A stretch of DNA of 64,000 nucleotides, taken from the NCBI RefSeq assembly GCF_015169395.1, contig NZ_CP063458.1:5022001-5086000 (forward strand), given 5' to 3'. Below are positions 1 to 64,000 of the stretch, piece after piece (position 1 is the stretch's first letter; each line of letters starts with the position of its first letter). The position numbers and the translations under genes are program-made. The stretch comes from Humisphaera borealis. GTDB taxonomy: Bacteria; Planctomycetota; Phycisphaerae; Tepidisphaerales; Tepidisphaeraceae. Below the pieces are notes generated by a model. The model saw only the letters and a program-made list of their open reading frames with translations. It was not told where the DNA came from and searched no databases.

Positions 1-113
1 TGCCACTGGTGAACCCACTTCTTGAGCATCAAACGGCTTTTTCAATCGGCACGGCACAACGCTCGACCAGCACCCGTGTCATCGTGCCGACCTCGACCGC
101 CGGGGGGCCGCCA

Positions 114-3100
114 TTACGCCCCATGACGCCCGCGACGAGAACCACGCCGGCGGCCCAGCAGGCCGGTGGCGGCGAGAGTGAGCAATCCCAACGTCGCCGG
201 TTCTGGAACGAACGTGATATTCACATACAACGCGCCCGCGCTGTTGGCCGTAAACGTTGCCGAAGCGGGGCTGACGTTGAAGTTGGAGAACACGAACTGC
301 GAAGGCGTCGTGATCGAAAGGTTCTGGTTTCCAGCGCCCTGCCCGACCTGATAGCTGTACGTCGCAAACGGGGAGAAGGTGCCGCCGGTCCCGTCGAGCG
401 CCAGCACCGTGCCGGAACTGATCGAAGTCGTTCCGCCGGTGATGTTCAGGAAATTGTTAGAAGTCGGATTCGGCAGCGTGCCCGTGGTGCTTCCGCCGGT
501 GTCGGCGGCGGCGGGCAGGCCCGCGTTCTGTATGTGGAACCCGAGGCGGGCGCCGGTGTTGACGGTCAGGCCGGCCAGCACCGTCAGCGTGCCGTTGGCG
601 CTGGCGTCGCCGGGACGAAGCGTTCCGGGCGTCCCGGTCGTGGTCGTGATGGTCAGTGGGCCGGCGATGGAGCCGACGCCGCCGAGGATGCCACCTCCGT
701 TGGCCCCGTTGACGGTGACCGCGCCGGTACCGGTAGCCGAGTTGCCGCCCGAGACGTTGCTCGCCAGCAGCGTACCGCCGCTGACGGTGGTGCCGTTGGT
801 GTAGGTATTGCTGTTGGTGAGCGTCCACACGCCGTTGCCACCGCCGCTGCGGACGACGGACAGGATGTTGGTGGTGCTGCCGTCGGCAATCAGGCCGGAG
901 ACGACGCCGGTGCCGTCGCCGCGCAGTTCGAGGGCGCGGGCCGTCGTGTTCGGGGCGAAGTTGCCGGACATCGTCAGCGTCGAGCCGGCCGACACGTTCA
1001 GCGCTGTGCTGCCGCCACCGGACATCAGTGTGAAATTGCCGGCGACCGTGTTGTTGCCGGTGCGGCTGTCGATGGTGCCCAGGCCGTTGGGGTTCAGCGC
1101 GTTCTGCCCGTTGTAACTCGAACTGAAACTGATTGTGCTCGGCAGCGAGATGCTGCCCCCGACGCCAGGGTCGAGCCGCAGGCTCGGCGCGCCGGCCGTT
1201 CCGGCGGTAAGGGTGATCGTCTTGGTGCCCGTCCCCAGCCCTCCACTGTTCCTAATGGTAAGGGTGCCCGCACTGATCGTGACGTTACCGGAGAAGGTGT
1301 TGCCGGCGTTAGAGAGAATCAGATTGCTGGAAGCGCTGCCAGCGGCAGTGGGCGTACCGGTGACTCCCTTGGTCAGCGCGCCGGTGCCGTCGATCACGCC
1401 TGACAATTCGAGCGTCTGGTCAACCCCGGTGATCGGCATTTCGATGACGGCCGCTCCCGTCAGCGTCACGGCTCGATTGGTGACGGCGTTGGCCGCGCCG
1501 GTGTAGCGCAACGTGCTGGCGTTGATGCCGAGCGTCGTGCCCGTGCCGATGCTGCTCGCGTTGCCATTGAGGTCCAGCGTGTTCACGGCCAGCACGCCGC
1601 CGGTGATGGTCGTGCCGCCGCTGTAGGTGTTGGCCCCGCTGAGCGCCATGACGCTGCCGGCCACGCCGGACTTGGACAGCGAGAATGCACCCGAGATCAC
1701 GCCGCCCACGGTAAACGTCGTCGCCCCGGTGTTGTTGACGTTGACGTTGGCGGTCATCGTCACATTGCCGGTGCCGGCGGTGGTGGAATTGCCGGCCTTG
1801 GTGAAGTCGCCGTTCCAGATCATCGAGTTGTTGTTGGTGAACGTGACCAAATTGCCCGACGAGTTGCCCAGGGTGGCACCGCTGTTGATCGTCAGCGTGC
1901 CGGTGCCGATCGCGGTGGCGCTGTTGGCGTTCAAGGATCCGGCGACGATGGTGGTTCCGCCGGCGTAAGAGTTGGCGCCGTTCAGTATAACCGTGCCGGC
2001 ACCCGTCTTGGTCACCGAACCGGCACCGCTGACGGCGCTCGTCACCGTCTGCGTGCCCGTCGTCACTTCGAAGTTCACCGCGCCGGCGTTGATCGCGATC
2101 GCGCCGGTATAGCCGGCAAAGCTGGAATCCAGGAATCGGAGCGTCCCGGGGCCGTTCTTGGTCAGGCCGGCCGTTCCGTTCATCGCTCCGCCGATGGTCA
2201 GGACGGTCGGGGCGTCGGCGATGGTCCAGGTCTGGTTCGCCCCGAGCGTCACCGGCGCGATGATGCCGATGCTCGCCGGCGCGCCGGTCTGCACGTTGAT
2301 TCCCGCCGTCGCCGCCGCGGGCGTGATGGTCAACGTGTTGCTGGCCGAGTTTCCGGCATTGATGGCGATCGCGGTCACGGCGCCGCTCTGCGTCTGGTTG
2401 TTAAAAACCAGGTCGTTGATGGTGTAGTTCCCGTCGAGCACGGAAGTCACCGTCGGGCCAACAATCGTCGCGCCGCCGGTGGTGAAGTTCACCGTGTTGG
2501 TGCTGTTCGGCGGGCCGACCGCGGGCGTCGTGCCGGCAAGGTCGGTGGTAAACGCGTTGGAGTTCCCGCTCGTCAGAGATGCCCAGCTGTTGCTGCTGGT
2601 GGCGTTATAAAAGATCGGCCCGGTGGTCGGCTCGATGGTGAAAACGTTGATCTGCACCGCGGTGTCGCTCGGCAGAAGCGTGTAACTGAAACCGCTTGGA
2701 AACGCACCGACCGCATAGGTGGCGGTCGACAGTCCGCTGGCGGCGCTGAGCAGGGTGTAATTGCCGGCGGCAAACCCGGTCAGGCCGGTGATTTCAAAGC
2801 GGACGGTGTTCGACGTCGTCGCCGCTGCCGCGGTGCCGAACGAATCGTTCGTGCCCGGTGCGGCAAGATCCATCCCGAGCGACGCGACGCCTGTTCCTGC
2901 ACCCAGCGACAGGCCCGGGATCGTCAGCGGCGTGGTGGTTCCATTGTTCAACGACAGCGTCGCACCGGCCGCGAGGGTCAGCGCCGAACCGCTCGGGTAG
3001 CTGGAAGCGATGGTCAGCGTGCCGGCGCCGACGTTGGTGGTGCCGGTGTACGTGTTCGTGCCGCCGAGCGTGAGGGCGCCGGTGCCGGATTTGGTCAGTC

Positions 3101-5189
3101 CGAGCGTGCCGCCGGTGCCGGTGTTGTTGGCAATTGTGCCGTTAAACGTGCCGGTGCCGCCGATGGTCAGCGTTGAGGTTGAAGCAGCCAGGTTGTTGGC
3201 GATCGTGCCGCCGGCGCCGTTGAAGTTGCCCACCGTGCGGCTCTGCCCGTTCATATCAACCAGGCCGCCGTTGATTGTCAGCGGCGCGGTCGCCGCGCCG
3301 AAGGTGCCCGATCCGGAAACCCGCAACGTACCCGCCGTGACCGTGTTGCCGCCCGTCAGCGTGTTCACGCCGCTGTAGACCAGTGTGCCGGTTCCGGCTT
3401 TTGTGATCGGCCCCGCGCCGCTGATGACTGAACTGACCGTCGCGGTCTGGGCTCCGGAAATATTGAACGTGTGGTTCGCGGCCGCGCCGTTGCTGACGAG
3501 CGTGATTCCGCTGATGCCAAGGTCGGTTCCGGTGTTATTGCCGATGGTGCCGTCATTCCAGTTGATCTGCGACGTGATGGTGATAGTGCCGGCAGTTGGC
3601 GTGGCGGTCGCTCCACGCTGAATCGTGGTCGCGTTCAGCGTCGCTCCGGCGTTCAGGTTCACTGTGCCCGAAAGCGTGTTGGTGCCGGTGAACGTGTCGG
3701 TGTAGTTCGTGGTTGCCAACGTCAGCGTGCCGATCGACGCCGTGCCCCCAGTCAGGGAGAAGACGGCGGTCAACTGGGAATTGAGCGTACTTGCTGGCGT
3801 CGGAGTCGCGCGCTGTGTGATCACGCCGACACTGAACGTATTGGCGGTGATCGAGCCGGCGCCCATGAGGAAGTTGGAGTTGAAGACGATCGTCCGGTTA
3901 CCCGCGGCCGGGACGTTTTGGGCGATCACCACATTATTGAATGCCGCCGTCAGCGTGCCCAGTGTCGTGTCGAACGTGTCGTTGGGCGTCGTGGTGAGGG
4001 TATTGCTGTCGTGGCCCTGCCCGAGGTTGAGGTTGGTCGTGGAGGCACCGCCGGCCGCGCCGGTGATGGTGAGCGTCGGATTGGTCAGGCCGGTGGCGAA
4101 CTTCAGGTTGCCGCCTGCGCGGCCGTTACCGAAGCGAATGGTGTCGACCTTCAGCGTATTGGTCGTGCCGAGGTTGACGGTGGTGTTGACCACGCCGCCG
4201 CCCGTGGTGCCGTTGCCAATGTTGATCGTCGAAGCCGTGATGTTGTTGGTGCCGCCGGCCAGGGTGATGGTCACGGCATTGTTCGCGGGGTTGGCCGACG
4301 CACCGTTGTTGGCGGTGAATGTGCCGGCCGCGTTGTTGTAGGTGAACGTTCCCAGGGTCGCCATCGAGACGGCGAGGTTGACCGTCGCGACCGAGGGGGC
4401 AAGCGTCAACGCCGCCGGCGAGACCGACAGCGACGAACCGGCCGTGCCGGTGAAGTTCACCGTGGTCGCGCCGGTATTGTTGAATGTCAGGTTCGAGATC
4501 GTCTGACTGGTGCCCAGGAGGTCAACGGTGACCGTGCCGTTGGCGGCGGTGGCGGGGATCGCCAGGGTCGTGGTACCGGGCAGTGCGCCGCTGACGAGGG
4601 TTCGCAGCGTGCCCCCCGTTACCGTGGTGGTGCCGCTGTAGGTGTTGGCGCTGCCGAGCGAGACGACGCCGCCCGCTAGCGACACCGTTCCCGTGCCACT
4701 GACGACGCCATTGATGTTGATCGGGGCGGCGTTGGTCGCGCCCACGGTCAGGCCGAAGGCATTGAGGTTGACGTCACCCGTCGTCAGCGAGCCACCGGCG
4801 CTGGTCAGGGCCCAGGTCTGGGCCGCGCCGAGGGTGATCTGCGGATTGATGGTCACCGCCCCGGCGGCGTTCGACGCGATACCACTCCCGAAGATCCCCA
4901 GCGTATTGGTGCCGGTCCCGGAATTGAAGACGTAAGGCGTCGTGTTTGAGAACGAAAGACCCAGCGCCGACTGGCTCGCGTCGAGCGTGATCGTACCGGC
5001 CCCGGCGTTGGAGAAACTGGCCAGCGCGGTCGAGGTCGGCAAGCCGGCCGACCAGTTCGCCGCGTCATTCCAACTGAAATTGCTGTTGCCGTTGTTCCAG
5101 GTCGTCTGCCCTTGCGAGGCCAGTGGTGTCAAAAGCGCAGGCAGAATCCCGCCCACCGCTCGCCAGATCTTGGATGTCTTCGTTCCCAT
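114..5189 (-). CDS. Giant secreted PEP-CTERM protein with autotransporter-associated beta-strand repeats
   Basis: The protein is 1691 residues long. It opens with a signal-peptide-like segment (about residues 1-28, basic start then a hydrophobic stretch ending near SQG). The body is Gly/Thr/Asn/Ala-rich and repeats the pattern GxxTLxGxNTYSGxTTxxxGTL at least seven times (for example NTYSGGTTITGGVL and NSYAGGTTIVAGSL), which is the autotransporter-associated beta-strand repeat that builds a parallel beta-helix. The C-terminus carries VPEPATLGLLTLAATGLLG followed by an Arg-rich tail, a PEP-CTERM sorting signal recognised by exosortase. No autotransporter beta-barrel is visible. By family knowledge it is exported and anchored or processed at the envelope, as a surface or matrix protein; its ligand is unknown. 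The gene is monocistronic, on the minus strand, with ATG at 5187-5189. No strong Shine-Dalgarno is seen. Confidence 0.9.
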   Translation of the reverse strand: MGTKTSKIWRAVGGILPALLTPLASQGQTTWNNGNSNFSWNDAANWSAGLPTSTALASFSNAGAGTITLDASQSALGLSFSNTTPYVFNSGTGTNTLGIFGSGIASNAAGAVTINPQITLGAAQTWALTSAGGSLTTGDVNLNAFGLTVGATNAAPININGVVSGTGTVSLAGGVVSLGSANTYSGTTTVTGGTLRTLVSGALPGTTTLAIPATAANGTVTVDLLGTSQTISNLTFNNTGATTVNFTGTAGSSLSVSPAALTLAPSVATVNLAVSMATLGTFTYNNAAGTFTANNGASANPANNAVTITLAGGTNNITASTINIGNGTTGGGVVNTTVNLGTTNTLKVDTIRFGNGRAGGNLKFATGLTNPTLTITGAAGGASTTNLNLGQGHDSNTLTTTPNDTFDTTLGTLTAAFNNVVIAQNVPAAGNRTIVFNSNFLMGAGSITANTFSVGVITQRATPTPASTLNSQLTAVFSLTGGTASIGTLTLATTNYTDTFTGTNTLSGTVNLNAGATLNATTIQRGATATPTAGTITITSQINWNDGTIGNNTGTDLGISGITLVSNGAAANHTFNISGAQTATVSSVISGAGPITKAGTGTLVYSGVNTLTGGNTVTAGTLRVSGSGTFGAATAPLTINGGLVDMNGQSRTVGNFNGAGGTIANNLAASTSTLTIGGTGTFNGTIANNTGTGGTLGLTKSGTGALTLGGTNTYTGTTNVGAGTLTIASSYPSGSALTLAAGATLSLNNGTTTPLTIPGLSLGAGTGVASLGMDLAAPGTNDSFGTAAAATTSNTVRFEITGLTGFAAGNYTLLSAASGLSTATYAVGAFPSGFSYTLLPSDTAVQINVFTIEPTTGPIFYNATSSNSWASLTSGNSNAFTTDLAGTTPAVGPPNSTNTVNFTTGGATIVGPTVTSVLDGNYTINDLVFNNQTQSGAVTAIAINAGNSASNTLTITPAAATAGINVQTGAPASIGIIAPVTLGANQTWTIADAPTVLTIGGAMNGTAGLTKNGPGTLRFLDSSFAGYTGAIAINAGAVNFEVTTGTQTVTSAVSGAGSVTKTGAGTVILNGANSYAGGTTIVAGSLNANSATAIGTGTLTINSGATLGNSSGNLVTFTNNNSMIWNGDFTKAGNSTTAGTGNVTMTANVNVNNTGATTFTVGGVISGAFSLSKSGVAGSVMALSGANTYSGGTTITGGVLAVNTLDLNGNASSIGTGTTLGINASTLRYTGAANAVTNRAVTLTGAAVIEMPITGVDQTLELSGVIDGTGALTKGVTGTPTAAGSASSNLILSNAGNTFSGNVTISAGTLTIRNSGGLGTGTKTITLTAGTAGAPSLRLDPGVGGSISLPSTISFSSSYNGQNALNPNGLGTIDSRTGNNTVAGNFTLMSGGGSTALNVSAGSTLTMSGNFAPNTTARALELRGDGTGVVSGLIADGSTTNILSVVRSGGGNGVWTLTNSNTYTNGTTVSGGTLLASNVSGGNSATGTGAVTVNGANGGGILGGVGSIAGPLTITTTTGTPGTLRPGDASANGTLTVLAGLTVNTGARLGFHIQNAGLPAAADTGGSTTGTLPNPTSNNFLNITGGTTSISSGTVLALDGTGGTFSPFATYSYQVGQGAGNQNLSITTPSQFVFSNFNVSPASATFTANSAGALYVNITFVPEPATLGLLTLAATGLLGRRRGSRRGRHGA

Positions 5190-5390
5190 TGTGCTTGAAA
5201 GTATCGCCGTGCCCGGGAATCGTTAAGCTCAAAATTAGGGTTATCCCGTATTCCTCGGTTCCCGGCAGTGCCATGCCCCATCGCCGTTAAGCTGGGAAGT
5301 TTGGACAAGATGCGAATTTTCCAGAGTGTCTGAGGCTGAAGGTGTCCGACGGCTCCTTTGTGCTTTCGAGATTCCAGCGCAGAGAGCTGC

Positions 5391-5630
5391 CGAACGAACC
5401 TAAGGCGACACTGCCGAACGAACCCGAGGCGACACTACCGAACAAACCCAAGACGACGTTGCCGCACGAACCCGAGGCGGCATTGGCGAACGAACCCGAG
5501 CTATGCTGTCGAACGAACCCGAGATCATTCCCTCTACGGATGCCACAGTCACCGTCGCCGAACGAACCCAAGGCGGAATCCAGACGGCCGAACGAACCCA
5601 AGGCGATGGTCCACTTGGCCGAACGAACCC
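5391..5630. repeat. Tandem/interspersed CGAACGAACCC repeat array, nine copies
   Basis: CGAACGAACCC or a one-to-two-base variant starts at 5391, 5415, 5439, 5463, 5487, 5510, 5559, 5589 and 5620. The first five are spaced exactly 24 bp and the sixth 23 bp; the last three are 30-49 bp apart with unrelated sequence between. Each copy is usually followed by (G/A)AGGCG. Because 24 is a multiple of three, all frames give periodic nonsense peptides (NEPxA on plus, GSFGSxAL on minus). I see no start signal or neighbour that argues for translation. Confidence 0.85.
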
Positions 5631-5736
5631 GAGCGACCAAAGCGAGCCGGGCGTGCCAACCTTTCACACCTCCCTTCGAGCCCCGATCAAACAAGACCGC
5701 TCGGCGCGATCCCGTCGCGGCGCATGACGTTCCGAG

Positions 5737-5819
5737 GGAGCCGCGAACGGCGTAAGCGGGATCGTCGCGGAAACGGTGCAATACCGCGTCCCCGGCCCGC
5801 TTACTTCGTGCGCGGCTCC
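5737..5819. repeat. Inverted-repeat element, GAGCCGCG family, copy 1
   Basis: Two 24-nt arms lie in inverted orientation at 5737-5760 and 5796-5819. They agree in 21 of 24 positions, with the core GAGCCGCGNACG and GTAAGCGGG. The 35-bp spacer is unique. A second copy with the same arms and a different spacer lies at 10455-10530. Confidence 0.85.
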
Positions 5820-6141
5820 TTCGAAAAGTCACAGGCGTTGTCGGATCGTCCGAGTTGCTCCAATGCCACGACCACGGCGAGCCACACGACCCGCCGACGA
5901 AAACCACTTCATCCCGCCAGGCGCGCGACCCTCGTGCGACACCCCGGCCGACGACGGATCACACCCGCGACGACCAGGCATCAGGCAGCGCCAGCCAACC
6001 CCGGCCGAACGCTAAAACCGTCCGACCCGGGCAGGATTTTCTGTATGGTATATGTTAAGTATTGGCCTCGGAATTGCAAGCAGAAACCGGCGATTGCAAA
6101 CGTCAGGCCTAGGCTCTATCTCAAGACGGAGCTTCGTGTGC

Positions 6142-6282
6142 CATGCCCACGCTGCCGTCCGGCATTCGAGATCCAAGGCCGTCTACCGCGTGGGCATGCG
6201 AGGTGCCGAAATCACGTCGCTTGCTCATGCCCACGCGGGATGTATTCGCCACATTCGACAGCGACTGACGGGCGTGGGCATG
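6142..6282. repeat. Alternating CATGCCCACGC motifs, four copies in two inverted pairs
   Basis: CATGCCCACGC occurs forward at 6142-6152 and 6226-6236, and as its reverse complement at 6188-6198 and 6272-6282. Centre-to-centre distances are about 46, 38 and 46 bp, so the motifs form two inverted pairs with unique spacers. A degenerate fifth copy follows near 6292. This matches the pair-of-arms organisation of the other intergenic repeats in the window. Confidence 0.75.
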
Positions 6283-6357
6283 GCACACAGACATGGGCGT
6301 GCCGCAGGGCGTCGTCGGCACGATCACGGCGGTCACCGCCGTGCGTTGAGCATCGAT

Positions 6358-6647
6358 GTGTCGAGCGTGGCCCCGGGCGGGTGGTGCTGACGACCGTCAG
6401 CCATCTCAACAACTTCGTCTTTAACCTCACGCCGCAGAACGCCGCCGGCCAGACCGACACCCGCGGCGTCACCGGGTATCACAAGTTTTACGACCAGGCG
6501 GAGGGCTGGCGGAGCGCGAGCGACCTGGCCGTCGGCTACATGCTCCGCGGCCGGACGTTGGAGATTCCGGCGATCCATCGGCCTGCCCCCAACAACTGCC
6601 GGCAGGGGAGGCGGTACTGTCCTCTGAACGTCACGTCTGGAACCTAA
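6358..6647 (+). pseudogene. Coding-like fragment, possible gene remnant
   Basis: One plus frame reads about 90 residues of normal-looking protein ending in TAA at 6645-6647, including NNFVFNLTPQNAAGQTDTRG and GYHKFYDQAEGWRSASDLAV. Its composition differs from the Arg/Pro-rich shadow frames around it. There is no plausible start codon with a ribosome site, and upstream in the same frame the sequence dissolves into repeats. I do not recognise a family. It could be the 3' remnant of a decayed gene or a chance open frame. Confidence 0.2.
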
Positions 6648-6663
6648 AGACTGGAGTCGGCCC

Positions 6664-8217
6664 ATGCCCTTCATGCGGGTCATCCTGCTGTGTGCGGTTG
6701 TCGCGATCGCCGGCCGAACGTTTGCGGCGGGCGAGCCGGATGCGGCCGCGGTGCTGGCGGGTCTTATCGATCAGGCCATCGAAGCCCGATTGAGCCGCGA
6801 AGGCGTGCAGCCGGCGGCGATTGCCGACGATGCGGAGTTCCTTCGCCGCGTCTACCTCGATCTACACGGCGTGATCCCCACCTCGGAGCAGGCCGAGAGA
6901 TTTCTGACCGACTCCACGCCGGCCAAACGGGCTCGGCTGGTGGACGACCTGCTCGCCAGCCCTCGCTACGGCGAATACTTGGCCGACGTCTGGCAAGGCT
7001 ATCTGATCTCGCCGCTGGCCGACGATCGACGCGTGAGGGCCGACCGATTCAGGCAGTGGCTCGCCGGGCGTTTCAATACCGCAACCTGGGATCGGATCAC
7101 CTCGGATCTGCTCACCGGCACCGGGAAGATGGAAGACAACCCGGCCGTTACTTACCTGATCGAGGGGCGGCTGCCCCGCGGCGTGCCCGATCTGACCGAT
7201 CTCACCTCGCGCTACTTCATGGGGGTGCGGCTTAACTGTGCCCAGTGTCACGACCATCCGTTCGTCGGCTGGAAGCAGCAGGACTTCTGGGGCATGGCGG
7301 CGTTCTTCACGCAGGTGCAGACGCCCCGGCGCGCCAAGCAGGTCTACGAGCTGGGCGTGATCGATGACCCGAAGGTCACACTTACGTCGCTGCGCGATGC
7401 GGGCATGCTGGACGGCTTTATTCCAAGATCGCCCACGTTTCTCGGCGGGCAGGAAATGCCGGCGGGCAAGGGCTCAAATCGTGCGGCACTGTCGGCATGG
7501 CTGACCGCTGCGGACAACCCTTACTTCTCCCGGGCGATGGCCAACCGTACGTGGTGGCGGCTGTTCGGGCGGGGCATCGTCCAGCCGGTGGACGACATGC
7601 ACCAAGGCAATCCACCGTCGCATCCGGAACTGCTCGACCTGCTCGCCAGGCGTTTTGCCGAATCCGGCTTTGACCTGAAGTTTCTGACCCGCAGCATCGT
7701 GCTGAGCCGCGCCTATCAGCGGACGAGCCGAGCCGGCGACGCCGCCGCCGGCGAGCAGCAGGTGGCGCTGTTCGGCCGCATGTCGATCAAGGTTCTGTCG
7801 GCGGGGCAGTTGTACGACTCGCTGGAGGTGGTTTCCGGCCCGGCGGCGAAGGTGACGGGCATTGACGCCCGGCAGGGAGCCCGGCCAGAGTTCACCGAGT
7901 TTTTCGGCGACGAAGGCGATCCCGACCCCACCGCCTACCGCCGGGGGATCCCGCACCTCCTGCGGCAGATGAACTCGGGTCAGTTTGCCGGTCGCGGCGT
8001 CGAGGCACTGGTGAGCCGGCTGTCGGCGTCGCCGGGCCGGTCCGGGCGGGAGGTCGCATCGGACCTGTTCCTGACGATCCTGTCCCGGCGTCCGACTGCG
8101 GAAGAGGAAGCGCGGGTCAAAGCCTATCTGTCGCGATCGGGCGACGTGCCCCAGGCCGGCTACCGCGAACTGGCCTGGGTGCTGATCATGACCAGCGAGT
8201 TTTCGCTTAATCACTGA
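6664..8217 (+). CDS. DUF1549/DUF1553 planctomycete secreted protein
   Basis: This 517-residue protein has a signal peptide (about residues 1-21, ending GRTFA). Its N-terminal half is DUF1549 (FLRRVYLDLHGVIPT near residue 60) and its C-terminal half is DUF1553 (NRTWWRLFGRGIVQPVDDMH). A CAQCH motif at residues 192-196 in the phrase NCAQCHDHPF is typical of the family and resembles a c-type haem site. The family is greatly expanded in planctomycetes and nearly always sits beside a DUF1501 gene, as here (next gene, plus strand, 87 bp on). Its biochemical role is unsettled; carbohydrate processing at the envelope has been proposed. The copy lacks the extra cytochrome and concanavalin domains seen in longer paralogues. 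The ATG at 6664 has GGAG 8 bp upstream. Confidence 0.9.
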   Translation: MPFMRVILLCAVVAIAGRTFAAGEPDAAAVLAGLIDQAIEARLSREGVQPAAIADDAEFLRRVYLDLHGVIPTSEQAERFLTDSTPAKRARLVDDLLASPRYGEYLADVWQGYLISPLADDRRVRADRFRQWLAGRFNTATWDRITSDLLTGTGKMEDNPAVTYLIEGRLPRGVPDLTDLTSRYFMGVRLNCAQCHDHPFVGWKQQDFWGMAAFFTQVQTPRRAKQVYELGVIDDPKVTLTSLRDAGMLDGFIPRSPTFLGGQEMPAGKGSNRAALSAWLTAADNPYFSRAMANRTWWRLFGRGIVQPVDDMHQGNPPSHPELLDLLARRFAESGFDLKFLTRSIVLSRAYQRTSRAGDAAAGEQQVALFGRMSIKVLSAGQLYDSLEVVSGPAAKVTGIDARQGARPEFTEFFGDEGDPDPTAYRRGIPHLLRQMNSGQFAGRGVEALVSRLSASPGRSGREVASDLFLTILSRRPTAEEEARVKAYLSRSGDVPQAGYRELAWVLIMTSEFSLNH

Positions 8218-8304
8218 AGTGTGCCGATTCCTCAGTTGTGCCAATCACTCAAACGTGCTGCGCGGAACCGATCGTTGTCCGTCAACTTCCACCGGAACCC
8301 TGTG

Positions 8305-9636
8305 ATGCAAACCCCAATCGGCAGGCGAGAGTTTCTGGCGTCGGCGGCGGTCGGCACCGGCCTGAGCGGCTGGCTCGGACGCCTCGCTGCCGCCGCGCCG
8401 GACGCACAACGACCCAAGTCATGCATTCTGCTCTGGATGGCGGGCGGGCCCAGTCACATCGACACGTTCGACCCCAAGCCCGAGGCCGCGGACAACGTCC
8501 GGGGCGAGTTCAAGGCGATCGAGACGTTGGTCTCCGGCATTCGCATCAGCGAGCACTTCCCGCGGTTCGCGAAACTGATGCAGCACGCGGCCATCCTGCG
8601 CGGCATGAGCACGCTCGAGTCGGACCACAAGCTGGCGACTTATCACCTGCATACCGGGTACCAGAACCGCGCCGGCGCGGTGGCGTTCCCGAGCCTGGGC
8701 GCGATCATCGCCCGGGAGTTGGGAAAGCGCGACGTGGCGTTGCCGAACTTCGTCACGATCGGCCGAGCGCCGCAGGAGGCGATCGGTGCGGGGTTCCTCG
8801 GCCCCGACCACCAGCCGTTGTCGGTCAACGACCCCATTCGGGGGCTCGACTTTGTCGAGCCGGCCGGCGACAAGGCGCAGTTCGAGCGGCAACTGGAGCT
8901 TCTACAGGGGTTCGATGAGGCGTTCCATTCCCATTACAAGAGCGCAGCGGGCGAGACGCACCGCACCGCGATATCCCGCGCGGTTCGGTTGATGAAATCG
9001 CAGCAGAAACAGGCGTTTGACGTGTCGCGCGAGCCGGACGCGATTCGGGAATCCTACGGCCCGCCGCCCGCGGCTACTGTCCGAACGGCGGGCGGCAAGA
9101 TGGCCGGTGGGGCGGAGCGGCCAGGGAGTTTCGGCCAGGCATGCCTGATGGCCCGTCGGTTGGTGGAAGCGGGCGTGCCTTTTGTCGAAGTCGTGATGGG
9201 CGATGGCGTCGGCTGGGACACCCACCGCGACAACTTTCCGCGCGTACGCGCGCTCTCGCAGGAATGCGACGCCGGCATGGCTGCCCTGGTCACAGACCTT
9301 CACAGCCGTGGACTGCTCGACACGACGCTGGTCGTCTGGATGGGGGAATTCGGCCGCACGCCGCAGTGTACCGGCGGCGGTCGCAATCACTGGTCGCGGG
9401 CCTGGAGCAGTGTGCTCGTGGGCGGCGGCATCAAGGGAGGCCAGGTCATCGGCCGCACCGATCGGGACGGTGCGGCCGTGGCGGACCGCCCGATCAGTGT
9501 TCCCGATTTCCTTGCCACGGTCTGCACGGTTCTTGGGGTCGATTACAAGCGGAAGAACCATCCGCCGGGCGTCGACCGGCCGATTCCGATCGTGGACACG
9601 AGCAAGGACATCCACCTGTTGAAGGAACTTCTGTAA
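8305..9636 (+). CDS. DUF1501 family Tat-exported protein
   Basis: The protein is 443 residues from the chosen ATG at 8305, which places the twin-arginine signal (GRREFLASAAVG, Arg7-Arg8) right at the N-terminus; a longer reading from 8221 would bury it. DUF1501 proteins belong to the alkaline-phosphatase/sulfatase-like superfamily. Family signatures visible are LLWMAGGPSHIDTFDPKP near residue 40, GWDTHRDNF near residue 305 and VVWMGEFGRTP near residue 345, which contain the Asp/His residues of a likely metal site. It is co-directional with the DUF1549 gene and is the usual partner of that family. The substrate is unknown. No clear Shine-Dalgarno precedes this ATG. Confidence 0.9.
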   Translation: MQTPIGRREFLASAAVGTGLSGWLGRLAAAAPDAQRPKSCILLWMAGGPSHIDTFDPKPEAADNVRGEFKAIETLVSGIRISEHFPRFAKLMQHAAILRGMSTLESDHKLATYHLHTGYQNRAGAVAFPSLGAIIARELGKRDVALPNFVTIGRAPQEAIGAGFLGPDHQPLSVNDPIRGLDFVEPAGDKAQFERQLELLQGFDEAFHSHYKSAAGETHRTAISRAVRLMKSQQKQAFDVSREPDAIRESYGPPPAATVRTAGGKMAGGAERPGSFGQACLMARRLVEAGVPFVEVVMGDGVGWDTHRDNFPRVRALSQECDAGMAALVTDLHSRGLLDTTLVVWMGEFGRTPQCTGGGRNHWSRAWSSVLVGGGIKGGQVIGRTDRDGAAVADRPISVPDFLATVCTVLGVDYKRKNHPPGVDRPIPIVDTSKDIHLLKELL

Positions 9637-9652
9637 CGCCAATACGGCGCGC

Positions 9653-10360
9653 CTACTTCTTCTCGACCACGTCCACCACATCGACCTGAACGAACTGGCC
9701 GTGGAAGGGCTGCTTGATCTCTGGCGACACGTCCGGGACGACGAGCTTCTCGAAGTTCGAGATCAGTCGGCCGTTCTGGCCGTCGCCGGTGAACTTGACG
9801 GTGGACTGACCTTCGATCTCGATCGTCTTGGTGTAGTCGATCTTGAAGATGCGATGGCCGACGGCGTCCTGGCGATTAAGGAAGAAATGCGACTCGGGCG
9901 ATGAGACGGCGATTTTGTAGATGTTGTAGGTGCCGTTGTCCGGCTCGCCGCCGACGTAGAAGTAGTCGCCGTCCATCTTGCCGTTCTTGTACTTCATGGG
10001 TTCGACCACGCCGCGGAATCGCAGGGTGACGAGGTAGTGCTTGCCCTTGGTGCCGCCGAAGGTTTTGTCGGCGGCGAAGTTGTCCTGCTTCTTGGGGTCG
10101 CCGCCGGCCGGGACCAGGGCCGAATCGGCGTCGGCGCCCTTCTTGGGTGTTTCGGGCATGGTGCCCTTGCAGGGGAACTTGAAGACGTACCCGTCGATGG
10201 AGGCGGCGACGGCCTTGAGGTTGTCCGCCTTGGCGGGCTCGGCGGGTTTGGGTTCCGCGGGTTTGGGTTCTGACACCTTGGGGGCTTCGTTGCCGATCGA
10301 GAATCGGGTGGCGAAAACACCGAGCCCGAGAACCACCGCCAGTGCAATCTTCTTGTTCAT
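9653..10360 (-). CDS. Secreted protein of unknown function with Pro/Lys/Glu-rich linker
   Basis: The likely start is the ATG at 10358-10360 (MNKKIALAVVLGLGVFATRF), which gives a good signal peptide; an ATG 33 bp upstream would add 11 residues in front of it. The mature protein (about 215 residues) begins with a KPAEPKPAEPAK linker, followed by a mixed alpha/beta domain with YVFKFPCKGTMPETPKKG and RGVVEPMKYKNGKMDGDYFY. I do not recognise the family. It converges on the DUF1501 gene, with stops 16 bp apart, so it is a separate transcription unit. Confidence 0.7.
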   Translation of the reverse strand: MNKKIALAVVLGLGVFATRFSIGNEAPKVSEPKPAEPKPAEPAKADNLKAVAASIDGYVFKFPCKGTMPETPKKGADADSALVPAGGDPKKQDNFAADKTFGGTKGKHYLVTLRFRGVVEPMKYKNGKMDGDYFYVGGEPDNGTYNIYKIAVSSPESHFFLNRQDAVGHRIFKIDYTKTIEIEGQSTVKFTGDGQNGRLISNFEKLVVPDVSPEIKQPFHGQFVQVDVVDVVEKK

Positions 10361-10454
10361 GTTCCGACTTCCGCGAGAGGGGTTAGAGGTCATCGTCTAT
10401 CGGCACTTACTGCGATACGAGGCGTTTGTTAACGCTGAGAGCGAGTGACTTCCC

Positions 10455-10530
10455 AAGGAGCCGCGCACGAAGTAAGCGGGGATGTTGCCCTTGCCGGCGA
10501 TTTTCCCGCTTACGTCGTGCGCGGCTCCTT
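10455..10530. repeat. Inverted-repeat element, GAGCCGCG family, copy 2
   Basis: Arms of 26 nt at 10455-10480 and 10505-10530 are inverted copies of each other with one difference (core GAGCCGCGCACGAAGTAAG). They match the arms at 5737-5819, but the 24-bp spacer is unrelated. Confidence 0.88.
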
Positions 10531-10574
10531 GAATCGACTTCCCAGTTCAATGCATTCCGCACAGCCGAAAGAGA

Positions 10575-10743
10575 CATCACCACGGAGACGCGAAGGCACG
10601 GAGGGCAGTTTGAATCTTCTACGCTTTGACCGCGGTGGCGATCGTCAGGGAGAACTCAAGGAAAGCAACTCTCTTAGAAATCAGACCCCTTAACTTTGCG
10701 ATCGTCTTGGGTTGCCTGGCATCCCTCCGTGTCTCCGTGGTGA
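10575..10743. repeat. Inverted-repeat element, CACCACGGAGAC family
   Basis: The left arm (10575-10604) reads through CACCACGGAGACGCGAAGG and CACGGAGGG. The right arm (10723-10743) is the inverted CCCTCCGTGTCTCCGTGGTGA. The right arm lacks the middle of the left arm. The motif is related to the CACCACGAAGGCACGAAGG element at 31042-31207. Confidence 0.75.
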
Positions 10744-10970
10744 TTCTTCTGCCGCGCGGCTCCTTAAGACGTCAATCCGCCGAGATTGCAGGTCCCTCGC
10801 TTAACCGTGCGGGTGATGTATCGTTTCAACTCAATACCCGCGGATTCAACCGTGCTCATGGAAACCGGTACAGCCTCATGGTGAAATGTCGACGAAGGCA
10901 GTGGTTCGGCGTCCGTCATCGCCGCGATCGATCGAGTTGCCGCGCCTGGTCGAACCGAAGGACGAGACAC

Positions 10971-13670
10971 ATGACTGATCGGGCCCGACGATTTGCCGCG
11001 ATGATTGTCCTTCTGCTGTTCCTGAACGGTTCGGCGTTGGTCGCGTTCGGACAGGCGATCATTCCCGGCTTGGGTTCGAGCCGGCTGGGCGAGAGGGACA
11101 AGGGACTGGTCCTGATCGAGGAAGCGAACTGCGCGGCCTGCCACGGCGGCGACGCTTCGCTGGCGGAGCGATCGAGGAAATCGCCGCGACTGGCCGACGT
11201 CGGCTCGCGAATCAATCCGACCTATATCGAGGCTTTCATCCGGGATCCGCACGGGGTCAAGCCGGGCACGCTGATGCCCAATGTCCTGTCGCAACTGGGG
11301 GATGCCGAAAAGAAGCAGGCTTCAATCTCGCTCACGCACTTCCTGCTGTCACTCAAGGCGAACGACTTTGATTTGCAGCCGCCTGACGCGGTGGCCGTCG
11401 GGCTTGGCGAACGGCTGTTCCATTCCAGGGGATGCGTGGCGTGCCACTCGCCGCGCGACGCGAAGGGTACCGAGCTGCTTCCTGCCACGTCGGTGCCGCT
11501 GGGCAAGTTGGACAGGAAGTACAGCATCAAGAGCCTGGTCGAGTTCGTGCGACGTCCGCATGTCAGCCGGCCATCGGGGCGAATGCCCGACATGCGGCTG
11601 TCGGGACAGGAGCCGGAGCGCATCGCCCATTACCTGCTGCGGGATACGCGTGTGCCCGGGCAACTGGATTACACCCTCTACCGCGGTCCGGTTTTCGAAG
11701 GACTGGCGAGCGATGGCGTCAGGGCCGAGCGTGCCGGCCGCGCCAAGGATTTCGCCCTCGCGAGCGTGGGCACGATCCAGCAGCACAGTGCGATCAAGTA
11801 CGAAGGATGGCTGAATCTCGCCAAGGCGGGGAAGTACACGTTCTTTCTGACGATGAACGGGGGCACCCTGCTGGTGGACGGGAAATCACTGGTCGATCAG
11901 GAGCCCAGTGACCGCCGGGGCGTCAAGCAGTTGTCGGGCGAGGGGGAACTGGGGGCGGGTTGGCGGCGGATTGAGCTCACTTACTTTCACACCGGCCGTG
12001 AGGCTAAGTTTTCATTCGAGATGAAGGGGCCGGATTTCCCCCGGCAGGCGATACCGTCATCGATGCTGTCGGTGTCCAGCGAGCCGATCCCGGCGTTCGA
12101 GCCGCTCAAGGTGGATAACGAGCTGGCCGCTCGCGGAAAGGAACTGTTCGGAACCCTCGGCTGCGTCAACTGCCATTCGGACCTTAAGGTGACCACCAAG
12201 CCAAATCTGGCGTTTGCAAAGCTGATGCCCGGCCGGGGTTGTACCAGCGGTGCCCCGGGGGCGTGGCCACACTTTGATTTCAATGACGAGCAGCGCAAGT
12301 TGATTGCAGCCGCGATGCCCGAGGCCGAAAAGCCGACGTTGAACGACAAGCAGAAGATCGACAAGACACTGGTCGCATTCAATTGCATTGCCTGCCATGA
12401 TCGCGCCGGCCTCGGCGGGATCGCCGCGGAGCGGAACGCTTACTTCACGGGAGCCAACGAGGCGATCGGCGATCAGGGTCGGCTGCCTCCGCCGTTGACG
12501 AACGTCGGTGCCAAGCTCAAGCCCGAATGGATGACCGAAGTGCTGCTGAACGGCGGCCGTCAGCGCGACTACGTTCATGCGAGCATGCCACAGTTCGGCC
12601 AGGCAAATGTGGCGCACCTGGTGGACCTCTTCGGTAAGGTCGACCAACTGGAGGCGGCCGAGATTCCGAAGGTCGTCGATGCGAAGCAGTCAAAGGCCGC
12701 CGGCTGCGATTTGATCGGCACCAGCGGGCTGAGCTGCATCGCCTGCCACGACTTTAACGGACAGAAGGCGGCCTCCGTCGGCGCGCTGGATCTGGTCCGC
12801 TCGACCGAGCGGCTGAAGAAGGACTGGTTTCATCTTTACCTCAGGCAGCCGGCCCGGTTCTCGCCAACGGTGATCATGCCGGCGTACTGGCCGGGCGGCG
12901 TGTCGGCCCGGGCCGACATTCTCGGCGGCGACGCGGGGCAGCAGATCGAGGCGCTGTGGCTGTATCTGGAAGACGGCGTTCGGGCGAAACGGCCGGCGGG
13001 CCTGTCGCGACAGTCCAGTGAACTTCGCGTGGGCGACGTCACGGAGATCTGCCGGGGTCATGGTCCAGCCGGCTATCGCGGGATGGCGGTGGGCTATCCG
13101 GAGCGGGTTAACCTGGCGTTCGATACCGAAGAGATGGTCCTTCGGCAGTTGTGGAAGGGCGATTTCGCTGATGTCGATAACGGATCATTTCGCCCCCGCG
13201 GCACCGATCGGATTTCGTTCCCGCGCGGCATTCCGTTTCACCGTCTGAAGACGCTCGAGGAGAACTGGCCGTACAAGGCCAAGACCAACCACGCCTTTCC
13301 GCAGGATCATGGTTACCAGTTCCGGGGGTACCGCCTGGACAACACGCGAAAGCCCACGCTCTTTTATCAGTACGGGGATATCGCGGTGCAGGACTTCTTC
13401 GAGGACGTGCGCGACAAGGACGGCAAGCCGTACCTGAAGCGAACGTTCACCTTTGAATCGAACTCGGATCAAACGCCTTTCTACTTCAGGGCGGCTTGCG
13501 GTACGGAGATCAAGGCCGTGTCCGACCGGCGTTTTGCGGTCGATCAACTCGATCTTCGAATCACCAGCGATCACAAGGGGATGGTGCGGGAAGGAAAGCC
13601 CGCAGAAGTATTGATCTCGGTGACGGTGCCGAAGGGGCGTTCAACCCTGACCCTGGAGTATCAATGGTGA
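10971..13670 (+). CDS. Multihaem c-type cytochrome with PA14 domain
   Basis: From the ATG at 10971 the protein has 899 residues. A signal peptide covers about residues 1-28 (hydrophobic MIVLLLFLNGSALVAF). Five CxxCH haem-attachment motifs lie near residues 54, 155, 398, 472 and 589. A PA14-like domain (about 225-365; GWLNLAKAGKYTFFLTMNGG) sits between the second and third. The C-terminal 250 residues have no haem motif. By family knowledge it is a periplasmic electron-transfer protein, and PA14 suggests carbohydrate binding. The stop overlaps the start of the next gene by 7 bp, so the two are co-translated and probably act together. The upstream extension to 10626 is rejected because the signal peptide begins here; AGGACGAG lies just upstream. 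Confidence 0.88.
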   Translation: MTDRARRFAAMIVLLLFLNGSALVAFGQAIIPGLGSSRLGERDKGLVLIEEANCAACHGGDASLAERSRKSPRLADVGSRINPTYIEAFIRDPHGVKPGTLMPNVLSQLGDAEKKQASISLTHFLLSLKANDFDLQPPDAVAVGLGERLFHSRGCVACHSPRDAKGTELLPATSVPLGKLDRKYSIKSLVEFVRRPHVSRPSGRMPDMRLSGQEPERIAHYLLRDTRVPGQLDYTLYRGPVFEGLASDGVRAERAGRAKDFALASVGTIQQHSAIKYEGWLNLAKAGKYTFFLTMNGGTLLVDGKSLVDQEPSDRRGVKQLSGEGELGAGWRRIELTYFHTGREAKFSFEMKGPDFPRQAIPSSMLSVSSEPIPAFEPLKVDNELAARGKELFGTLGCVNCHSDLKVTTKPNLAFAKLMPGRGCTSGAPGAWPHFDFNDEQRKLIAAAMPEAEKPTLNDKQKIDKTLVAFNCIACHDRAGLGGIAAERNAYFTGANEAIGDQGRLPPPLTNVGAKLKPEWMTEVLLNGGRQRDYVHASMPQFGQANVAHLVDLFGKVDQLEAAEIPKVVDAKQSKAAGCDLIGTSGLSCIACHDFNGQKAASVGALDLVRSTERLKKDWFHLYLRQPARFSPTVIMPAYWPGGVSARADILGGDAGQQIEALWLYLEDGVRAKRPAGLSRQSSELRVGDVTEICRGHGPAGYRGMAVGYPERVNLAFDTEEMVLRQLWKGDFADVDNGSFRPRGTDRISFPRGIPFHRLKTLEENWPYKAKTNHAFPQDHGYQFRGYRLDNTRKPTLFYQYGDIAVQDFFEDVRDKDGKPYLKRTFTFESNSDQTPFYFRAACGTEIKAVSDRRFAVDQLDLRITSDHKGMVREGKPAEVLISVTVPKGRSTLTLEYQW

Positions 13671-15178
13671 GCACTCGTTGCATGGCGAGCACTCGTTGCT
13701 TGATCGCGATCGTTTTGATTGCCGCATTATCCTCTGCCGCCAAGGCGGCTGAGGATCTTGGAGCGATGTGGGGCACCGCCACGGAGGAAGCGAAGTACTA
13801 CCCGATCGTGAACATTCCGATCCCCGCGACCGTGCCGATGCGGCCGGGCGGGCTGGAGGTGCTGCCGGACGGGCGACTGGCGGTGGGGACTCGGCGTGGC
13901 GATATCTACTTCGTCAGCGGGGTGTTCGAGTCTACGCCGAAGCCGGAATACCACCTGTTCGCCACCGGCCAGGATGAGATTTTCTCGCTGTCCTGGAAGG
14001 ACGGTGCGATGACGGCCACCACCTGGGGCGAAGTGACGCGGATTTCCGACAGCGACGGCGACGGTGTCGCCGACCGCTACGACACCCTGAGCAACAACTG
14101 GGGCTACGCCGAGGGTCACGAGTTCGCGTTTGGTTCCAAGCACGATCCGGAAGGCAACATCTGGGTGGCCCTGGGTCTGAGCGGATCCTATGAATCGCAC
14201 AACCTCTTCAGAGGCTGGGCGGTAAAGGTGACACCGGCCGGCAAGATGATCCCGGTGTGCAGTGGACTGCGGAGCCCAGGCGGCGTCGGAGCCAATGCCG
14301 CGGGGGCGATGTTCGTCATCGAAAGCCAGGGCCCGTGGAACGGGAGCTGTTCGCTCAAGCACCTCAAACCGGGCGCATTCCTGGGACATCCGGCCAGCTA
14401 CAACTGGTATCCATTTGCGATCGGAATGCCGACACCTTCGGTCACCCCGGCCAGCCAATCGCGGATGGCGGTGGAAAAGCGAAGGGTAAAGGAACTGGTG
14501 CCGCCTGCGGTGCGATTCCCCTACATCAAGATGGGGCGGTCGATCTCAGGATTTCGGCTCGACAACACGCGAGGCAAATTCGGCCCTTTTGAAAACCAGT
14601 TCTTTCTCGGCGATTACACGCTGAGCCTGATCATGCGCGCCACCACCGAAGAGGTGAACGGCGTGTGGCAGGGGGCGTGCTATCCGTTTCGTGAGGGGCT
14701 TGCCACGGGAATCATGAACGTCGAGTTTTCCCCCACCGGGCACCTGATCGCCGGGGGATTTACCACCAACAGCCAGTGGCCGGTGCGTGGCACCGAGCCA
14801 TTCGCGCTGCAGCGTATCGAGTGGAGCGGCGTCGTCCCGTTCGAGATTAAGGAAATCAACATCCGCAATGACGGCTTTCTGATCAACTTCACCAAGCCTG
14901 TCGATAAGCAGGTGGCCTCGAGAACAGACAGCTACAACATCACGACCTACACCCACATCTACCACGCGGGCTACGGCAGCCCGGAAGTGGACCAGACGAC
15001 ACCAAAGGTGCTGCGAGCGGTTCCATCGGACGACGGCATGTCAGTGCGGGTCACCCTCGACAAGATCATGGAGGACCATATCCATGACTTCGACCTGGCA
15101 AAGATCACCTCGCAGCAGGGAACACCGCTCCTTCACACCAAGGCGTATTACACGGTCAACGAGATTCCCACGAAGTGA
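13664..15178 (+). CDS. Secreted six-bladed propeller protein, PQQ sugar-dehydrogenase-like
   Basis: The 504-residue protein starts at the ATG overlapping the cytochrome stop; a second ATG at 13682 is also possible. A signal peptide (to about residue 29, SSAAKAAED) precedes a beta-propeller of the soluble glucose/sorbosone dehydrogenase type: VLPDGRLAVGTRRGDIYFV, LSWKDGAMTATTWGEVTRI, GSKHDPEGNIWVALGLSG and CSGLRSPGGVG. A calcium-loop-like DSDGDGVADRYD lies near residues 129-140. A dehydrogenase passing electrons to the upstream multihaem protein would fit the overlap, but this pairing is inferred and I cannot confirm PQQ-binding residues. Confidence 0.82.
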   Translation: MVSTRCMASTRCLIAIVLIAALSSAAKAAEDLGAMWGTATEEAKYYPIVNIPIPATVPMRPGGLEVLPDGRLAVGTRRGDIYFVSGVFESTPKPEYHLFATGQDEIFSLSWKDGAMTATTWGEVTRISDSDGDGVADRYDTLSNNWGYAEGHEFAFGSKHDPEGNIWVALGLSGSYESHNLFRGWAVKVTPAGKMIPVCSGLRSPGGVGANAAGAMFVIESQGPWNGSCSLKHLKPGAFLGHPASYNWYPFAIGMPTPSVTPASQSRMAVEKRRVKELVPPAVRFPYIKMGRSISGFRLDNTRGKFGPFENQFFLGDYTLSLIMRATTEEVNGVWQGACYPFREGLATGIMNVEFSPTGHLIAGGFTTNSQWPVRGTEPFALQRIEWSGVVPFEIKEINIRNDGFLINFTKPVDKQVASRTDSYNITTYTHIYHAGYGSPEVDQTTPKVLRAVPSDDGMSVRVTLDKIMEDHIHDFDLAKITSQQGTPLLHTKAYYTVNEIPTK

Positions 15179-15211
15179 CTCTTTCGTCCCGCCATCCAAT
15201 TCGGCTCCGCC

Positions 15212-16249
15212 ATGCCCAAACGACTACTTCACCTGCTCGCGTCTGCCACGATGCTTCTTTCCATCGCTCAGGCCTACGGTCACCCGGTGCCCGAAAGCCC
15301 GCAGTGGCTGACCTACCCGGGTGGCGAAGGCCCGGGCAAGGGCAAGCACATCGTGCTGATTGCAGCTGATCAGGAATACCGGAGCGAGCAGTCCATGCCG
15401 ATGATGGCGCGGATCCTGAGCGCCAGGCACGGCTTCGACTGCACGGTGCTTTTTGCCGTCAACGATAAAGGGGAAGTCGATCCGACGATGCCCGTCTATC
15501 CGGAGAAAGGGAAGGAGTTCAAGCAACACCAGATCCCCGGCCTGGAGCACCTCGCGTCGGCCGATCTGGTGATTTTTTTCTGCCGTCTGCTGACCCTCCC
15601 GATGGAAGAGCGCGAACGCATTGTCAGGTTCATCGACTCCGGCAAGCCGTTCATCGCTATACGAACAGCCAATCACGGCTTTCACGGGGCGCTCCCGTAC
15701 AAGATCAACGGCAAGAACGTGAACTGGGGCAATGATGTGCTCGGCGGAACGTTCATGAATCACCACGGCCGCTGGCACGCGGACTCGACCAGGGGCAAGA
15801 TCGTCGAGGCGATGAAGGACCATCCCATTCTCAGTGGTATCAGCGATATCTGGGGGACGTCGGACGTCTACCGGACCTATAAGGAGGGGACGAGCCTGCC
15901 GGAGGGATGCACTGCGCTGGTTTGGGGCCAGCCGCTGACAGGTCGAAAGTACGATGATCCGCCCAACCCCAAGCTGGAACCGCTGCCCGTAGCCTGGTTC
16001 AAGCTCTGGAAGACCAGTACGGGCAAGTCTGCGCGCGTGTTCCACACGACTATGGGCAGTGGCGATGATTTCGAGAGCGCGGGTCTGCGCCGGATGATCA
16101 TCAACGCGTCGTACTGGGGAATCGGGATGGAAGACGCGATCGTACCGACGAGCAGTGTCGAGTACGTCGGTCCGTACAAACCGCTGGGCAGCGGTTTTAA
16201 CTACAAAGAACTGGGGGTCGTTCCCAAGCCGCCTTCGGCCTACAAGTAA
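15212..16249 (+). CDS. Secreted ThuA-like (trehalose utilisation-type) protein
   Basis: This 345-residue protein has a signal peptide (about 1-23, LLSIAQAYGH). The remainder is a ThuA/glutamine-amidotransferase-like fold: KGKHIVLIAADQEYRSEQSM near residue 45, a strand LASADLVIFFCRLL near 120, FIDSGKPFIAIRTANHGFHG near 145, and a closing GMEDAIVPTSSVEY. It lies 33 bp after the propeller gene and closes a three-gene unit. ThuA-domain proteins in planctomycetes are often linked to sugar metabolism; no specific reaction can be assigned. The phrase FFCRLL puts a Cys where amidotransferases have a nucleophile elbow, but I cannot tell whether it is catalytic. Confidence 0.85.
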   Translation: MPKRLLHLLASATMLLSIAQAYGHPVPESPQWLTYPGGEGPGKGKHIVLIAADQEYRSEQSMPMMARILSARHGFDCTVLFAVNDKGEVDPTMPVYPEKGKEFKQHQIPGLEHLASADLVIFFCRLLTLPMEERERIVRFIDSGKPFIAIRTANHGFHGALPYKINGKNVNWGNDVLGGTFMNHHGRWHADSTRGKIVEAMKDHPILSGISDIWGTSDVYRTYKEGTSLPEGCTALVWGQPLTGRKYDDPPNPKLEPLPVAWFKLWKTSTGKSARVFHTTMGSGDDFESAGLRRMIINASYWGIGMEDAIVPTSSVEYVGPYKPLGSGFNYKELGVVPKPPSAYK

Positions 16250-16259
16250 ACCGTGTAAA

Positions 16260-16277
16260 GCCTCGCCGCTGCGAGGC
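16260..16277 (+). terminator. Hairpin after ThuA gene
   Basis: GCCTCGC and GCGAGGC form a perfect 7-bp stem with a CGCT loop, 11 bp after the ThuA stop. There is no T-run, so it may be an mRNA 3' stabiliser rather than an intrinsic terminator. Confidence 0.4.
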
Positions 16278-16338
16278 CGGCGGGAGGGTGGGGGGCTTCT
16301 GCCCAGGCGGACACAGCAGATCGGGTTTGGAACGACCC

Positions 16339-17651
16339 CAGGGCGATTGCATGTTCAGGTCGTTAGCAGACGGAGCAGGTAGTGCTCGTCCCAACCTGCC
16401 TTTAACCGTTTCCCGTGGATCCCGTTTTTGATGCTCTTGTCCCGCTTGAGAAGATTGAGCGTCAGCCGGCACAACCGGGAGTAGTTCTCCGCACCATAGC
16501 CTTTGCGGATCCGCCGCTCGTCCTCGCGGGAGCTCACGTCCAGTTGCCAGTGCAGCTTGTTCTCGATGGCCCAGTGGCCGCGGATCGCCGCCGCCATCGC
16601 CCTGGCGTCGGTCCCTGCGACGCTGCTGATGAAGTAATGCCGCTCGACGCTGCTCTTGCCGGCAAGCACCTCCCGCTTGCGTTCGACCGCGATCACGCCG
16701 GCCAGTCCCGGCCACTGCTGACATAGGTCGCCGAGCCAGTGCACTTCGTCCATCACCCACACTTTGCGGGTGTCCAGCCGGCCGTGGTCGGCGTCGAACT
16801 CCTCGTGGACGCCGTGGCTCACGTCCTTCATGCCGCTCAGGATCGCTTCGTCCAGCAGCTTCCTGACCTTCGCGTGCAGCGTCGGACGAGGCGAAGCCTG
16901 GTCCTCGGCTGGTTCTCCTTCACCGACAGCACGTAGTTGCCGCCGGCATCGACGATCTGTCTGGCGATCTGCGTCTGGCAGCCGGCGGCATCGATCGTCA
17001 CCGTCGCGTCCTGAATGTCTAACAGGCCCAAAAGCCGCGGGATCGCCTCGATCTCATTGCTCTTGTCATCCACGGCGACCTGGCCGAAGACCATCCGGTG
17101 GGCGTCGACGAACGCGCTGACCATGTGGGTCATGTTGTTCCTGGCCCAGGCGTGTTCGAAGGACCGGCGGATGGCCTTGCCGTCGATCGCGATCAGTCGT
17201 CCGCCGGCGGACTGTGCGATCGCGCCGACCCAGGCGTTGAAACACTGCTCGAAGGCGTCGGGATGGAGCTTGGCGAAGACGCGACCGAAGGTGTCGTGAG
17301 ACGGGATGCCGTGGGGAAGATCCAGGAAGGTTCGCAGCCAGGAGAGCTTGCTCTTGCCATAGAGTTCAACGTCGACCCAGCCGTCGGCACCGCAGATGAC
17401 GGCGCAGACGGAGATGACGAGGATGTCGTGGAGTTTGTGAATCACGTTGCAGCCGCGAGGATCGGGGAGGTTGGAAAACGCGCGCAGGGTACCACTGGTC
17501 GCAGGGCCATCCATGGCGAAGCTCCGTTTCAGGAGATGAAAGTTGTTACCAGCGAAGCTTCGCGACCGGTGAAGGAGTGATAGCGAGAGAAGTTAGAAAG
17601 CGCAACCCGTACAAAACACAACCATCGACAAAAGGAGATGCGATTGCCCTC
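16339..17651 (-). mobile_element. ISAs1-type insertion sequence with 10-bp target duplication
   Basis: The element is about 1313 bp. Imperfect terminal inverted repeats match in 13 of 18 positions: the left end begins CAGGGCGATTGCATG and the right end, read inward, GAGGGCAATCGCATC. It is flanked by a perfect direct repeat GGAACGACCC at 16329-16338 and 17652-17661, the expected 8-10-bp target duplication of this family. It carries one transposase reading frame broken by a frameshift. It inserted between the ThuA gene and the glycogen branching enzyme gene, so it does not interrupt a gene. The intact duplication means the insertion has not been rearranged. Confidence 0.88.
16355..17514 (-). pseudogene. 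ISAs1 family transposase, frameshifted
   Basis: Two minus-strand frames together make one transposase. The first (17514 to about 16906) has the N-terminal domain (FSNLPDPRGCNVIHKLHDIL) and the first two acidic residues of the DDE triad (LIAIDGKAIRRS; ATVTIDAAGCQ), up to SVKENQP. The second frame carries the rest, PTLHAKVRKLLDEAILSG through to RGHWAIENKLHWQLD with the final Glu, and stops 16 bp inside the left end. The shift lies near 16903-16911 in the sequence coding ENQP; loss of one G there would join the frames. Because the triad is split, the copy is likely inactive unless frameshifting occurs. I see no slippery heptamer. Confidence 0.85.
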
Positions 17652-17720
17652 GGAACGACCCAAAGATCGGGACGTCGGCAGCGTTCCAATAGCCCGACGG
17701 CGCGGTATGGTTGACCGCGC

Positions 17721-19775
17721 ATGTCGACAGCACAAAACGCCAACCCCACGACTTCCGACGGAACCGGACTGATTGCCCACGATCCGTGGCTCGAACCCTA
17801 TCGCGATCGCCTGCGGGATCGCTACAGCCATTACACGTACATTGCGGGAAAGATCGCCGAGGCGGGCGGGCTGCTCGGGCAGGTCAGCCAGGGACATCAT
17901 TACTTCGGTTTGAACCGCGGCGAGAAGGACGGCGTCGCCGGGGTCTGGTACAGGGAATGGGCGCCGGCGGCATACGCGCTGTTCCTTACCGGGGATTTCA
18001 ACGGGTGGGACCGGCGGTCGCATCCGCTGGCCCGCGACGAGTTCGGTACCTGGGCGATCTTCCTTCCCGATTCCACCTACGCCGAACGCCTTGTTCATAC
18101 CGGCCTGCTGAAAGTGCATGTCGTTTCGCAGACGGGCCCGATGGACCGCATTCCGGCGTACATTCGCCGGGTTGTGCAGGACCCACAGACGCATGGCTTT
18201 ATCGGCCAATACTGGAATCCGCCCGCCGCTTACGCCTGGCAGTACGAATCGCCTAAGCCACACGGCGGTTTACGCATTTACGAAGCCCATGTGGGCATGG
18301 CCACGGAAGAGCATCGGGTCGGCACGTACGACGAGTTCACCGCCAACATCCTGCCGCGGGTAAAGAGGCTCGGTTACAACGCGATCCAGCTCATGGCGGT
18401 GATGGAGCATCCGTACTACGGATCGTTCGGCTATCACGTCAGCAACTTCTTCGCCGTCTCCAGCCGGTGCGGGACACCGGAGGAACTCAAACGCCTGATC
18501 GATACGGCTCACGGGATGGGCATCCGCGTTCTGCTGGACGTCGTTCACAGCCATTCGGTCAAGAACACGAACGAGGGGCTCAGCCAGTTCGACGGCACCG
18601 ACTACCACTACTTTCACGCCGGCCCGCGCGGGCAGCACATCGCCTGGGATTCACTGCTGTTCGACTACCGCAAGTTCGAGGTTCAGCGGTTTCTGTTGAG
18701 CAACCTGAGGTATTGGCTGGAAGAGTTCCGTTTCGACGGCTTCCGCTTCGACGGCGTCACCAGCATGCTCTACCTGGACCACGGGCTCGGACGTCCGTTC
18801 AACGGCTACGAGGATTACTTCGGCGGAAACGTGGACTGGGACGCGGTCGTTTACCTTCAACTGGCAAACGAGCTGGTGCATCAGCTCAAGCCCGATGCAG
18901 TCACGATCGCCGAAGATGTTTCCGGCATGGCCGGCATGGGGCGGCCGGTATCCGAAGGCGGGCTGGGTTTCGATTACCGGCTGGCGATGGGCATCCCCGA
19001 CAACTGGATCAAGGTGCTGAAGGAGAAGAAGGACGAAGAGTGGGATTTGCGCGGCATCTACCACACGCTGACCGACCGCCGACACGCCGAAAAGCACGTG
19101 GCCTATGTCGAAAGCCACGACCAGGCGCTGGTGGGCGACAAGACGCTCGCGTTTCAGCTCATGGACCAGGAAATGTACTGGAACATGAGCAAGTTCAATC
19201 AGAGCCTGGTCGTCGATCGCGGCATCGCGCTGCACAAGATGATCCGGCTGATTACGTTTTCACTGGGCGGCGAGGCTTACCTGACGTTTATGGGCAACGA
19301 GTTCGGGCATCCCGAGTGGGTCGACTTCCCCCGCGAAGGCAACGGTTACTCCTACCAGTATGCCCGGCGTCAGTGGAGCCTGTCGGCGCGGGACGATCTG
19401 CGTTACGCCGGTCTTGAGCTGTTCGACAAGGAAATGCTGGCACTGGACGAGAACTGGAACCTGCTCAACGATCCGTTCATCGAGCAGCTGGATGTGCGCG
19501 AAGATTACCGCTTGCTGGTCTACCGTCGCGGGCCCTTGGTTTTCGTCTTTAACTTCCACGCGACCGAGTCCTACACCGATCTACGCATACCTGTCCCCGA
19601 CCCTGTGGACTACCGGCTTGTTCTGGATACCGACGAAAGTCGATTCGGCGGCTTTGGCCGGGTGGCGGCGGATGTGACCTACTACAAGCAGGACATCCCG
19701 TTGTATACCCGCGATCAGAGCATTCAGATCTACATTCCGGCCAGGACAGCACAGGTGTTGGCCCCCAAGCGCTGA
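17721..19775 (+). CDS. glgB: 1,4-alpha-glucan branching enzyme (GH13, eukaryotic-like type)
   Basis: The 684-residue enzyme forms alpha-1,6 branches in glycogen. An N-terminal CBM48-type domain (about 60-165; YREWAPAAYALFLTGDFNGW) precedes the GH13 barrel. The catalytic residues are visible: nucleophile Asp344 in GFRFDGVTSM, acid/base Glu398 in TIAEDVSG, and the transition-state Asp467 in YVESHDQALVGDKT. The latter phrase and FDGVTSMLY are characteristic of the GH13_8 (eukaryotic-type) branching enzymes also found in some bacteria, rather than the usual GlgB of GH13_9. No other glycogen gene is next to it. The IS lies 69 bp upstream, so its native promoter context may have been altered. No Shine-Dalgarno is evident. 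Confidence 0.94.
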   Translation: MSTAQNANPTTSDGTGLIAHDPWLEPYRDRLRDRYSHYTYIAGKIAEAGGLLGQVSQGHHYFGLNRGEKDGVAGVWYREWAPAAYALFLTGDFNGWDRRSHPLARDEFGTWAIFLPDSTYAERLVHTGLLKVHVVSQTGPMDRIPAYIRRVVQDPQTHGFIGQYWNPPAAYAWQYESPKPHGGLRIYEAHVGMATEEHRVGTYDEFTANILPRVKRLGYNAIQLMAVMEHPYYGSFGYHVSNFFAVSSRCGTPEELKRLIDTAHGMGIRVLLDVVHSHSVKNTNEGLSQFDGTDYHYFHAGPRGQHIAWDSLLFDYRKFEVQRFLLSNLRYWLEEFRFDGFRFDGVTSMLYLDHGLGRPFNGYEDYFGGNVDWDAVVYLQLANELVHQLKPDAVTIAEDVSGMAGMGRPVSEGGLGFDYRLAMGIPDNWIKVLKEKKDEEWDLRGIYHTLTDRRHAEKHVAYVESHDQALVGDKTLAFQLMDQEMYWNMSKFNQSLVVDRGIALHKMIRLITFSLGGEAYLTFMGNEFGHPEWVDFPREGNGYSYQYARRQWSLSARDDLRYAGLELFDKEMLALDENWNLLNDPFIEQLDVREDYRLLVYRRGPLVFVFNFHATESYTDLRIPVPDPVDYRLVLDTDESRFGGFGRVAADVTYYKQDIPLYTRDQSIQIYIPARTAQVLAPKR

Positions 19776-19850
19776 GCATGGCCGTATCCCTTAGCACGCA
19801 GGGCAAAAATCAGGGTTAACCGGCTGACGAAGTCAGGATAAGACAACGAA

Positions 19851-19871
19851 AAGGGGATTCCATTTCCCCTT
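19851..19871 (+). terminator. Hairpin after glgB
   Basis: AAGGGGA and TCCCCTT form a 7-bp stem with a 7-nt loop, 75 bp after the glgB stop. The A/T pairs at its base give weak terminator character, with no long T-run. Confidence 0.4.
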
Positions 19872-19919
19872 ACTCAACCCTGCGCACTCGACGGCGGATT
19901 CGAGGAAAGGAAAGCGTTC

Positions 19920-20357
19920 ATGCGGTTCATGATTCTCGTCAAGGCGACCAAAGATTCCGAGGCCGGCGTCATGCCGGATACCCAACTCATGGCTGAGATG
20001 GGCAGGTTTAACGAAGAACTGGTCAGCGCCGGTATCATGCAGGCCGGCGAAGGATTGCACCCAACCTCGAAGGGCGCCCGCGTACGGTTCTCGGGGAAGA
20101 ATCGTTCGGTTATTCACGGGCCCTTTGCCGAAACCAATGAGCTGGTCGCAGGCTTCTGGATCTGGAAGTGCAAGTCGCTGGCCGAGGCGATCGAGTGGGT
20201 CAAGCGATGTCCGAACCCCATGCTCGTGGATTCGGAGATTGAAATCCGACAGGTCTTTGAAGCCGAGGATTTCGGCGACGCGCTCACACCCGAGCTGCGC
20301 GAACAGGAGGACCGACTTCGCGCCGCGACGGCTTCCGGGCAGCCGCAAGCAGAGTGA
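19920..20357 (+). CDS. YCII-related (DGPF domain) protein
   Basis: This 145-residue protein shows the YCII/DGPF pattern: MRFMILVKATKDSEAG at the start, LHPTSKGARVRF, then IHGPFAETNELVAGFWIWKC and IEWVKRCP. Such proteins are small ferredoxin-fold dimers of uncertain function, often linked to extracytoplasmic-function sigma factor genes; none is adjacent here. GGAAAGG lies upstream of the ATG. Its stop is 3 bp from the stop of the convergent caspase-like gene, so no room remains for separate terminators. Confidence 0.85.
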   Translation: MRFMILVKATKDSEAGVMPDTQLMAEMGRFNEELVSAGIMQAGEGLHPTSKGARVRFSGKNRSVIHGPFAETNELVAGFWIWKCKSLAEAIEWVKRCPNPMLVDSEIEIRQVFEAEDFGDALTPELREQEDRLRAATASGQPQAE

Positions 20358-20360
20358 CCG

Positions 20361-21449
20361 CTACTCCTGCCGTGAAGGCCGGGTCGTGGCCGAGGCATAT
20401 ACCCTGGCCAACTCGAGCAGCATCGGTTCGAGCTGCGCGTAGTACGCCGCCTCTGGGATCGTCGGTTTGCGGTCGCGAAGGCCCTGAATCTGCAGCTCAA
20501 GCTCGTTGCGACGGGCCCGCGTCTCGACCGGCATGGAGCGTTCTGCCGGGCTCTCCACCAGGTGCCACTGATGCGCCCGGTGGCCGTCGACCGTCGACCC
20601 GGCTTTGGCGGATTTGGTGGCGCGGATGCCGTCGAACCAGTTTGCCGGCGTTCCCAGGGCGTCGCCGTTGTCGTCGAGCAGGGCGTGCTCGGTCGAGAGC
20701 CGGCCGGCTTCCTTATAGAACGCCTCGGTTCGGGTCGACGCAGCGATGTACGCTTCCAGCAGTGAGGTCTGACCGTCTCTGTCGAGATCGGCCGTTGGGT
20801 CGGCGACCGCGGTGGAGAGGTAGTCGCCGAAGCGAGCATACTGCTGCTCCTGGCCGCTGCGGGTGGCGACGATGATGATGCGGTTGATGCCCGACAGCCG
20901 GTTGAGAAACGGCGCGCTCGCGGAGGTGCAATCGATGACCGCCAGCGGGCGGCGAGCCGGCTTCAGCCAGGCGGCCAATTCCTGATCCGACACATCCGTC
21001 CCGCGAAGATTCAACTTGGCTTCGCGTCCGTCGAACGTGCCGTGGCCGATCAGGACAAGCCAGAGGGGCTGCAGGTTGGAGGGCTGTGTCGCCGGAAGAT
21101 CGGCCGGGCGGGTCGATGGGCTCGATGTCGATGGGCCCGATGTGGGGCCGGTCGTCGGCTGGGTGGATGGTGCCGTGCCAACCTCGGCGGCAAAAACTTG
21201 TCGCAGCTTGTCACGGTCTTCGATTTCCGTTTTTGAGTCGCGGTCTGCCTTGGTTCCATCCCGTCCGATCACGATCACATTCGCACCGCCGGTATTGGCA
21301 GCGGCAATCCAGCGGTCGGCCCACTTCGCGAACTCCGAGCCGTACTCTGGCGCGCCTTCGGCACCAACAACGACTATCACCGTCGGCCGATCGGCGGCGA
21401 ACGATGGCCATGTGGCGGCGAGGACGAGAGTGAGCAGGAAAATGCGCAT
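20361..21449 (-). CDS. Secreted caspase/C13-like protein, last gene of the MoxR operon
   Basis: The 362-residue protein has a signal peptide (about 1-19) and then a clan CD-like fold: RPTVIVVVGAEG near 21, a Thr/Ser/Pro linker (about 91-125), then WLVLIGHGTFDG with His136 and PLAVIDCTSASAPFL with Cys174. A His-Gly after a hydrophobic strand, and a Cys after a second strand, is the dyad arrangement of caspases, legumains and gingipain-like peptidases. The C-terminal 120 residues are helical. It is last in the eight-gene minus operon and would act in the periplasm. Homology to C13/caspase folds is inferred from the dyad pattern only. Protease activity is not shown, and the position of the Ser-rich CTSAS motif is a little different from the usual D-x-C. 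Confidence 0.55.
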   Translation of the reverse strand: MRIFLLTLVLAATWPSFAADRPTVIVVVGAEGAPEYGSEFAKWADRWIAAANTGGANVIVIGRDGTKADRDSKTEIEDRDKLRQVFAAEVGTAPSTQPTTGPTSGPSTSSPSTRPADLPATQPSNLQPLWLVLIGHGTFDGREAKLNLRGTDVSDQELAAWLKPARRPLAVIDCTSASAPFLNRLSGINRIIIVATRSGQEQQYARFGDYLSTAVADPTADLDRDGQTSLLEAYIAASTRTEAFYKEAGRLSTEHALLDDNGDALGTPANWFDGIRATKSAKAGSTVDGHRAHQWHLVESPAERSMPVETRARRNELELQIQGLRDRKPTIPEAAYYAQLEPMLLELARVYASATTRPSRQE

Positions 21450-21497
21450 ATCGTGTCAGGCTGCTGGACCGTGATTCGAGTCCGAACGACGACGTCA

Positions 21498-21631
21498 GTG
21501 ACACGGGCTTCCAGCCCGTGCGGGGGAACGTAGTGGCCGTGCCCGTTTTCGCGCGCCATCTGTACAAGAATAACTGCGCGAATGACTTCGCTACTACAGC
21601 ATCGCACGCACGGGCTGGAAGCCCGTGTCAC
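21498..21631. repeat. Inverted pair of ACGGGCTTCCAGCCCGT hairpins, copy 1
   Basis: Arms at 21498-21521 and 21608-21631 are inverted copies, each with the self-complementary core ACGGGCTTCCAGCCCGT (7-bp stem, 3-nt loop) and an outer GTGAC. The right arm ends 3 bp from the stop codon of the VWA/GATase gene. The 86-bp spacer is unique. Confidence 0.9.
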
Positions 21632-21634
21632 TGA

Positions 21635-24052
21635 TTACGGCAATCCTCTCATCCGCCGAAGGCCCCATTCCGCCGTCAGCAGGAGGATGGCGAGTGCAAA
21701 AACCCACGGCGTATGCCAGATGGGCATGATGTAGGGGTCGGTGACCTGTGCTTTCTTCGTCGGCAGGTCTGCGACGAACTTGTCGAGGTCGCCGGGATCG
21801 ACGATCTGCCCGCCGGTCGCGGTCGCCAGTCGCTGCAGCAGTTCCCGGTTGGGCTTCAGGTTGGCGAACTCGTCGGCGGCGGGATCGCTCGTCCAGCCGA
21901 TGGCGGCCTGGCCGACGTCGCTGCCGTCGGCGGCGCGAGCGGTTGCAACGGCTCGAAACGCACCGGCCATGCGAGGAACATAGGTCGCCTGGTACTGCCC
22001 GGACTTGCGGTCGCTTGCCTCGGCCGGCAGTTCTAGCGTCGAGCCGTCGGGCGTCGTGATGCGAATGCTGACGGCGGCGTTGTCGAGCGGGGCGTACGCC
22101 GGATCGCGCACCTGTGCCGATAGCTGCAGCGAGCCTTCCACCGCGGCATCGGGGTCCTGCCTGGGAGTGGCGGTCAGCTCGACGCGCTTGGGCACATCGC
22201 CGACCAGCCAGCGGATCGTCTGCCGCCAGGAACGCTCCAGATCGCTCTCGCTGTCGGCCGGCCGTTTGAGGCCCCAGCGCCACAGGTCGCCGATGAGCAG
22301 TGCCCCGACCCGGCCGGCACCAAACCGCTGTTCGACCAGCGCCGGCACCGGCGTACCATCTTCCGTCGCGACGCGGGCCAGGACCGTTGCCCCGGGCTTG
22401 ATGCCGCGCACCTGGTTCAGCGCCAGGAACGGCGGCATCTCGGCGACGCGCTTGTTCTCCGTCCGCTCGTCGGGCCGCATCCGCACCCACGGCTCCAGCC
22501 AGCCTTCACGCGTCAGCGACAGCCGGAACTTCGCTCCGGCAGGATTCGCCGGCACTTCGTCGGCGTAGACCGGCAGGATGTCACCCAGCGGCGAGCGGTC
22601 GTACTTGCCGTTTTTGAACGTCTCCTGACCGCCCAGCATCAGCAGGCCGCCGCCGCGCTGGCGGACGAACTCTTTGATCAGTTGCAGCTGGTCCTGCGTG
22701 AAGAACTCGGACTCGAGGTCGTCGATGATGATCGCGTGGTACTGGTTGAGCACGTCGGCGGTCATCGGGAATCCGCCGCGAAGCTCTTCCTCGTCTTTCG
22801 TGCCCAGGCGAATCATCACGGGTTTGTCGTACTGCTCGACCTGGTTCTTGTTCTCGGGATCGAAACCGCGGAACAGCGGATTAAACCCTTCCCCCTTGCG
22901 GCCGATGAACGCGAACTTCGGCTCGCGCTTGGCGATCCGCAGCAGTCCGACGAGCTGCACCTGGGTGTCTTCCGCCAGGCCGCGCGACAGGAACTTGTAT
23001 TCCCAGTTCGGCCGACCGCACACATACAGCACGCGGTAGGGGCCCTGGCCGCGGTCGATCGCCACCATGCGGGCGTTGTTGGCGGTGGTCGCTTCGCGCG
23101 TTTTGTCCGGCGTATCGAATTGTGCGAGTTCGTCCTCGGCCGCGGCGCGAACGCGATAGAACGACACGCCGACCTGCTCGGGCTTGAGCTTGAAGCGCGC
23201 GACCGGCGGTTGATCGGGATTGTCGATCTTCAGTTGCTGCGTTTCGCGAACCGTGCCCTGCTCATCGAGCAACTGCACGGCGACGGTTCGGCCCTTGTAG
23301 CCGGTGACGGCAAGCCGTGCCGCGAGCGTGACCGGCGTGTCTTCGAAATTGGTTTGTGTAACGGCAACCTCGGCAACGCTCACGTCTTCCGCCGGGGCGT
23401 CGTCGGCGGCGAGGACGGGGTAGATCGGCGGAAGCTTCCCCGCACCGCCGTTGGCCGCGGCGTGACGGGCGAGAAGCTTTTCGATCGTCGCGACATCCGT
23501 CGCGCCGCCGTCGGTCATCAGCAGGACACCGGCGAGCGGCTGACCGACAAACCTGCGGTCCAGGCGGTCGAGCGCGGCCCCGAGGTTTGAGGCCCGGCCG
23601 TCGAAGGCGACCTTCTCGTCGTCGCCGAGCGATTTGACCTGTGTATCAAAGGCGTACGAGCGGACGTCAAAATCGCGGCGAAGCTGCTGGAGCCAGGGTG
23701 TATTTCGATCGGCCAGGGCCAGGATCGGCTTGCCGCGAGACGCTTCGCCGGCCTTGTCGCGGAGCGTCATGCTCTGGCTGTTGTCGGCAAGCAAGGCGAA
23801 AACGTTCGCCCCCGGTCGGGCCCGGGTGCCGCTGAAGAGGGGTTCGAGAAGGCAGATGACCAGCAGCGTGATGCCGAGGATTTTGAGCGTCAGCGCGAAC
23901 GCCTTGACGCCGGGGCTTACGGATGATCGCCAGTAACTCCACGCGACGGCGGCGATCAGCAGCAGGCTGATGCCGATCACGATCGGCAGCCAATCGGGGG
24001 CACCGAAGACGATGGTGGCAAGTTGTGAAGGACGAGTAGGGGTCAACTGCAT
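21635..24052 (-). CDS. Membrane-anchored VWA and glutamine-amidotransferase-like protein
   Basis: From the ATG at 24050-24052 the protein has 805 residues; a TTG 27 bp upstream is the only longer start. Two hydrophobic helices (about 21-43 and 52-73) are followed by a VWA-like domain with the metal-site motif DNSQS at 90-94 and LLMTDGGATD. After a beta-sandwich linker comes a class I amidotransferase-like domain (YHAIIIDDLESEFFTQDQLQ, then VRQRGGGLLMLGGQETF). A second beta-rich region and a C-terminal helix (WVFALAILLLTAEWGL) finish it. This architecture is typical of planctomycete MoxR operons. The nucleophile Cys of true amidotransferases is absent, so this domain is probably non-catalytic. 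Confidence 0.85.
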   Translation of the reverse strand: MQLTPTRPSQLATIVFGAPDWLPIVIGISLLLIAAVAWSYWRSSVSPGVKAFALTLKILGITLLVICLLEPLFSGTRARPGANVFALLADNSQSMTLRDKAGEASRGKPILALADRNTPWLQQLRRDFDVRSYAFDTQVKSLGDDEKVAFDGRASNLGAALDRLDRRFVGQPLAGVLLMTDGGATDVATIEKLLARHAAANGGAGKLPPIYPVLAADDAPAEDVSVAEVAVTQTNFEDTPVTLAARLAVTGYKGRTVAVQLLDEQGTVRETQQLKIDNPDQPPVARFKLKPEQVGVSFYRVRAAAEDELAQFDTPDKTREATTANNARMVAIDRGQGPYRVLYVCGRPNWEYKFLSRGLAEDTQVQLVGLLRIAKREPKFAFIGRKGEGFNPLFRGFDPENKNQVEQYDKPVMIRLGTKDEEELRGGFPMTADVLNQYHAIIIDDLESEFFTQDQLQLIKEFVRQRGGGLLMLGGQETFKNGKYDRSPLGDILPVYADEVPANPAGAKFRLSLTREGWLEPWVRMRPDERTENKRVAEMPPFLALNQVRGIKPGATVLARVATEDGTPVPALVEQRFGAGRVGALLIGDLWRWGLKRPADSESDLERSWRQTIRWLVGDVPKRVELTATPRQDPDAAVEGSLQLSAQVRDPAYAPLDNAAVSIRITTPDGSTLELPAEASDRKSGQYQATYVPRMAGAFRAVATARAADGSDVGQAAIGWTSDPAADEFANLKPNRELLQRLATATGGQIVDPGDLDKFVADLPTKKAQVTDPYIMPIWHTPWVFALAILLLTAEWGLRRMRGLP

Positions 24053-24094
24053 GCGTTGTCTCGGCCGCCAGTTCGTCAATGCGTTGCGTCATTC

Positions 24095-24193
24095 GTGACA
24101 CGGGCTTCCAGCCCGTGCATGACGCGTTGTAGTTCGGGCTGCTATCGTTTTGCTACTCCGGCGCATCTTGCACGGGCTGGAAGCCCGTGTCAC
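24095..24193. repeat. Inverted pair of ACGGGCTTCCAGCCCGT hairpins, copy 2
   Basis: Arms at 24095-24118 and 24171-24193 match those at 21498-21631, with an unrelated 52-bp spacer. They fill the gap between the DUF4175-like gene and the VWA/GATase gene. Confidence 0.9.
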
Positions 24194-24222
24194 TGACTTT
24201 GCCGCCGGGACTGATCGCACTA

Positions 24223-27200
24223 TCACTTCCCCGCACCGAGCCGTTCGTAGTACTTGCGAACCTGCTCGGCAAACTCGGGCGGTACGGGCTCGCGGTCGAT
24301 GGGTACCAGGGCCTCGCCGCCCTGTCGGCGGAGCAGCTCTTCGGTGATTGCTTTGCGTAGTTCCGCCAGGGGCAGGCCGATCTCGTTGCGGACCAGATCC
24401 CAATTCGGTTCTTTCGAATGGCGGTCGACTTCAGCGCGGACGGCCTTGGCCCGCTCGCGAATCCGGGCGGCTTCGGCGCGGAGGCGGGGGTCGGAAACCA
24501 TCTCTTCGACGTCGCGCAGGCGGTCGGCCCATTCGCGGAAACCTTCGCCGGTGAGGGGGCCGGCCTGCCGCCCTTCGTCCGAAGGCGCGCCCGGGCCGCG
24601 ATCGGCGACTTCGGCGGGATTGGCCTGGTCGTTGGTGTTCCCGCCGCGAAGTCCGGGCTGACGCTGTCCGGGCTGCCTTCCCTGACCGGGCTGGCCTTGC
24701 TGTTGAGCCTGGGCTTGTCCCGGCGGATTGCCCTGCCCCGGCTGGCCGGGTTGCTCGCCCGCTTGCTGGCCTTGCCCAGGTTGCTGACCCGGCTGCTGAC
24801 CTTGTTGTCCGGGCTGTTGACCCTGTCCGGGCTGAGCACCGGGCTGTTGACCGGCATTAGCCATCTGCGGCTGACCTTGTTGCCCCGGCTGTCCTTGTCT
24901 TGGCGTCTGGCCCTGCTGCTGGCCTTGCGGCGGATTCTGGCCCGGCTGCGGATTGCCTTGGGCAACCGCCGGTTCTCCGGCGGGGCGGGTTGTGCCACCG
25001 CGCGGCTGCCGCTCACCGGGTTGCTGGCCGTTGGGCTGCTCTCCAGTGGCCTGCGGAGCTTCGCCGGGCCGTGTCGTTGGTCCGCCGCGGGGATTGCGAC
25101 CACCGTCGGCGAGTTGGCGTTCGTCGCCGGCGGGGCGGGTTGACGGATTACCGCGGCCGTTGCTGCGATCGGCGAGCGCAGGCCGCGTGGCCGGGGCGGC
25201 GGCCGGCGGCTGTCCGTTTCGGCCCATCTCGCGATCCAACTGCTGCGCCAGCGCATCGACTTCGGCCCGGGCGCGACGCAGGGCCTCGTCCTCGTCGCCG
25301 AGCACACCCTTGGCGGCCTTCTCGACGCCTTCACGGAGCTTCGTCACGCTCTTAGCCGCCTCTTCGCCGGCCTGCTGAGCTTCGCCGACGAAGCCACGAT
25401 CGACCAGACGGCGGGCGGCATCGATCGCCTCGTCCGCACGCTCCTGGCGGACGTTGCGGACGGTGTCGTACAACTGCTTGGACAGCAGCGGCTCCGTAGC
25501 CTCGGCCTTCTCGATCGTCTGCCGCATGTTCTCGAGCAGACTCTCAAGTTTCTGTCGCTGCTGCTCGAGATCCTGGGCGATGCGTTCGCGGTTCGGCGTC
25601 TTCCCTTCACCGGCCCGGAGCGACGGGCGCTGCGGGCGATTCTGGCCGGGCGAGTTTTGGCCGGGTGCGTTTTGACCGGTCTGTGCATTGGGTTCGCCGG
25701 AGGGATCACCCGGCTGAGGCTGTTCACCGGGCTGACCGGCGTTGGCTTGGGCATCGCCCGGTTGACCTGCCGGCTGGCCGAGCCGCTGCTGACCGCCTCT
25801 TGGCTGCCCGGCGCGTGCCTGACCGGATTGAGCCTGTCCCGACTGACCTTGCCCCGACTGGCCCTGACCGGACTGGCCTTGTCCTGCCCGACCTTGTCCC
25901 GGCTGTCCAGCCTGCGCCTCTCCCTGCTGGGGCTGGCCTTGCGGCGATCCATCTTGTGGCTCACCCGCACCCGGCTGCTGACCGGCCTGCGGCTGCTGCC
26001 CTTGTTGCTGCCCTGGCTGCCGTTGACCTGCGCTGGCCTGTGGCTGCTGGCCGGGTTGGTTTGGCTGTTGCTGTTGACGCTGCGGCCGGGGCTGGCCGTT
26101 CATTTCGGCCAATTGGTCCGACAATTCCTGCTGCTTCTGGTCGAGTTGCCGGGCTTCCTGCCGCATGTTCTCTACGGCTTCGCCGAACTGGCCGGCGGCC
26201 TGACGGCGGAACTCTTCCTTCATCTGGTTGAGCTTCTGCTCGGCACGCGCGCCGGCGGCCGATGCCTCCTGCGTCTTGTTCTGCTCGAGCGCCTCGGCGG
26301 CTTTGCGGACGTCTTCGCGCGTTTTGTCGAGCTGATCCTTCGCCTCGGCCATCCGCTCCTGATTCTCCGGCTGTTCCATCCGGTCACGCAGCTGATCGGT
26401 GTCCTGAAGCATCTCGCGCTGCTGGTCGCGCAGGCGGGCGAGCTGCCGTTTGATCTCTTCCTTCTTCGCTTCTTCCTTCGCCGCGTCGAGCGCCGACTGC
26501 AGTTCCTTCATCTGTTTGTTGAGGTCTTCCTGCCGCTGAGCCAACTCGCGCAATCGGCTGAGGACCTGCCGCGTCTCGCGCGCCTGGGCCTCCTGCTGTT
26601 GTTGCTGGGCCTGCTGCTGCGCGGTGCGCTGCTGCTCGTAGCGGTTCTGTTCCTGGTCGAGCTTGAGCTGGTCCAACTGCCGCTGCTTACGGCTGCTGGC
26701 ACTGGACTGCGACGGCTGACCCTTCTGCTTGCTGTTCTTGCGGACGACTTCGTGCTCGCGGGCACGGAGCTTGAGTAGATCCTGGTACGCCGCCTGCTCG
26801 GCCGACAGTGCGTTGGGCAGACGATCCACGGCCGGCCCGCCGGCGGCGGAAGTCAGCTCGCTGACGGCATTGTCCATGTGCTTCAGGGCGCTGGCGAGGA
26901 AGCTCTTGCTCCGCTCGTCGGTCAGCTTCTCGGCCATCCCGGCGGTCTTTTCCTTCAACTCCGCCTGCGACTCGGCGATCAGCTTGACGTCAGGCACAAA
27001 CTGCGGCGTCGGGTCCTTGGCGATCTCGCGACGCATCACCTTCCACGTCGCGGCGATGATCTCCTTCTGCTTCTCGGCGTTCTCCTCGGCCTGCTGCGCG
27101 TTCTGGCTGGCCTGCTTCTGTTGCTCTTCCTGGGGTTCCTCGCTGGGCTGTTCCCCCTGACGGAAGATCTCTTCGAACGGCCGAACCTCGGCAAAGAACA

Positions 27201-28722
27201 TGTCGCCGGACGTTCGGCGGATCTTGCCGTCGGGACCGTTGTCTTCCACCCAGAGGTAGTAGCTGAGCAACTGATCCGGCTCGGCCGACATCTTTTCCAG
27301 CGCCACGGTGTGGGCGACGTCTTTGCGGTCCTTCGCGGCAACGCCTTCGGCGAGTACCACATCTTTCGGCGGTTGCCCTGCAATGCCGTAGCTCATGCCG
27401 ACACGTTTCACGCCGAAGTCATCCCACACCTTGGCCTTGACGGTCATCTCTTCGATCGGCGAGACGTCGACGTCTTTCGCCGGGAACTCCAGCTTCAGCT
27501 CCGGCGGGCGATTGGCAGTGACGTTCAGCGCGAGCTGCGCCGGCCGCTTGGCATCGCGGCCGTCTTCGTCTTTCAGTTGCAGGCGGTACGTCTGCGACTG
27601 CGTCATGTCGACGGCGGCGGTGTACTGGTTGGGGTTCGCCGGGTCGGCGACCAGCTTCACAGGTGACGGCTGGGTGGTCGGAGCGTCGGTGTTTGCCGCG
27701 CCGTCGATCGGCTTACGCGGTGCGGGAATCAACACCGCTTCGGTGACGGGCTTGTTGAGCCGCAGCGTGAGCGTGGCTTTGGTCCCTTCGACCGCGGTCA
27801 CCGTGCGGACGTCCTGGACCACCTTCTCTTCCAGACCCGTGTAGGTGGGAAAGTTCAGCTTCGCATCGGCCTGTTCCAGCTCGGGGTGTTCGTAAACACC
27901 GACCTTGTACCAGCGGGTTTGCTGGCCGGCGTAACGGATGGCGTAGGTCAGACCGTTCTGCAGCGGTGACGTGCGACCGGCAAAGATCGGGTCGTCGAGG
28001 CTCTTGGCCATCGACAACTGGCTGGTCTGGCCGGCGCCGTCTTTCAACAGCAGCTGTACGTCGCCGGGCATCCGTTCGCCGAAACGGGCCAGGACGATCA
28101 GTCCGGTGCCACGTTCGACACTGGTGTCCTCCGGTTCGACCTTGATCTCAAAATCCTTTGCGACCGGTTGTGTCGCCGGGCCACCGGCCCAAAAGCCTTC
28201 GGAACCGGGTCGGCGGATGACATCTGCGACGATCGCCACCACCACCGCGACGAACGCGACCAGCAGCAGCGCGTGGGCCAGACCGGTCGTCCGCATGCGG
28301 GCAGCGGAAACGAGATCAAGCCAGCGATGCTGGCGGGCGTGGGCGAGAGATTCTTCGACAACGGTTTGCTCGAGGTAACCGAGGCGGCGCGTCTTCGAGG
28401 CCTGGTGCTGTTCGACCGCGGCCAGCAGTTTGGCGTCGAGGTCGGGGAACTTCGTCTCGACGCGACGGGCGATCCACATGGGGTCGCGGACGATGCGCAG
28501 CGCGCGGACGATGATCGGAACGATCAGCAGCGGAAGGACAACCAGGGCTACGAGTAGAAAGCCGGGGACGGCGTACCCGCCGCCGCGCGTCCAGGCGAGA
28601 ACGGCGAGCCCGACCGCCGCCAGCGCCAGCCAGACCGTCGCCAGCCCCGCCATCAGCAGGAGCCGGCGGTAACGAACGCTGACCTTATCGAGCTCGCGAA
28701 GGAGTTGTTCGTTGTTCTGCAT
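24223..28722 (-). CDS. DUF4175-like membrane protein with coiled coil and Gln-rich repeats
   Basis: This 1499-residue protein begins with membrane helices (about 20-44, 50-76 and 147-168). A periplasmic-type beta-rich region (about 185-490) resembles the DUF4175 family. From about 530 to 870 it is a charged, Gln/Glu/Arg-rich coiled coil. From about 870 to 1035 and 1170 to 1355 it is low-complexity Gln/Gly/Pro (QPGQ, and SGQGQ units repeated in tandem), interrupted by a helical segment near 1040-1165. The C-terminal 100 residues are helical (WADRLRDVEEMVSDPRLRAE) and conserved-looking. It is in the MoxR operon between the BatA-like and VWA/GATase genes. Long antisense frames across the Gln-rich part are artefacts of CTG/CAG-rich codons. 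Confidence 0.82.
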   Translation of the reverse strand: MQNNEQLLRELDKVSVRYRRLLLMAGLATVWLALAAVGLAVLAWTRGGGYAVPGFLLVALVVLPLLIVPIIVRALRIVRDPMWIARRVETKFPDLDAKLLAAVEQHQASKTRRLGYLEQTVVEESLAHARQHRWLDLVSAARMRTTGLAHALLLVAFVAVVVAIVADVIRRPGSEGFWAGGPATQPVAKDFEIKVEPEDTSVERGTGLIVLARFGERMPGDVQLLLKDGAGQTSQLSMAKSLDDPIFAGRTSPLQNGLTYAIRYAGQQTRWYKVGVYEHPELEQADAKLNFPTYTGLEEKVVQDVRTVTAVEGTKATLTLRLNKPVTEAVLIPAPRKPIDGAANTDAPTTQPSPVKLVADPANPNQYTAAVDMTQSQTYRLQLKDEDGRDAKRPAQLALNVTANRPPELKLEFPAKDVDVSPIEEMTVKAKVWDDFGVKRVGMSYGIAGQPPKDVVLAEGVAAKDRKDVAHTVALEKMSAEPDQLLSYYLWVEDNGPDGKIRRTSGDMFFAEVRPFEEIFRQGEQPSEEPQEEQQKQASQNAQQAEENAEKQKEIIAATWKVMRREIAKDPTPQFVPDVKLIAESQAELKEKTAGMAEKLTDERSKSFLASALKHMDNAVSELTSAAGGPAVDRLPNALSAEQAAYQDLLKLRAREHEVVRKNSKQKGQPSQSSASSRKQRQLDQLKLDQEQNRYEQQRTAQQQAQQQQQEAQARETRQVLSRLRELAQRQEDLNKQMKELQSALDAAKEEAKKEEIKRQLARLRDQQREMLQDTDQLRDRMEQPENQERMAEAKDQLDKTREDVRKAAEALEQNKTQEASAAGARAEQKLNQMKEEFRRQAAGQFGEAVENMRQEARQLDQKQQELSDQLAEMNGQPRPQRQQQQPNQPGQQPQASAGQRQPGQQQGQQPQAGQQPGAGEPQDGSPQGQPQQGEAQAGQPGQGRAGQGQSGQGQSGQGQSGQAQSGQARAGQPRGGQQRLGQPAGQPGDAQANAGQPGEQPQPGDPSGEPNAQTGQNAPGQNSPGQNRPQRPSLRAGEGKTPNRERIAQDLEQQRQKLESLLENMRQTIEKAEATEPLLSKQLYDTVRNVRQERADEAIDAARRLVDRGFVGEAQQAGEEAAKSVTKLREGVEKAAKGVLGDEDEALRRARAEVDALAQQLDREMGRNGQPPAAAPATRPALADRSNGRGNPSTRPAGDERQLADGGRNPRGGPTTRPGEAPQATGEQPNGQQPGERQPRGGTTRPAGEPAVAQGNPQPGQNPPQGQQQGQTPRQGQPGQQGQPQMANAGQQPGAQPGQGQQPGQQGQQPGQQPGQGQQAGEQPGQPGQGNPPGQAQAQQQGQPGQGRQPGQRQPGLRGGNTNDQANPAEVADRGPGAPSDEGRQAGPLTGEGFREWADRLRDVEEMVSDPRLRAEAARIRERAKAVRAEVDRHSKEPNWDLVRNEIGLPLAELRKAITEELLRRQGGEALVPIDREPVPPEFAEQVRKYYERLGAGK

Positions 28723-28731
28723 AGCGTTCTC

Positions 28732-28833
28732 GTAGGGTCCGCCTTGGCGGACGCGATCGGTATTTCAAGTAGGGTCCGCCTTGGCGGACGTGCACGGTTT
28801 CGAGAGCCACGCGTCCGCCAAGGCGGACCCTAC
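28732..28833. repeat. GGGTCCGCCTTGGCGGAC hairpins, two direct and one inverted
   Basis: Arms at 28732-28754 and 28769-28790 are direct copies, and 28812-28833 is inverted. The core GGGTCCGCCTTGGCGGAC is self-complementary (7-bp stem, TT loop). The inverted arm contains the TAG stop (28830-28832) of the BatA-like gene. The same family occurs at 32307-32328 and 59221-59332. Confidence 0.92.
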
Positions 28834-31001
28834 ACCGCAGCTCCCGCTGTACTCCGCCGTGCCAGCAGTCCTGCGACCACCGTCTCTGCCGCGACAAAGC
28901 CGAGGACCGCCACGATCAGCCACCGCCACAGCTTCTGCTTGCTCTCCAACTCGGCCGTCTTGAGCTGCCGTTGCCGTTCGACGACCTGCTCGGCGGTCAT
29001 CGCCTTGCCGACCTTGGCGCCCCAGCGTTCGAGTTCTTCGACGCCGACCGGGGCGGTGCGGCTCTCGTCGGCAGGCAAATTGACGGCCAGCGGCGTTTCG
29101 CGTCCGCCGATGGATAGCCGATAGATGCCCGGCCGGTCGGATGCCTCGGCGGCTGTCGCTGTCCCGCCGACGGGCAGATCGATCTTGCGGCCGTCGGGCG
29201 TCAGCAGCACGCGAGCCTCGCCCGGCTTCGCCGCCGGAAGCGCAATTGGCTCGTACACATTCTGTTGCGCTTCAACGGTCGTTCCGTCCTTTCTACGCAC
29301 CAGACCGCCGATCAGTGGCACAAACTTGGTGGAAAGTGCCAACTGGCTATCCGCCGGTTGCCAACCGGCCGTCGCGACAAGCAGCTTTCCCTGCCCGATG
29401 GTCTTCTCCACCAGGAAGGGGTCGCCGTCATCAAACCAGACGATGGTGCGGGCTTCTGCCGCTTGTGGCAGCGTCAACTTGCGGTGTTTCCAGAAGCGAA
29501 TCTTGGTGAAATCGGCAAAGCGAGCCTCGGCGAAGGGGACAAAGAGCGGGTGCGACAATTCGACGCGGGCGAGCAGGGCGTAATCGCGTGGCGGGGCTTC
29601 GGTGATCGTCGGTTTGGCGTCGGACAGCATTGCCGCCAGCCCGTCGGCGGTGGGAAGGTCCTTCAAAACCCAGAAGACGTCGCCGCCGCTTTCTGCGTAT
29701 TTGCGCAGGGTTGCGGCTCGCTCGGCTGGAACAGGTGCCGCGACAATCGCCAGCCGAAGGTCGAGCAGGTCGGCGGCACCGATCGGATCGGTCGGCTTCC
29801 GGGTGACAAACTCGATCGATCGCTGTGGCAGGTCTCCGAGCGCGCCGCGGACATAGTACAGCAGGCCCTGGAGGTCCTCCGACGCGTCTTCGCCAATGTA
29901 GAGCAGACGGACGATGTCGGTTCGCGGCGGAACGATATACAGGGTGTTGTCGAAGTCGAAATCGTCGCCGCGGAGGATCAGGCGGTCGGGCGGGGCGGCG
30001 GTAGTGCCTGCCGGCTGCGTTGACGGCCCGCCGGGCGAGCTGGTGCTTATTGCCGCGAGGCCGGGCCACGGTACGCGAACGACCAGGCTTTTGCCGGCGG
30101 GGGCGTAGACCTTGATCGGGTCGAAACCGGCGATCGGACCGGCGGAACTTGCCCAGGTGATCGTGAACTGTTCCGTTGCTCCGCCGGGTTGATTGGTGAC
30201 GCGAACCCGAAGCCGGTTATCGGTGTCGCCGGGGGCGCCCGGCGTCGCAGCCTGCTCGGCGAGTTGCAGGCCGGCGTTGGTCGTCTGCTTCGGCGAGACC
30301 GACTTGACGTCGAGCAGCACGCTCGGCGGCCACTGATGGCCCTGAAGCGCTTCGATGTGCCCGCCCGCCTGGATGTCAGACACCAGAACAAGTTGCCGGC
30401 CGGATCGATCGATATCGGTCCTGGCGCCTTCTTCTGCAACTAGCAGATCGGCGACCGCTGCGACGGCATCGCCCAGCCGGGTAGCGGCAAAGGTGGGCTT
30501 GGTGTCGGCCAGACGGGCTTTCATCGCTGCCGCCCGAACGGCGGGCGCGAGCTCGTTCCACTCGGCAAACGTCAGCCCCGGCCGAACCTGGCGGTCGAAA
30601 AAGTAGAGTGAGGCTTCGTCCTGCGGCTTCAGGTCGTCGATCGTCTGCTGCACGCGGTCGGTGGCCTGCTGCCAGAGGTCGCCGCGCATCATGCTGGCGC
30701 TGGTATCGACGAGAATTGCGACGCGCCGGCCGCGACCCTGGCCGCTGGCCGTGTCTTCTTTCGCTTGCAGGAAGGGCCGGCAGAAGGCCACCGCCAGCAA
30801 TGCGAGGGCCGCCGCGCGCAGCAGCAAAAGCAGAATGTTCGAGAGCCGGCTTCGCTTGGTCAGCTTGGGCGGCGACGGCTGCAGAAACATCAGCGAACTG
30901 AAGGCCTGCTTCCCCTGCGGCGTGCGCCGGATGAGATGAAAGACGATCGGCAGCGCGATCGCCAGCAGGCCTGCGAAATAAAGTGGGGCGAGTAAGCCCA
31001 T
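28830..31001 (-). CDS. BatA-like membrane protein with VWA domain
   Basis: The 723-residue protein starts with the aerotolerance-regulator N-terminal segment: a first helix (about 3-24), the loop PQGKQAFSSLMFLQPSPPKL, and a second helix (about 54-74). A VWA domain follows with the metal-site motif DTSAS at 99-103. The middle and C-terminal parts are mixed alpha/beta, and a last hydrophobic helix lies near 695-718 (LWRWLIVAVLGFVAAETVVA). The family anchors a metal-dependent protein-binding domain to the inner membrane and works with MoxR ATPases and DUF58 proteins, both upstream here. The TAG stop lies within a dispersed palindrome. Confidence 0.88.
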   Translation of the reverse strand: MGLLAPLYFAGLLAIALPIVFHLIRRTPQGKQAFSSLMFLQPSPPKLTKRSRLSNILLLLLRAAALALLAVAFCRPFLQAKEDTASGQGRGRRVAILVDTSASMMRGDLWQQATDRVQQTIDDLKPQDEASLYFFDRQVRPGLTFAEWNELAPAVRAAAMKARLADTKPTFAATRLGDAVAAVADLLVAEEGARTDIDRSGRQLVLVSDIQAGGHIEALQGHQWPPSVLLDVKSVSPKQTTNAGLQLAEQAATPGAPGDTDNRLRVRVTNQPGGATEQFTITWASSAGPIAGFDPIKVYAPAGKSLVVRVPWPGLAAISTSSPGGPSTQPAGTTAAPPDRLILRGDDFDFDNTLYIVPPRTDIVRLLYIGEDASEDLQGLLYYVRGALGDLPQRSIEFVTRKPTDPIGAADLLDLRLAIVAAPVPAERAATLRKYAESGGDVFWVLKDLPTADGLAAMLSDAKPTITEAPPRDYALLARVELSHPLFVPFAEARFADFTKIRFWKHRKLTLPQAAEARTIVWFDDGDPFLVEKTIGQGKLLVATAGWQPADSQLALSTKFVPLIGGLVRRKDGTTVEAQQNVYEPIALPAAKPGEARVLLTPDGRKIDLPVGGTATAAEASDRPGIYRLSIGGRETPLAVNLPADESRTAPVGVEELERWGAKVGKAMTAEQVVERQRQLKTAELESKQKLWRWLIVAVLGFVAAETVVAGLLARRSTAGAAV

Positions 31002-31041
31002 ACGTTCAATCCGCTAACTCAAAAGCTCTCTGACGTTCGTT

Positions 31042-31207
31042 TTCACCACGAAGGCACGAAGGGCACGAAGGAACACGAAAAAGAGAAGCGTTCAGATCTG
31101 ACCATGAGATCGGCCAAACTCGATGAACTCAGATCGCTTGAACATTGAATCGACAAGGTCGCTTTTCTTCTTCGTGTACCTTTGTGCCCTTCGTGTCTTC
31201 GTGGTGA
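31042..31207. repeat. Long inverted repeat, CACCACGAAGGCACGAAGG family
   Basis: Arms of about 43-45 nt at 31042-31084 and 31163-31207 are inverted with a few mismatches, starting TTCACCACGAAGGCACG and continuing GGGCACGAAGG. The spacer is 78 bp. The element lies within the DUF58-BatA gap of the operon and would form a very stable RNA stem if transcribed. Confidence 0.92.
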
Positions 31208-31234
31208 ATCCGAACTCCGATCGACTTCATTTGC

Positions 31235-32212
31235 TCACCGGGCCGCACGATTCGTCGCCCGTGACACCTGCCGGCCGCTTCGTACCCTTGCCTGGACGAA
31301 ATCGAACAGTGCCAGTTCCAGCGGCTGCGACGTCGGCAGTTGATAGTAGTCCACGCCCAGGTCGCTGCAGATCCGCTTCACCTCTTCGGCGTGCTTGTTG
31401 AACTTTTCCAGATACTGTGCCCGGGCGGCGACGGGGTCGATATACAGATTTCGCCCGGATTCCATGTCCTCGAACATCGCCGCCTTGTCGAACTTGAACT
31501 CGATCTCGGCCGGGTCGAGCACGCGCAGGATGACCACCTCGTGCCCCTGCGACCGGAGATAACCGAGCTGGTTCTGCAGCAGATCGATCGGGGCGAGCAG
31601 GTCGGAAATCAGCACGATCATGCCACGCTTCCGCACCGTGATCGCGATCTGTTCCAGCGGGGCGGCGAGATCAGTTCTGGTGCCGGCGGTCGCGCGTTCC
31701 AGGCACAACATCAGGCGGCGCAGATGCCCTGGCCGGTACCGCGCCGGCAGGTAGTCGGCGATCTCCTGATCGAACGTCACCAGGCCAGCGGCGTCGCGCT
31801 GAGTTGAGAGGAAGTAGGCCAGCGTCGCCGCGGCGGTGCGGGCATACTCGACCTTGGTGTAACCGATCGAGCCGTACCCCATCGACTTGCTCAAATCGAC
31901 CAGCAAATGGCAGCGCAGGTTGGTCTCGTCTTCGTATCGCTTGATGTAGTAGCGATCGGACCGGGCGAAGAGCTTCCAATCAAGGTACCGCAGGTCGTCG
32001 CCGGCGGTGTATTGGCGGTATTCGCTGAACTCGACCGAGAACCCGTGGTGAGGACTGCGATGAAGACCGGACAGAAAGCCCTGCACCACGATCTTGGCGC
32101 GAAGCTGCAGGCTCTTGATCCGCATCAACGTCGGCGGATCGATCAGGCTCGCCACGCGCGTCGATGGAGCGGCGTCGTTCATGCGCGGCGAGGTTGTTGG
32201 TGCGGTCGCCAT
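31235..32212 (-). CDS. DUF58 domain protein
   Basis: This 325-residue cytoplasmic protein carries the DUF58 signature: VEFSEYRQYTAGDDLRYLDW near residue 60, then ARSDRYYIKRYEDETNLRC. It continues into a VWA-like fold (LLVDLSKSMGYGS with DLSKS as the metal motif; GMIVLISDLLAP). DUF58 proteins accompany MoxR ATPases. By knowledge of the family they act as VWA-type partners in assembling or activating other protein complexes. The gene lies 112 bp after moxR in the operon. The ATG at 32210-32212 is used; an internal Met at residue 11 is also possible. Confidence 0.92.
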   Translation of the reverse strand: MATAPTTSPRMNDAAPSTRVASLIDPPTLMRIKSLQLRAKIVVQGFLSGLHRSPHHGFSVEFSEYRQYTAGDDLRYLDWKLFARSDRYYIKRYEDETNLRCHLLVDLSKSMGYGSIGYTKVEYARTAAATLAYFLSTQRDAAGLVTFDQEIADYLPARYRPGHLRRLMLCLERATAGTRTDLAAPLEQIAITVRKRGMIVLISDLLAPIDLLQNQLGYLRSQGHEVVILRVLDPAEIEFKFDKAAMFEDMESGRNLYIDPVAARAQYLEKFNKHAEEVKRICSDLGVDYYQLPTSQPLELALFDFVQARVRSGRQVSRATNRAAR

Positions 32213-32218
32213 ACTTTT

Positions 32219-32328
32219 GTGACACGGGCGTCTCGCCCATGTTCGCGCTCCATCGACAGTTCAAACAAATACAGGCGAGACGCCCATTCCAAGACGCCGC
32301 GTCTCGCGTCCGCCAAGGCGGACCCTAC
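32219..32328. repeat. Composite: GGGCGTCTCGCCC pair plus single GGGTCCGCC arm
   Basis: A GGGCGTCTCGCCC hairpin (32226-32238) and its inverted copy (32275-32286) are joined to a GGGTCCGCCTTGGCGGAC-type arm at 32307-32328. The latter contains the TAG stop (32325-32327) of moxR. Two families therefore sit side by side in one 112-bp gap. Confidence 0.85.
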
Positions 32329-33341
32329 TTTCCAGGCGGCTTTACTGCTTCCAACAGGCGATTGATGACGCTCTCCACCGTGACGCCTTCGGCCTCGGCC
32401 CGGTAATTCACCAGGATGCGATGCCGGAGCGTGGCGTGGGCCAGTGCCTTGATATCGTCATTCGAGACGTGCGCGCGACCCTGGAACAATGCCCTTGCTT
32501 TCGCGCCCAGCACCATGAACTGGGCCGCCCGAAGACCGGCACCCCAGCTCACCCATTGCTTCACGAAGTCCGGCGTTTCCGCCTGACCCGGTCGGCTCGC
32601 GGCGGCCAGGCGGACGGCGTAACGCACCACATCTTCGGCGACAGGCACTTTTCGCACGATCTCATGAAACCTCAGAACGTCTTCGCCGGTAAAGAGCGGC
32701 TCGATGGGCTTGGGTTTGCCGCCGGTGGTTCGCCTGACGACTTCCACCTCGTCATTCTCGGGCAGGTAGTCGATGATCACGTTGAACATGAACCGGTCGA
32801 GCTGCGCTTCGGGCAGGGGGTAGGTGCCTTCCTGTTCGATTGGGTTCTGCGTGGCGAGCACGAAGAACGGCTCTTCAAGCGGGTAACGAACGCCGGCCGC
32901 GGTGACCTGGTGTTCCTGCATCGCTTCGAGCAGTGCCGCTTGTGTCTTTGGGGGCGTGCGGTTGATTTCGTCGGCCAGCAGCACGTTGGCGAAGACGGGC
33001 CCTTTGACGAACTGCATCCGCCGACGGCCGTCGCCGGAATCTTCCAGGATTTCGGTGCCGGTGATATCGGCGGGCATCAGGTCGGGTGTGAACTGGATGC
33101 GCTGGAACTTGAGGTGGAACATCTGCGCCAGCGAGCGCACGAGCAGTGTCTTGGCAAGTCCCGGCGCGCCGGTGATCAGGCAATGGCCGCCGGCGAACAG
33201 GCTGTACAGCAGCAGTTCGGTGACATCGTGCTGCCCGACGACGGCTTTGGACAGTTCCTCGCCGATGCGCCCCCGCGCCGCGCGGAGTTGCTCGACAGCC
33301 TGGCGTTCGGATTCGTAAAGGTCGGTCTCTGGTTGGCTCAC
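32325..33341 (-). CDS. MoxR family AAA+ ATPase
   Basis: The 338-residue protein is a MoxR-type AAA+ ATPase. Walker A is GAPGLAKT at residues 58-65, Walker B is LLADEIN at about 121-127 with Asp124 and Glu125, and the following NRTPPKTQAALLEAMQE is diagnostic of the family, as is ATQNPIEQEGTYPLPEAQLD (sensor 1 region). The protein is thought to remodel or activate partners, with DUF58 and VWA proteins as adaptors. The likely start is GTG at 33339-33341, with GGAG 6 bp upstream on the minus strand. It is the second-to-third gene of the operon, after DUF4159. Confidence 0.95.
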   Translation of the reverse strand: MSQPETDLYESERQAVEQLRAARGRIGEELSKAVVGQHDVTELLLYSLFAGGHCLITGAPGLAKTLLVRSLAQMFHLKFQRIQFTPDLMPADITGTEILEDSGDGRRRMQFVKGPVFANVLLADEINRTPPKTQAALLEAMQEHQVTAAGVRYPLEEPFFVLATQNPIEQEGTYPLPEAQLDRFMFNVIIDYLPENDEVEVVRRTTGGKPKPIEPLFTGEDVLRFHEIVRKVPVAEDVVRYAVRLAAASRPGQAETPDFVKQWVSWGAGLRAAQFMVLGAKARALFQGRAHVSNDDIKALAHATLRHRILVNYRAEAEGVTVESVINRLLEAVKPPGK

Positions 33342-33359
33342 TCAGGACTCCGGCAGTTT

Positions 33360-33423
33360 GTGGTGCAGGCTTTCCAGCCTGCATGGACTCTCTGGCTGCA
33401 GGCTGGAAAGCCTGCACCACAAC
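33360..33423. repeat. Inverted pair of GCAGGCTTTCCAGCCTGC hairpins, copy 1
   Basis: Arms at 33360-33383 and 33397-33420 (extending to 33423) are inverted copies with a self-complementary core GCAGGCTTTCCAGCCTGC and a TGGT border. The right arm abuts the DUF4159 stop (33427-33429), only a few bases away. A second copy is at 59830-59887. Confidence 0.9.
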
Positions 33424-33426
33424 CAT

Positions 33427-34275
33427 TCAGTGCGTCATCGCGTAGAACACGATGTTGATTCCCATCGGGTACGCCTTCTTTTCAGAAAACTCGCGGAAGT
33501 AATACTCGTCCTCGCCTTCGCGTTCCCACCCGTCGCCGAGGTCGGTGTTATGGCAGATGATCGCCATCATCCGTCCCTTGTCGTCGAAGATGCCTTTGTA
33601 GTGCACTTCCTTGGCGTCGGGACGTTCCCAGGTGATGTCTGTGCCCCGATACCGCTGCGCAAAACCGATCGAGGGGACCTGCGGCTTTTCTTTTAGGTTG
33701 AAAACGGCGTGGAAGAGCGGGTGTTCCAGTGGCAATTCCTGTGGCTCGCGGTCGGGGAACACACGCTTGATCTCGCGATAGAAGTTCTCCCACTCGGCCT
33801 CGCCCCAGAAGTCGTCCACCATCAGGAAGCCGCCATTGAGCAGGTAATGCCGGAGCTTAACGACTTCCTCCTCGGAGAACTCCAACCCGCCGGGTTCGAT
33901 CATGTAGATGAATGGGTAGTCGAACAGTTCGGGGTCGGTCAGTTCAAGGTTCTTGGGAACGGGATCGACCTTGAGCGACGTGAGCTGTTGAAGCCGGAAG
34001 GAGAAGTTCATGTCGCTGTCCGGCATGTCCGTCTCCCAGCCGCCGCCGTAGCGACCCCAGGACTTGTACCGCAGACGGATGAACGTAAACACGTCGGACT
34101 TGAAGTTTGGGTCGACATCCCAAACGGGAATGCCCGCTCGGTCGGTGAGATCCTGGATGCCGGCCCCCTCGGCAACACGCGACCGGCGGGAACGCTGGGC
34201 GACGACGAGCGTCGCCAGCAAGGCTACAACAAGTAGCGGGACAAAGATTCGGACCGCGGGTCGGATGGTCATCAT
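33427..34275 (-). CDS. DUF4159 domain protein
   Basis: This 282-residue protein has an N-terminal signal-anchor (about 8-26, FVPLLVVALLATLVVAQ) and then a DUF4159 domain, a divergent class I glutamine-amidotransferase fold: FTFIRLRYKSWGRYGGGWETD near 65, PFIYMIEPGGLEFSEEE near 125, LNGGFLMVDDFWGEAEW near 148, and the closing YPMGINIVFYAMTH. The family typically accompanies MoxR/DUF58 genes, as here. The function is unknown. The gene starts with two adjacent ATG codons. Confidence 0.9.
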   Translation of the reverse strand: MMTIRPAVRIFVPLLVVALLATLVVAQRSRRSRVAEGAGIQDLTDRAGIPVWDVDPNFKSDVFTFIRLRYKSWGRYGGGWETDMPDSDMNFSFRLQQLTSLKVDPVPKNLELTDPELFDYPFIYMIEPGGLEFSEEEVVKLRHYLLNGGFLMVDDFWGEAEWENFYREIKRVFPDREPQELPLEHPLFHAVFNLKEKPQVPSIGFAQRYRGTDITWERPDAKEVHYKGIFDDKGRMMAIICHNTDLGDGWEREGEDEYYFREFSEKKAYPMGINIVFYAMTH

Positions 34276-34365
34276 CCTTCTTTCTGTTCAGGGCCAAACA
34301 CGCGTCTCTTCGTTTCGCGGAGGATCGAAGGGGGACGCAATGTTTCGGCGTGGAACTACCTGTCG

Positions 34366-37014
34366 TTACTGAGATCTCGCCGGTTGTGTTGCTCCTTGGG
34401 CTGGAACTGGCCGAGTATTCGGTGCCGCGCCTTCTCGATCCATCCCGGCGGCGATCTCAAGAAGCAGTCGATGGCCTTCGCGGAAACGAGGCGCCTCTTC
34501 CAGTGCCCGGATGATCTGGTTGCGCGCCGCCGGCAGTTGCTTCTCCTCGACGAGCAGTTTCGCGAGTTGGTAATGGTGTTCGGCCTTGCCGAGAGGATCG
34601 AGCATCAGCAGTGCTCGGTGACTCTCCATTGCCAGGCGTCGATCGCCGATCGAATTGGCGGATTTCGCCAGCAGGCGGTAGGGGGCCGGAATCAGCGGAT
34701 TGATCGCAATGATTTGCTCGGCGGCGACGCGGACGGCTGGCCAGTCTCCGGCCGCCTCGGCCAACTCCGCCAGCCGGAGGCGAGGTTCGATTCCGTCGGC
34801 GTCGAGCGCGACATGCTTTTCGAGCATTCGGCGTTCGTCGGCGGGCTCCTTCAAGGCGCGATGAACTGCCGCCATCAGCAAATAGGGTCCGCCCGCCTGG
34901 CCGCTTGTCGGGTATAGCTCAATGGCCTTGGAAAGCGGTGTTTTGGCGGCGGCGAACTTCTCCTCGGCCAGCAGTGCCCGTCCCTCGCCGAGCAGACCAT
35001 AGAAGCTATTGGGATGCTCCTTGTTCCACGCCGCCATCTCGGCACTTCCGGCATCCAGTGCGACTTCCGGCCGCTTCCAGTCCGTGCCCGGCTTGCCCAG
35101 CTTTGAAGCCTGCTCCTTCAGCCAGGCGTCAAAGTTCGCATCGAGCTGATCGATCGGCACGGTACGCTTCGCCAGCGCGTCGTTGATGCGGACATTGTCG
35201 CCCAGATCGGCGAGCACTTTGCCAATGGTGTTCTCGCCGAAGCGGTCGGCGATGTACTGCACCACCATGGACGACTCGTAGTACGCAAACTGCAGGTGCA
35301 TTGGCGACGGCGGCTTCAGGAATGCTCCACTGAGCTGACTGACCGGCGTCGCTCCGCCGGCGAGAATCAGCTCGCGATACTCCGGCGTCATCGACTGTCC
35401 CCACGCCGCGTTCTCACGGCGTTCCTCGTACACGCTGATGCCTTCGCTGAGCCATCGCGGCATCTTGTTCTTGGTTTTGCCCAGCGTGACGGAGTGGCAG
35501 AACTCGTGCCATAGAACCGCTTCCCAGTTCGCCGGCCGCGCCATGCGCGAGGCAGGGCTGTTGATGGTGATCACCGGTCCGAAGCAGACCCCCAGGAATC
35601 CAGATCCGCCCGGCAAACCAAAGGTGCGGATGGCGAAATCGCTTTGCTTGGGAAAGACCTCGACCGATACCGGCCCGGCGATTTCTACGCCGTAGCGCTT
35701 TGTCAGGCGTTCTCTGGCCCGCGTCAGAAGCCGCAGGGCACGGTCGCCGTAGAGGTCGGCTTCGCGTCCATCCATTCGAAGCCTGAAGTGCGCGTTCTCA
35801 AGGATGCGATACTTCGACAGCACGTCGTTCAACGAGACCAGGTTGTACGCGACGACGTTGTACGGATCGGCCTCAAGGGCGGCGGCTGCCCGTTTCCAGC
35901 CCTCTTCGTCCTTGCCCAGGCGCAGAAGATCCTGGCAGAGCTGCACGTTCGCCGGCTGGTAGTTCTGTGCCACCTCCAGTGCCCGCCGCTGGTAGGCAGC
36001 GCCTTCAGCGAAACGGTACTTCTGCGACAGTTTCAGGCCAATGAGGTGATCGACTTCGGGGTTGGCGATCCACGTGGAAAGAGCTTCGGCGCGGGACGTC
36101 TGTTCCTTCGTGGTATCGCCGGCGAGATGAGCCAGAACGGCGCGGTATGCCCACGCCCGGGAATGGCGCGGATTGATTTCAAGGACCTTTGCGAGAATGT
36201 CCTCGGCAGCTTGGTAGCCTTCCCGGTCGATCAGGTTGTCGGCCTGGAAAAGCAGGCTGTCGATGTGACGGGGGTTGAGCTCGAGCGATTTCGTGAGGGC
36301 GGCCGTCGCGCGTTCGGCATCGCTCTCCTGGTACGCCAATGCCAGGCCAAGGTGTGCATCCGGACTGTCAGGGGCGCGCTTCAGCGCCCCGGCGAAAGCC
36401 TCGGCGGCCAGCGCATAGTCGAACTTGGCCAGCGACAACTCTCCCGAAGCGAAATAGGGCTCGGCGGAGGTCGGGTCATCCTTCTTCGCACGATCGTAGT
36501 AGGTTTCGAGCACAACCCGGGCATCGGCACCCGTTGCGAGCATCGCACGCCCGGCGGCAACGCGGGAAGACACCTCTTCGAGTCGGCGGGGGGCTGCCTC
36601 GGCCAATTCGCGGATGGACTGCAACAGCCCTGTCGCTTCATCGGCCCGGCCCGATCGTCGAAGAACTTCGACGCCGATCCACTTCAGCGGAAGACTGAAC
36701 GTGTGGATCTGGTGCGCCGCCTCAAACGTCTTCAGTGCGTCGGCGTATTTTCCGGTCGTTAGTTCGGTTCGGATCTTGAGGAGCCACCACTCTTCGAACC
36801 AGCGATTCGATTCCACGCCTTTTGCCGCGGCGTCCTGGCAGGCGGCGTAATCGCCGGTTTCGTAGAGTTTTCGCGCCTCTGCAAGACTCTCGGCCGAAGC
36901 GCATTCCCCGGTAGCGACCAATGTCGCAAGGACCGCCAGCACGCGGAGAAGAATCCTTCGCGAGTGCGAAAAACAGTGCAAAACGCGGGTTTGGGCCCCG
37001 ATCCGGTTCAGCAT
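34366..37014 (-). CDS. TPR protein with gluzincin (peptidase MA-like) domain, operon leader
   Basis: The 882-residue protein starts at the ATG at 37012-37014; a longer frame to 37434 is noncoding sequence with terminators. A signal peptide (about 20-40, LAVLATLVATGECASA) is followed by TPR-like helices (about 45-410), a domain with HEFCH at 503-507 and a downstream WLSEGISVYEE, then more TPR repeats (about 680-860). HExxH with the later Glu is the zinc site of gluzincin peptidases, here the peptidase MA/DUF1570-like group. It lies 90 bp upstream of the DUF4159 gene and leads the same-strand series. It may be a periplasmic protease or a TPR scaffold; activity is inferred. Confidence 0.8.
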   Translation of the reverse strand: MLNRIGAQTRVLHCFSHSRRILLRVLAVLATLVATGECASAESLAEARKLYETGDYAACQDAAAKGVESNRWFEEWWLLKIRTELTTGKYADALKTFEAAHQIHTFSLPLKWIGVEVLRRSGRADEATGLLQSIRELAEAAPRRLEEVSSRVAAGRAMLATGADARVVLETYYDRAKKDDPTSAEPYFASGELSLAKFDYALAAEAFAGALKRAPDSPDAHLGLALAYQESDAERATAALTKSLELNPRHIDSLLFQADNLIDREGYQAAEDILAKVLEINPRHSRAWAYRAVLAHLAGDTTKEQTSRAEALSTWIANPEVDHLIGLKLSQKYRFAEGAAYQRRALEVAQNYQPANVQLCQDLLRLGKDEEGWKRAAAALEADPYNVVAYNLVSLNDVLSKYRILENAHFRLRMDGREADLYGDRALRLLTRARERLTKRYGVEIAGPVSVEVFPKQSDFAIRTFGLPGGSGFLGVCFGPVITINSPASRMARPANWEAVLWHEFCHSVTLGKTKNKMPRWLSEGISVYEERRENAAWGQSMTPEYRELILAGGATPVSQLSGAFLKPPSPMHLQFAYYESSMVVQYIADRFGENTIGKVLADLGDNVRINDALAKRTVPIDQLDANFDAWLKEQASKLGKPGTDWKRPEVALDAGSAEMAAWNKEHPNSFYGLLGEGRALLAEEKFAAAKTPLSKAIELYPTSGQAGGPYLLMAAVHRALKEPADERRMLEKHVALDADGIEPRLRLAELAEAAGDWPAVRVAAEQIIAINPLIPAPYRLLAKSANSIGDRRLAMESHRALLMLDPLGKAEHHYQLAKLLVEEKQLPAARNQIIRALEEAPRFREGHRLLLEIAAGMDREGAAPNTRPVPAQGATQPARSQ

Positions 37015-37218
37015 GTGTGACCTGTCGGAACGGACGGAAATGAATCGTCGCACGCAGAGCTGTCGCCAACCGAAACGATGGACATCTCGACCGCATTCAG
37101 CTTGTACCTGTCCGGTGACGAATCTCGCAACAAGTAATGCGTTCTGCGAACAAGGCGAACCTCTCGGCGATCGATGCCTTGATATCCCAATTTGCGGTCC
37201 CAATCGCACCGCAGCCGC

Positions 37219-37256
37219 AAAAAAAAAGCCGCACACCGGAGGGTTGGTGTGCGGCT
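37219..37256 (-). terminator. Strong intrinsic terminator on minus strand (downstream of the two)
   Basis: AGCCGCACACC (37227-37237) and GGTGTGCGGCT (37246-37256) form a perfect 11-bp stem with an 8-nt loop. In the minus direction it is followed by nine T residues (37219-37227 on plus are A). Confidence 0.9.
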
Positions 37257-37349
37257 TGGCGGAGGAGGAAACGAGGATCGGGCATGCAGCGACGCTGCAG
37301 TTCATGTGCTTTTGGAAGAAATCAATCGCAATGGAGCGCCGGTTCGAAC

Positions 37350-37404
37350 AAAAAACCCCGAACAATGTGCCACCCGCAGACCGCCTGCGGGCGGCACTTG
37401 TTCG
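37350..37404 (-). terminator. Second intrinsic-terminator-like hairpin on minus strand
   Basis: Arms 37359-37379 and 37385-37404 pair over about 20 bp with one bulge and one mismatch. In the minus direction GGGG then six T residues follow. There is no recognised minus-strand gene upstream for either terminator. Confidence 0.75.
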
Positions 37405-37753
37405 TGGGAACCAACCGCGCTCTAAATCTTTCACGGGCCGTTGCCCGTTGCCGCCAACAAGGCGACGCTAAGCCCTAAAGCGAACTTGGTGCCACAGGAT
37501 TTAGCAGCATGAAGAAAATGCGAGAATGAAGTATTACTCATTTATTTTAAACGCTTTACGATCCTCGTAAGGACCATCTGAATGGGTGCGTAGCAATCCG
37601 TACGCTGCCCATTTTGTGCGCATGCCCCCTGTCGTTATCGCCACCGACGCTTCTTTGCGCGCTACCTCCTACTGCCTGCTCGGATGACGCCGGTTCCAAA
37701 CTGGTAGGAGAAGGCTCGGCGGTATGAATCCGAAGAAAACATTCCCAAGGCCG

Positions 37754-37781
37754 TTGACACAGGCCTCAGAGTCGGTATTAT
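37754..37781 (+). promoter_or_regulatory. Predicted sigma70-type rRNA operon promoter
   Basis: TTGACA (37754-37759) and TATTAT (37776-37781) are separated by 16 bp. This is the best match to a housekeeping promoter ahead of the 16S gene and predicts a transcript start near 37788, about 714 nt before 16S. Confidence 0.75.
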
Positions 37782-37787
37782 CCCTCC

Positions 37788-38501
37788 TCCCTTGAACGAC
37801 GCGGCCGACACGGCCAAGTCAAAAAAGGGATGCAAATCAAGTAACTACTTGAACTTGCAGCGGAAAGATGTTAAGCTCCTCGACCCAACGGTTGATGAGC
37901 AAACCATCAAGACCGTTTTAGCTCTTTGGCAATCGAATAGTGTTTGGAAGCCGCGAGGATGTGAGTCCGAAGCTGCCGGTGTACGGTGGTGTTCGGACGC
38001 CAAGATCCAAGTCGTCGGTCTGAGTTGATACGTCGGCTGCTGGTGTAAATCAGTGGTTGATGGTTTGACGAGGGTCGGCGCAAGCTTGAGTAAAATCAAG
38101 CTGCTTGAATCTCAAGCATTCTTTGCGGTGCGCTTAAGAAGTGATCCTTCGATTCAGTCTGATTGCCCGCAAGGGTGGTCGGGATGGATCAAGTTCAATT
38201 TCAAGAGAGCCGGTCCCCCGGTGCTTAGCCGTGTCGGGGGCCGAAAGCCAGAAGAGAGTGTTTGAGCCTTGCAAATCCGAGTTGAAGTTGCTGCCGCGAG
38301 AGTGGTGGTGATGGAAGCTCGGCGGGCCGATCGTCCTAGCCGACGGTTGGTTCGTAAAGACGCCTTCGAGTTGTCTTAACTCGGAGGTGTTGGACAAACT
38401 CGTTTCGAGGATAAACGCTTCTACTGAAACTGTTAGTCGCCGTCTATGAGGGCCGAGAGGTTCTTACGCGGTGCATGAGGATGGAGAAGTGCCAAGAAAT
38501 T
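37788..38501 (+). other. rRNA leader with boxA-like site and 16S processing stem
   Basis: The leader is long. AGCTCTTTGGCAA (37920-37932) resembles the antitermination boxA (TGCTCTTTAACAA). AGTCGCCGTC (38435-38444) pairs perfectly with GACGGCGACT (40081-40090) after 16S, forming a likely RNase III processing stem. No protein-coding gene is supported. Confidence 0.65.
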
Positions 38502-43522
<5,021 letters not shown>

Positions 43523-43939
43523 ACTTTTATCGATCATCGTTGCAAAAGAGGCGATGAGCGGAAGTAGTCAGTCGTCGGTAGTCAGTAGACAGAGAATGCG
43601 AAAGCGTTCGATGTCGAAAGGCTCCCACTTCTGAATGCCTCGCTCGTCACGCTCGACGATACAAACGCAGGGCTTAACGCCCTGCGGGTCGCAGAGTGGT
43701 TCGACTGATCCATCCTTGACAAGCCCATCGGCTTGCCTGGAACGGACAGGAGCTTTAACGCTCATGTCCTGATCAGCAACCCGATCGGTGATGAAGAGTC
43801 TGAATTAGAAGAACCCTTTACGAAGCATGTGATTAACGTCTCTGCCGTCCTCGCAACGCGAGCGACGCGGAAGGCGACTTGAACCTTACATTTACTTGGC
43901 AATCCAAGCCGAGTACACCGGAAACGATGTACTCGGCCT
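43523..43939 (+). other. 23S-5S spacer
   Basis: The spacer is about 417 nt with no tRNA. A perfect 10-bp inverted repeat, GCCGAGTACA (43908-43917) and TGTACTCGGC (43929-43938), lies immediately before 5S and may direct its processing. A hairpin GCAGGGC/GCCCTGC lies near 43670. Confidence 0.7.
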
Positions 43940-44050
43940 TTGCTGGTGGCTATACCCGCGGGGCCACACCCGTTCCCATTCCGAACACGGTCGTTAAGCC
44001 CGCGGGGCCGATGATACTGCGTCAGCGGGAAAGTAGGTCACTGCCGGCAA
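43940..44050 (+). rRNA. 5S ribosomal RNA
   Basis: The sequence has the 5S core CCCATTCCGAACACGG and the closing GAAAGTAGGTCACTGCC. The ends pair (TTGCTGG with CCGGCAA). Length about 111 nt. Confidence 0.93.
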
Positions 44051-44060
44051 TTTACATCGC

Positions 44061-44094
44061 AACGCCCGGCTCTCTTCATCGAGAGCCGGGCGTT
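44061..44094 (+). terminator. rRNA operon terminator
   Basis: AACGCCCGGCTCTC (44061-44074) and GAGAGCCGGGCGTT (44081-44094) form a perfect 14-bp stem with a 6-nt loop, 10 bp after 5S. The following GTTCGTTT is a weak T-run. Confidence 0.85.
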
Positions 44095-44218
44095 GTTCGT
44101 TTGGCGAGAACGCAGTGGGGGCTCATCCATTTCTCTGACGCGGAGACCGCAAGCCGTGAATCCGGCCGATGTGTCGGTCGCCGCTTGAATCTCTTGGTGG
44201 CCGTGTCACGATGCCGGT

Positions 44219-44863
44219 ATGGACTTTGGCGAAGTTTTCCAGCACCTGGTGGATCTGCTCAAAAGCCACTGGCATCAGATACTCATCTCTCTGTTCAGCA
44301 TTTTGTTCGGCGCGTGGATTGGGCGGCGGAGAGCCCAGCGTGAATGGGCACGCAAGGAATTCCTTGAGCGGGTCAACTTCTCGCTTAACAGCATTACCGA
44401 TAACACGCTCCGCATCCGTACGCTGATCGAGAAGAACACGATCGATGTCTTCCTCAACAAGGTGGCGACCGAGCGGATCGTGGACGCGGCGTCGCGCACC
44501 GATGCCAATAGTGCCCTGTTGCCACTCGAGAAGAACGATCGCTGGTTCATGCTCAATGCCGTGCTGAACGAGCTGAGCGAGAAATTCGCCGATGGTTTTC
44601 TCCGTCGCGACATAGGTATTCCCGTCCAATCCGCGACATTCCTTGTCTGTCTGACCTTTGAATCTGCCGGCGATCTGAAAACACGCAAGATCCGCGTCAT
44701 GATCATGCGGAAGGAACTGCTGGCTGCGCTTCCCGCCGAGCCTCCGAACTTTGAGCGGGCCCACCACAAGACGCGTTGGACGACCCTTACCCAGCTCGCG
44801 ACGGCATACGCCAGGGAGCCGGACCAGTTCATGGAGGTTGAACTCGTTCTGCCTCAGCATTAG
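44219..44863 (+). CDS. Single-pass membrane protein of unknown function
   Basis: The 214-residue protein has one hydrophobic segment (about 20-34, ILISLFSILFGAWIG) followed by RRRAQREWARKEF, so the larger C-terminal domain probably faces the cytoplasm. That domain is mainly helical in its first part and includes RWFMLNAVLNELSEKF near residue 110. I do not recognise it. It follows the rRNA operon terminator by 124 bp and precedes the PQQ-propeller gene on the same strand. Confidence 0.7.
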   Translation: MDFGEVFQHLVDLLKSHWHQILISLFSILFGAWIGRRRAQREWARKEFLERVNFSLNSITDNTLRIRTLIEKNTIDVFLNKVATERIVDAASRTDANSALLPLEKNDRWFMLNAVLNELSEKFADGFLRRDIGIPVQSATFLVCLTFESAGDLKTRKIRVMIMRKELLAALPAEPPNFERAHHKTRWTTLTQLATAYAREPDQFMEVELVLPQH

Positions 44864-44993
44864 CCCTACGGCCTGTAAAAGAGCCACAATTTTCCACGAC
44901 TTCTGAGTTCTCTGTCGGTGGAAGTACTCGGTATGCTTCCCTCCAGGCGTGAAAGACCACGCCATTATCCCGTTACAAATCAGGTAGACCCAC

Positions 44994-46235
44994 ATGAAAA
45001 GCATCAAGCAACTGGCTGCGGCCGTTCTGTTGTCATCGTCCTTGGGCGCTGGTGTGCTAGCCGACTGGCCGCAGTGGCGCGGACCGGATCGGACGGACAT
45101 TTCCAAGGAGACGGGACTCCTGAAGCAGTGGCCGGCCGGCGGACCGAAGCTCGACTGGATCTATAAAGACGGTGGACTTGGCTATGCCGGGTTCGCGGTC
45201 GTCGGCGAAACCCTCTATACGATGGGCGCTCGCGGCGATACCGAAATGCTGATCGCGCTGAACGTCAAGGACGGGAGCCAGAAGTGGGCCGTTCCGATCG
45301 GTGCTCTACTGACCAATGGTTGGGGCGACGGTCCTCGCGGGACGCCTACTGTCGATGGCGAACACATTTACACCCTCAGCGGCCAGGGAAATCTCATCTG
45401 TGCCAAGGCGTCCGACGGTACGACCGTCTGGAAAGCGTCCATGCGCGACCTCGGCGGCAAGACGCCCGGCTGGGGATATACCGAAAGCCCGCTCGTGGAC
45501 GGCGACAAAGTCGTTTGCACCCCCGGCGGGGCGAAGGGCGCCGTTGCGGCGTTCGACAAGAAGACCGGAAAAGTGCTCTGGCAAAGCGCCGATTTCACTG
45601 AAGGCGCGCAGTATTCATCGATCATCGCCGTCGATCACGACGGCAAGCGCCAGTTCATTCAGCGCACGATGGCCAAGGTCGTGGGCCTTGATCCTTCTTC
45701 CGGCGCGGTGCTGTGGGTGACCGACTTCCCAGGCAAGACGGCCGTCATTCCGACGCCGATCTACCACAGCGGCAACGTCTACGTCGCCGCGGGTTACGGC
45801 GTCGGTTGCAAGATGGTCAATATCGGCTCGGGAAATAAGGTGACGGAGGTCTATCAGAACGACGTCATAATCAATCACCACGGCGGCGTGGTGCTCGTTG
45901 GTGAGCACCTCTACGGCTATTCCGACAAGGCCGGATGGGTCTGCCAGGACTTCAAGTCCGGCAAGCAGGTCTGGGCCGAGAAGAAGGCGCTGGGCAAGGG
46001 CGCCATCACCTTCGCCGACGGCAAACTGTACCTGCTCGGCGAATCAGACGGCCAGGTCGTGATCATCGACGCATCCCCGGAAGGCTGGAAGGAGCACGGC
46101 CGGTTCACGCTCACGCCACAGACCAAAAACCGAAACCCCAAGGGCAAGGTCTGGACGCACCCCGTGATCGCGAACGGGAAGATGTACCTGCGGGACCAGG
46201 AACTGATCTTCAGCTTTGACGTCAAAGGCAAGTAG
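44994..46235 (+). CDS. Secreted PQQ-like beta-propeller protein
   Basis: The 413-residue protein has a signal peptide (about 1-23) followed by DWPQWRGPDRTD, the usual start of planctomycete PQQ-repeat propeller proteins. Blades carry patterns such as LNVKDGSQKWAVPIG, AKASDGTTVWKASM, DKKTGKVLWQSADF and LDPSSGAVLWVTDF. It resembles BamB/PQQ_2 propellers, which are often non-enzymatic scaffolds. No quinone-binding or catalytic residues can be assigned. AGGTAG lies just upstream of the ATG, and a strong terminator follows. Confidence 0.88.
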   Translation: MKSIKQLAAAVLLSSSLGAGVLADWPQWRGPDRTDISKETGLLKQWPAGGPKLDWIYKDGGLGYAGFAVVGETLYTMGARGDTEMLIALNVKDGSQKWAVPIGALLTNGWGDGPRGTPTVDGEHIYTLSGQGNLICAKASDGTTVWKASMRDLGGKTPGWGYTESPLVDGDKVVCTPGGAKGAVAAFDKKTGKVLWQSADFTEGAQYSSIIAVDHDGKRQFIQRTMAKVVGLDPSSGAVLWVTDFPGKTAVIPTPIYHSGNVYVAAGYGVGCKMVNIGSGNKVTEVYQNDVIINHHGGVVLVGEHLYGYSDKAGWVCQDFKSGKQVWAEKKALGKGAITFADGKLYLLGESDGQVVIIDASPEGWKEHGRFTLTPQTKNRNPKGKVWTHPVIANGKMYLRDQELIFSFDVKGK

Positions 46236-46300
46236 TCGAGTGAGCGTTGGATGAAGGCGATCTGGTCGTCGCTTAGGAGAACAAATTGCATCGCACCAGC

Positions 46301-46341
46301 AGCGTCCATCGGACCGACCGGCCGATGGACGCTTTTCTTTT
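46301..46341 (+). terminator. Intrinsic terminator after PQQ-propeller gene
   Basis: AGCGTCCATCGG (46301-46312) and CCGATGGACGCT (46322-46333) form a perfect 12-bp stem followed by TTTTCTTTT. It lies 65 bp after the stop and just ahead of the convergent G8 gene's stop. Confidence 0.93.
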
Positions 46342-46359
46342 CGGCCGCGGACGGCGCGA

Positions 46360-48396
46360 CTAGTTGCCTTCCACCCTCAAGCGATGTGGCGTCTTTTCGA
46401 GGTTGCCGGCGGCGTCTTCGGCGACGGCCTCCAGTTCGATCGGCGCCTTGCTGGCCGCTTCCAACTCGATCTCCCATTCGGCGTAGTTCGCGCGTGACGA
46501 ATGGGCCTCCTTGCCGTTGATCCGGACAGACTTCACCGCGCCGTCGTCAATGGTGGTGCCGCGCACCAGGATCTTGCCCTCGCGCCGCGCGTGACCGGTG
46601 ATAACGGTGACCGGCGGCAGATCGTCCACGATGTCCAGCGGCTTCGGATAATCCGCTTCGACTGGCCGGCGGCCCTGCGGCGAAAACTCCGGACTTACCG
46701 CAATTTGATCGAGCCGAATGTTTCGGTATGCGTGATCCTTGTACACGGGTCGCCAAATACCGTACTCGCACACGTGGCAGTCGAGGCGGTCGATCATCAC
46801 CGAAGGTGACACGGGATGAATGGACCAGTGAGAGTTCCAAACACGAAAGTTGCGGATCACAAACGGGTGCTGCACGTCCGGCCCGACACCCGCGACACCG
46901 GTTCCGAACGGAACGCCGCCTCCAAGATTAAATCCGTGTCGCCGTTGGCAGTTGGCTTCATTGTCCTCGAAGCGAAGAAACGGCAGCGTCCGGACATCCG
47001 TCGGGGCGTGCGATCCATCCGGTCGGCGAACATCCAAGGTCAGCTTGAAAGCAGGCGTCTCCATCGCCTGGAAAAAGTACCCGTATTCGTCGCACTCCGC
47101 GGCCACATTCCGAGTAAAGGCATTGAGGCTATTCGCCCACCAGAACCCCGAACCGTCGTTGGCATCAAACGGCAATGCCTGGTCAGGAAGCTTTTTGGCG
47201 ATGTACGCCTGAACGGCAAGGTTCCGATCAAGCACGTTGTAGACTTCCGTTCCATTCTCCAGGAAGAAGCCGTGGCCCTTGGACTGGTAGCCCACGCAGT
47301 CGCGGACGACCAGGTAGTTGGTACCGTGAATGGTGATCCAGCGGTTATCGCTGTCCCAGATGCTTGCACCAATCACGCTCGTGCCGCGCATCGTGTCGCC
47401 GGCCAGGTGGAAATGAAGGCTGTAACGACCCAGCACGTCCTCCTTCCCGAGGTGTCGGAACTCGGCGTACGAAATGGATCCGCGGGAATTACGGTGATAC
47501 ATCGTGTGGCCGCGGATGCCCTTTGGGTCGGCGGATTCCACGACCACGTTCCGCGACAGATTGGCGATGTCGCCGCGGTAGTCGCCGTCGGCGGTGTGAT
47601 CGAACGCCACCGCCTGGTCGAGCGTGAGCTTCTGGCCGTCGATTGCGGTGATCAGGCGTTCTTCAGTCTGTGTGCTGTCTTTTGTGGAGGGGCGGAAGGT
47701 CTGGTTGCGCTTGATCTGACGCGTGGTGGCGGTGAGAAGGACCCGGTCGCCGACGTGCCATCCGGTCACCGTATCAAGCAGACTGACGGCACCATCGCCT
47801 TTGGCGACGGCACTGCCGAGGCGAGTCCAAGTCTGTGACATCGGCGCGCCGTGAAAGTCCATGCGCCCGCCACAGCAGACGATCGCCGGCAGCGAACTTC
47901 GATCGGCACCCTCGAACGCCGTCAGGCGAATGACCGCAGATACACCAGCAGGGATCGGGTCCTGAGCCGTCCCGACCTCGAGTGCACCCCGTGTGGGTGC
48001 AAGCATGTCCGCCACCGTATTGTCGGGCTGAGGTACGGCAACGGCGGGTCGGATATGCGCCGTGCAGTCGAAGCCGGTCTCGCTGACGTCCTCGCCTTCC
48101 TGGACTTTCAGGAGCCCCACATCAAGGCGGGTGTTTCTTTCGCGGGAGAACGTCAGCAAGCCGGCGATATGGACGGAGCGGAGTGGCTGCGAAGTGATGA
48201 TGTCGTACGTCACCTCGTGGTCACGTCGTACAAGTACGCGCGACCCGCCCGCCGGAACCTTTCCATTGTCCCAGATCTTTGCATCGGACCAGCGTCCTGA
48301 CCGAACGGTGCTCACGGTAGGGGCGCTTTCAGCGGCTGCGCAAACGCCACTGGCCGCCAGCAGGAGCAGGATGCCTGATAGCCGGTTGATTCTCAT
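46360..48396 (-). CDS. Secreted G8-domain, right-handed beta-helix protein (CEMIP/PKHD1L1-like)
   Basis: From the ATG at 48394-48396 the protein has 678 residues; a longer frame adds 19 residues before the signal peptide (to about residue 22, ASGVCAAA). Next is a G8 domain: VRSGRWSDAKIWDNGKVPAG, RRDHEVTYDI, and DVGLLKVQEG. A right-handed beta-helix follows, with SYAEFRHLGKEDVLGRYSLH and YLVVRDCVGYQSKGHGFFLE, wording close to animal CEMIP and fibrocystin-like proteins. A C-terminal beta-sandwich (about 585-678) ends it. CEMIP acts on hyaluronan; the bacterial family's ligand is unknown, though polysaccharide binding is plausible. The gene is followed by a convergent terminator and preceded, 57 bp away, by the RTX gene. 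Confidence 0.85.
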   Translation of the reverse strand: MRINRLSGILLLLAASGVCAAAESAPTVSTVRSGRWSDAKIWDNGKVPAGGSRVLVRRDHEVTYDIITSQPLRSVHIAGLLTFSRERNTRLDVGLLKVQEGEDVSETGFDCTAHIRPAVAVPQPDNTVADMLAPTRGALEVGTAQDPIPAGVSAVIRLTAFEGADRSSLPAIVCCGGRMDFHGAPMSQTWTRLGSAVAKGDGAVSLLDTVTGWHVGDRVLLTATTRQIKRNQTFRPSTKDSTQTEERLITAIDGQKLTLDQAVAFDHTADGDYRGDIANLSRNVVVESADPKGIRGHTMYHRNSRGSISYAEFRHLGKEDVLGRYSLHFHLAGDTMRGTSVIGASIWDSDNRWITIHGTNYLVVRDCVGYQSKGHGFFLENGTEVYNVLDRNLAVQAYIAKKLPDQALPFDANDGSGFWWANSLNAFTRNVAAECDEYGYFFQAMETPAFKLTLDVRRPDGSHAPTDVRTLPFLRFEDNEANCQRRHGFNLGGGVPFGTGVAGVGPDVQHPFVIRNFRVWNSHWSIHPVSPSVMIDRLDCHVCEYGIWRPVYKDHAYRNIRLDQIAVSPEFSPQGRRPVEADYPKPLDIVDDLPPVTVITGHARREGKILVRGTTIDDGAVKSVRINGKEAHSSRANYAEWEIELEAASKAPIELEAVAEDAAGNLEKTPHRLRVEGN

Positions 48397-48452
48397 GGTC
48401 GCATGGTAACACCGCGCCGCGCCAGTTCGGAAAGCATTTGGTGTATGCCCCA

Positions 48453-49976
48453 TCAGGCAGCGGGTGTCGTCGTAAGCACGGCGGACAGTCCGGCCTTCGT
48501 GTTCTCGAAACCGAAGGCAGAGGCACTGCTGATCAACTCGAGGGTGTACTGGCCGGGCTGCAGTGTCCCACTTTTGCTGGCTACGGTGTTGGGGTGGGTT
48601 CCGTCGTCCTTGACGAAATCCACCAATGATGTCGCCCCGCGCCGAAGCCGGACCGCTACACCGGAACGGCCGTCGTTGCCCTCGCGCGACCAGGTGTAAG
48701 TCAGTGTGTAGGCTCGCGGCTCATCAAGATAGAAGCTAACGAGGAACGACGAAACGCCAGTCCCTCCACTGTCGAAGCACGACGCCGATGAACTCCCGGA
48801 GAAGCTCAATTTCGTGTCGCTTAGGCTCGACGTCTGAGACGCGTTTCCGAACGCCGATTCCATCGCCGGATAATCGACAAAGGATGACGCAAGCGTCTGC
48901 GTGAAGGCCGCAAGACTGGTGGACGACTTCTTCTTTTCGTCGAAGCCGTCGGGCCCGGCGGACGTGATGACTTCCCGTGTCTGGGAAGTGAAACGAATGG
49001 GACTCGAGATGAGTGTGACGGTTTCCGTCGCGAGCCTGTCCTTCACCAGATCGCCCCAGTGCGTGATAAACCAGTCTTGGCCCGCGCCGGCGGTATCGGT
49101 GTCGGTTGCCAGGTCGGCCGGTACAGTCGTCTTGTCGAGTTTCACCCCCGGCGTTCCGGCCTTGAGGCGCGATATTCGGGTGGCATAACTGTTCGCCGGA
49201 TTGCTCCATTCTGCTCCGATGACCCGGAGGGACGCCACGTTGGTGTCGTAAGTGGTCCTCGATCCGATGAGCAGGTCGTCGTCGGCGTCGCCGTTGAGGG
49301 TGTCGGTGCCATTCCCGCCGAACAGGACGTCGCGTCCGCCGCCGCCACGAAGGGTGTCGTTGCCGCCGTTGCCGATCAGGATGTTGGCGAGCGCGCTGCC
49401 GGCGAGGGTGTCGCCGGCGCTGCCGCCTCGGATGTTTTCGACGTCGGGCATGACGTTGTCGTTCTCGAGTAGCGAGGGGTTGCCGTCATTGGCGACGCCG
49501 TCCAGCGAGACGTTGACGGCGGTGGTCCTGGCGGAGTAGTCGGCGAAGTCGATGCCGGCGTTTCCGTTGAAGACGTCACCTTTCAGGCCGCCGTCGAGGA
49601 CGTCGTTATTGTTGCCACCGTTGAGAACATCCTTGCCACCGCCGCCGCGGAGGAAGTCGTCCCCGTCGCCGCCATTGAGGGTTGCCGGAGCGGTGACGGC
49701 GTCAAAGACCTGCAGCGAGTCATTACCGGCCAGTCCGTTGATGATGATCGATTTGACCAGTGCCGGGGTGAAGTTTCCCTTGACGACGCCGCCTTCCTTC
49801 ACCTGCACAAGGCCTGAGACCACATTCACGGTCACCGCGTCGGCTAATGCGGTACCGTTGACGGTCAGCACACCCGCCGCCGAAAGCGACGTGGTGAGCA
49901 ATTGCCGTTGTTCCAGTCGTTCCACGGATGCAAAACGCTGCCGGCGACCGCCGACGGCTTTCATGTTGTGTCGCAT
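48453..49976 (-). CDS. RTX-repeat secreted protein with LEPR-XLL-like N-terminus
   Basis: This 507-residue protein begins with the motif VERLEQRQLL (about 18-27), a variant of the planctomycete LEPR-XLL signal. Two blocks of glycine-rich calcium-binding nonapeptides follow: GGDGDDFLRGGGGKDVLNGG near residue 98 and GNGGNDTLRGGGGRDVLFGG near 205. The C-terminal half (about 250-507) has a beta-rich, Ser/Thr-rich domain with SREGNDGRSGVAVRLRRGAT; it resembles an accessory domain of secreted adhesins but I cannot name it. Calcium-dependent folding outside the cell is expected. Two in-frame ATGs are near the start; the upstream one is used. Confidence 0.85.
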   Translation of the reverse strand: MRHNMKAVGGRRQRFASVERLEQRQLLTTSLSAAGVLTVNGTALADAVTVNVVSGLVQVKEGGVVKGNFTPALVKSIIINGLAGNDSLQVFDAVTAPATLNGGDGDDFLRGGGGKDVLNGGNNNDVLDGGLKGDVFNGNAGIDFADYSARTTAVNVSLDGVANDGNPSLLENDNVMPDVENIRGGSAGDTLAGSALANILIGNGGNDTLRGGGGRDVLFGGNGTDTLNGDADDDLLIGSRTTYDTNVASLRVIGAEWSNPANSYATRISRLKAGTPGVKLDKTTVPADLATDTDTAGAGQDWFITHWGDLVKDRLATETVTLISSPIRFTSQTREVITSAGPDGFDEKKKSSTSLAAFTQTLASSFVDYPAMESAFGNASQTSSLSDTKLSFSGSSSASCFDSGGTGVSSFLVSFYLDEPRAYTLTYTWSREGNDGRSGVAVRLRRGATSLVDFVKDDGTHPNTVASKSGTLQPGQYTLELISSASAFGFENTKAGLSAVLTTTPAA

Positions 49977-50130
49977 GGGTACCCTCGTTTGAATTGGCAG
50001 ATGTCCGCCAATGTAACGGACGGTACAACCGAAGCGACCGGTTCAACAGAAAGGGCCCACGGGGGCTGGGAGCCAATGGGGCATCTCCGCTGTCGTTTTC
50101 ATGCGATTGGGCGGCGGTCGCGACTTCCGG

Positions 50131-51078
50131 TCAGGCGGGTCGGCCGCATTGGGTGCATTGATCGCGAATGCAGGGTTCGACGTGCGCAGTCGCGTTTCCC
50201 TCGCCGATAGCGGCTTCGAGCTCTTCCTCGATCGCCGTTGCGACCTGATGTCCTTTAAGAACATCCCAGTCCGCCGGTACGACCAGGTGGAAATCGACCC
50301 AATGATACCTGCCGGCGTGGCGGTGGCGGACCTTGTGATAACTGCAGACCGTCGGGGACTTGCTGCCGCCGGGGAGGTGGGCATCAAGAATCCCGCTGAG
50401 CAGGGCGGCGTCGGACCGGTCCTGCCGATCGGTCAGACCCGCTTCGGCGCGGCGGAGCAGGCCGATACCCACCCAGGCGATGTAGCCCGCGACGAGGATC
50501 GCCGCCAGCGGGTCAAGCCAGGCCCAGCCGGTGAGCTTCACCGCGAGAACCGCCACCAGGGCCGCGACACTGGTCCATGCATCGGACATCAGGTGATGGC
50601 CGTCAGCCTCGAGTGTGACCGAGCCCAGCTTGCGGCCGGTTCGAATCAGACACAGCCCGGTAATACCGTTCACGACCAGCGCACCGGCCATCAGCACCAG
50701 TGCGATGGCCAGGTTTTGTGGCTGAAACGCCTGGTCGATGTTGCGAAACACGTCCACCGCTTTGACGAGCGACATGATGCCCGCGATCAGGATCATGCCC
50801 CCCTCAAAGCCTACCGCCAGAAACTCAACCTTCCCGTGGCCGTAAGGATGGCTTTCATCGGCAGGGAGATGGGCGACGGCGAGCGAGTACAGCGCGAAGA
50901 TCGAAGCGGCCAGGTTGACAATCGACTCCAGCGCGTCTGAGAAAATGACGGCCGAGCCGGTCAGAAAATATCCCGTGAACTTGGCGCTCGTCAGAACGAT
51001 TCCGACAGCCAGAGCCAGGAGAACGGCCTTGGCTTCGAGCTTCGGAATGTGGCGAAGTGGCTTGGGAATGAGGGTCAT
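50131..51078 (-). CDS. Cation diffusion facilitator (CDF) transporter
   Basis: This 315-residue protein has six membrane helices and the CDF signature: SAVIFSDALESIVNL in helix II, HPYGHGKVEFLAVGFEG, and ADGHHLMSDAWTSVAAL in helix V. These hold the Asp/His residues of the transport site. A C-terminal cytoplasmic domain follows, ending in HVEPCIRDQCTQCGRPA with three Cys that might bind metal. It should export divalent cations such as Zn or Fe in exchange for protons; specificity cannot be read. The ATG at 51076-51078 is preceded by an in-frame GTG one codon earlier. Confidence 0.93.
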   Translation of the reverse strand: MTLIPKPLRHIPKLEAKAVLLALAVGIVLTSAKFTGYFLTGSAVIFSDALESIVNLAASIFALYSLAVAHLPADESHPYGHGKVEFLAVGFEGGMILIAGIMSLVKAVDVFRNIDQAFQPQNLAIALVLMAGALVVNGITGLCLIRTGRKLGSVTLEADGHHLMSDAWTSVAALVAVLAVKLTGWAWLDPLAAILVAGYIAWVGIGLLRRAEAGLTDRQDRSDAALLSGILDAHLPGGSKSPTVCSYHKVRHRHAGRYHWVDFHLVVPADWDVLKGHQVATAIEEELEAAIGEGNATAHVEPCIRDQCTQCGRPA

Positions 51079-51426
51079 CACGAGACCGGCCGGGTTTGGG
51101 CGGCAACAGGATCATTGCGTCCGAGAGAACGAAAGCAGTGTAACCGTCGTTGGGACCTATGGCGATGCACAGAGCCTCGTGCCTGAGATCGCCATGCCGG
51201 TCGCACACGGCGTATCACTTCGGGCTGCCCCACTTTTTGCTACAGTTGGTTTTGTCAATCTTTCCCAAGTTTGCATGCAATCTTGACCGATTCTTTACAC
51301 GAGGCTCATTACGACGGTCTACGCTACGAACGATAACGGAGTTCTAGGGAAAGCGGTCACCCATTGCCGAGGCAACGCAAACCGGCGGCCGACATGTGAT
51401 TGGACATCTCCGAGGCTTGTGTTCTC
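51079..51426. other. Divergent promoter region between CDF and HD genes
   Basis: This 348-bp gap should hold promoters for both genes. A TTGACC near 51283 is a possible plus-strand -35, but I see no good -10 at the right distance. No repeat element or gene is apparent. Confidence 0.45.
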
Positions 51427-52167
51427 ATGCCTTCCACGTTCTTAACCCCAGGCACTCGCTCCACGGCCCGTTCGGTTGACGGCTGGCGGATCGGTCCGTT
51501 TGGGCTGGATGTCGCCAATCGCGATCTCTCCTGCGCTGTCCATGTCTCGCTCGAGCGCTGGGTCAAACGGACGCTGGGCTCGATCGATCACGAGCAGCGT
51601 GTCGCCGACATCGCAACCGACTTGTTCGATGTCGTCGGAGACCTCCATCAACTCGATGCCGCCGATCTTCGGCTCCTCCGCTGGGCGTCCATCGTTCACG
51701 ACGTCGGCCGGGCCGTCTGCGACGATACCCACCCGGAACAGGGCGCGAAACTGCTCCGCAGCGAACGGTCGCTCCCCCTCTTGCCCGCCGAACGGCGACA
51801 CCTGGTGTACCTTACCCTGTATCACCGTGGGAAGGTCCCTTCGCCGGGTCGCGACGATGTTCTTTCCGCCGGCGACGACCACGAACGACTTTATCGTACG
51901 CTGGCCCTGCTCCGCGCTGCCGACGGCCTCGATAACCGAGACCTTGGCGGCAAGTTTCACGCGCCGCCGCGTGTCGTGTTCGGGCTGACGCGTCGTTCTG
52001 CTCTTCGGGCCAACACGTTGCACGTGACGTGTTACCTCGATCAGGACAGCGCCAAAGCACGCCGCGTCTACAGCCGTCGCAAGAAGTTCCGCCTGCTCGA
52101 AGAGGTCCTCAGCTGCCAGATCGCCCCGACGGTAATCGTCGCCGGGTCGGGCAAGTCGGTCGCCTGA
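51427..52167 (+). CDS. HD-domain phosphohydrolase-like protein
   Basis: From the ATG at 51427 the protein has 246 residues; an in-frame TTG at 51400 would add nine residues. HD-fold motifs are His55 (SIDHEQRVA), His91-Asp92 (ASIVHDVGRA), a later HPEQGAKLL, and LRAADGLDN near residue 165. The layout resembles the C-terminal HD domain of Ppx/GppA exopolyphosphatases without the N-terminal ASKHA part. The substrate is probably a phosphorylated nucleotide or polyphosphate; this is not shown. It lies 40 bp upstream of the RnfD-like gene and may be co-transcribed with it. Confidence 0.8.
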   Translation: MPSTFLTPGTRSTARSVDGWRIGPFGLDVANRDLSCAVHVSLERWVKRTLGSIDHEQRVADIATDLFDVVGDLHQLDAADLRLLRWASIVHDVGRAVCDDTHPEQGAKLLRSERSLPLLPAERRHLVYLTLYHRGKVPSPGRDDVLSAGDDHERLYRTLALLRAADGLDNRDLGGKFHAPPRVVFGLTRRSALRANTLHVTCYLDQDSAKARRVYSRRKKFRLLEEVLSCQIAPTVIVAGSGKSVA

Positions 52168-52207
52168 GTGCATCAAGGCCGTCGGGGCTGTTACACTCAC
52201 GGCACGC

Positions 52208-53476
52208 ATGGACGCCTCCGTCAGCTCCCCGAATCCCACCGAAGCGCCGACCGAAAGGCCTCTGGACTTTGCGCAGAGCGCCCGCGTCGTCTGTCGGGTA
52301 AGGTCGCGCCCGGGTCCGGTCCTCCACAGCGGTGTCAACGTACCGGCGTTCTACCTCGTCCACGCGCTGGGCGCTTCCGTGCCCCTGGTTGCCGGGCTGA
52401 CGCTGTTCGGCTTCAGGGCGTTGGCCTGTGTATCAATTGTGATCGGATCGGCGTTCGTCGCCGCACTGGTTTGGCGGCGCATCGGACGGCGGGGCGGCCA
52501 ACTCCAGATACCCCAGGTGCTATGGCTGGCGTTGCTGCTGGGCCTCATGTTGCCGGCCCACCTCGCCTCTGAAGTACCAACCCCCTCGGCGACGCACGTA
52601 TTCACGACCGCGCCCTGGCCTCTTCCGGCGGCGGCGGGTGTGGCCGTCGTGATGATCCTCTGGCTCGCCGGTGGCAGTGGTGGCCGGTTTCATCCGGCCG
52701 TCTACACCATCCTGCTGATCGGCTCGCTGTTTTCCGTCCTGCTGAACCCGCACTGGGTTTTGGCTCGCAAGCACATCCTGAGCGGCGACGTGCTCAACGC
52801 AGCCGCGCCTGGCGCGATCTCCATCGCCAGTGAGCCGTGGCTCCGTCGACCCACCGACGGCGGCCGCGACGCATTCTGGATTGTTCCGGCGGCACAGTGG
52901 CTCAGCCTGTACACCCGTGGACAAATTCCTGTCGACCGCGGCCGCATGCCCATGCACGAACTGCTTCGGGACCGCATGCCGCCGCTGGAAGACCTGGTTG
53001 TCGGCGGGCACCCCGCGCCCATCGGTTGTGCGAGCCTGATCGGCGTCATCGTCGGCGGCTTGTTCCTTATGTACCGCGGCGTGATCGACTTCCGCGTGCC
53101 GCTGGGCGTTGTGGTATCCATGTATGCCGCGCTGCTGATTCTCCCCGTCCCCACCGTCATCACCGAAACAGGCCCGTACTACCGTTGGTTCATTCCCCGC
53201 GAACCTGACGTCGGCTGGGCGGCTGCGGTCACCTTTGTGAACTACCAGATGACCGCCGGGCCCGCCGTGTTCATGGCGTTCTTCCTGGCGACGGCACCGA
53301 GCGTCCGCCCGCTCGTCCGGCGGGCGCGAACGCTCTACGCCGTCCTGATCGGCGTGGCGTCGGCGGCGGCCCAGCTATACCTCACGGTATCGCTCGGGCC
53401 GTACATTGCCCTGGTTGCCGTCGCACTGCTAGCCCCGATCATCGATCGCTGGTTCGCACCCCGAACACTCGTGTAG
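52208..53476 (+). CDS. RnfD/NqrB-like membrane protein
   Basis: This 422-residue protein has about nine hydrophobic segments. The C-terminal half matches the RnfD/NqrB family: DLVVGGHPAPIGCASLIGVI with GGLFLMYRGVIDFRVP, then QMTAGPAVFMAFFLATAPSV, and PYIALVAVALLAPIIDRW at the end. The family carries flavin in Na-translocating NADH:quinone oxidoreductase and Rnf complexes. The usual flavin-linking motif (SGAT) is not seen in the corresponding loop (RGQIPVDRGRMPMHELL). No other rnf or nqr gene is nearby, so a stand-alone role is likely. The N-terminal 40 residues are not hydrophobic. No Shine-Dalgarno is evident. Confidence 0.7.
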   Translation: MDASVSSPNPTEAPTERPLDFAQSARVVCRVRSRPGPVLHSGVNVPAFYLVHALGASVPLVAGLTLFGFRALACVSIVIGSAFVAALVWRRIGRRGGQLQIPQVLWLALLLGLMLPAHLASEVPTPSATHVFTTAPWPLPAAAGVAVVMILWLAGGSGGRFHPAVYTILLIGSLFSVLLNPHWVLARKHILSGDVLNAAAPGAISIASEPWLRRPTDGGRDAFWIVPAAQWLSLYTRGQIPVDRGRMPMHELLRDRMPPLEDLVVGGHPAPIGCASLIGVIVGGLFLMYRGVIDFRVPLGVVVSMYAALLILPVPTVITETGPYYRWFIPREPDVGWAAAVTFVNYQMTAGPAVFMAFFLATAPSVRPLVRRARTLYAVLIGVASAAAQLYLTVSLGPYIALVAVALLAPIIDRWFAPRTLV

Positions 53477-53528
53477 TTGCCGCCACCCACCTAGAGCGTC
53501 GCCCGGTCTGCGGATAAGATTGATCCAG

Positions 53529-54467
53529 ATGAAGATTATCCTCGCGAACCCCCGCGGTTTCTGTGCCGGCGTGAACATGGCGATCGACGTTGTCGATCAG
53601 GTGCTCAAGCTCAAGGGCGCGCCGGTTTACGTGTTCCACGAGATTGTTCACAACAAGCACGTCGTGGAAGACTTCCAGAGTCGTGGCGTCACCTTCGTGA
53701 ATGAAATTGACGAAGTGCCCGAAGGCGCGGTGATCGTTTACAGCGCCCATGGCATTTCGCCGGCGGTACGGCAATCGAGCAAGGCGCGAAACCTGGTCGA
53801 AATTGACGCCACCTGCCCCCTGGTCACCAAGGTTCACCTGGAGGTGTTGAAGTTCGCCAAGGACGGCTACTCGATCGTATTCATCGGCCACCGGAACCAC
53901 GACGAGGCCGTCGGCACCGTCGGTGAAGCGCCCGGACAGATCTTTGTCGTCGAGGATGAAGAGGAGGTCGAACGCCTGAACCTCCCGAACGCCGATCGCG
54001 TGGCGTACGTCACGCAGACCACGCTCAGCGTGAACGACGCAAACCGCATGATCGCCGCGCTGAAGCGCAAGTTCCCCCATATCAAGGCGCCGGCGAAGGA
54101 AGACATCTGCTACGCGACCACGAACCGGCAAAATGCCGTGACGGCTCTATCGGCCGATGCCGAAGTGGTGCTGGTCGTCGGTAGCAAGAACAGCTCAAAC
54201 TCTCAGCGGCTGGTGGATACCGCCAGGCAGATCGGCAAGGCGGGCTACCTGATCGACGACGCGAAGCAGCTCGATCCCGCGTGGCTCAAAGATGCCGGCG
54301 GGGTGTTCATCACCGCCGGCGCCAGCGCGCCAGAACGACTGGTCCAGGAGTTGATCGAACGACTGCAGCAGGAGTTCGGCGGTGTGGTCGAAACGCGAAC
54401 GCTCGTCGACGAGGATGTGACGTTCGCTCCGCCCAAGACCTTGCGATCGTTGGCCGTCGTCGCCTGA
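53529..54467 (+). CDS. ispH: 4-hydroxy-3-methylbut-2-enyl diphosphate reductase
   Basis: The 312-residue enzyme makes IPP and DMAPP in the last step of the MEP isoprenoid pathway. It begins MKIILANPRGFCAGV, and the three [4Fe-4S] cluster cysteines are Cys12, Cys96 (DATCPLVTKVH) and Cys194 (DICYATTNRQ). Substrate-site phrases such as HGISPAVR, TQTTLSVND and SKNSSNSQRL are intact. A TTG nine bases upstream is a less likely start. The gene follows the RnfD-like gene by 52 bp and is followed by a hairpin. Confidence 0.96.
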   Translation: MKIILANPRGFCAGVNMAIDVVDQVLKLKGAPVYVFHEIVHNKHVVEDFQSRGVTFVNEIDEVPEGAVIVYSAHGISPAVRQSSKARNLVEIDATCPLVTKVHLEVLKFAKDGYSIVFIGHRNHDEAVGTVGEAPGQIFVVEDEEEVERLNLPNADRVAYVTQTTLSVNDANRMIAALKRKFPHIKAPAKEDICYATTNRQNAVTALSADAEVVLVVGSKNSSNSQRLVDTARQIGKAGYLIDDAKQLDPAWLKDAGGVFITAGASAPERLVQELIERLQQEFGGVVETRTLVDEDVTFAPPKTLRSLAVVA

Positions 54468-54470
54468 GTG

Positions 54471-54496
54471 GCCGGCCCCGGCATTTCCGGGCCGGC
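54471..54496 (+). terminator. Hairpin after ispH
   Basis: GCCGGCCC and GGGCCGGC pair perfectly over 8 bp with a 10-nt loop, starting 4 bp after the stop. There is no T-run. Confidence 0.5.
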
Positions 54497-54615
54497 TGAA
54501 ATAGGCTTCATGTAGCGGGTTTCACGGGGGGTAGGCGCTGTCAACTCCTACCATCGGGACGAAGGGCCGGCAACGTTTGTCGTGCCGCAACAGTCGTTTA
54601 CCGATGGAGGTTCTC

Positions 54616-54924
54616 ATGCGTCGCACGCTTATTCGTACCGGTTTGGTCGCCCTGCTGGCTGTTGCAGGCGGAGTAACCGCAGGTTGCACGACCAAGTCGG
54701 AAGGGGAACGCACGCTCGAGAACGCCGACAAGCACGAGCAAGCCGGCGCGACGATCCGGCGTGGCGAACTGCTGGTTCAGGAAGGGGCCGCCAGCGAGGC
54801 GCGCGGCCTGGCGATCAAGCGACAGGGAGACAACACCGAAGGCGACCGCATGATCGCCGAAGGGCGGGCCAAGCAGGCCCAAGGGAACAAGCTCATCGAA
54901 GAAGGGCGCAAGATGCGGCCGTAA
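54616..54924 (+). CDS. Small lipoprotein with Ala/Glu/Arg-rich helix
   Basis: This 102-residue protein is chosen to start at the ATG at 54616, because GGAGG lies 5 bp upstream. A lipoprotein-like signal (LVALLAVAGGVTAGC) ends in a candidate lipid-bearing Cys near residue 22; the lipobox residue at -3 is Thr, which is slightly unusual. The mature part is a single charged helix with repeated ADKHEQAGA, EGAASEARG and EGRAKQAQG patterns. I do not recognise a family. It could be a small envelope spacer like Lpp, but that is only structural analogy. Confidence 0.65.
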   Translation: MRRTLIRTGLVALLAVAGGVTAGCTTKSEGERTLENADKHEQAGATIRRGELLVQEGAASEARGLAIKRQGDNTEGDRMIAEGRAKQAQGNKLIEEGRKMRP

Positions 54925-54962
54925 GTGCCTTGAACCTCGCCACTGCCGCTCTTGGTTCGGTC

Positions 54963-54996
54963 GAACGCTTCGGGACGGGTTTGCCCCGAAGCGTTC
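54963..54996 (+). terminator. Hairpin after lipoprotein gene
   Basis: GAACGCTTCGGG and CCCGAAGCGTTC form a perfect 12-bp stem with a 10-nt loop. It is 39 bp after the stop and lacks a T-run. Confidence 0.6.
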
Positions 54997-55193
54997 CGCA
55001 TCCCTTAGGAGGTAGCGAACTCATTCCGCATCCGGTATCACATGCTCCCGCGATCTTCGTCCGATAAGGCAGCGGTTTGTCGGCATCGGGTTTCCCGTTC
55101 GGACACCGTCTTGATGTTGCGACCCGGCATCGACGATAACGATGCTGACGTCTGTTGCCGCCGACGAACGCTGTTTTTCCGGAGCATCCTGCG

Positions 55194-56066
55194 ATGAAGG
55201 GCATCCTATTGGCCGGTGGAGCCGGCACTCGGCTCTATCCGCTCACCCGCTGCATCAGCAAGCAATTGCTGCCGGTGTACGATAAGCCGACGATCTACTA
55301 CCCCATGTCGGTGCTCATGCTCGCCGGCATCCGCGAGGTGCTGATCATCAGCACGCCGCGCGATCTGCCGCGCATCGAAGACCTGTTCGGCGACGGCTCG
55401 CAACTGGGGATGAAGTTCAGCTACAAGGTGCAGGAACAGCCCAACGGCATCGCCCAGGCGTTCGTCCTCGGGGCTGATTTCGTCGGCGACTCGCCCGTCT
55501 GCCTGATCCTCGGCGACAACATCTTCTACGGCCACGACCTGACCGAATCCCTCGAGCAGTCGGCCGCTCTAAAATCGGGTTCGCGCGTCTTCGCCTACCA
55601 GGTGAAAGACCCCGAGCGCTACGGCGTCGTCGAGTTCGACAAGAGCTTTAAAGCCCTCAGCATCGAAGAGAAACCCAAACAGCCCAAGAGCAACTGGGCG
55701 GTCACCGGGCTCTACTTCTACGACAGCAAAGTCGTCCAGATCGCCAGGGACCTCAAGCCGTCCGCCCGCGGCGAGTACGAGATCACCGACGTCAACAAGG
55801 CGTACCTGGCCCGCGGCGAACTGACCGTCGAATGCATGGGCCGTGGCATCGCATGGCTGGACACCGGCACGTACGATTCACTCCTGAGCAGCAGCCAGTT
55901 CGTGCAGACGCTCGAAGAGCGGCAGGGCCTGAAAGTGGCGTGCCTGGAAGAGATCGCGTTCGCCAAAAAGTTCATCGACGCCAAACAGCTGAAGAAGCTA
56001 GTCGAGGCGGCGGGCAAGAGTGAGTACGGCGTGTACCTGCAGCGGGTGCTAAAGGAAGCCGAGTAG
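55194..56066 (+). CDS. rmlA: Glucose-1-phosphate thymidylyltransferase
   Basis: The 290-residue enzyme makes dTDP-glucose, the first step of dTDP-rhamnose synthesis. The nucleotidyltransferase signature [18 protein letters not shown] is at the N-terminus, and [10 protein letters not shown] (about 104-113), FEKSF-like and [11 protein letters not shown] motifs are present. GGAG lies upstream of the chosen ATG; a longer frame to 55155 lacks family sequence. The stop codon sits at the first base of a repeat arm (GTAGGGTGGGCACGGCCC). Its pathway partners rmlB and rmlD are downstream on the same strand but not adjacent. Confidence 0.96.
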
Positions 56067-56084
56067 GGTGGGCACGGCCCGCCG
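56063..56084. repeat. GTAGGGTGGGCAC repeat arm at rmlA stop
   Basis: The arm is self-complementary (GGTGGGC with GCCCGCC, one wobble pair). It contains the rmlA TAG stop. An inverted relative lies at 56956-56977, on the far side of the intervening gene. Confidence 0.8.
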
Positions 56085-56174
56085 CAGGTGTTGGCTCAAG
56101 TGCGTCGACTGGCCGTGCTCTCCCAAAAAGGCAAAAGACACGGAAAGCCAGCGGCGCCGAAACGGGAGGAAACA

Positions 56175-56930
56175 GTGACAGGAACTGTCGACTATGGAGA
56201 GTTGCTCTTTACACGGCAAGAGCGTAGCCCGCCGACTTTGAAAGATAGAGTATTCGTCGCGGTGATTGGTGTCCTGCTCAGTACCCTCGTAACCTATTTG
56301 GCCGTGCTTCAGCTTGGACCTGAGGGTGTCTACGTCCTGATCCCGTGTGTCGCAGTATTCGTGGTCATCCTCTACATCCAGTTGAAGATCGATATTCCGG
56401 TGTACCAGGTCTACGAGAACGGACTGGTTGTGACTCGTCGGTCTGGCGAACAAAAGTTCTCCTACATCAATGATGTGGTTGGATTTGGCTACTACGGATT
56501 CGAGCAACGTATCCTTGGCGTGGTTCGGGGGGTGTCAGGCCAGCGGCTGATGATCTTTCTGAAGTCTGGAAAACCGATTGAACTCAGTTCAAAGCTTTAT
56601 AGCGACGGCCCCAGCACGAGAGGTTTGGATTGGCTCCTTGGCCGCCTGAATGAGATTATTAGACCTCGCATGCTCAGCGAAATAGAGTCCGGCAAAACGA
56701 TCCCATGGACTCGAGGATGGAAGATGTCGCTGCGCGGCATCGAAACACCGAATGGCGACCGAATCGGCTGGGCCTCGATTCGAAAGATGTGGATCGAGAA
56801 TGCAACCTGCCGAATCAGTACCAATGGCAGGCTCTTGGACTATCAGATCGAGACGGGATTGTCGAAAAACTTCATGCCGGGCTATGAAATCGCGCTGATG
56901 CTGAAAAGACGTTCCTCTGAGCAGGCTTAG
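56175..56930 (+). CDS. Two-helix membrane protein between rmlA and rmlB, unknown function
   Basis: The GTG at 56175 is chosen, giving 251 residues, because GGGAGGA lies 4-10 bp upstream. Two hydrophobic segments (about 25-45 and 51-66; VAVIGVLLSTLVTYLAV, VYVLIPCVAVFVVILY) precede a cytoplasmic-looking domain with VYENGLVVTRRSGEQKFSYI, suggesting a PH-like fold; the rest is mixed alpha/beta. I do not recognise a family. The gene looks lower in GC than its neighbours. It is framed by inverted repeat arms (56063-56084, 56956-56977) and splits rmlA from rmlB, so it may have been acquired. Confidence 0.7.
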   Translation: MTGTVDYGELLFTRQERSPPTLKDRVFVAVIGVLLSTLVTYLAVLQLGPEGVYVLIPCVAVFVVILYIQLKIDIPVYQVYENGLVVTRRSGEQKFSYINDVVGFGYYGFEQRILGVVRGVSGQRLMIFLKSGKPIELSSKLYSDGPSTRGLDWLLGRLNEIIRPRMLSEIESGKTIPWTRGWKMSLRGIETPNGDRIGWASIRKMWIENATCRISTNGRLLDYQIETGLSKNFMPGYEIALMLKRRSSEQA

Positions 56931-56955
56931 GCTCGCGACAAGGCAGCTAGTTACT

Positions 56956-56977
56956 CCGGCGGGCAGTGCCCGCCCTA
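56956..56977. repeat. GGCGGGCAGTGCCCGCC repeat arm before rmlB
   Basis: The arm is self-complementary (GGCGGGCA with TGCCCGCC). Its reverse complement resembles the arm at 56063-56084. It ends 9 bp before the rmlB start, which therefore lacks a normal Shine-Dalgarno. Confidence 0.8.
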
Positions 56978-56986
56978 CAAAACACT

Positions 56987-58018
56987 ATGCGTACTCTCCT
57001 CGTCACCGGCGCTGCCGGCTTTATCGGTTCGAACTTCGTCCGCATGCTCCTCAACCGCAAGGAGCAGGTGAAGCTCGTCGCTTTCGACAAGCTCACCTAC
57101 GCCGGCAACCTGGCCAATCTGCAGGACCTGCTCGCCAAGCACCCCGACCAGCTCGTGTTCGTGAAGGGGGATATCTGCGATCCCGCCGCCGTGACCAAGG
57201 CGTTTGACGATCACAAGGTGACCGAGGTCGTCCACTTCGCCGCCGAGTCGCACGTCGACCGCAGCATTCTCGGCTCGGGGCCGTTCGTGCAGGCCAACGT
57301 CGTCGGTACGCAGGTGATGCTGGACGTCTCCAAGGCCAAGAACGTGCAGAAGTTCCTGTACGTCAGCACCGACGAGGTCTACGGCACGCTGCCGGAGGAC
57401 AAGCCGGAGATCAAGTTCACCGAAGAAACGCCGCTGCAGCCCAACAGCCCCTACAGCGCCAGCAAGGCCGGTGGCGACTGCCTGGTGCGGTCGTATTTCC
57501 ACACGTTCCACATGCCGGTGCTGACGACCCGCTGCAGCAACAACTACGGCCCGTACCACTTCCCCGAGAAGCTCATTCCGCTGTTCGTCACCAACCTGAT
57601 GGAAGGCAAGAAGGTCCCACTGTACGGCGACGGCCTGAACATCCGCGACTGGCTCTACGTCGAAGACCACTGCGACGCGATCTACACGGTGCTCAACAAG
57701 GGCCGCTTCGGCGAGGCGTACAACGTCGGCGGGAACAACGAGATCACCAACCGCGTCATCACCGAAACCCTCATCCGCGAGATGGGCAAGAACTGGGACG
57801 AGGTGGTCACGTACGTCAAAGACCGCCCCGGCCATGACCGCCGGTACGCGATCGACGCGACCAAGATCCAGACGGAACTCGGCTGGTGGCCGAAGTACAA
57901 GTTCGAAACCGCCATCAAGACCACGATCCAGTGGTACATCGATAACCAGTCCTGGTGGCGGGCGATCAAGAGCGGGGAGTACTTGAAGTACTACGAGACG
58001 CAGTACGCGGGACGGTAA
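56987..58018 (+). CDS. rmlB: dTDP-glucose 4,6-dehydratase
   Basis: From the ATG at 56987 the enzyme has 343 residues and converts dTDP-glucose to the 4-keto-6-deoxy sugar with bound NAD. The Rossmann motif TGAAGFIGSNF is near residue 7. The active-site STDEVYG (about 126) and YSASKAGGD (about 157) carry the Thr, Asp, Glu, Tyr and Lys residues of the family. RPGHDRRYAID near the C-terminus is also typical. The seven residues before this ATG in the open frame come from the repeat arm. Confidence 0.96.
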   Translation: MRTLLVTGAAGFIGSNFVRMLLNRKEQVKLVAFDKLTYAGNLANLQDLLAKHPDQLVFVKGDICDPAAVTKAFDDHKVTEVVHFAAESHVDRSILGSGPFVQANVVGTQVMLDVSKAKNVQKFLYVSTDEVYGTLPEDKPEIKFTEETPLQPNSPYSASKAGGDCLVRSYFHTFHMPVLTTRCSNNYGPYHFPEKLIPLFVTNLMEGKKVPLYGDGLNIRDWLYVEDHCDAIYTVLNKGRFGEAYNVGGNNEITNRVITETLIREMGKNWDEVVTYVKDRPGHDRRYAIDATKIQTELGWWPKYKFETAIKTTIQWYIDNQSWWRAIKSGEYLKYYETQYAGR

Positions 58019-58044
58019 CGCCGCGAGCCTGATGAGGACGACGG

Positions 58045-58461
58045 ATGTATTCGCAAGGCCTACCTGTCTTCATCGCAAAAGCTGGCGGCGTAGCGCCGGC
58101 CTGGTTCGTGCTTCCTGTCTTTCTGCTCGTCGCTGCGGTCGCAATCGGTACGTTCTTCTGGCAGTTCGGCCGTTCCCGGCGAATGCTCGAAGACTGGGCC
58201 AAAGCAAATGCGCTACAGCTCGTTGAGGCCAGGTTCCGCTGGTTTTTTCGCGGGCCATTCTTCTGGACGTCGAGCAAGGGGCAGACCGTTTACCGGATCT
58301 GCGTTCGCACCTTCGAAGGCCACACCCACGCCGGATGGGCCAGGTGTGGCGGATGGTTTCTCGGCCTGCTGACGGACAAGGTCTCTGTGATCTGGGACAA
58401 CCCCGCACCGAACTCGACGGGTGGATTTCCTGTCATCATGCGGCCGCCGAACCAGGGGTAA
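58045..58461 (+). CDS. Small membrane protein of unknown function
   Basis: This 138-residue protein has one hydrophobic helix (about 19-43, WFVLPVFLLVAAVAIGTFFW) and a basic segment, then a domain with RWFFRGPFFWTSSKGQTVYRI and a C-terminus ending VIMRPPNQG. GAGG lies 9 bp upstream of the ATG. The gene starts 27 bp after rmlB and ends 4 bp before the alkylation-repair gene, so all three are likely one transcript. No family is recognised. Confidence 0.7.
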   Translation: MYSQGLPVFIAKAGGVAPAWFVLPVFLLVAAVAIGTFFWQFGRSRRMLEDWAKANALQLVEARFRWFFRGPFFWTSSKGQTVYRICVRTFEGHTHAGWARCGGWFLGLLTDKVSVIWDNPAPNSTGGFPVIMRPPNQG

Positions 58462-58465
58462 CGTC

Positions 58466-59224
58466 ATGCCAAACGCCGGCCCGGCTGCCCGCATCTCAGC
58501 CATTCCCCAGGACGTTCTGATCCGGCTGAACAACGGCACCATGGCGGCCCGAAACCTGGTCGAAGGCCTGGCCGTCGATTTCCAGAAGTTGATGCAGGCC
58601 GTGGCTCCCGGCGTTCGGCCTGAAAGCCTTGCTTCGATTGATCCGGCGCTGGGCATCACCCGCCGAATGGCGCTAGCGGCGCAGTGTCTGCTCGACCATT
58701 CCAAGCCGAAGGACCTCAGGAAGCTTTCGCAAAGTCCGAGCGACACCGTCCGCGGCTGGGCGGCGTATGTTGTCGGTCTCACGCCCGGCATCTCCCTGGA
58801 AGATCGGTTGTCGCGCATCCGCCCGCTGGCCGACGATCCGCACTTCGGCGTGCGTGAATGGGCGTGGCTCGCGGTTCGGCCGCACGTTGCCGCCAACATC
58901 GAAGCCGCGATCTCACTGCTGACGCCATGGACCGCCGACGCCTCGCCGGCGATCAGACGGTTTGCCAGCGAAGTCACCCGGCCGCGGGGCGTCTGGTGCA
59001 GTCACATCAACCTGCTCAAGACAACGCCGGAGTTGGCGTTGCCGATCCTGGAACCGCTGCGGGCCGACGGGGAGAAATACGTGCAGGATTCGGTCGCGAA
59101 CTGGCTGAACGACGCCGGTAAGTCGCAGCCGAAATGGGTGAAGACGTTGTGCAAACGCTGGCAGAAGGATTCGAAGTCATTGGCGACGGCGCGAATCTGT
59201 AAACGGGCGATGCGAAGCTTGTAG
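58466..59224 (+). CDS. DNA alkylation repair (AlkD/AlkC-like HEAT-repeat) protein
   Basis: The 252-residue protein is built of HEAT-like helical repeats. Motifs resembling the alkylpurine DNA glycosylase group are FGVREWAWLAVRPHVA (about 130), ASPAIRRFASEVTRPRGVWC (about 168), and YVQDSVANWLNDAGKSQPKW near 210. The conserved Trp and Arg/Asp positions used to hold extruded bases appear present, but I cannot separate AlkC from AlkD by eye. It is placed between rmlB and rmlD with no functional link to them. The TAG stop lies within a dispersed palindrome arm. Confidence 0.75.
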   Translation: MPNAGPAARISAIPQDVLIRLNNGTMAARNLVEGLAVDFQKLMQAVAPGVRPESLASIDPALGITRRMALAAQCLLDHSKPKDLRKLSQSPSDTVRGWAAYVVGLTPGISLEDRLSRIRPLADDPHFGVREWAWLAVRPHVAANIEAAISLLTPWTADASPAIRRFASEVTRPRGVWCSHINLLKTTPELALPILEPLRADGEKYVQDSVANWLNDAGKSQPKWVKTLCKRWQKDSKSLATARICKRAMRSL

Positions 59225-59332
59225 GGTCCGCCTTGGCGGACGCGGCTTTTTCTGCAGCCGTTCCCGTTGCCGGCCCGTGCGACGCCTGCACCGTAACCAT
59301 CGGCCCTTCGCGTCCGCCAAGGCGGACCCTAC
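59221..59332. repeat. Inverted pair of GGGTCCGCCTTGGCGGAC hairpins
   Basis: Arms at 59221-59244 and 59309-59332 are inverted copies. The first includes the TAG stop (59222-59224) of the alkylation-repair gene. The second ends 10 bp before the acetyltransferase start. The 64-bp spacer is unique. Confidence 0.92.
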
Positions 59333-59341
59333 GATGTCGGC

Positions 59342-59827
59342 ATGCCCGATCCTGACATCATTATCGCCCCGGCGACCCGCGCCGATGTTCCGATCATCCA
59401 TCGCTTCGTAACGCTCCTCGCCGAGTACGAGAAGCTGTCCGACCAGATGGTGGCGACGGAAGCGATGTTTGCCGATACCCTCTTCGGCGACCGGCCTTAC
59501 GCCGAGGTGCTGATCGCCCGTTACCGTGGCGAGCCGGCCGGTTTTGCGTTGTTCTTCCACAACTATTCGACCTGGCTCGCCAAGCCGGGCATCTACCTGG
59601 AAGACTTGTTCGTGTTGCCCGAGCTTCGCGGCAAGGGTATCGGCAAAGCGTTATTGGTCGCGCTGGCAAAGGTCGCCAGTGCTCGCGACTGCGGGCGTAT
59701 GGAATGGTCGGTGCTCGACTGGAACACGCCGTCGATTGAGTTCTACGAGAGCCTGGGCGCAGTCCGGATGAAGGAGTGGAACCTCTACCGGCTGACGGCA
59801 CCCGGCATCGCGAAATTGGCGGAATGA
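59342..59827 (+). CDS. GNAT family N-acetyltransferase
   Basis: The 161-residue protein has the acetyl-CoA-binding signature LEDLFVLPELRGKGIGKALL (about 81-100), where R/Q-x-x-G-x-G/A is RGKGIG, and SIEFYESLGAVRMKEW near 121-137. These are typical of diamine/small-molecule acetyltransferases (SAT-like). The substrate is not known. It stands between two repeat pairs, with the second arm pair beginning 2 bp after its stop. The start codon has no obvious Shine-Dalgarno because a repeat arm lies just upstream. Confidence 0.9.
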   Translation: MPDPDIIIAPATRADVPIIHRFVTLLAEYEKLSDQMVATEAMFADTLFGDRPYAEVLIARYRGEPAGFALFFHNYSTWLAKPGIYLEDLFVLPELRGKGIGKALLVALAKVASARDCGRMEWSVLDWNTPSIEFYESLGAVRMKEWNLYRLTAPGIAKLAE

Positions 59828-59829
59828 TT

Positions 59830-59887
59830 GTGGTGCAGGCTTTCCAGCCTGCACCTTTGACGATGCAGTCTGGAAAGCCTGCACCAC
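59830..59887. repeat. Inverted pair of GCAGGCTTTCCAGCCTGC hairpins, copy 2
   Basis: Arms at 59830-59853 and 59864-59887 are inverted with one difference. The first begins 2 bp after the acetyltransferase stop and the second ends 11 bp before rmlD. The same family lies at 33360-33423. Confidence 0.92.
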
Positions 59888-59898
59888 AACGGAACACT

Positions 59899-60777
59899 AT
59901 GCCTCTCTACGACTCCATCCTCATCGCCGGCGGTAATGGCATGCTGGCATACGCCATCAAGCAGACCCTCGCCGCCCGCGGACACAAGTTCGCCTCGATC
60001 GATGTTGATACGCACGACCTGACGAAGGAAGCCGATGTCAGCCGCGCGTTCGACGAGTTCAAGCCGACGCTGGTGCTCAACTGCGCCGCGTTCACGAACG
60101 TGGACAAGTGCGAGGAAGTGCCGGATGTCGCCAACGCCGTCAACGGCACGCTCGTCGGTCTGCTCGCCAAGGCATGTGGCAAGGCGAACGCCGCACTGGT
60201 GCATTACAGCACCGACTACGTCTTCAACGGCAAGACCGGCGAACCCTGGAAGGCGACCGATCCGCTCGAACCCCTCAGCGCGTACGGCAGGAGCAAGCTA
60301 CTCGGCGAGCAGATGCTGCAGCAGAACGCGCCCAAACGGTGGATGATCGCCCGTACGCAATGGCTCTACGGCCCGCACGGGAAGAACTTCGTCGAGACCA
60401 TGCTCGGCGCGGCTAAAGCCGGCAAGCCGCTGAAGGTGGTTGCCGACCAGATCGGTTCGCCGACGTACACGTTCGACCTCGCCGACGCCACGTTCAATGT
60501 GCTCGACAACGGCGGTAACGGCGTCTGGCACCTGAGCAACGCCGGCAAGACGAGCTGGTTCGGCTTCACCCAGGGGATCATGCAGGCGTTCGGCGTGACG
60601 CCGGCCTCGCTCGATCCCAGCACCAGCGCCGAATGGAAGCAGGTCAAGCCCAACGCGGCGCACCGCCCGGCGTGGAGCGTGTTTGACCTGTCGCCTTACG
60701 AGAAGCTTGTCGGCAAGCCCATGCCGACGTGGGAACAGGGACTGGCCAAGTACGCCGCGTTGCCGCGCCCGGCCTGA
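59899..60777 (+). CDS. rmlD: dTDP-4-dehydrorhamnose reductase
   Basis: The 292-residue enzyme reduces dTDP-4-keto-rhamnose with NADPH, completing dTDP-rhamnose synthesis. Family motifs are ILIAGGNGMLAYAI (Rossmann loop near 8), NCAAFTNVDKCEEVP near 65, YSTDYVFNG near 98 and YGRSKLLGE near 125 (the Tyr and Lys of the catalytic pair). The start is the first ATG after the repeat arm; the longer frame runs through the repeat. Like rmlB it has AACACTATG at its start, with no Shine-Dalgarno. The epimerase gene rmlC is not visible in the window. Confidence 0.95.
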   Translation: MPLYDSILIAGGNGMLAYAIKQTLAARGHKFASIDVDTHDLTKEADVSRAFDEFKPTLVLNCAAFTNVDKCEEVPDVANAVNGTLVGLLAKACGKANAALVHYSTDYVFNGKTGEPWKATDPLEPLSAYGRSKLLGEQMLQQNAPKRWMIARTQWLYGPHGKNFVETMLGAAKAGKPLKVVADQIGSPTYTFDLADATFNVLDNGGNGVWHLSNAGKTSWFGFTQGIMQAFGVTPASLDPSTSAEWKQVKPNAAHRPAWSVFDLSPYEKLVGKPMPTWEQGLAKYAALPRPA

Positions 60778-60907
60778 ATTCGGGGCCGTCGTACCGAAGA
60801 TTCGAGATCTCAAGCATGTCAAATTGGAGATTTCAGTTTCGCGATTTCCAGTCTGCCGCCTCGCCCGGCATTTGAGATTTTGCCTTCTCTGCGGCTACCG
60901 TAGGGCG

Positions 60908-61555
60908 ATGCAAGTTCTCACCGCCCGAGGCGGGCTGTTCTCGACCAATTGCTTCCTGATCGCCGACGAAGTTGCGAAGCAGGCGGTGATCTTTGATGCG
61001 CCGGACAACACCGTCGGCGTACTGCTAGACCAGGCCAGGAAGAATGGCTGGAACGTGATCGGCCTTTGGCTCACACACGGCCACGTCGACCACATTGCCG
61101 ATCACGCCGCCATCACCGAGGCATTTCCGGAGGCAAAGGTGCTTGTGCATCGGCTGGACGAGCCGAAGCTTCTCAAGCCCAATTCCATGTTCCCGCTCCC
61201 GTTCAGCATTCCGGCCCGCAAGGCCGACGCTTACGTAGACGACGGAGACGTGCTGAAGCTTGGCAGCTTGAAAGTGGAGGTCATCCACACGCCAGGCCAT
61301 AGCCCCGGGCATGTCTGTTACCACTTCGCCGATCAGAAGCTGCTCGTCGGCGGCGATCTGATCATCTGTGGTGCGGTTGGTCGGACGGACTTCCCCGATT
61401 GCAGCCACCCCGCGTTAAACGCGTCCATTCGCCGCATCATGAGGCTGCCCGGGGATACCCGTCTGCTTCCCGGCCATTGCACGCCGAGTACTCTGGCACA
61501 TGAGCTACAGACGAACGAATATGTCCGCGAGGCCGTTGAAGAACCCCTGGGCTAG
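60908..61555 (+). CDS. Metallo-beta-lactamase fold hydrolase (glyoxalase II-like)
   Basis: The 215-residue protein has the metal motif THGHVDH (His57, His59, Asp61, His62), followed by HTPGHSPGHVCYHF near 127, GGDLIICGAVGRTDFPDC near 149 and LLPGHCTPST near 191, which provide the remaining His and Asp ligands of a dinuclear site. It resembles bacterial glyoxalase II or persulfide-dioxygenase-like enzymes; the precise thioester or sulfur substrate cannot be read. The start is the ATG at 60908; upstream frame is not conserved-looking. It follows rmlD by 130 bp. Confidence 0.9.
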   Translation: MQVLTARGGLFSTNCFLIADEVAKQAVIFDAPDNTVGVLLDQARKNGWNVIGLWLTHGHVDHIADHAAITEAFPEAKVLVHRLDEPKLLKPNSMFPLPFSIPARKADAYVDDGDVLKLGSLKVEVIHTPGHSPGHVCYHFADQKLLVGGDLIICGAVGRTDFPDCSHPALNASIRRIMRLPGDTRLLPGHCTPSTLAHELQTNEYVREAVEEPLG

Positions 61556-61671
61556 TTCGCCCGCACCAGAATAAGCCGGATCGGCTTGGTGCCACGTCCC
61601 CGTCAATGTTAAGATTTCCCACCGCTCCGGCGCGCCATGTGGCCGTCCTGGCGTTGCCGACAAGTATTCCT

Positions 61672-63261
61672 ATGCCAGTCAAGTTTGAGATCTATCGCAA
61701 CGGCGCCCGGCTGACGGCTTTCGAACCCGTCGCCGCGATGGCGATCGGGCCCGAAAGCGTTCCCGTCCCCGGTGAGATTCTGTTCCGCGACGGCCTGCTG
61801 ATCGTCAATCGCAAGGACGACCATGCCGTGGGTATCGCGCTCCTGTGGGACGTCGGCCCGCTCGGCAGCTTCATCCTGGAAACCACCCGTCTACAGCCGA
61901 GGGAGAAGCCTTATGTTCTCAACGTCGAGCTGGCGCGATTCCGGCTGATGAAGATCGTTCAGAAGCAGGAAGACTGGAACCTCTTCGATTTTCCAAAGTT
62001 CGAGAAGTTCCTTCAGAAACTGCACGAGGGTCAGATGCTGTTCGCCGAGACGCTCGGCAAACTGCATGATCCCGCCGTCGCCGCCGGCCTGGCCGATCGC
62101 GCGCTGGAGATGGCAATCGATCTGTCGGAGCAGCTGGCGACGTTCCATACCGACCTCCTGCTGAACCGGCGCAAGCAGACGAACGGTTTCGTGAAGCATG
62201 TCTTCGGGTGCCGGATCGACCCGCAGGTGAACAATGAGCGCTATCGCGAGATGGTCGCGACGCAGTTCGACTATGCCGTCGTACCGATGAGCTGGAAGGA
62301 AGTGCAGCCGCAGGAGCAGTCGTTCAACCCGGCCCCGGTCGATGAGTGGGTCGAGTTCCTGAGCAAACGCCGCGTGCCGACGATCGCCGGCCCGCTGGTA
62401 CGGCTCGACTCGCAGAACGTCCCGGACTGGATGGTCATCTGGGAACACGACTTCGACATGCTCCGGGAGATGGCGTACGACTACGTGCAGAAGATGGTGA
62501 CGCGCTATCGCAAGGCGGTGGCGGTCTGGAATGTGGTCGCGGGGATACAGTCGAACACGGCGTTTTCGCTGAGTTTCGAGCAGATTATCGAGCTGACTCG
62601 CCTGTTGGTATCGCAGGTGAAAACGCTTCTGCCGGGTGCCCGCACCCTGGTGACGATCACCCATCCGTTCGGCGAGTACCATGCCCGCGGACGCGGCGGC
62701 GCGCCCGCCGGTGTACCGCCGATGTTGTACGCCGAGATGCTCGCCAATGCCGGAATTGCCTTCGAAGCATTCGGGCTGGAAATTGAGCTGGGCGTGCCGA
62801 CGACCGGGAACTTCAACCGGGATCTGTTCCAGATGAGCTGCGCGCTCGACAAGTTTGCCACCCTCGGAAAGCCCGTGTTCATCACGGCGATCGGCGTGCC
62901 AGGGCGGCACAATGCCGATCCGGGCGACGTCACCGGCGGTCGGCTGAACCCCGATCAGGCCGGTCGCTGGCACCGGCCGTGGGATCCGCAGCTTCAGGCC
63001 GAATGGATGGACGCGGTGTATCAGATGGCGCTCAGCAAGCCGTTCGTCGAGGCGATCGCCTGGAACAACCTGACGGACGTCAAACCGTCCCTGCCGGGTG
63101 GCGGACTGCTCGACGACATGTTGCAGCCCAAGGCGGCGTTTACCAAGCTGCAGCAGCTGCGCGAGAAGTTTCGACCGCCGCCGGTGCAGGTTCCGACGGC
63201 GCATGGTGCCCCCGCGCAACCGGCTACGCCGCCCACACCGCCGCCCCTTCCGAGGAAATAG
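61672..63261 (+). CDS. GH10-like protein lacking catalytic glutamates
   Basis: From the ATG at 61672 the protein has 529 residues with no signal peptide. The first 150 residues form a separate beta-rich domain. The rest follows the GH10 xylanase barrel: AVAVWNVVAGIQSNTAFSLS (GH10 has WDVVNE), AFGLEIELGVPTTGN, CALDKFATLGKPVFITAIGV (GH10 has ITELD), and AIAWNNLTDVKPSLPGGGLL with a final DDMLQPKAA. The acid/base Glu is replaced by Gly291 and the nucleophile Glu by Ala406. It is therefore probably not a retaining xylanase; a carbohydrate-binding or changed activity is possible. A low-complexity Pro tail closes it. Confidence 0.7.
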   Translation: MPVKFEIYRNGARLTAFEPVAAMAIGPESVPVPGEILFRDGLLIVNRKDDHAVGIALLWDVGPLGSFILETTRLQPREKPYVLNVELARFRLMKIVQKQEDWNLFDFPKFEKFLQKLHEGQMLFAETLGKLHDPAVAAGLADRALEMAIDLSEQLATFHTDLLLNRRKQTNGFVKHVFGCRIDPQVNNERYREMVATQFDYAVVPMSWKEVQPQEQSFNPAPVDEWVEFLSKRRVPTIAGPLVRLDSQNVPDWMVIWEHDFDMLREMAYDYVQKMVTRYRKAVAVWNVVAGIQSNTAFSLSFEQIIELTRLLVSQVKTLLPGARTLVTITHPFGEYHARGRGGAPAGVPPMLYAEMLANAGIAFEAFGLEIELGVPTTGNFNRDLFQMSCALDKFATLGKPVFITAIGVPGRHNADPGDVTGGRLNPDQAGRWHRPWDPQLQAEWMDAVYQMALSKPFVEAIAWNNLTDVKPSLPGGGLLDDMLQPKAAFTKLQQLREKFRPPPVQVPTAHGAPAQPATPPTPPPLPRK

Positions 63262-63290
63262 CGTAAGGAAAACAGGCGGTATCTTTCCCG

Positions 63291-63794
63291 ATGCAGTACC
63301 AGCCGGACGACCAAGCCAGCACAACCGGCGCACCTCCGTTGTCGAGCGATCCGGGCCGTCCGGACGCGTCTTCGACAGTGACGCGCCGGACCACACTCGC
63401 CGAGCGGCTGGCGTGGACGCCTCGACAGCGGCGGGGGATGGCGGTCGTGCTTGCCTTCGTACTTGGTGTTCTCACCTGGCGCGCGATCCGCAATCCGAGC
63501 CACATCACAGATCCCCAACCCGTTCGGCCTTCGAGATTCGATGAGTTGGCGGATCGGCTCAATCCCAATACCGCCACCTGGCAGGAATTGGCCGCGATTC
63601 CGTCCCTCGGCGAGAAGCGCGCCAAGGCGATCGTCGAGCACCGCCTCGACTGGATGAGCCGGCACCCGGGTCAGCTTCCCTATGGCGAGTTGCTCGACCT
63701 TGCCGCCGTCAGCGGCATCGGCGGAACCATGCTCGAGCAGATCAGGCCCCATCTGATCTTCCCCGCACCGACAACAACTCAAGCCGCCCGCTGA
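63291..63794 (+). CDS. ComEA-like helix-hairpin-helix protein
   Basis: The 167-residue protein has a Ser/Thr/Pro-rich N-terminus, one membrane helix (about 49-62, GMAVVLAFVLGVLTW) and a C-terminal HhH domain: LNPNTATWQELAAIPSLGEKRAKAIVEHR, matching the ComEA/competence pattern, and LLDLAAVSGIGGTMLEQIRP. Such proteins bind DNA at the membrane. It may act in DNA uptake, but no other com gene is near, and related HhH proteins exist outside competence. It precedes uvrB by 64 bp. Confidence 0.85.
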   Translation: MQYQPDDQASTTGAPPLSSDPGRPDASSTVTRRTTLAERLAWTPRQRRGMAVVLAFVLGVLTWRAIRNPSHITDPQPVRPSRFDELADRLNPNTATWQELAAIPSLGEKRAKAIVEHRLDWMSRHPGQLPYGELLDLAAVSGIGGTMLEQIRPHLIFPAPTTTQAAR

Positions 63795-63858
63795 ATCGCA
63801 CCCGACGAGCGTATGATGAACTGCGTCGAGCCGATGCGCAGGTCAACGGAGCCTTCCC

Positions 63859-64000
63859 ATGCCAGATTTTCAGGTCGTCAGTAAGTACTCCCCGCAGGGC
63901 GATCAGCCACAGGCGATCGACAAGCTCGTCGCCGGCGTTCACGAGGGAAAGAAGTTCCAGACGCTCATGGGCGTTACTGGGTCGGGCAAGACGTTCTCCA
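63859..64000 (+). CDS. uvrB: Excinuclease ABC subunit B, partial
   Basis: The first 47 residues are in the window; the gene runs off the right edge. [20 protein letters not shown] and the Walker [10 protein letters not shown] are characteristic of UvrB, the ATP-dependent damage-recognition helicase of nucleotide excision repair. GGAG lies 8 bp upstream of the ATG. Confidence 0.93.

Follow-up and report, generated by a model that had tools for sequence, protein, structure and literature searches.

A GTAG-tagged, REP-like repeat family that supplies the TAG stop codons of genes in a planctomycete genome

Introduction

In the GTAG REP superfamily, this tetranucleotide serves as the standard tag at the 5' end (PMC3733652; PMC6006769). 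In REPs, GTAG is a guide beside the foot of the hairpin, and it is recognised by the transposase (PMC6006769). Di Nocera et al. reported in 2013 that the TAG of GTAG REPs can supply the stop codon of a gene, and they also reported GTAG repeats in Planctomycetes (PMC3733652). In this study, we analysed a stretch of planctomycete DNA of 64,000 nt (the window, along which positions are numbered), its genome and related genomes, in which short palindromic arms carry the stop codons of genes.

Materials and Methods

Genes were called by our own three-periodic Markov-model caller in a 1.23 Mb sample, which comprised the window and the DNA surrounding the first half of the arms; this sample is non-random, and arms beyond ~3.8 Mb outside the window were only counted. 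For 27 of the 40 genes that end in an arm, not including the BatA-like (S40) and alkylation-repair (S38) ones, the C-terminal tail was searched against nine genomes from the same taxonomic family. For the excision test, the flanks of 21 stop-supplying paired elements were joined in silico. Empty sites were compared between the sister species G024 and G008, and G023 and G002; most sites were unreadable, with their spacers replaced.

Results

The window contained six exact GTAGGGTCCGCC arms and one further arm with one mismatch, and the chance expectation with one mismatch allowed was 0.39. The stops of the BatA-like, moxR and alkylation-repair genes are the TAG of GTAGGGTCC (Table 1), and here the sequence-only reading was right in both sequence and coordinates. 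It had counted three out of three, which holds per locus but not per arm: three of the six exact arms supply a stop, and the other three face no gene 3' end. The pair at the BatA-like gene consists of two 22-bp arms, GTAGGGTCCGCCTTGGCGGACG and CGTCCGCCAAGGCGGACCCTAC, with 100% complementarity and a spacer of 21 nt, and it folds end to end at -57.1 kcal/mol (as RNA). When 28769-28833 was cut out in silico, the end of the BatA-like gene read ...GCG GTT TGA. The third arm of this locus lies 9 nt before the start codon of the following gene (24223..28722, - strand), and the right end of the pair at the alkylation-repair locus lies 9 nt ahead of the start of a GNAT gene (59342). The relatives of the MoxR protein belong mainly to Planctomycetota and Verrucomicrobiota.

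Table 1. Arms, genes and stop codons in the window, with the stops restored by excision
Feature	Position	Strand	Basis or remark
Exact GTAGGGTCCGCC arms	28732, 28769, 59221	+	
Exact GTAGGGTCCGCC arms	28822-28833, 32317-32328, 59321-59332	-	
Third arm of first locus	28732..28753	+	no stop supplied
Inverted pair, 65 bp, REPIN-like	28769..28833		inverted-repeat search
BatA-like gene	28830..31001	-	ORF; Pfam BatA/VWA_2
TAG stop of BatA-like gene	28830..28832	-	from arm
Probable ancestral TGA stop of BatA-like gene	28765..28767	-	in-silico excision, strand - position 35168
Single arm at moxR	32306..32328	-	
moxR gene	32325..33341	-	ORF; Pfam MoxR-type AAA_3
TAG stop of moxR	32325-32327	-	within single arm
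Alkylation-repair gene	58466 or 58421..59224	+	ORF 58421..59224; Pfam DNA_alkylation
TAG stop of alkylation-repair gene	59222-59224	+	left arm of 112-bp pair
Inverted pair, 112 bp, alkylation-repair locus	59221..59332		
Stops restored on excision			L057 TCC TAA; L058 TCT TAG; L062 TCG TGA; window BatA-like GTT TGA

The genome is one 7.19 Mb contig, along which exact copies of GTAGGGTCCGCCTTGGCGGAC are dispersed (n=218), and the reversed-pattern control of GTAGGGTCCGCCTTGGCGGAC had 0 copies in the same genome. In the sample, GTAG stands directly before the core in 106 of 116 cores. Of the 117 sample arms, 49 were solitary, and there were 34 inverted pairs, mostly of 64-120 bp; inverted pairs within 400 bp, the arrangement seen in REPINs, accounted for 34 of the 83 sample elements. 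The hairpin of a single arm has an energy of -10.7 kcal/mol. A short palindromic stem-loop in many dispersed copies, an unpaired 5' GTAG tag in most members and a mainly extragenic position (106 of 117 arms intergenic or at a gene stop) were all found, and the arms fit GTAG-tagged REPs that are often paired as REPIN-like hairpins. The related pattern GTAGGGTCCGC-loop-GCGGAC was present in 16 of 61 genomes (15 relatives besides the one studied here); the loop differs from genome to genome, and the highest copy number was 388. The sister family in the relative G020 (388 pattern copies, mostly GTAGGGTCCGCTTCAGCGGAC) has a different loop and a strong pyrimidine tract ahead of GTAG, and lies mostly 9-30 nt past intact stops.

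The claim of the sequence-only reading holds genome-wide, as judged from the sample: the numbers of arms that supplied the TAG of a called gene, lay between genes, lay inside called genes and straddled a gene end were 40 (34%), 66, 10 and 1, respectively. Some of the 10 inside arms lie in weak or frame-shifted calls; in at least one case (L082) the call seems to be frame-shifted, with the real gene ending at the TAG of the arm. Called stops of 40 genes fell at offset 0 from the arm, with at most three at any other offset within 60 nt, and an in-frame TAG was far more frequent than read-through of the arm (40 vs ~2, p ~3e-17 against 1/3). Random landing of a TAG-bearing repeat, which had been called unlikely from the three loci, is ruled out by this pile-up at a single exact position. 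The gene caller gave stop-supplying shares of 2/20 in G020 and 2/20 in G024, and in G023 the share was at most 3/30 by open frames of more than 90 codons, a cruder criterion than the gene caller. The three relatives pooled (7/70) differed from this genome (40/117) at p = 0.0002. Gene starts crowd the arms too, and those on the opposite strand have their peak at exactly 9 nt from GTAG (6 cases). At L044:4067-4134, two convergent genes take their TAG stops from a single 68-bp element, and the homologues of each gene stop at the same residues.

Of the 27 tails searched, 24 had homologues whose alignment extended up to, or close to, the last residue. Compared with the closest homologue, 12 of the 24 proteins ended at the identical residue and most others within a few residues, with one off by 19. 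The same end residue as in the genus mate was found for 8/13 arm genes and for 5/10 arm-free TAG controls. The end-point scatter was alike in both groups, and therefore the TAG of the arm sits at the natural end of the protein. Large truncation of the proteins was ruled out by this C-terminal comparison with controls. At the ends supplied by arms, the stop codons of the homologues were TGA, TAA or TAG. Examining the stop codons of homologues had also been proposed in the sequence-only reading, and TAG was found in the genus mate for 2/10 arm-free TAG controls and 1/12 arm genes; because the genus mate mostly has TGA even for arm-free TAG genes, stop turnover is too fast for these codons to reveal which is the older, the TAG or the arm.

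In-frame stops at the next codon appeared on excision in 4/21 elements and in 0/42 of the other frames (p = 0.01). The remaining 17/21 paired elements had no next-codon stop, and for them one has to suppose that the old stop has disappeared. Two clean empty sites were found in the sister species (L332/L355 and L369/L390), both without GTAG. At the former, the arm at L332:1968 of G024, compared with L355 of G008, precedes the stop of a gcvPA-like gene by a few bases, and translation continues through it. From the excision-restored stops and the GTAG-free empty sites together, it is probable that the TAG belongs to the element, which sits one base ahead of the ancestral stop. The L332 arm appears to lengthen the gcvPA-like protein by ~10 residues, to an end at a TGA that overlaps the next ATG. 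Two congeneric species share one left arm at a common site (L374 in G023 and L391 in G002), and therefore some copies persist across speciation.

Whole REPIN-like pairs also lie in frame inside genes, at L059:9911-10005 (G000, ~1.04 Mb) in a valyl-tRNA synthetase-like gene and at L069:9927-10020 (~1.92 Mb) in an AroE-like gene, inserted in loops that are variable among relatives, and a third gene (L094) holds a single arm in frame. The elements of 94-95 bp that lie in frame within genes have lengths not divisible by three, and therefore insertion is not always plain addition. As a guide to the element junctions, the intragenic copies were rejected, the host loops being too variable among relatives. 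The empty sites and the intragenic copies indicate gain or loss of elements, without pointing to an enzyme. The genome had 11 Y1_Tnp hits above the cut-off, of which 0 had an exact arm within 1.5 kb; with two mismatches allowed, there were just two weak arm look-alikes near these hits, and a RAYT flanked by the same REP was not found in this genome. There may be a RAYT that works in trans or that escaped the Pfam model. Two near-identical Y1 transposase genes lie in tandem between AAGGGGACATCACTCTTTT-type repeats at G000:C1:4158951-4160170 (L031, L032).

Discussion

We believe that the best explanation, and a reasonably probable one, is that a GTAG-tagged REP carrying TAG enters one base before the stop. 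The arms would be GTAG-tagged REPs, often in head-to-head pairs that resemble REPINs, and would belong to the type that HUH (Y1) RAYT transposases mobilise; their GTAG end would be part of the element. A copy would enter one base before the stop, where its G would finish the last codon and its TAG would terminate the protein at the same residue, while the old stop would be left stranded past the element and would then decay. Entries nearby in the other two frames would read through and would be largely removed by purifying selection. In this scheme we infer transposase-driven insertion, purifying selection and the decay of the old stop. Purifying selection accounts for the frame bias, but not for the ~10x excess over positions just past the stop: 40 arms supplied a stop and 12 lay 0-9 nt past an intact one, against a neutral position expectation of 3:10 (p ~3e-16). 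An insertion machinery that prefers one base before stops (or G-TAG stops), which is to say stop-codon-specific targeting that exchanges host stops for those of the element and leaves the protein unchanged, seems doubtful to us. In the relatives, the bases ahead of GTAG are rich in pyrimidines, with T or C at position -1 in 26/30 cases in G023, and the bias is weak in this genome; it may be a trace of where the transposase cuts.

Elements of the IS200/IS605 type insert on the 3' side of a fixed tetranucleotide. The TAG could likewise be the older stop of the host, with the element entering directly 3' of an existing GTAG and the stop codons unchanged, which we consider possible but rather unlikely. 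Such a target would account for the unchanged protein ends and for the many elements that abut the next start codon. Site availability also agrees with it, as arm-free GTAG stops and GTAG sites 0-9 nt past a stop occur at 143:30, which matches the 40:12 of the arms (p = 0.27), and the last-codon composition is nearer to that of GTAG-stop genes than to that of all genes (log likelihood ratio 3.7). However, the empty sites of the sister species have no GTAG at the junction, the four excision-restored stops past the element would be superfluous, and the L044 element ends both convergent genes, which is hard to obtain from one target on one strand. In known REPs, moreover, the GTAG guide belongs to the element (PMC6006769). 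On the whole, we judge a TAG supplied by the element to be likelier than a pre-existing GTAG target, its main rival.

Selection might instead favour a stop placed in a strong hairpin, through tight termination, protection of the mRNA 3' end or tuning of expression. The arms do hug both sides of gene ends, and in E. coli translation is affected by REPs that lie up to 15 nt from a stop, but that effect is downregulation by stalling and brings no benefit (PMC12306157). One sister family also lies mostly 9-30 nt past the stop, and the stop-supplied genes have, judging from their tails, no obvious common function; a benefit of the hairpin is thus very unlikely in our opinion. We give hardly any credence to an artefact in which open frames merely end at the in-frame TAG of the repeat while the real gene ends elsewhere. 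The genes do come from our own caller, and a few of its calls close to arms, L054 for example, are doubtful; against this stands the alignment of homologues at 24/27 tails, among them flagellar-, secretion-, PhoH- and Fur-like proteins.

The interpretation offered by the sequence-only reading is thus partly supported. Its proposal that insertion occurs at or replaces stop codons survives as a takeover in which the TAG of the arm succeeds a stop formerly at the same codon, on the basis that the old stop lies one base past the element in 4/21 testable pairs and that arm-free homologues end near the same residue with mixed stop codons. Its other proposal, selection of the arm for the stop that it contains, is unnecessary, as a 5' GTAG tag is the norm in this REP superfamily (PMC3733652; PMC6006769), and the GTAG-starting sister families in the relatives supply stops far less (~10%).

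These numbers show how a mobile repeat can settle almost harmlessly in gene-dense DNA, in that the stop at its edge can replace that of the gene at the same residue. The contrast with the sister families (34% vs ~10%) offers a handle for separating target choice from selection. Caution is also needed in annotation, as the stop codons and 3' ends of genes next to GTAG repeats may in fact belong to the element.

Among known systems, the family resembles IS200/IS605 and TIRYT, in which HUH/Y1 enzymes act on hairpins, and Y1 proteins are present in this genome. A GGGGWSAS-type motif has been reported for TIRYT (TIR-flanked Y1 transposases); the AAGGGGACATCACTCTTTT repeats at the tandem Y1 genes have a motif of this type and not the GTAGGGTCC arm. 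REPINs likewise consist of two inverted REPs and a spacer that form one long hairpin (Bertels and Rainey 2011, PMC3116915); unlike in REPINs, 49/117 exact arms here stand alone and no RAYT was found beside any arm. With the GTAG REPs of Di Nocera et al. (2013), the family shares a short stem-loop with a 5' GTAG tag, a stem of 6-7 bp and a very short loop rich in T, a copy number in the hundreds, single or dimeric occurrence and a position near gene 3' ends (PMC3733652). The core TCCGC was not found in the main text of that paper, figures apart, where this consensus may be given (PMC3733652). What goes beyond that study here is that the stop-supplying share is measured (34%) and placed at the natural protein end. 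The supply of stops by GTAG repeats is therefore known, and this planctomycete family, its high rate and its exactness are the additions.
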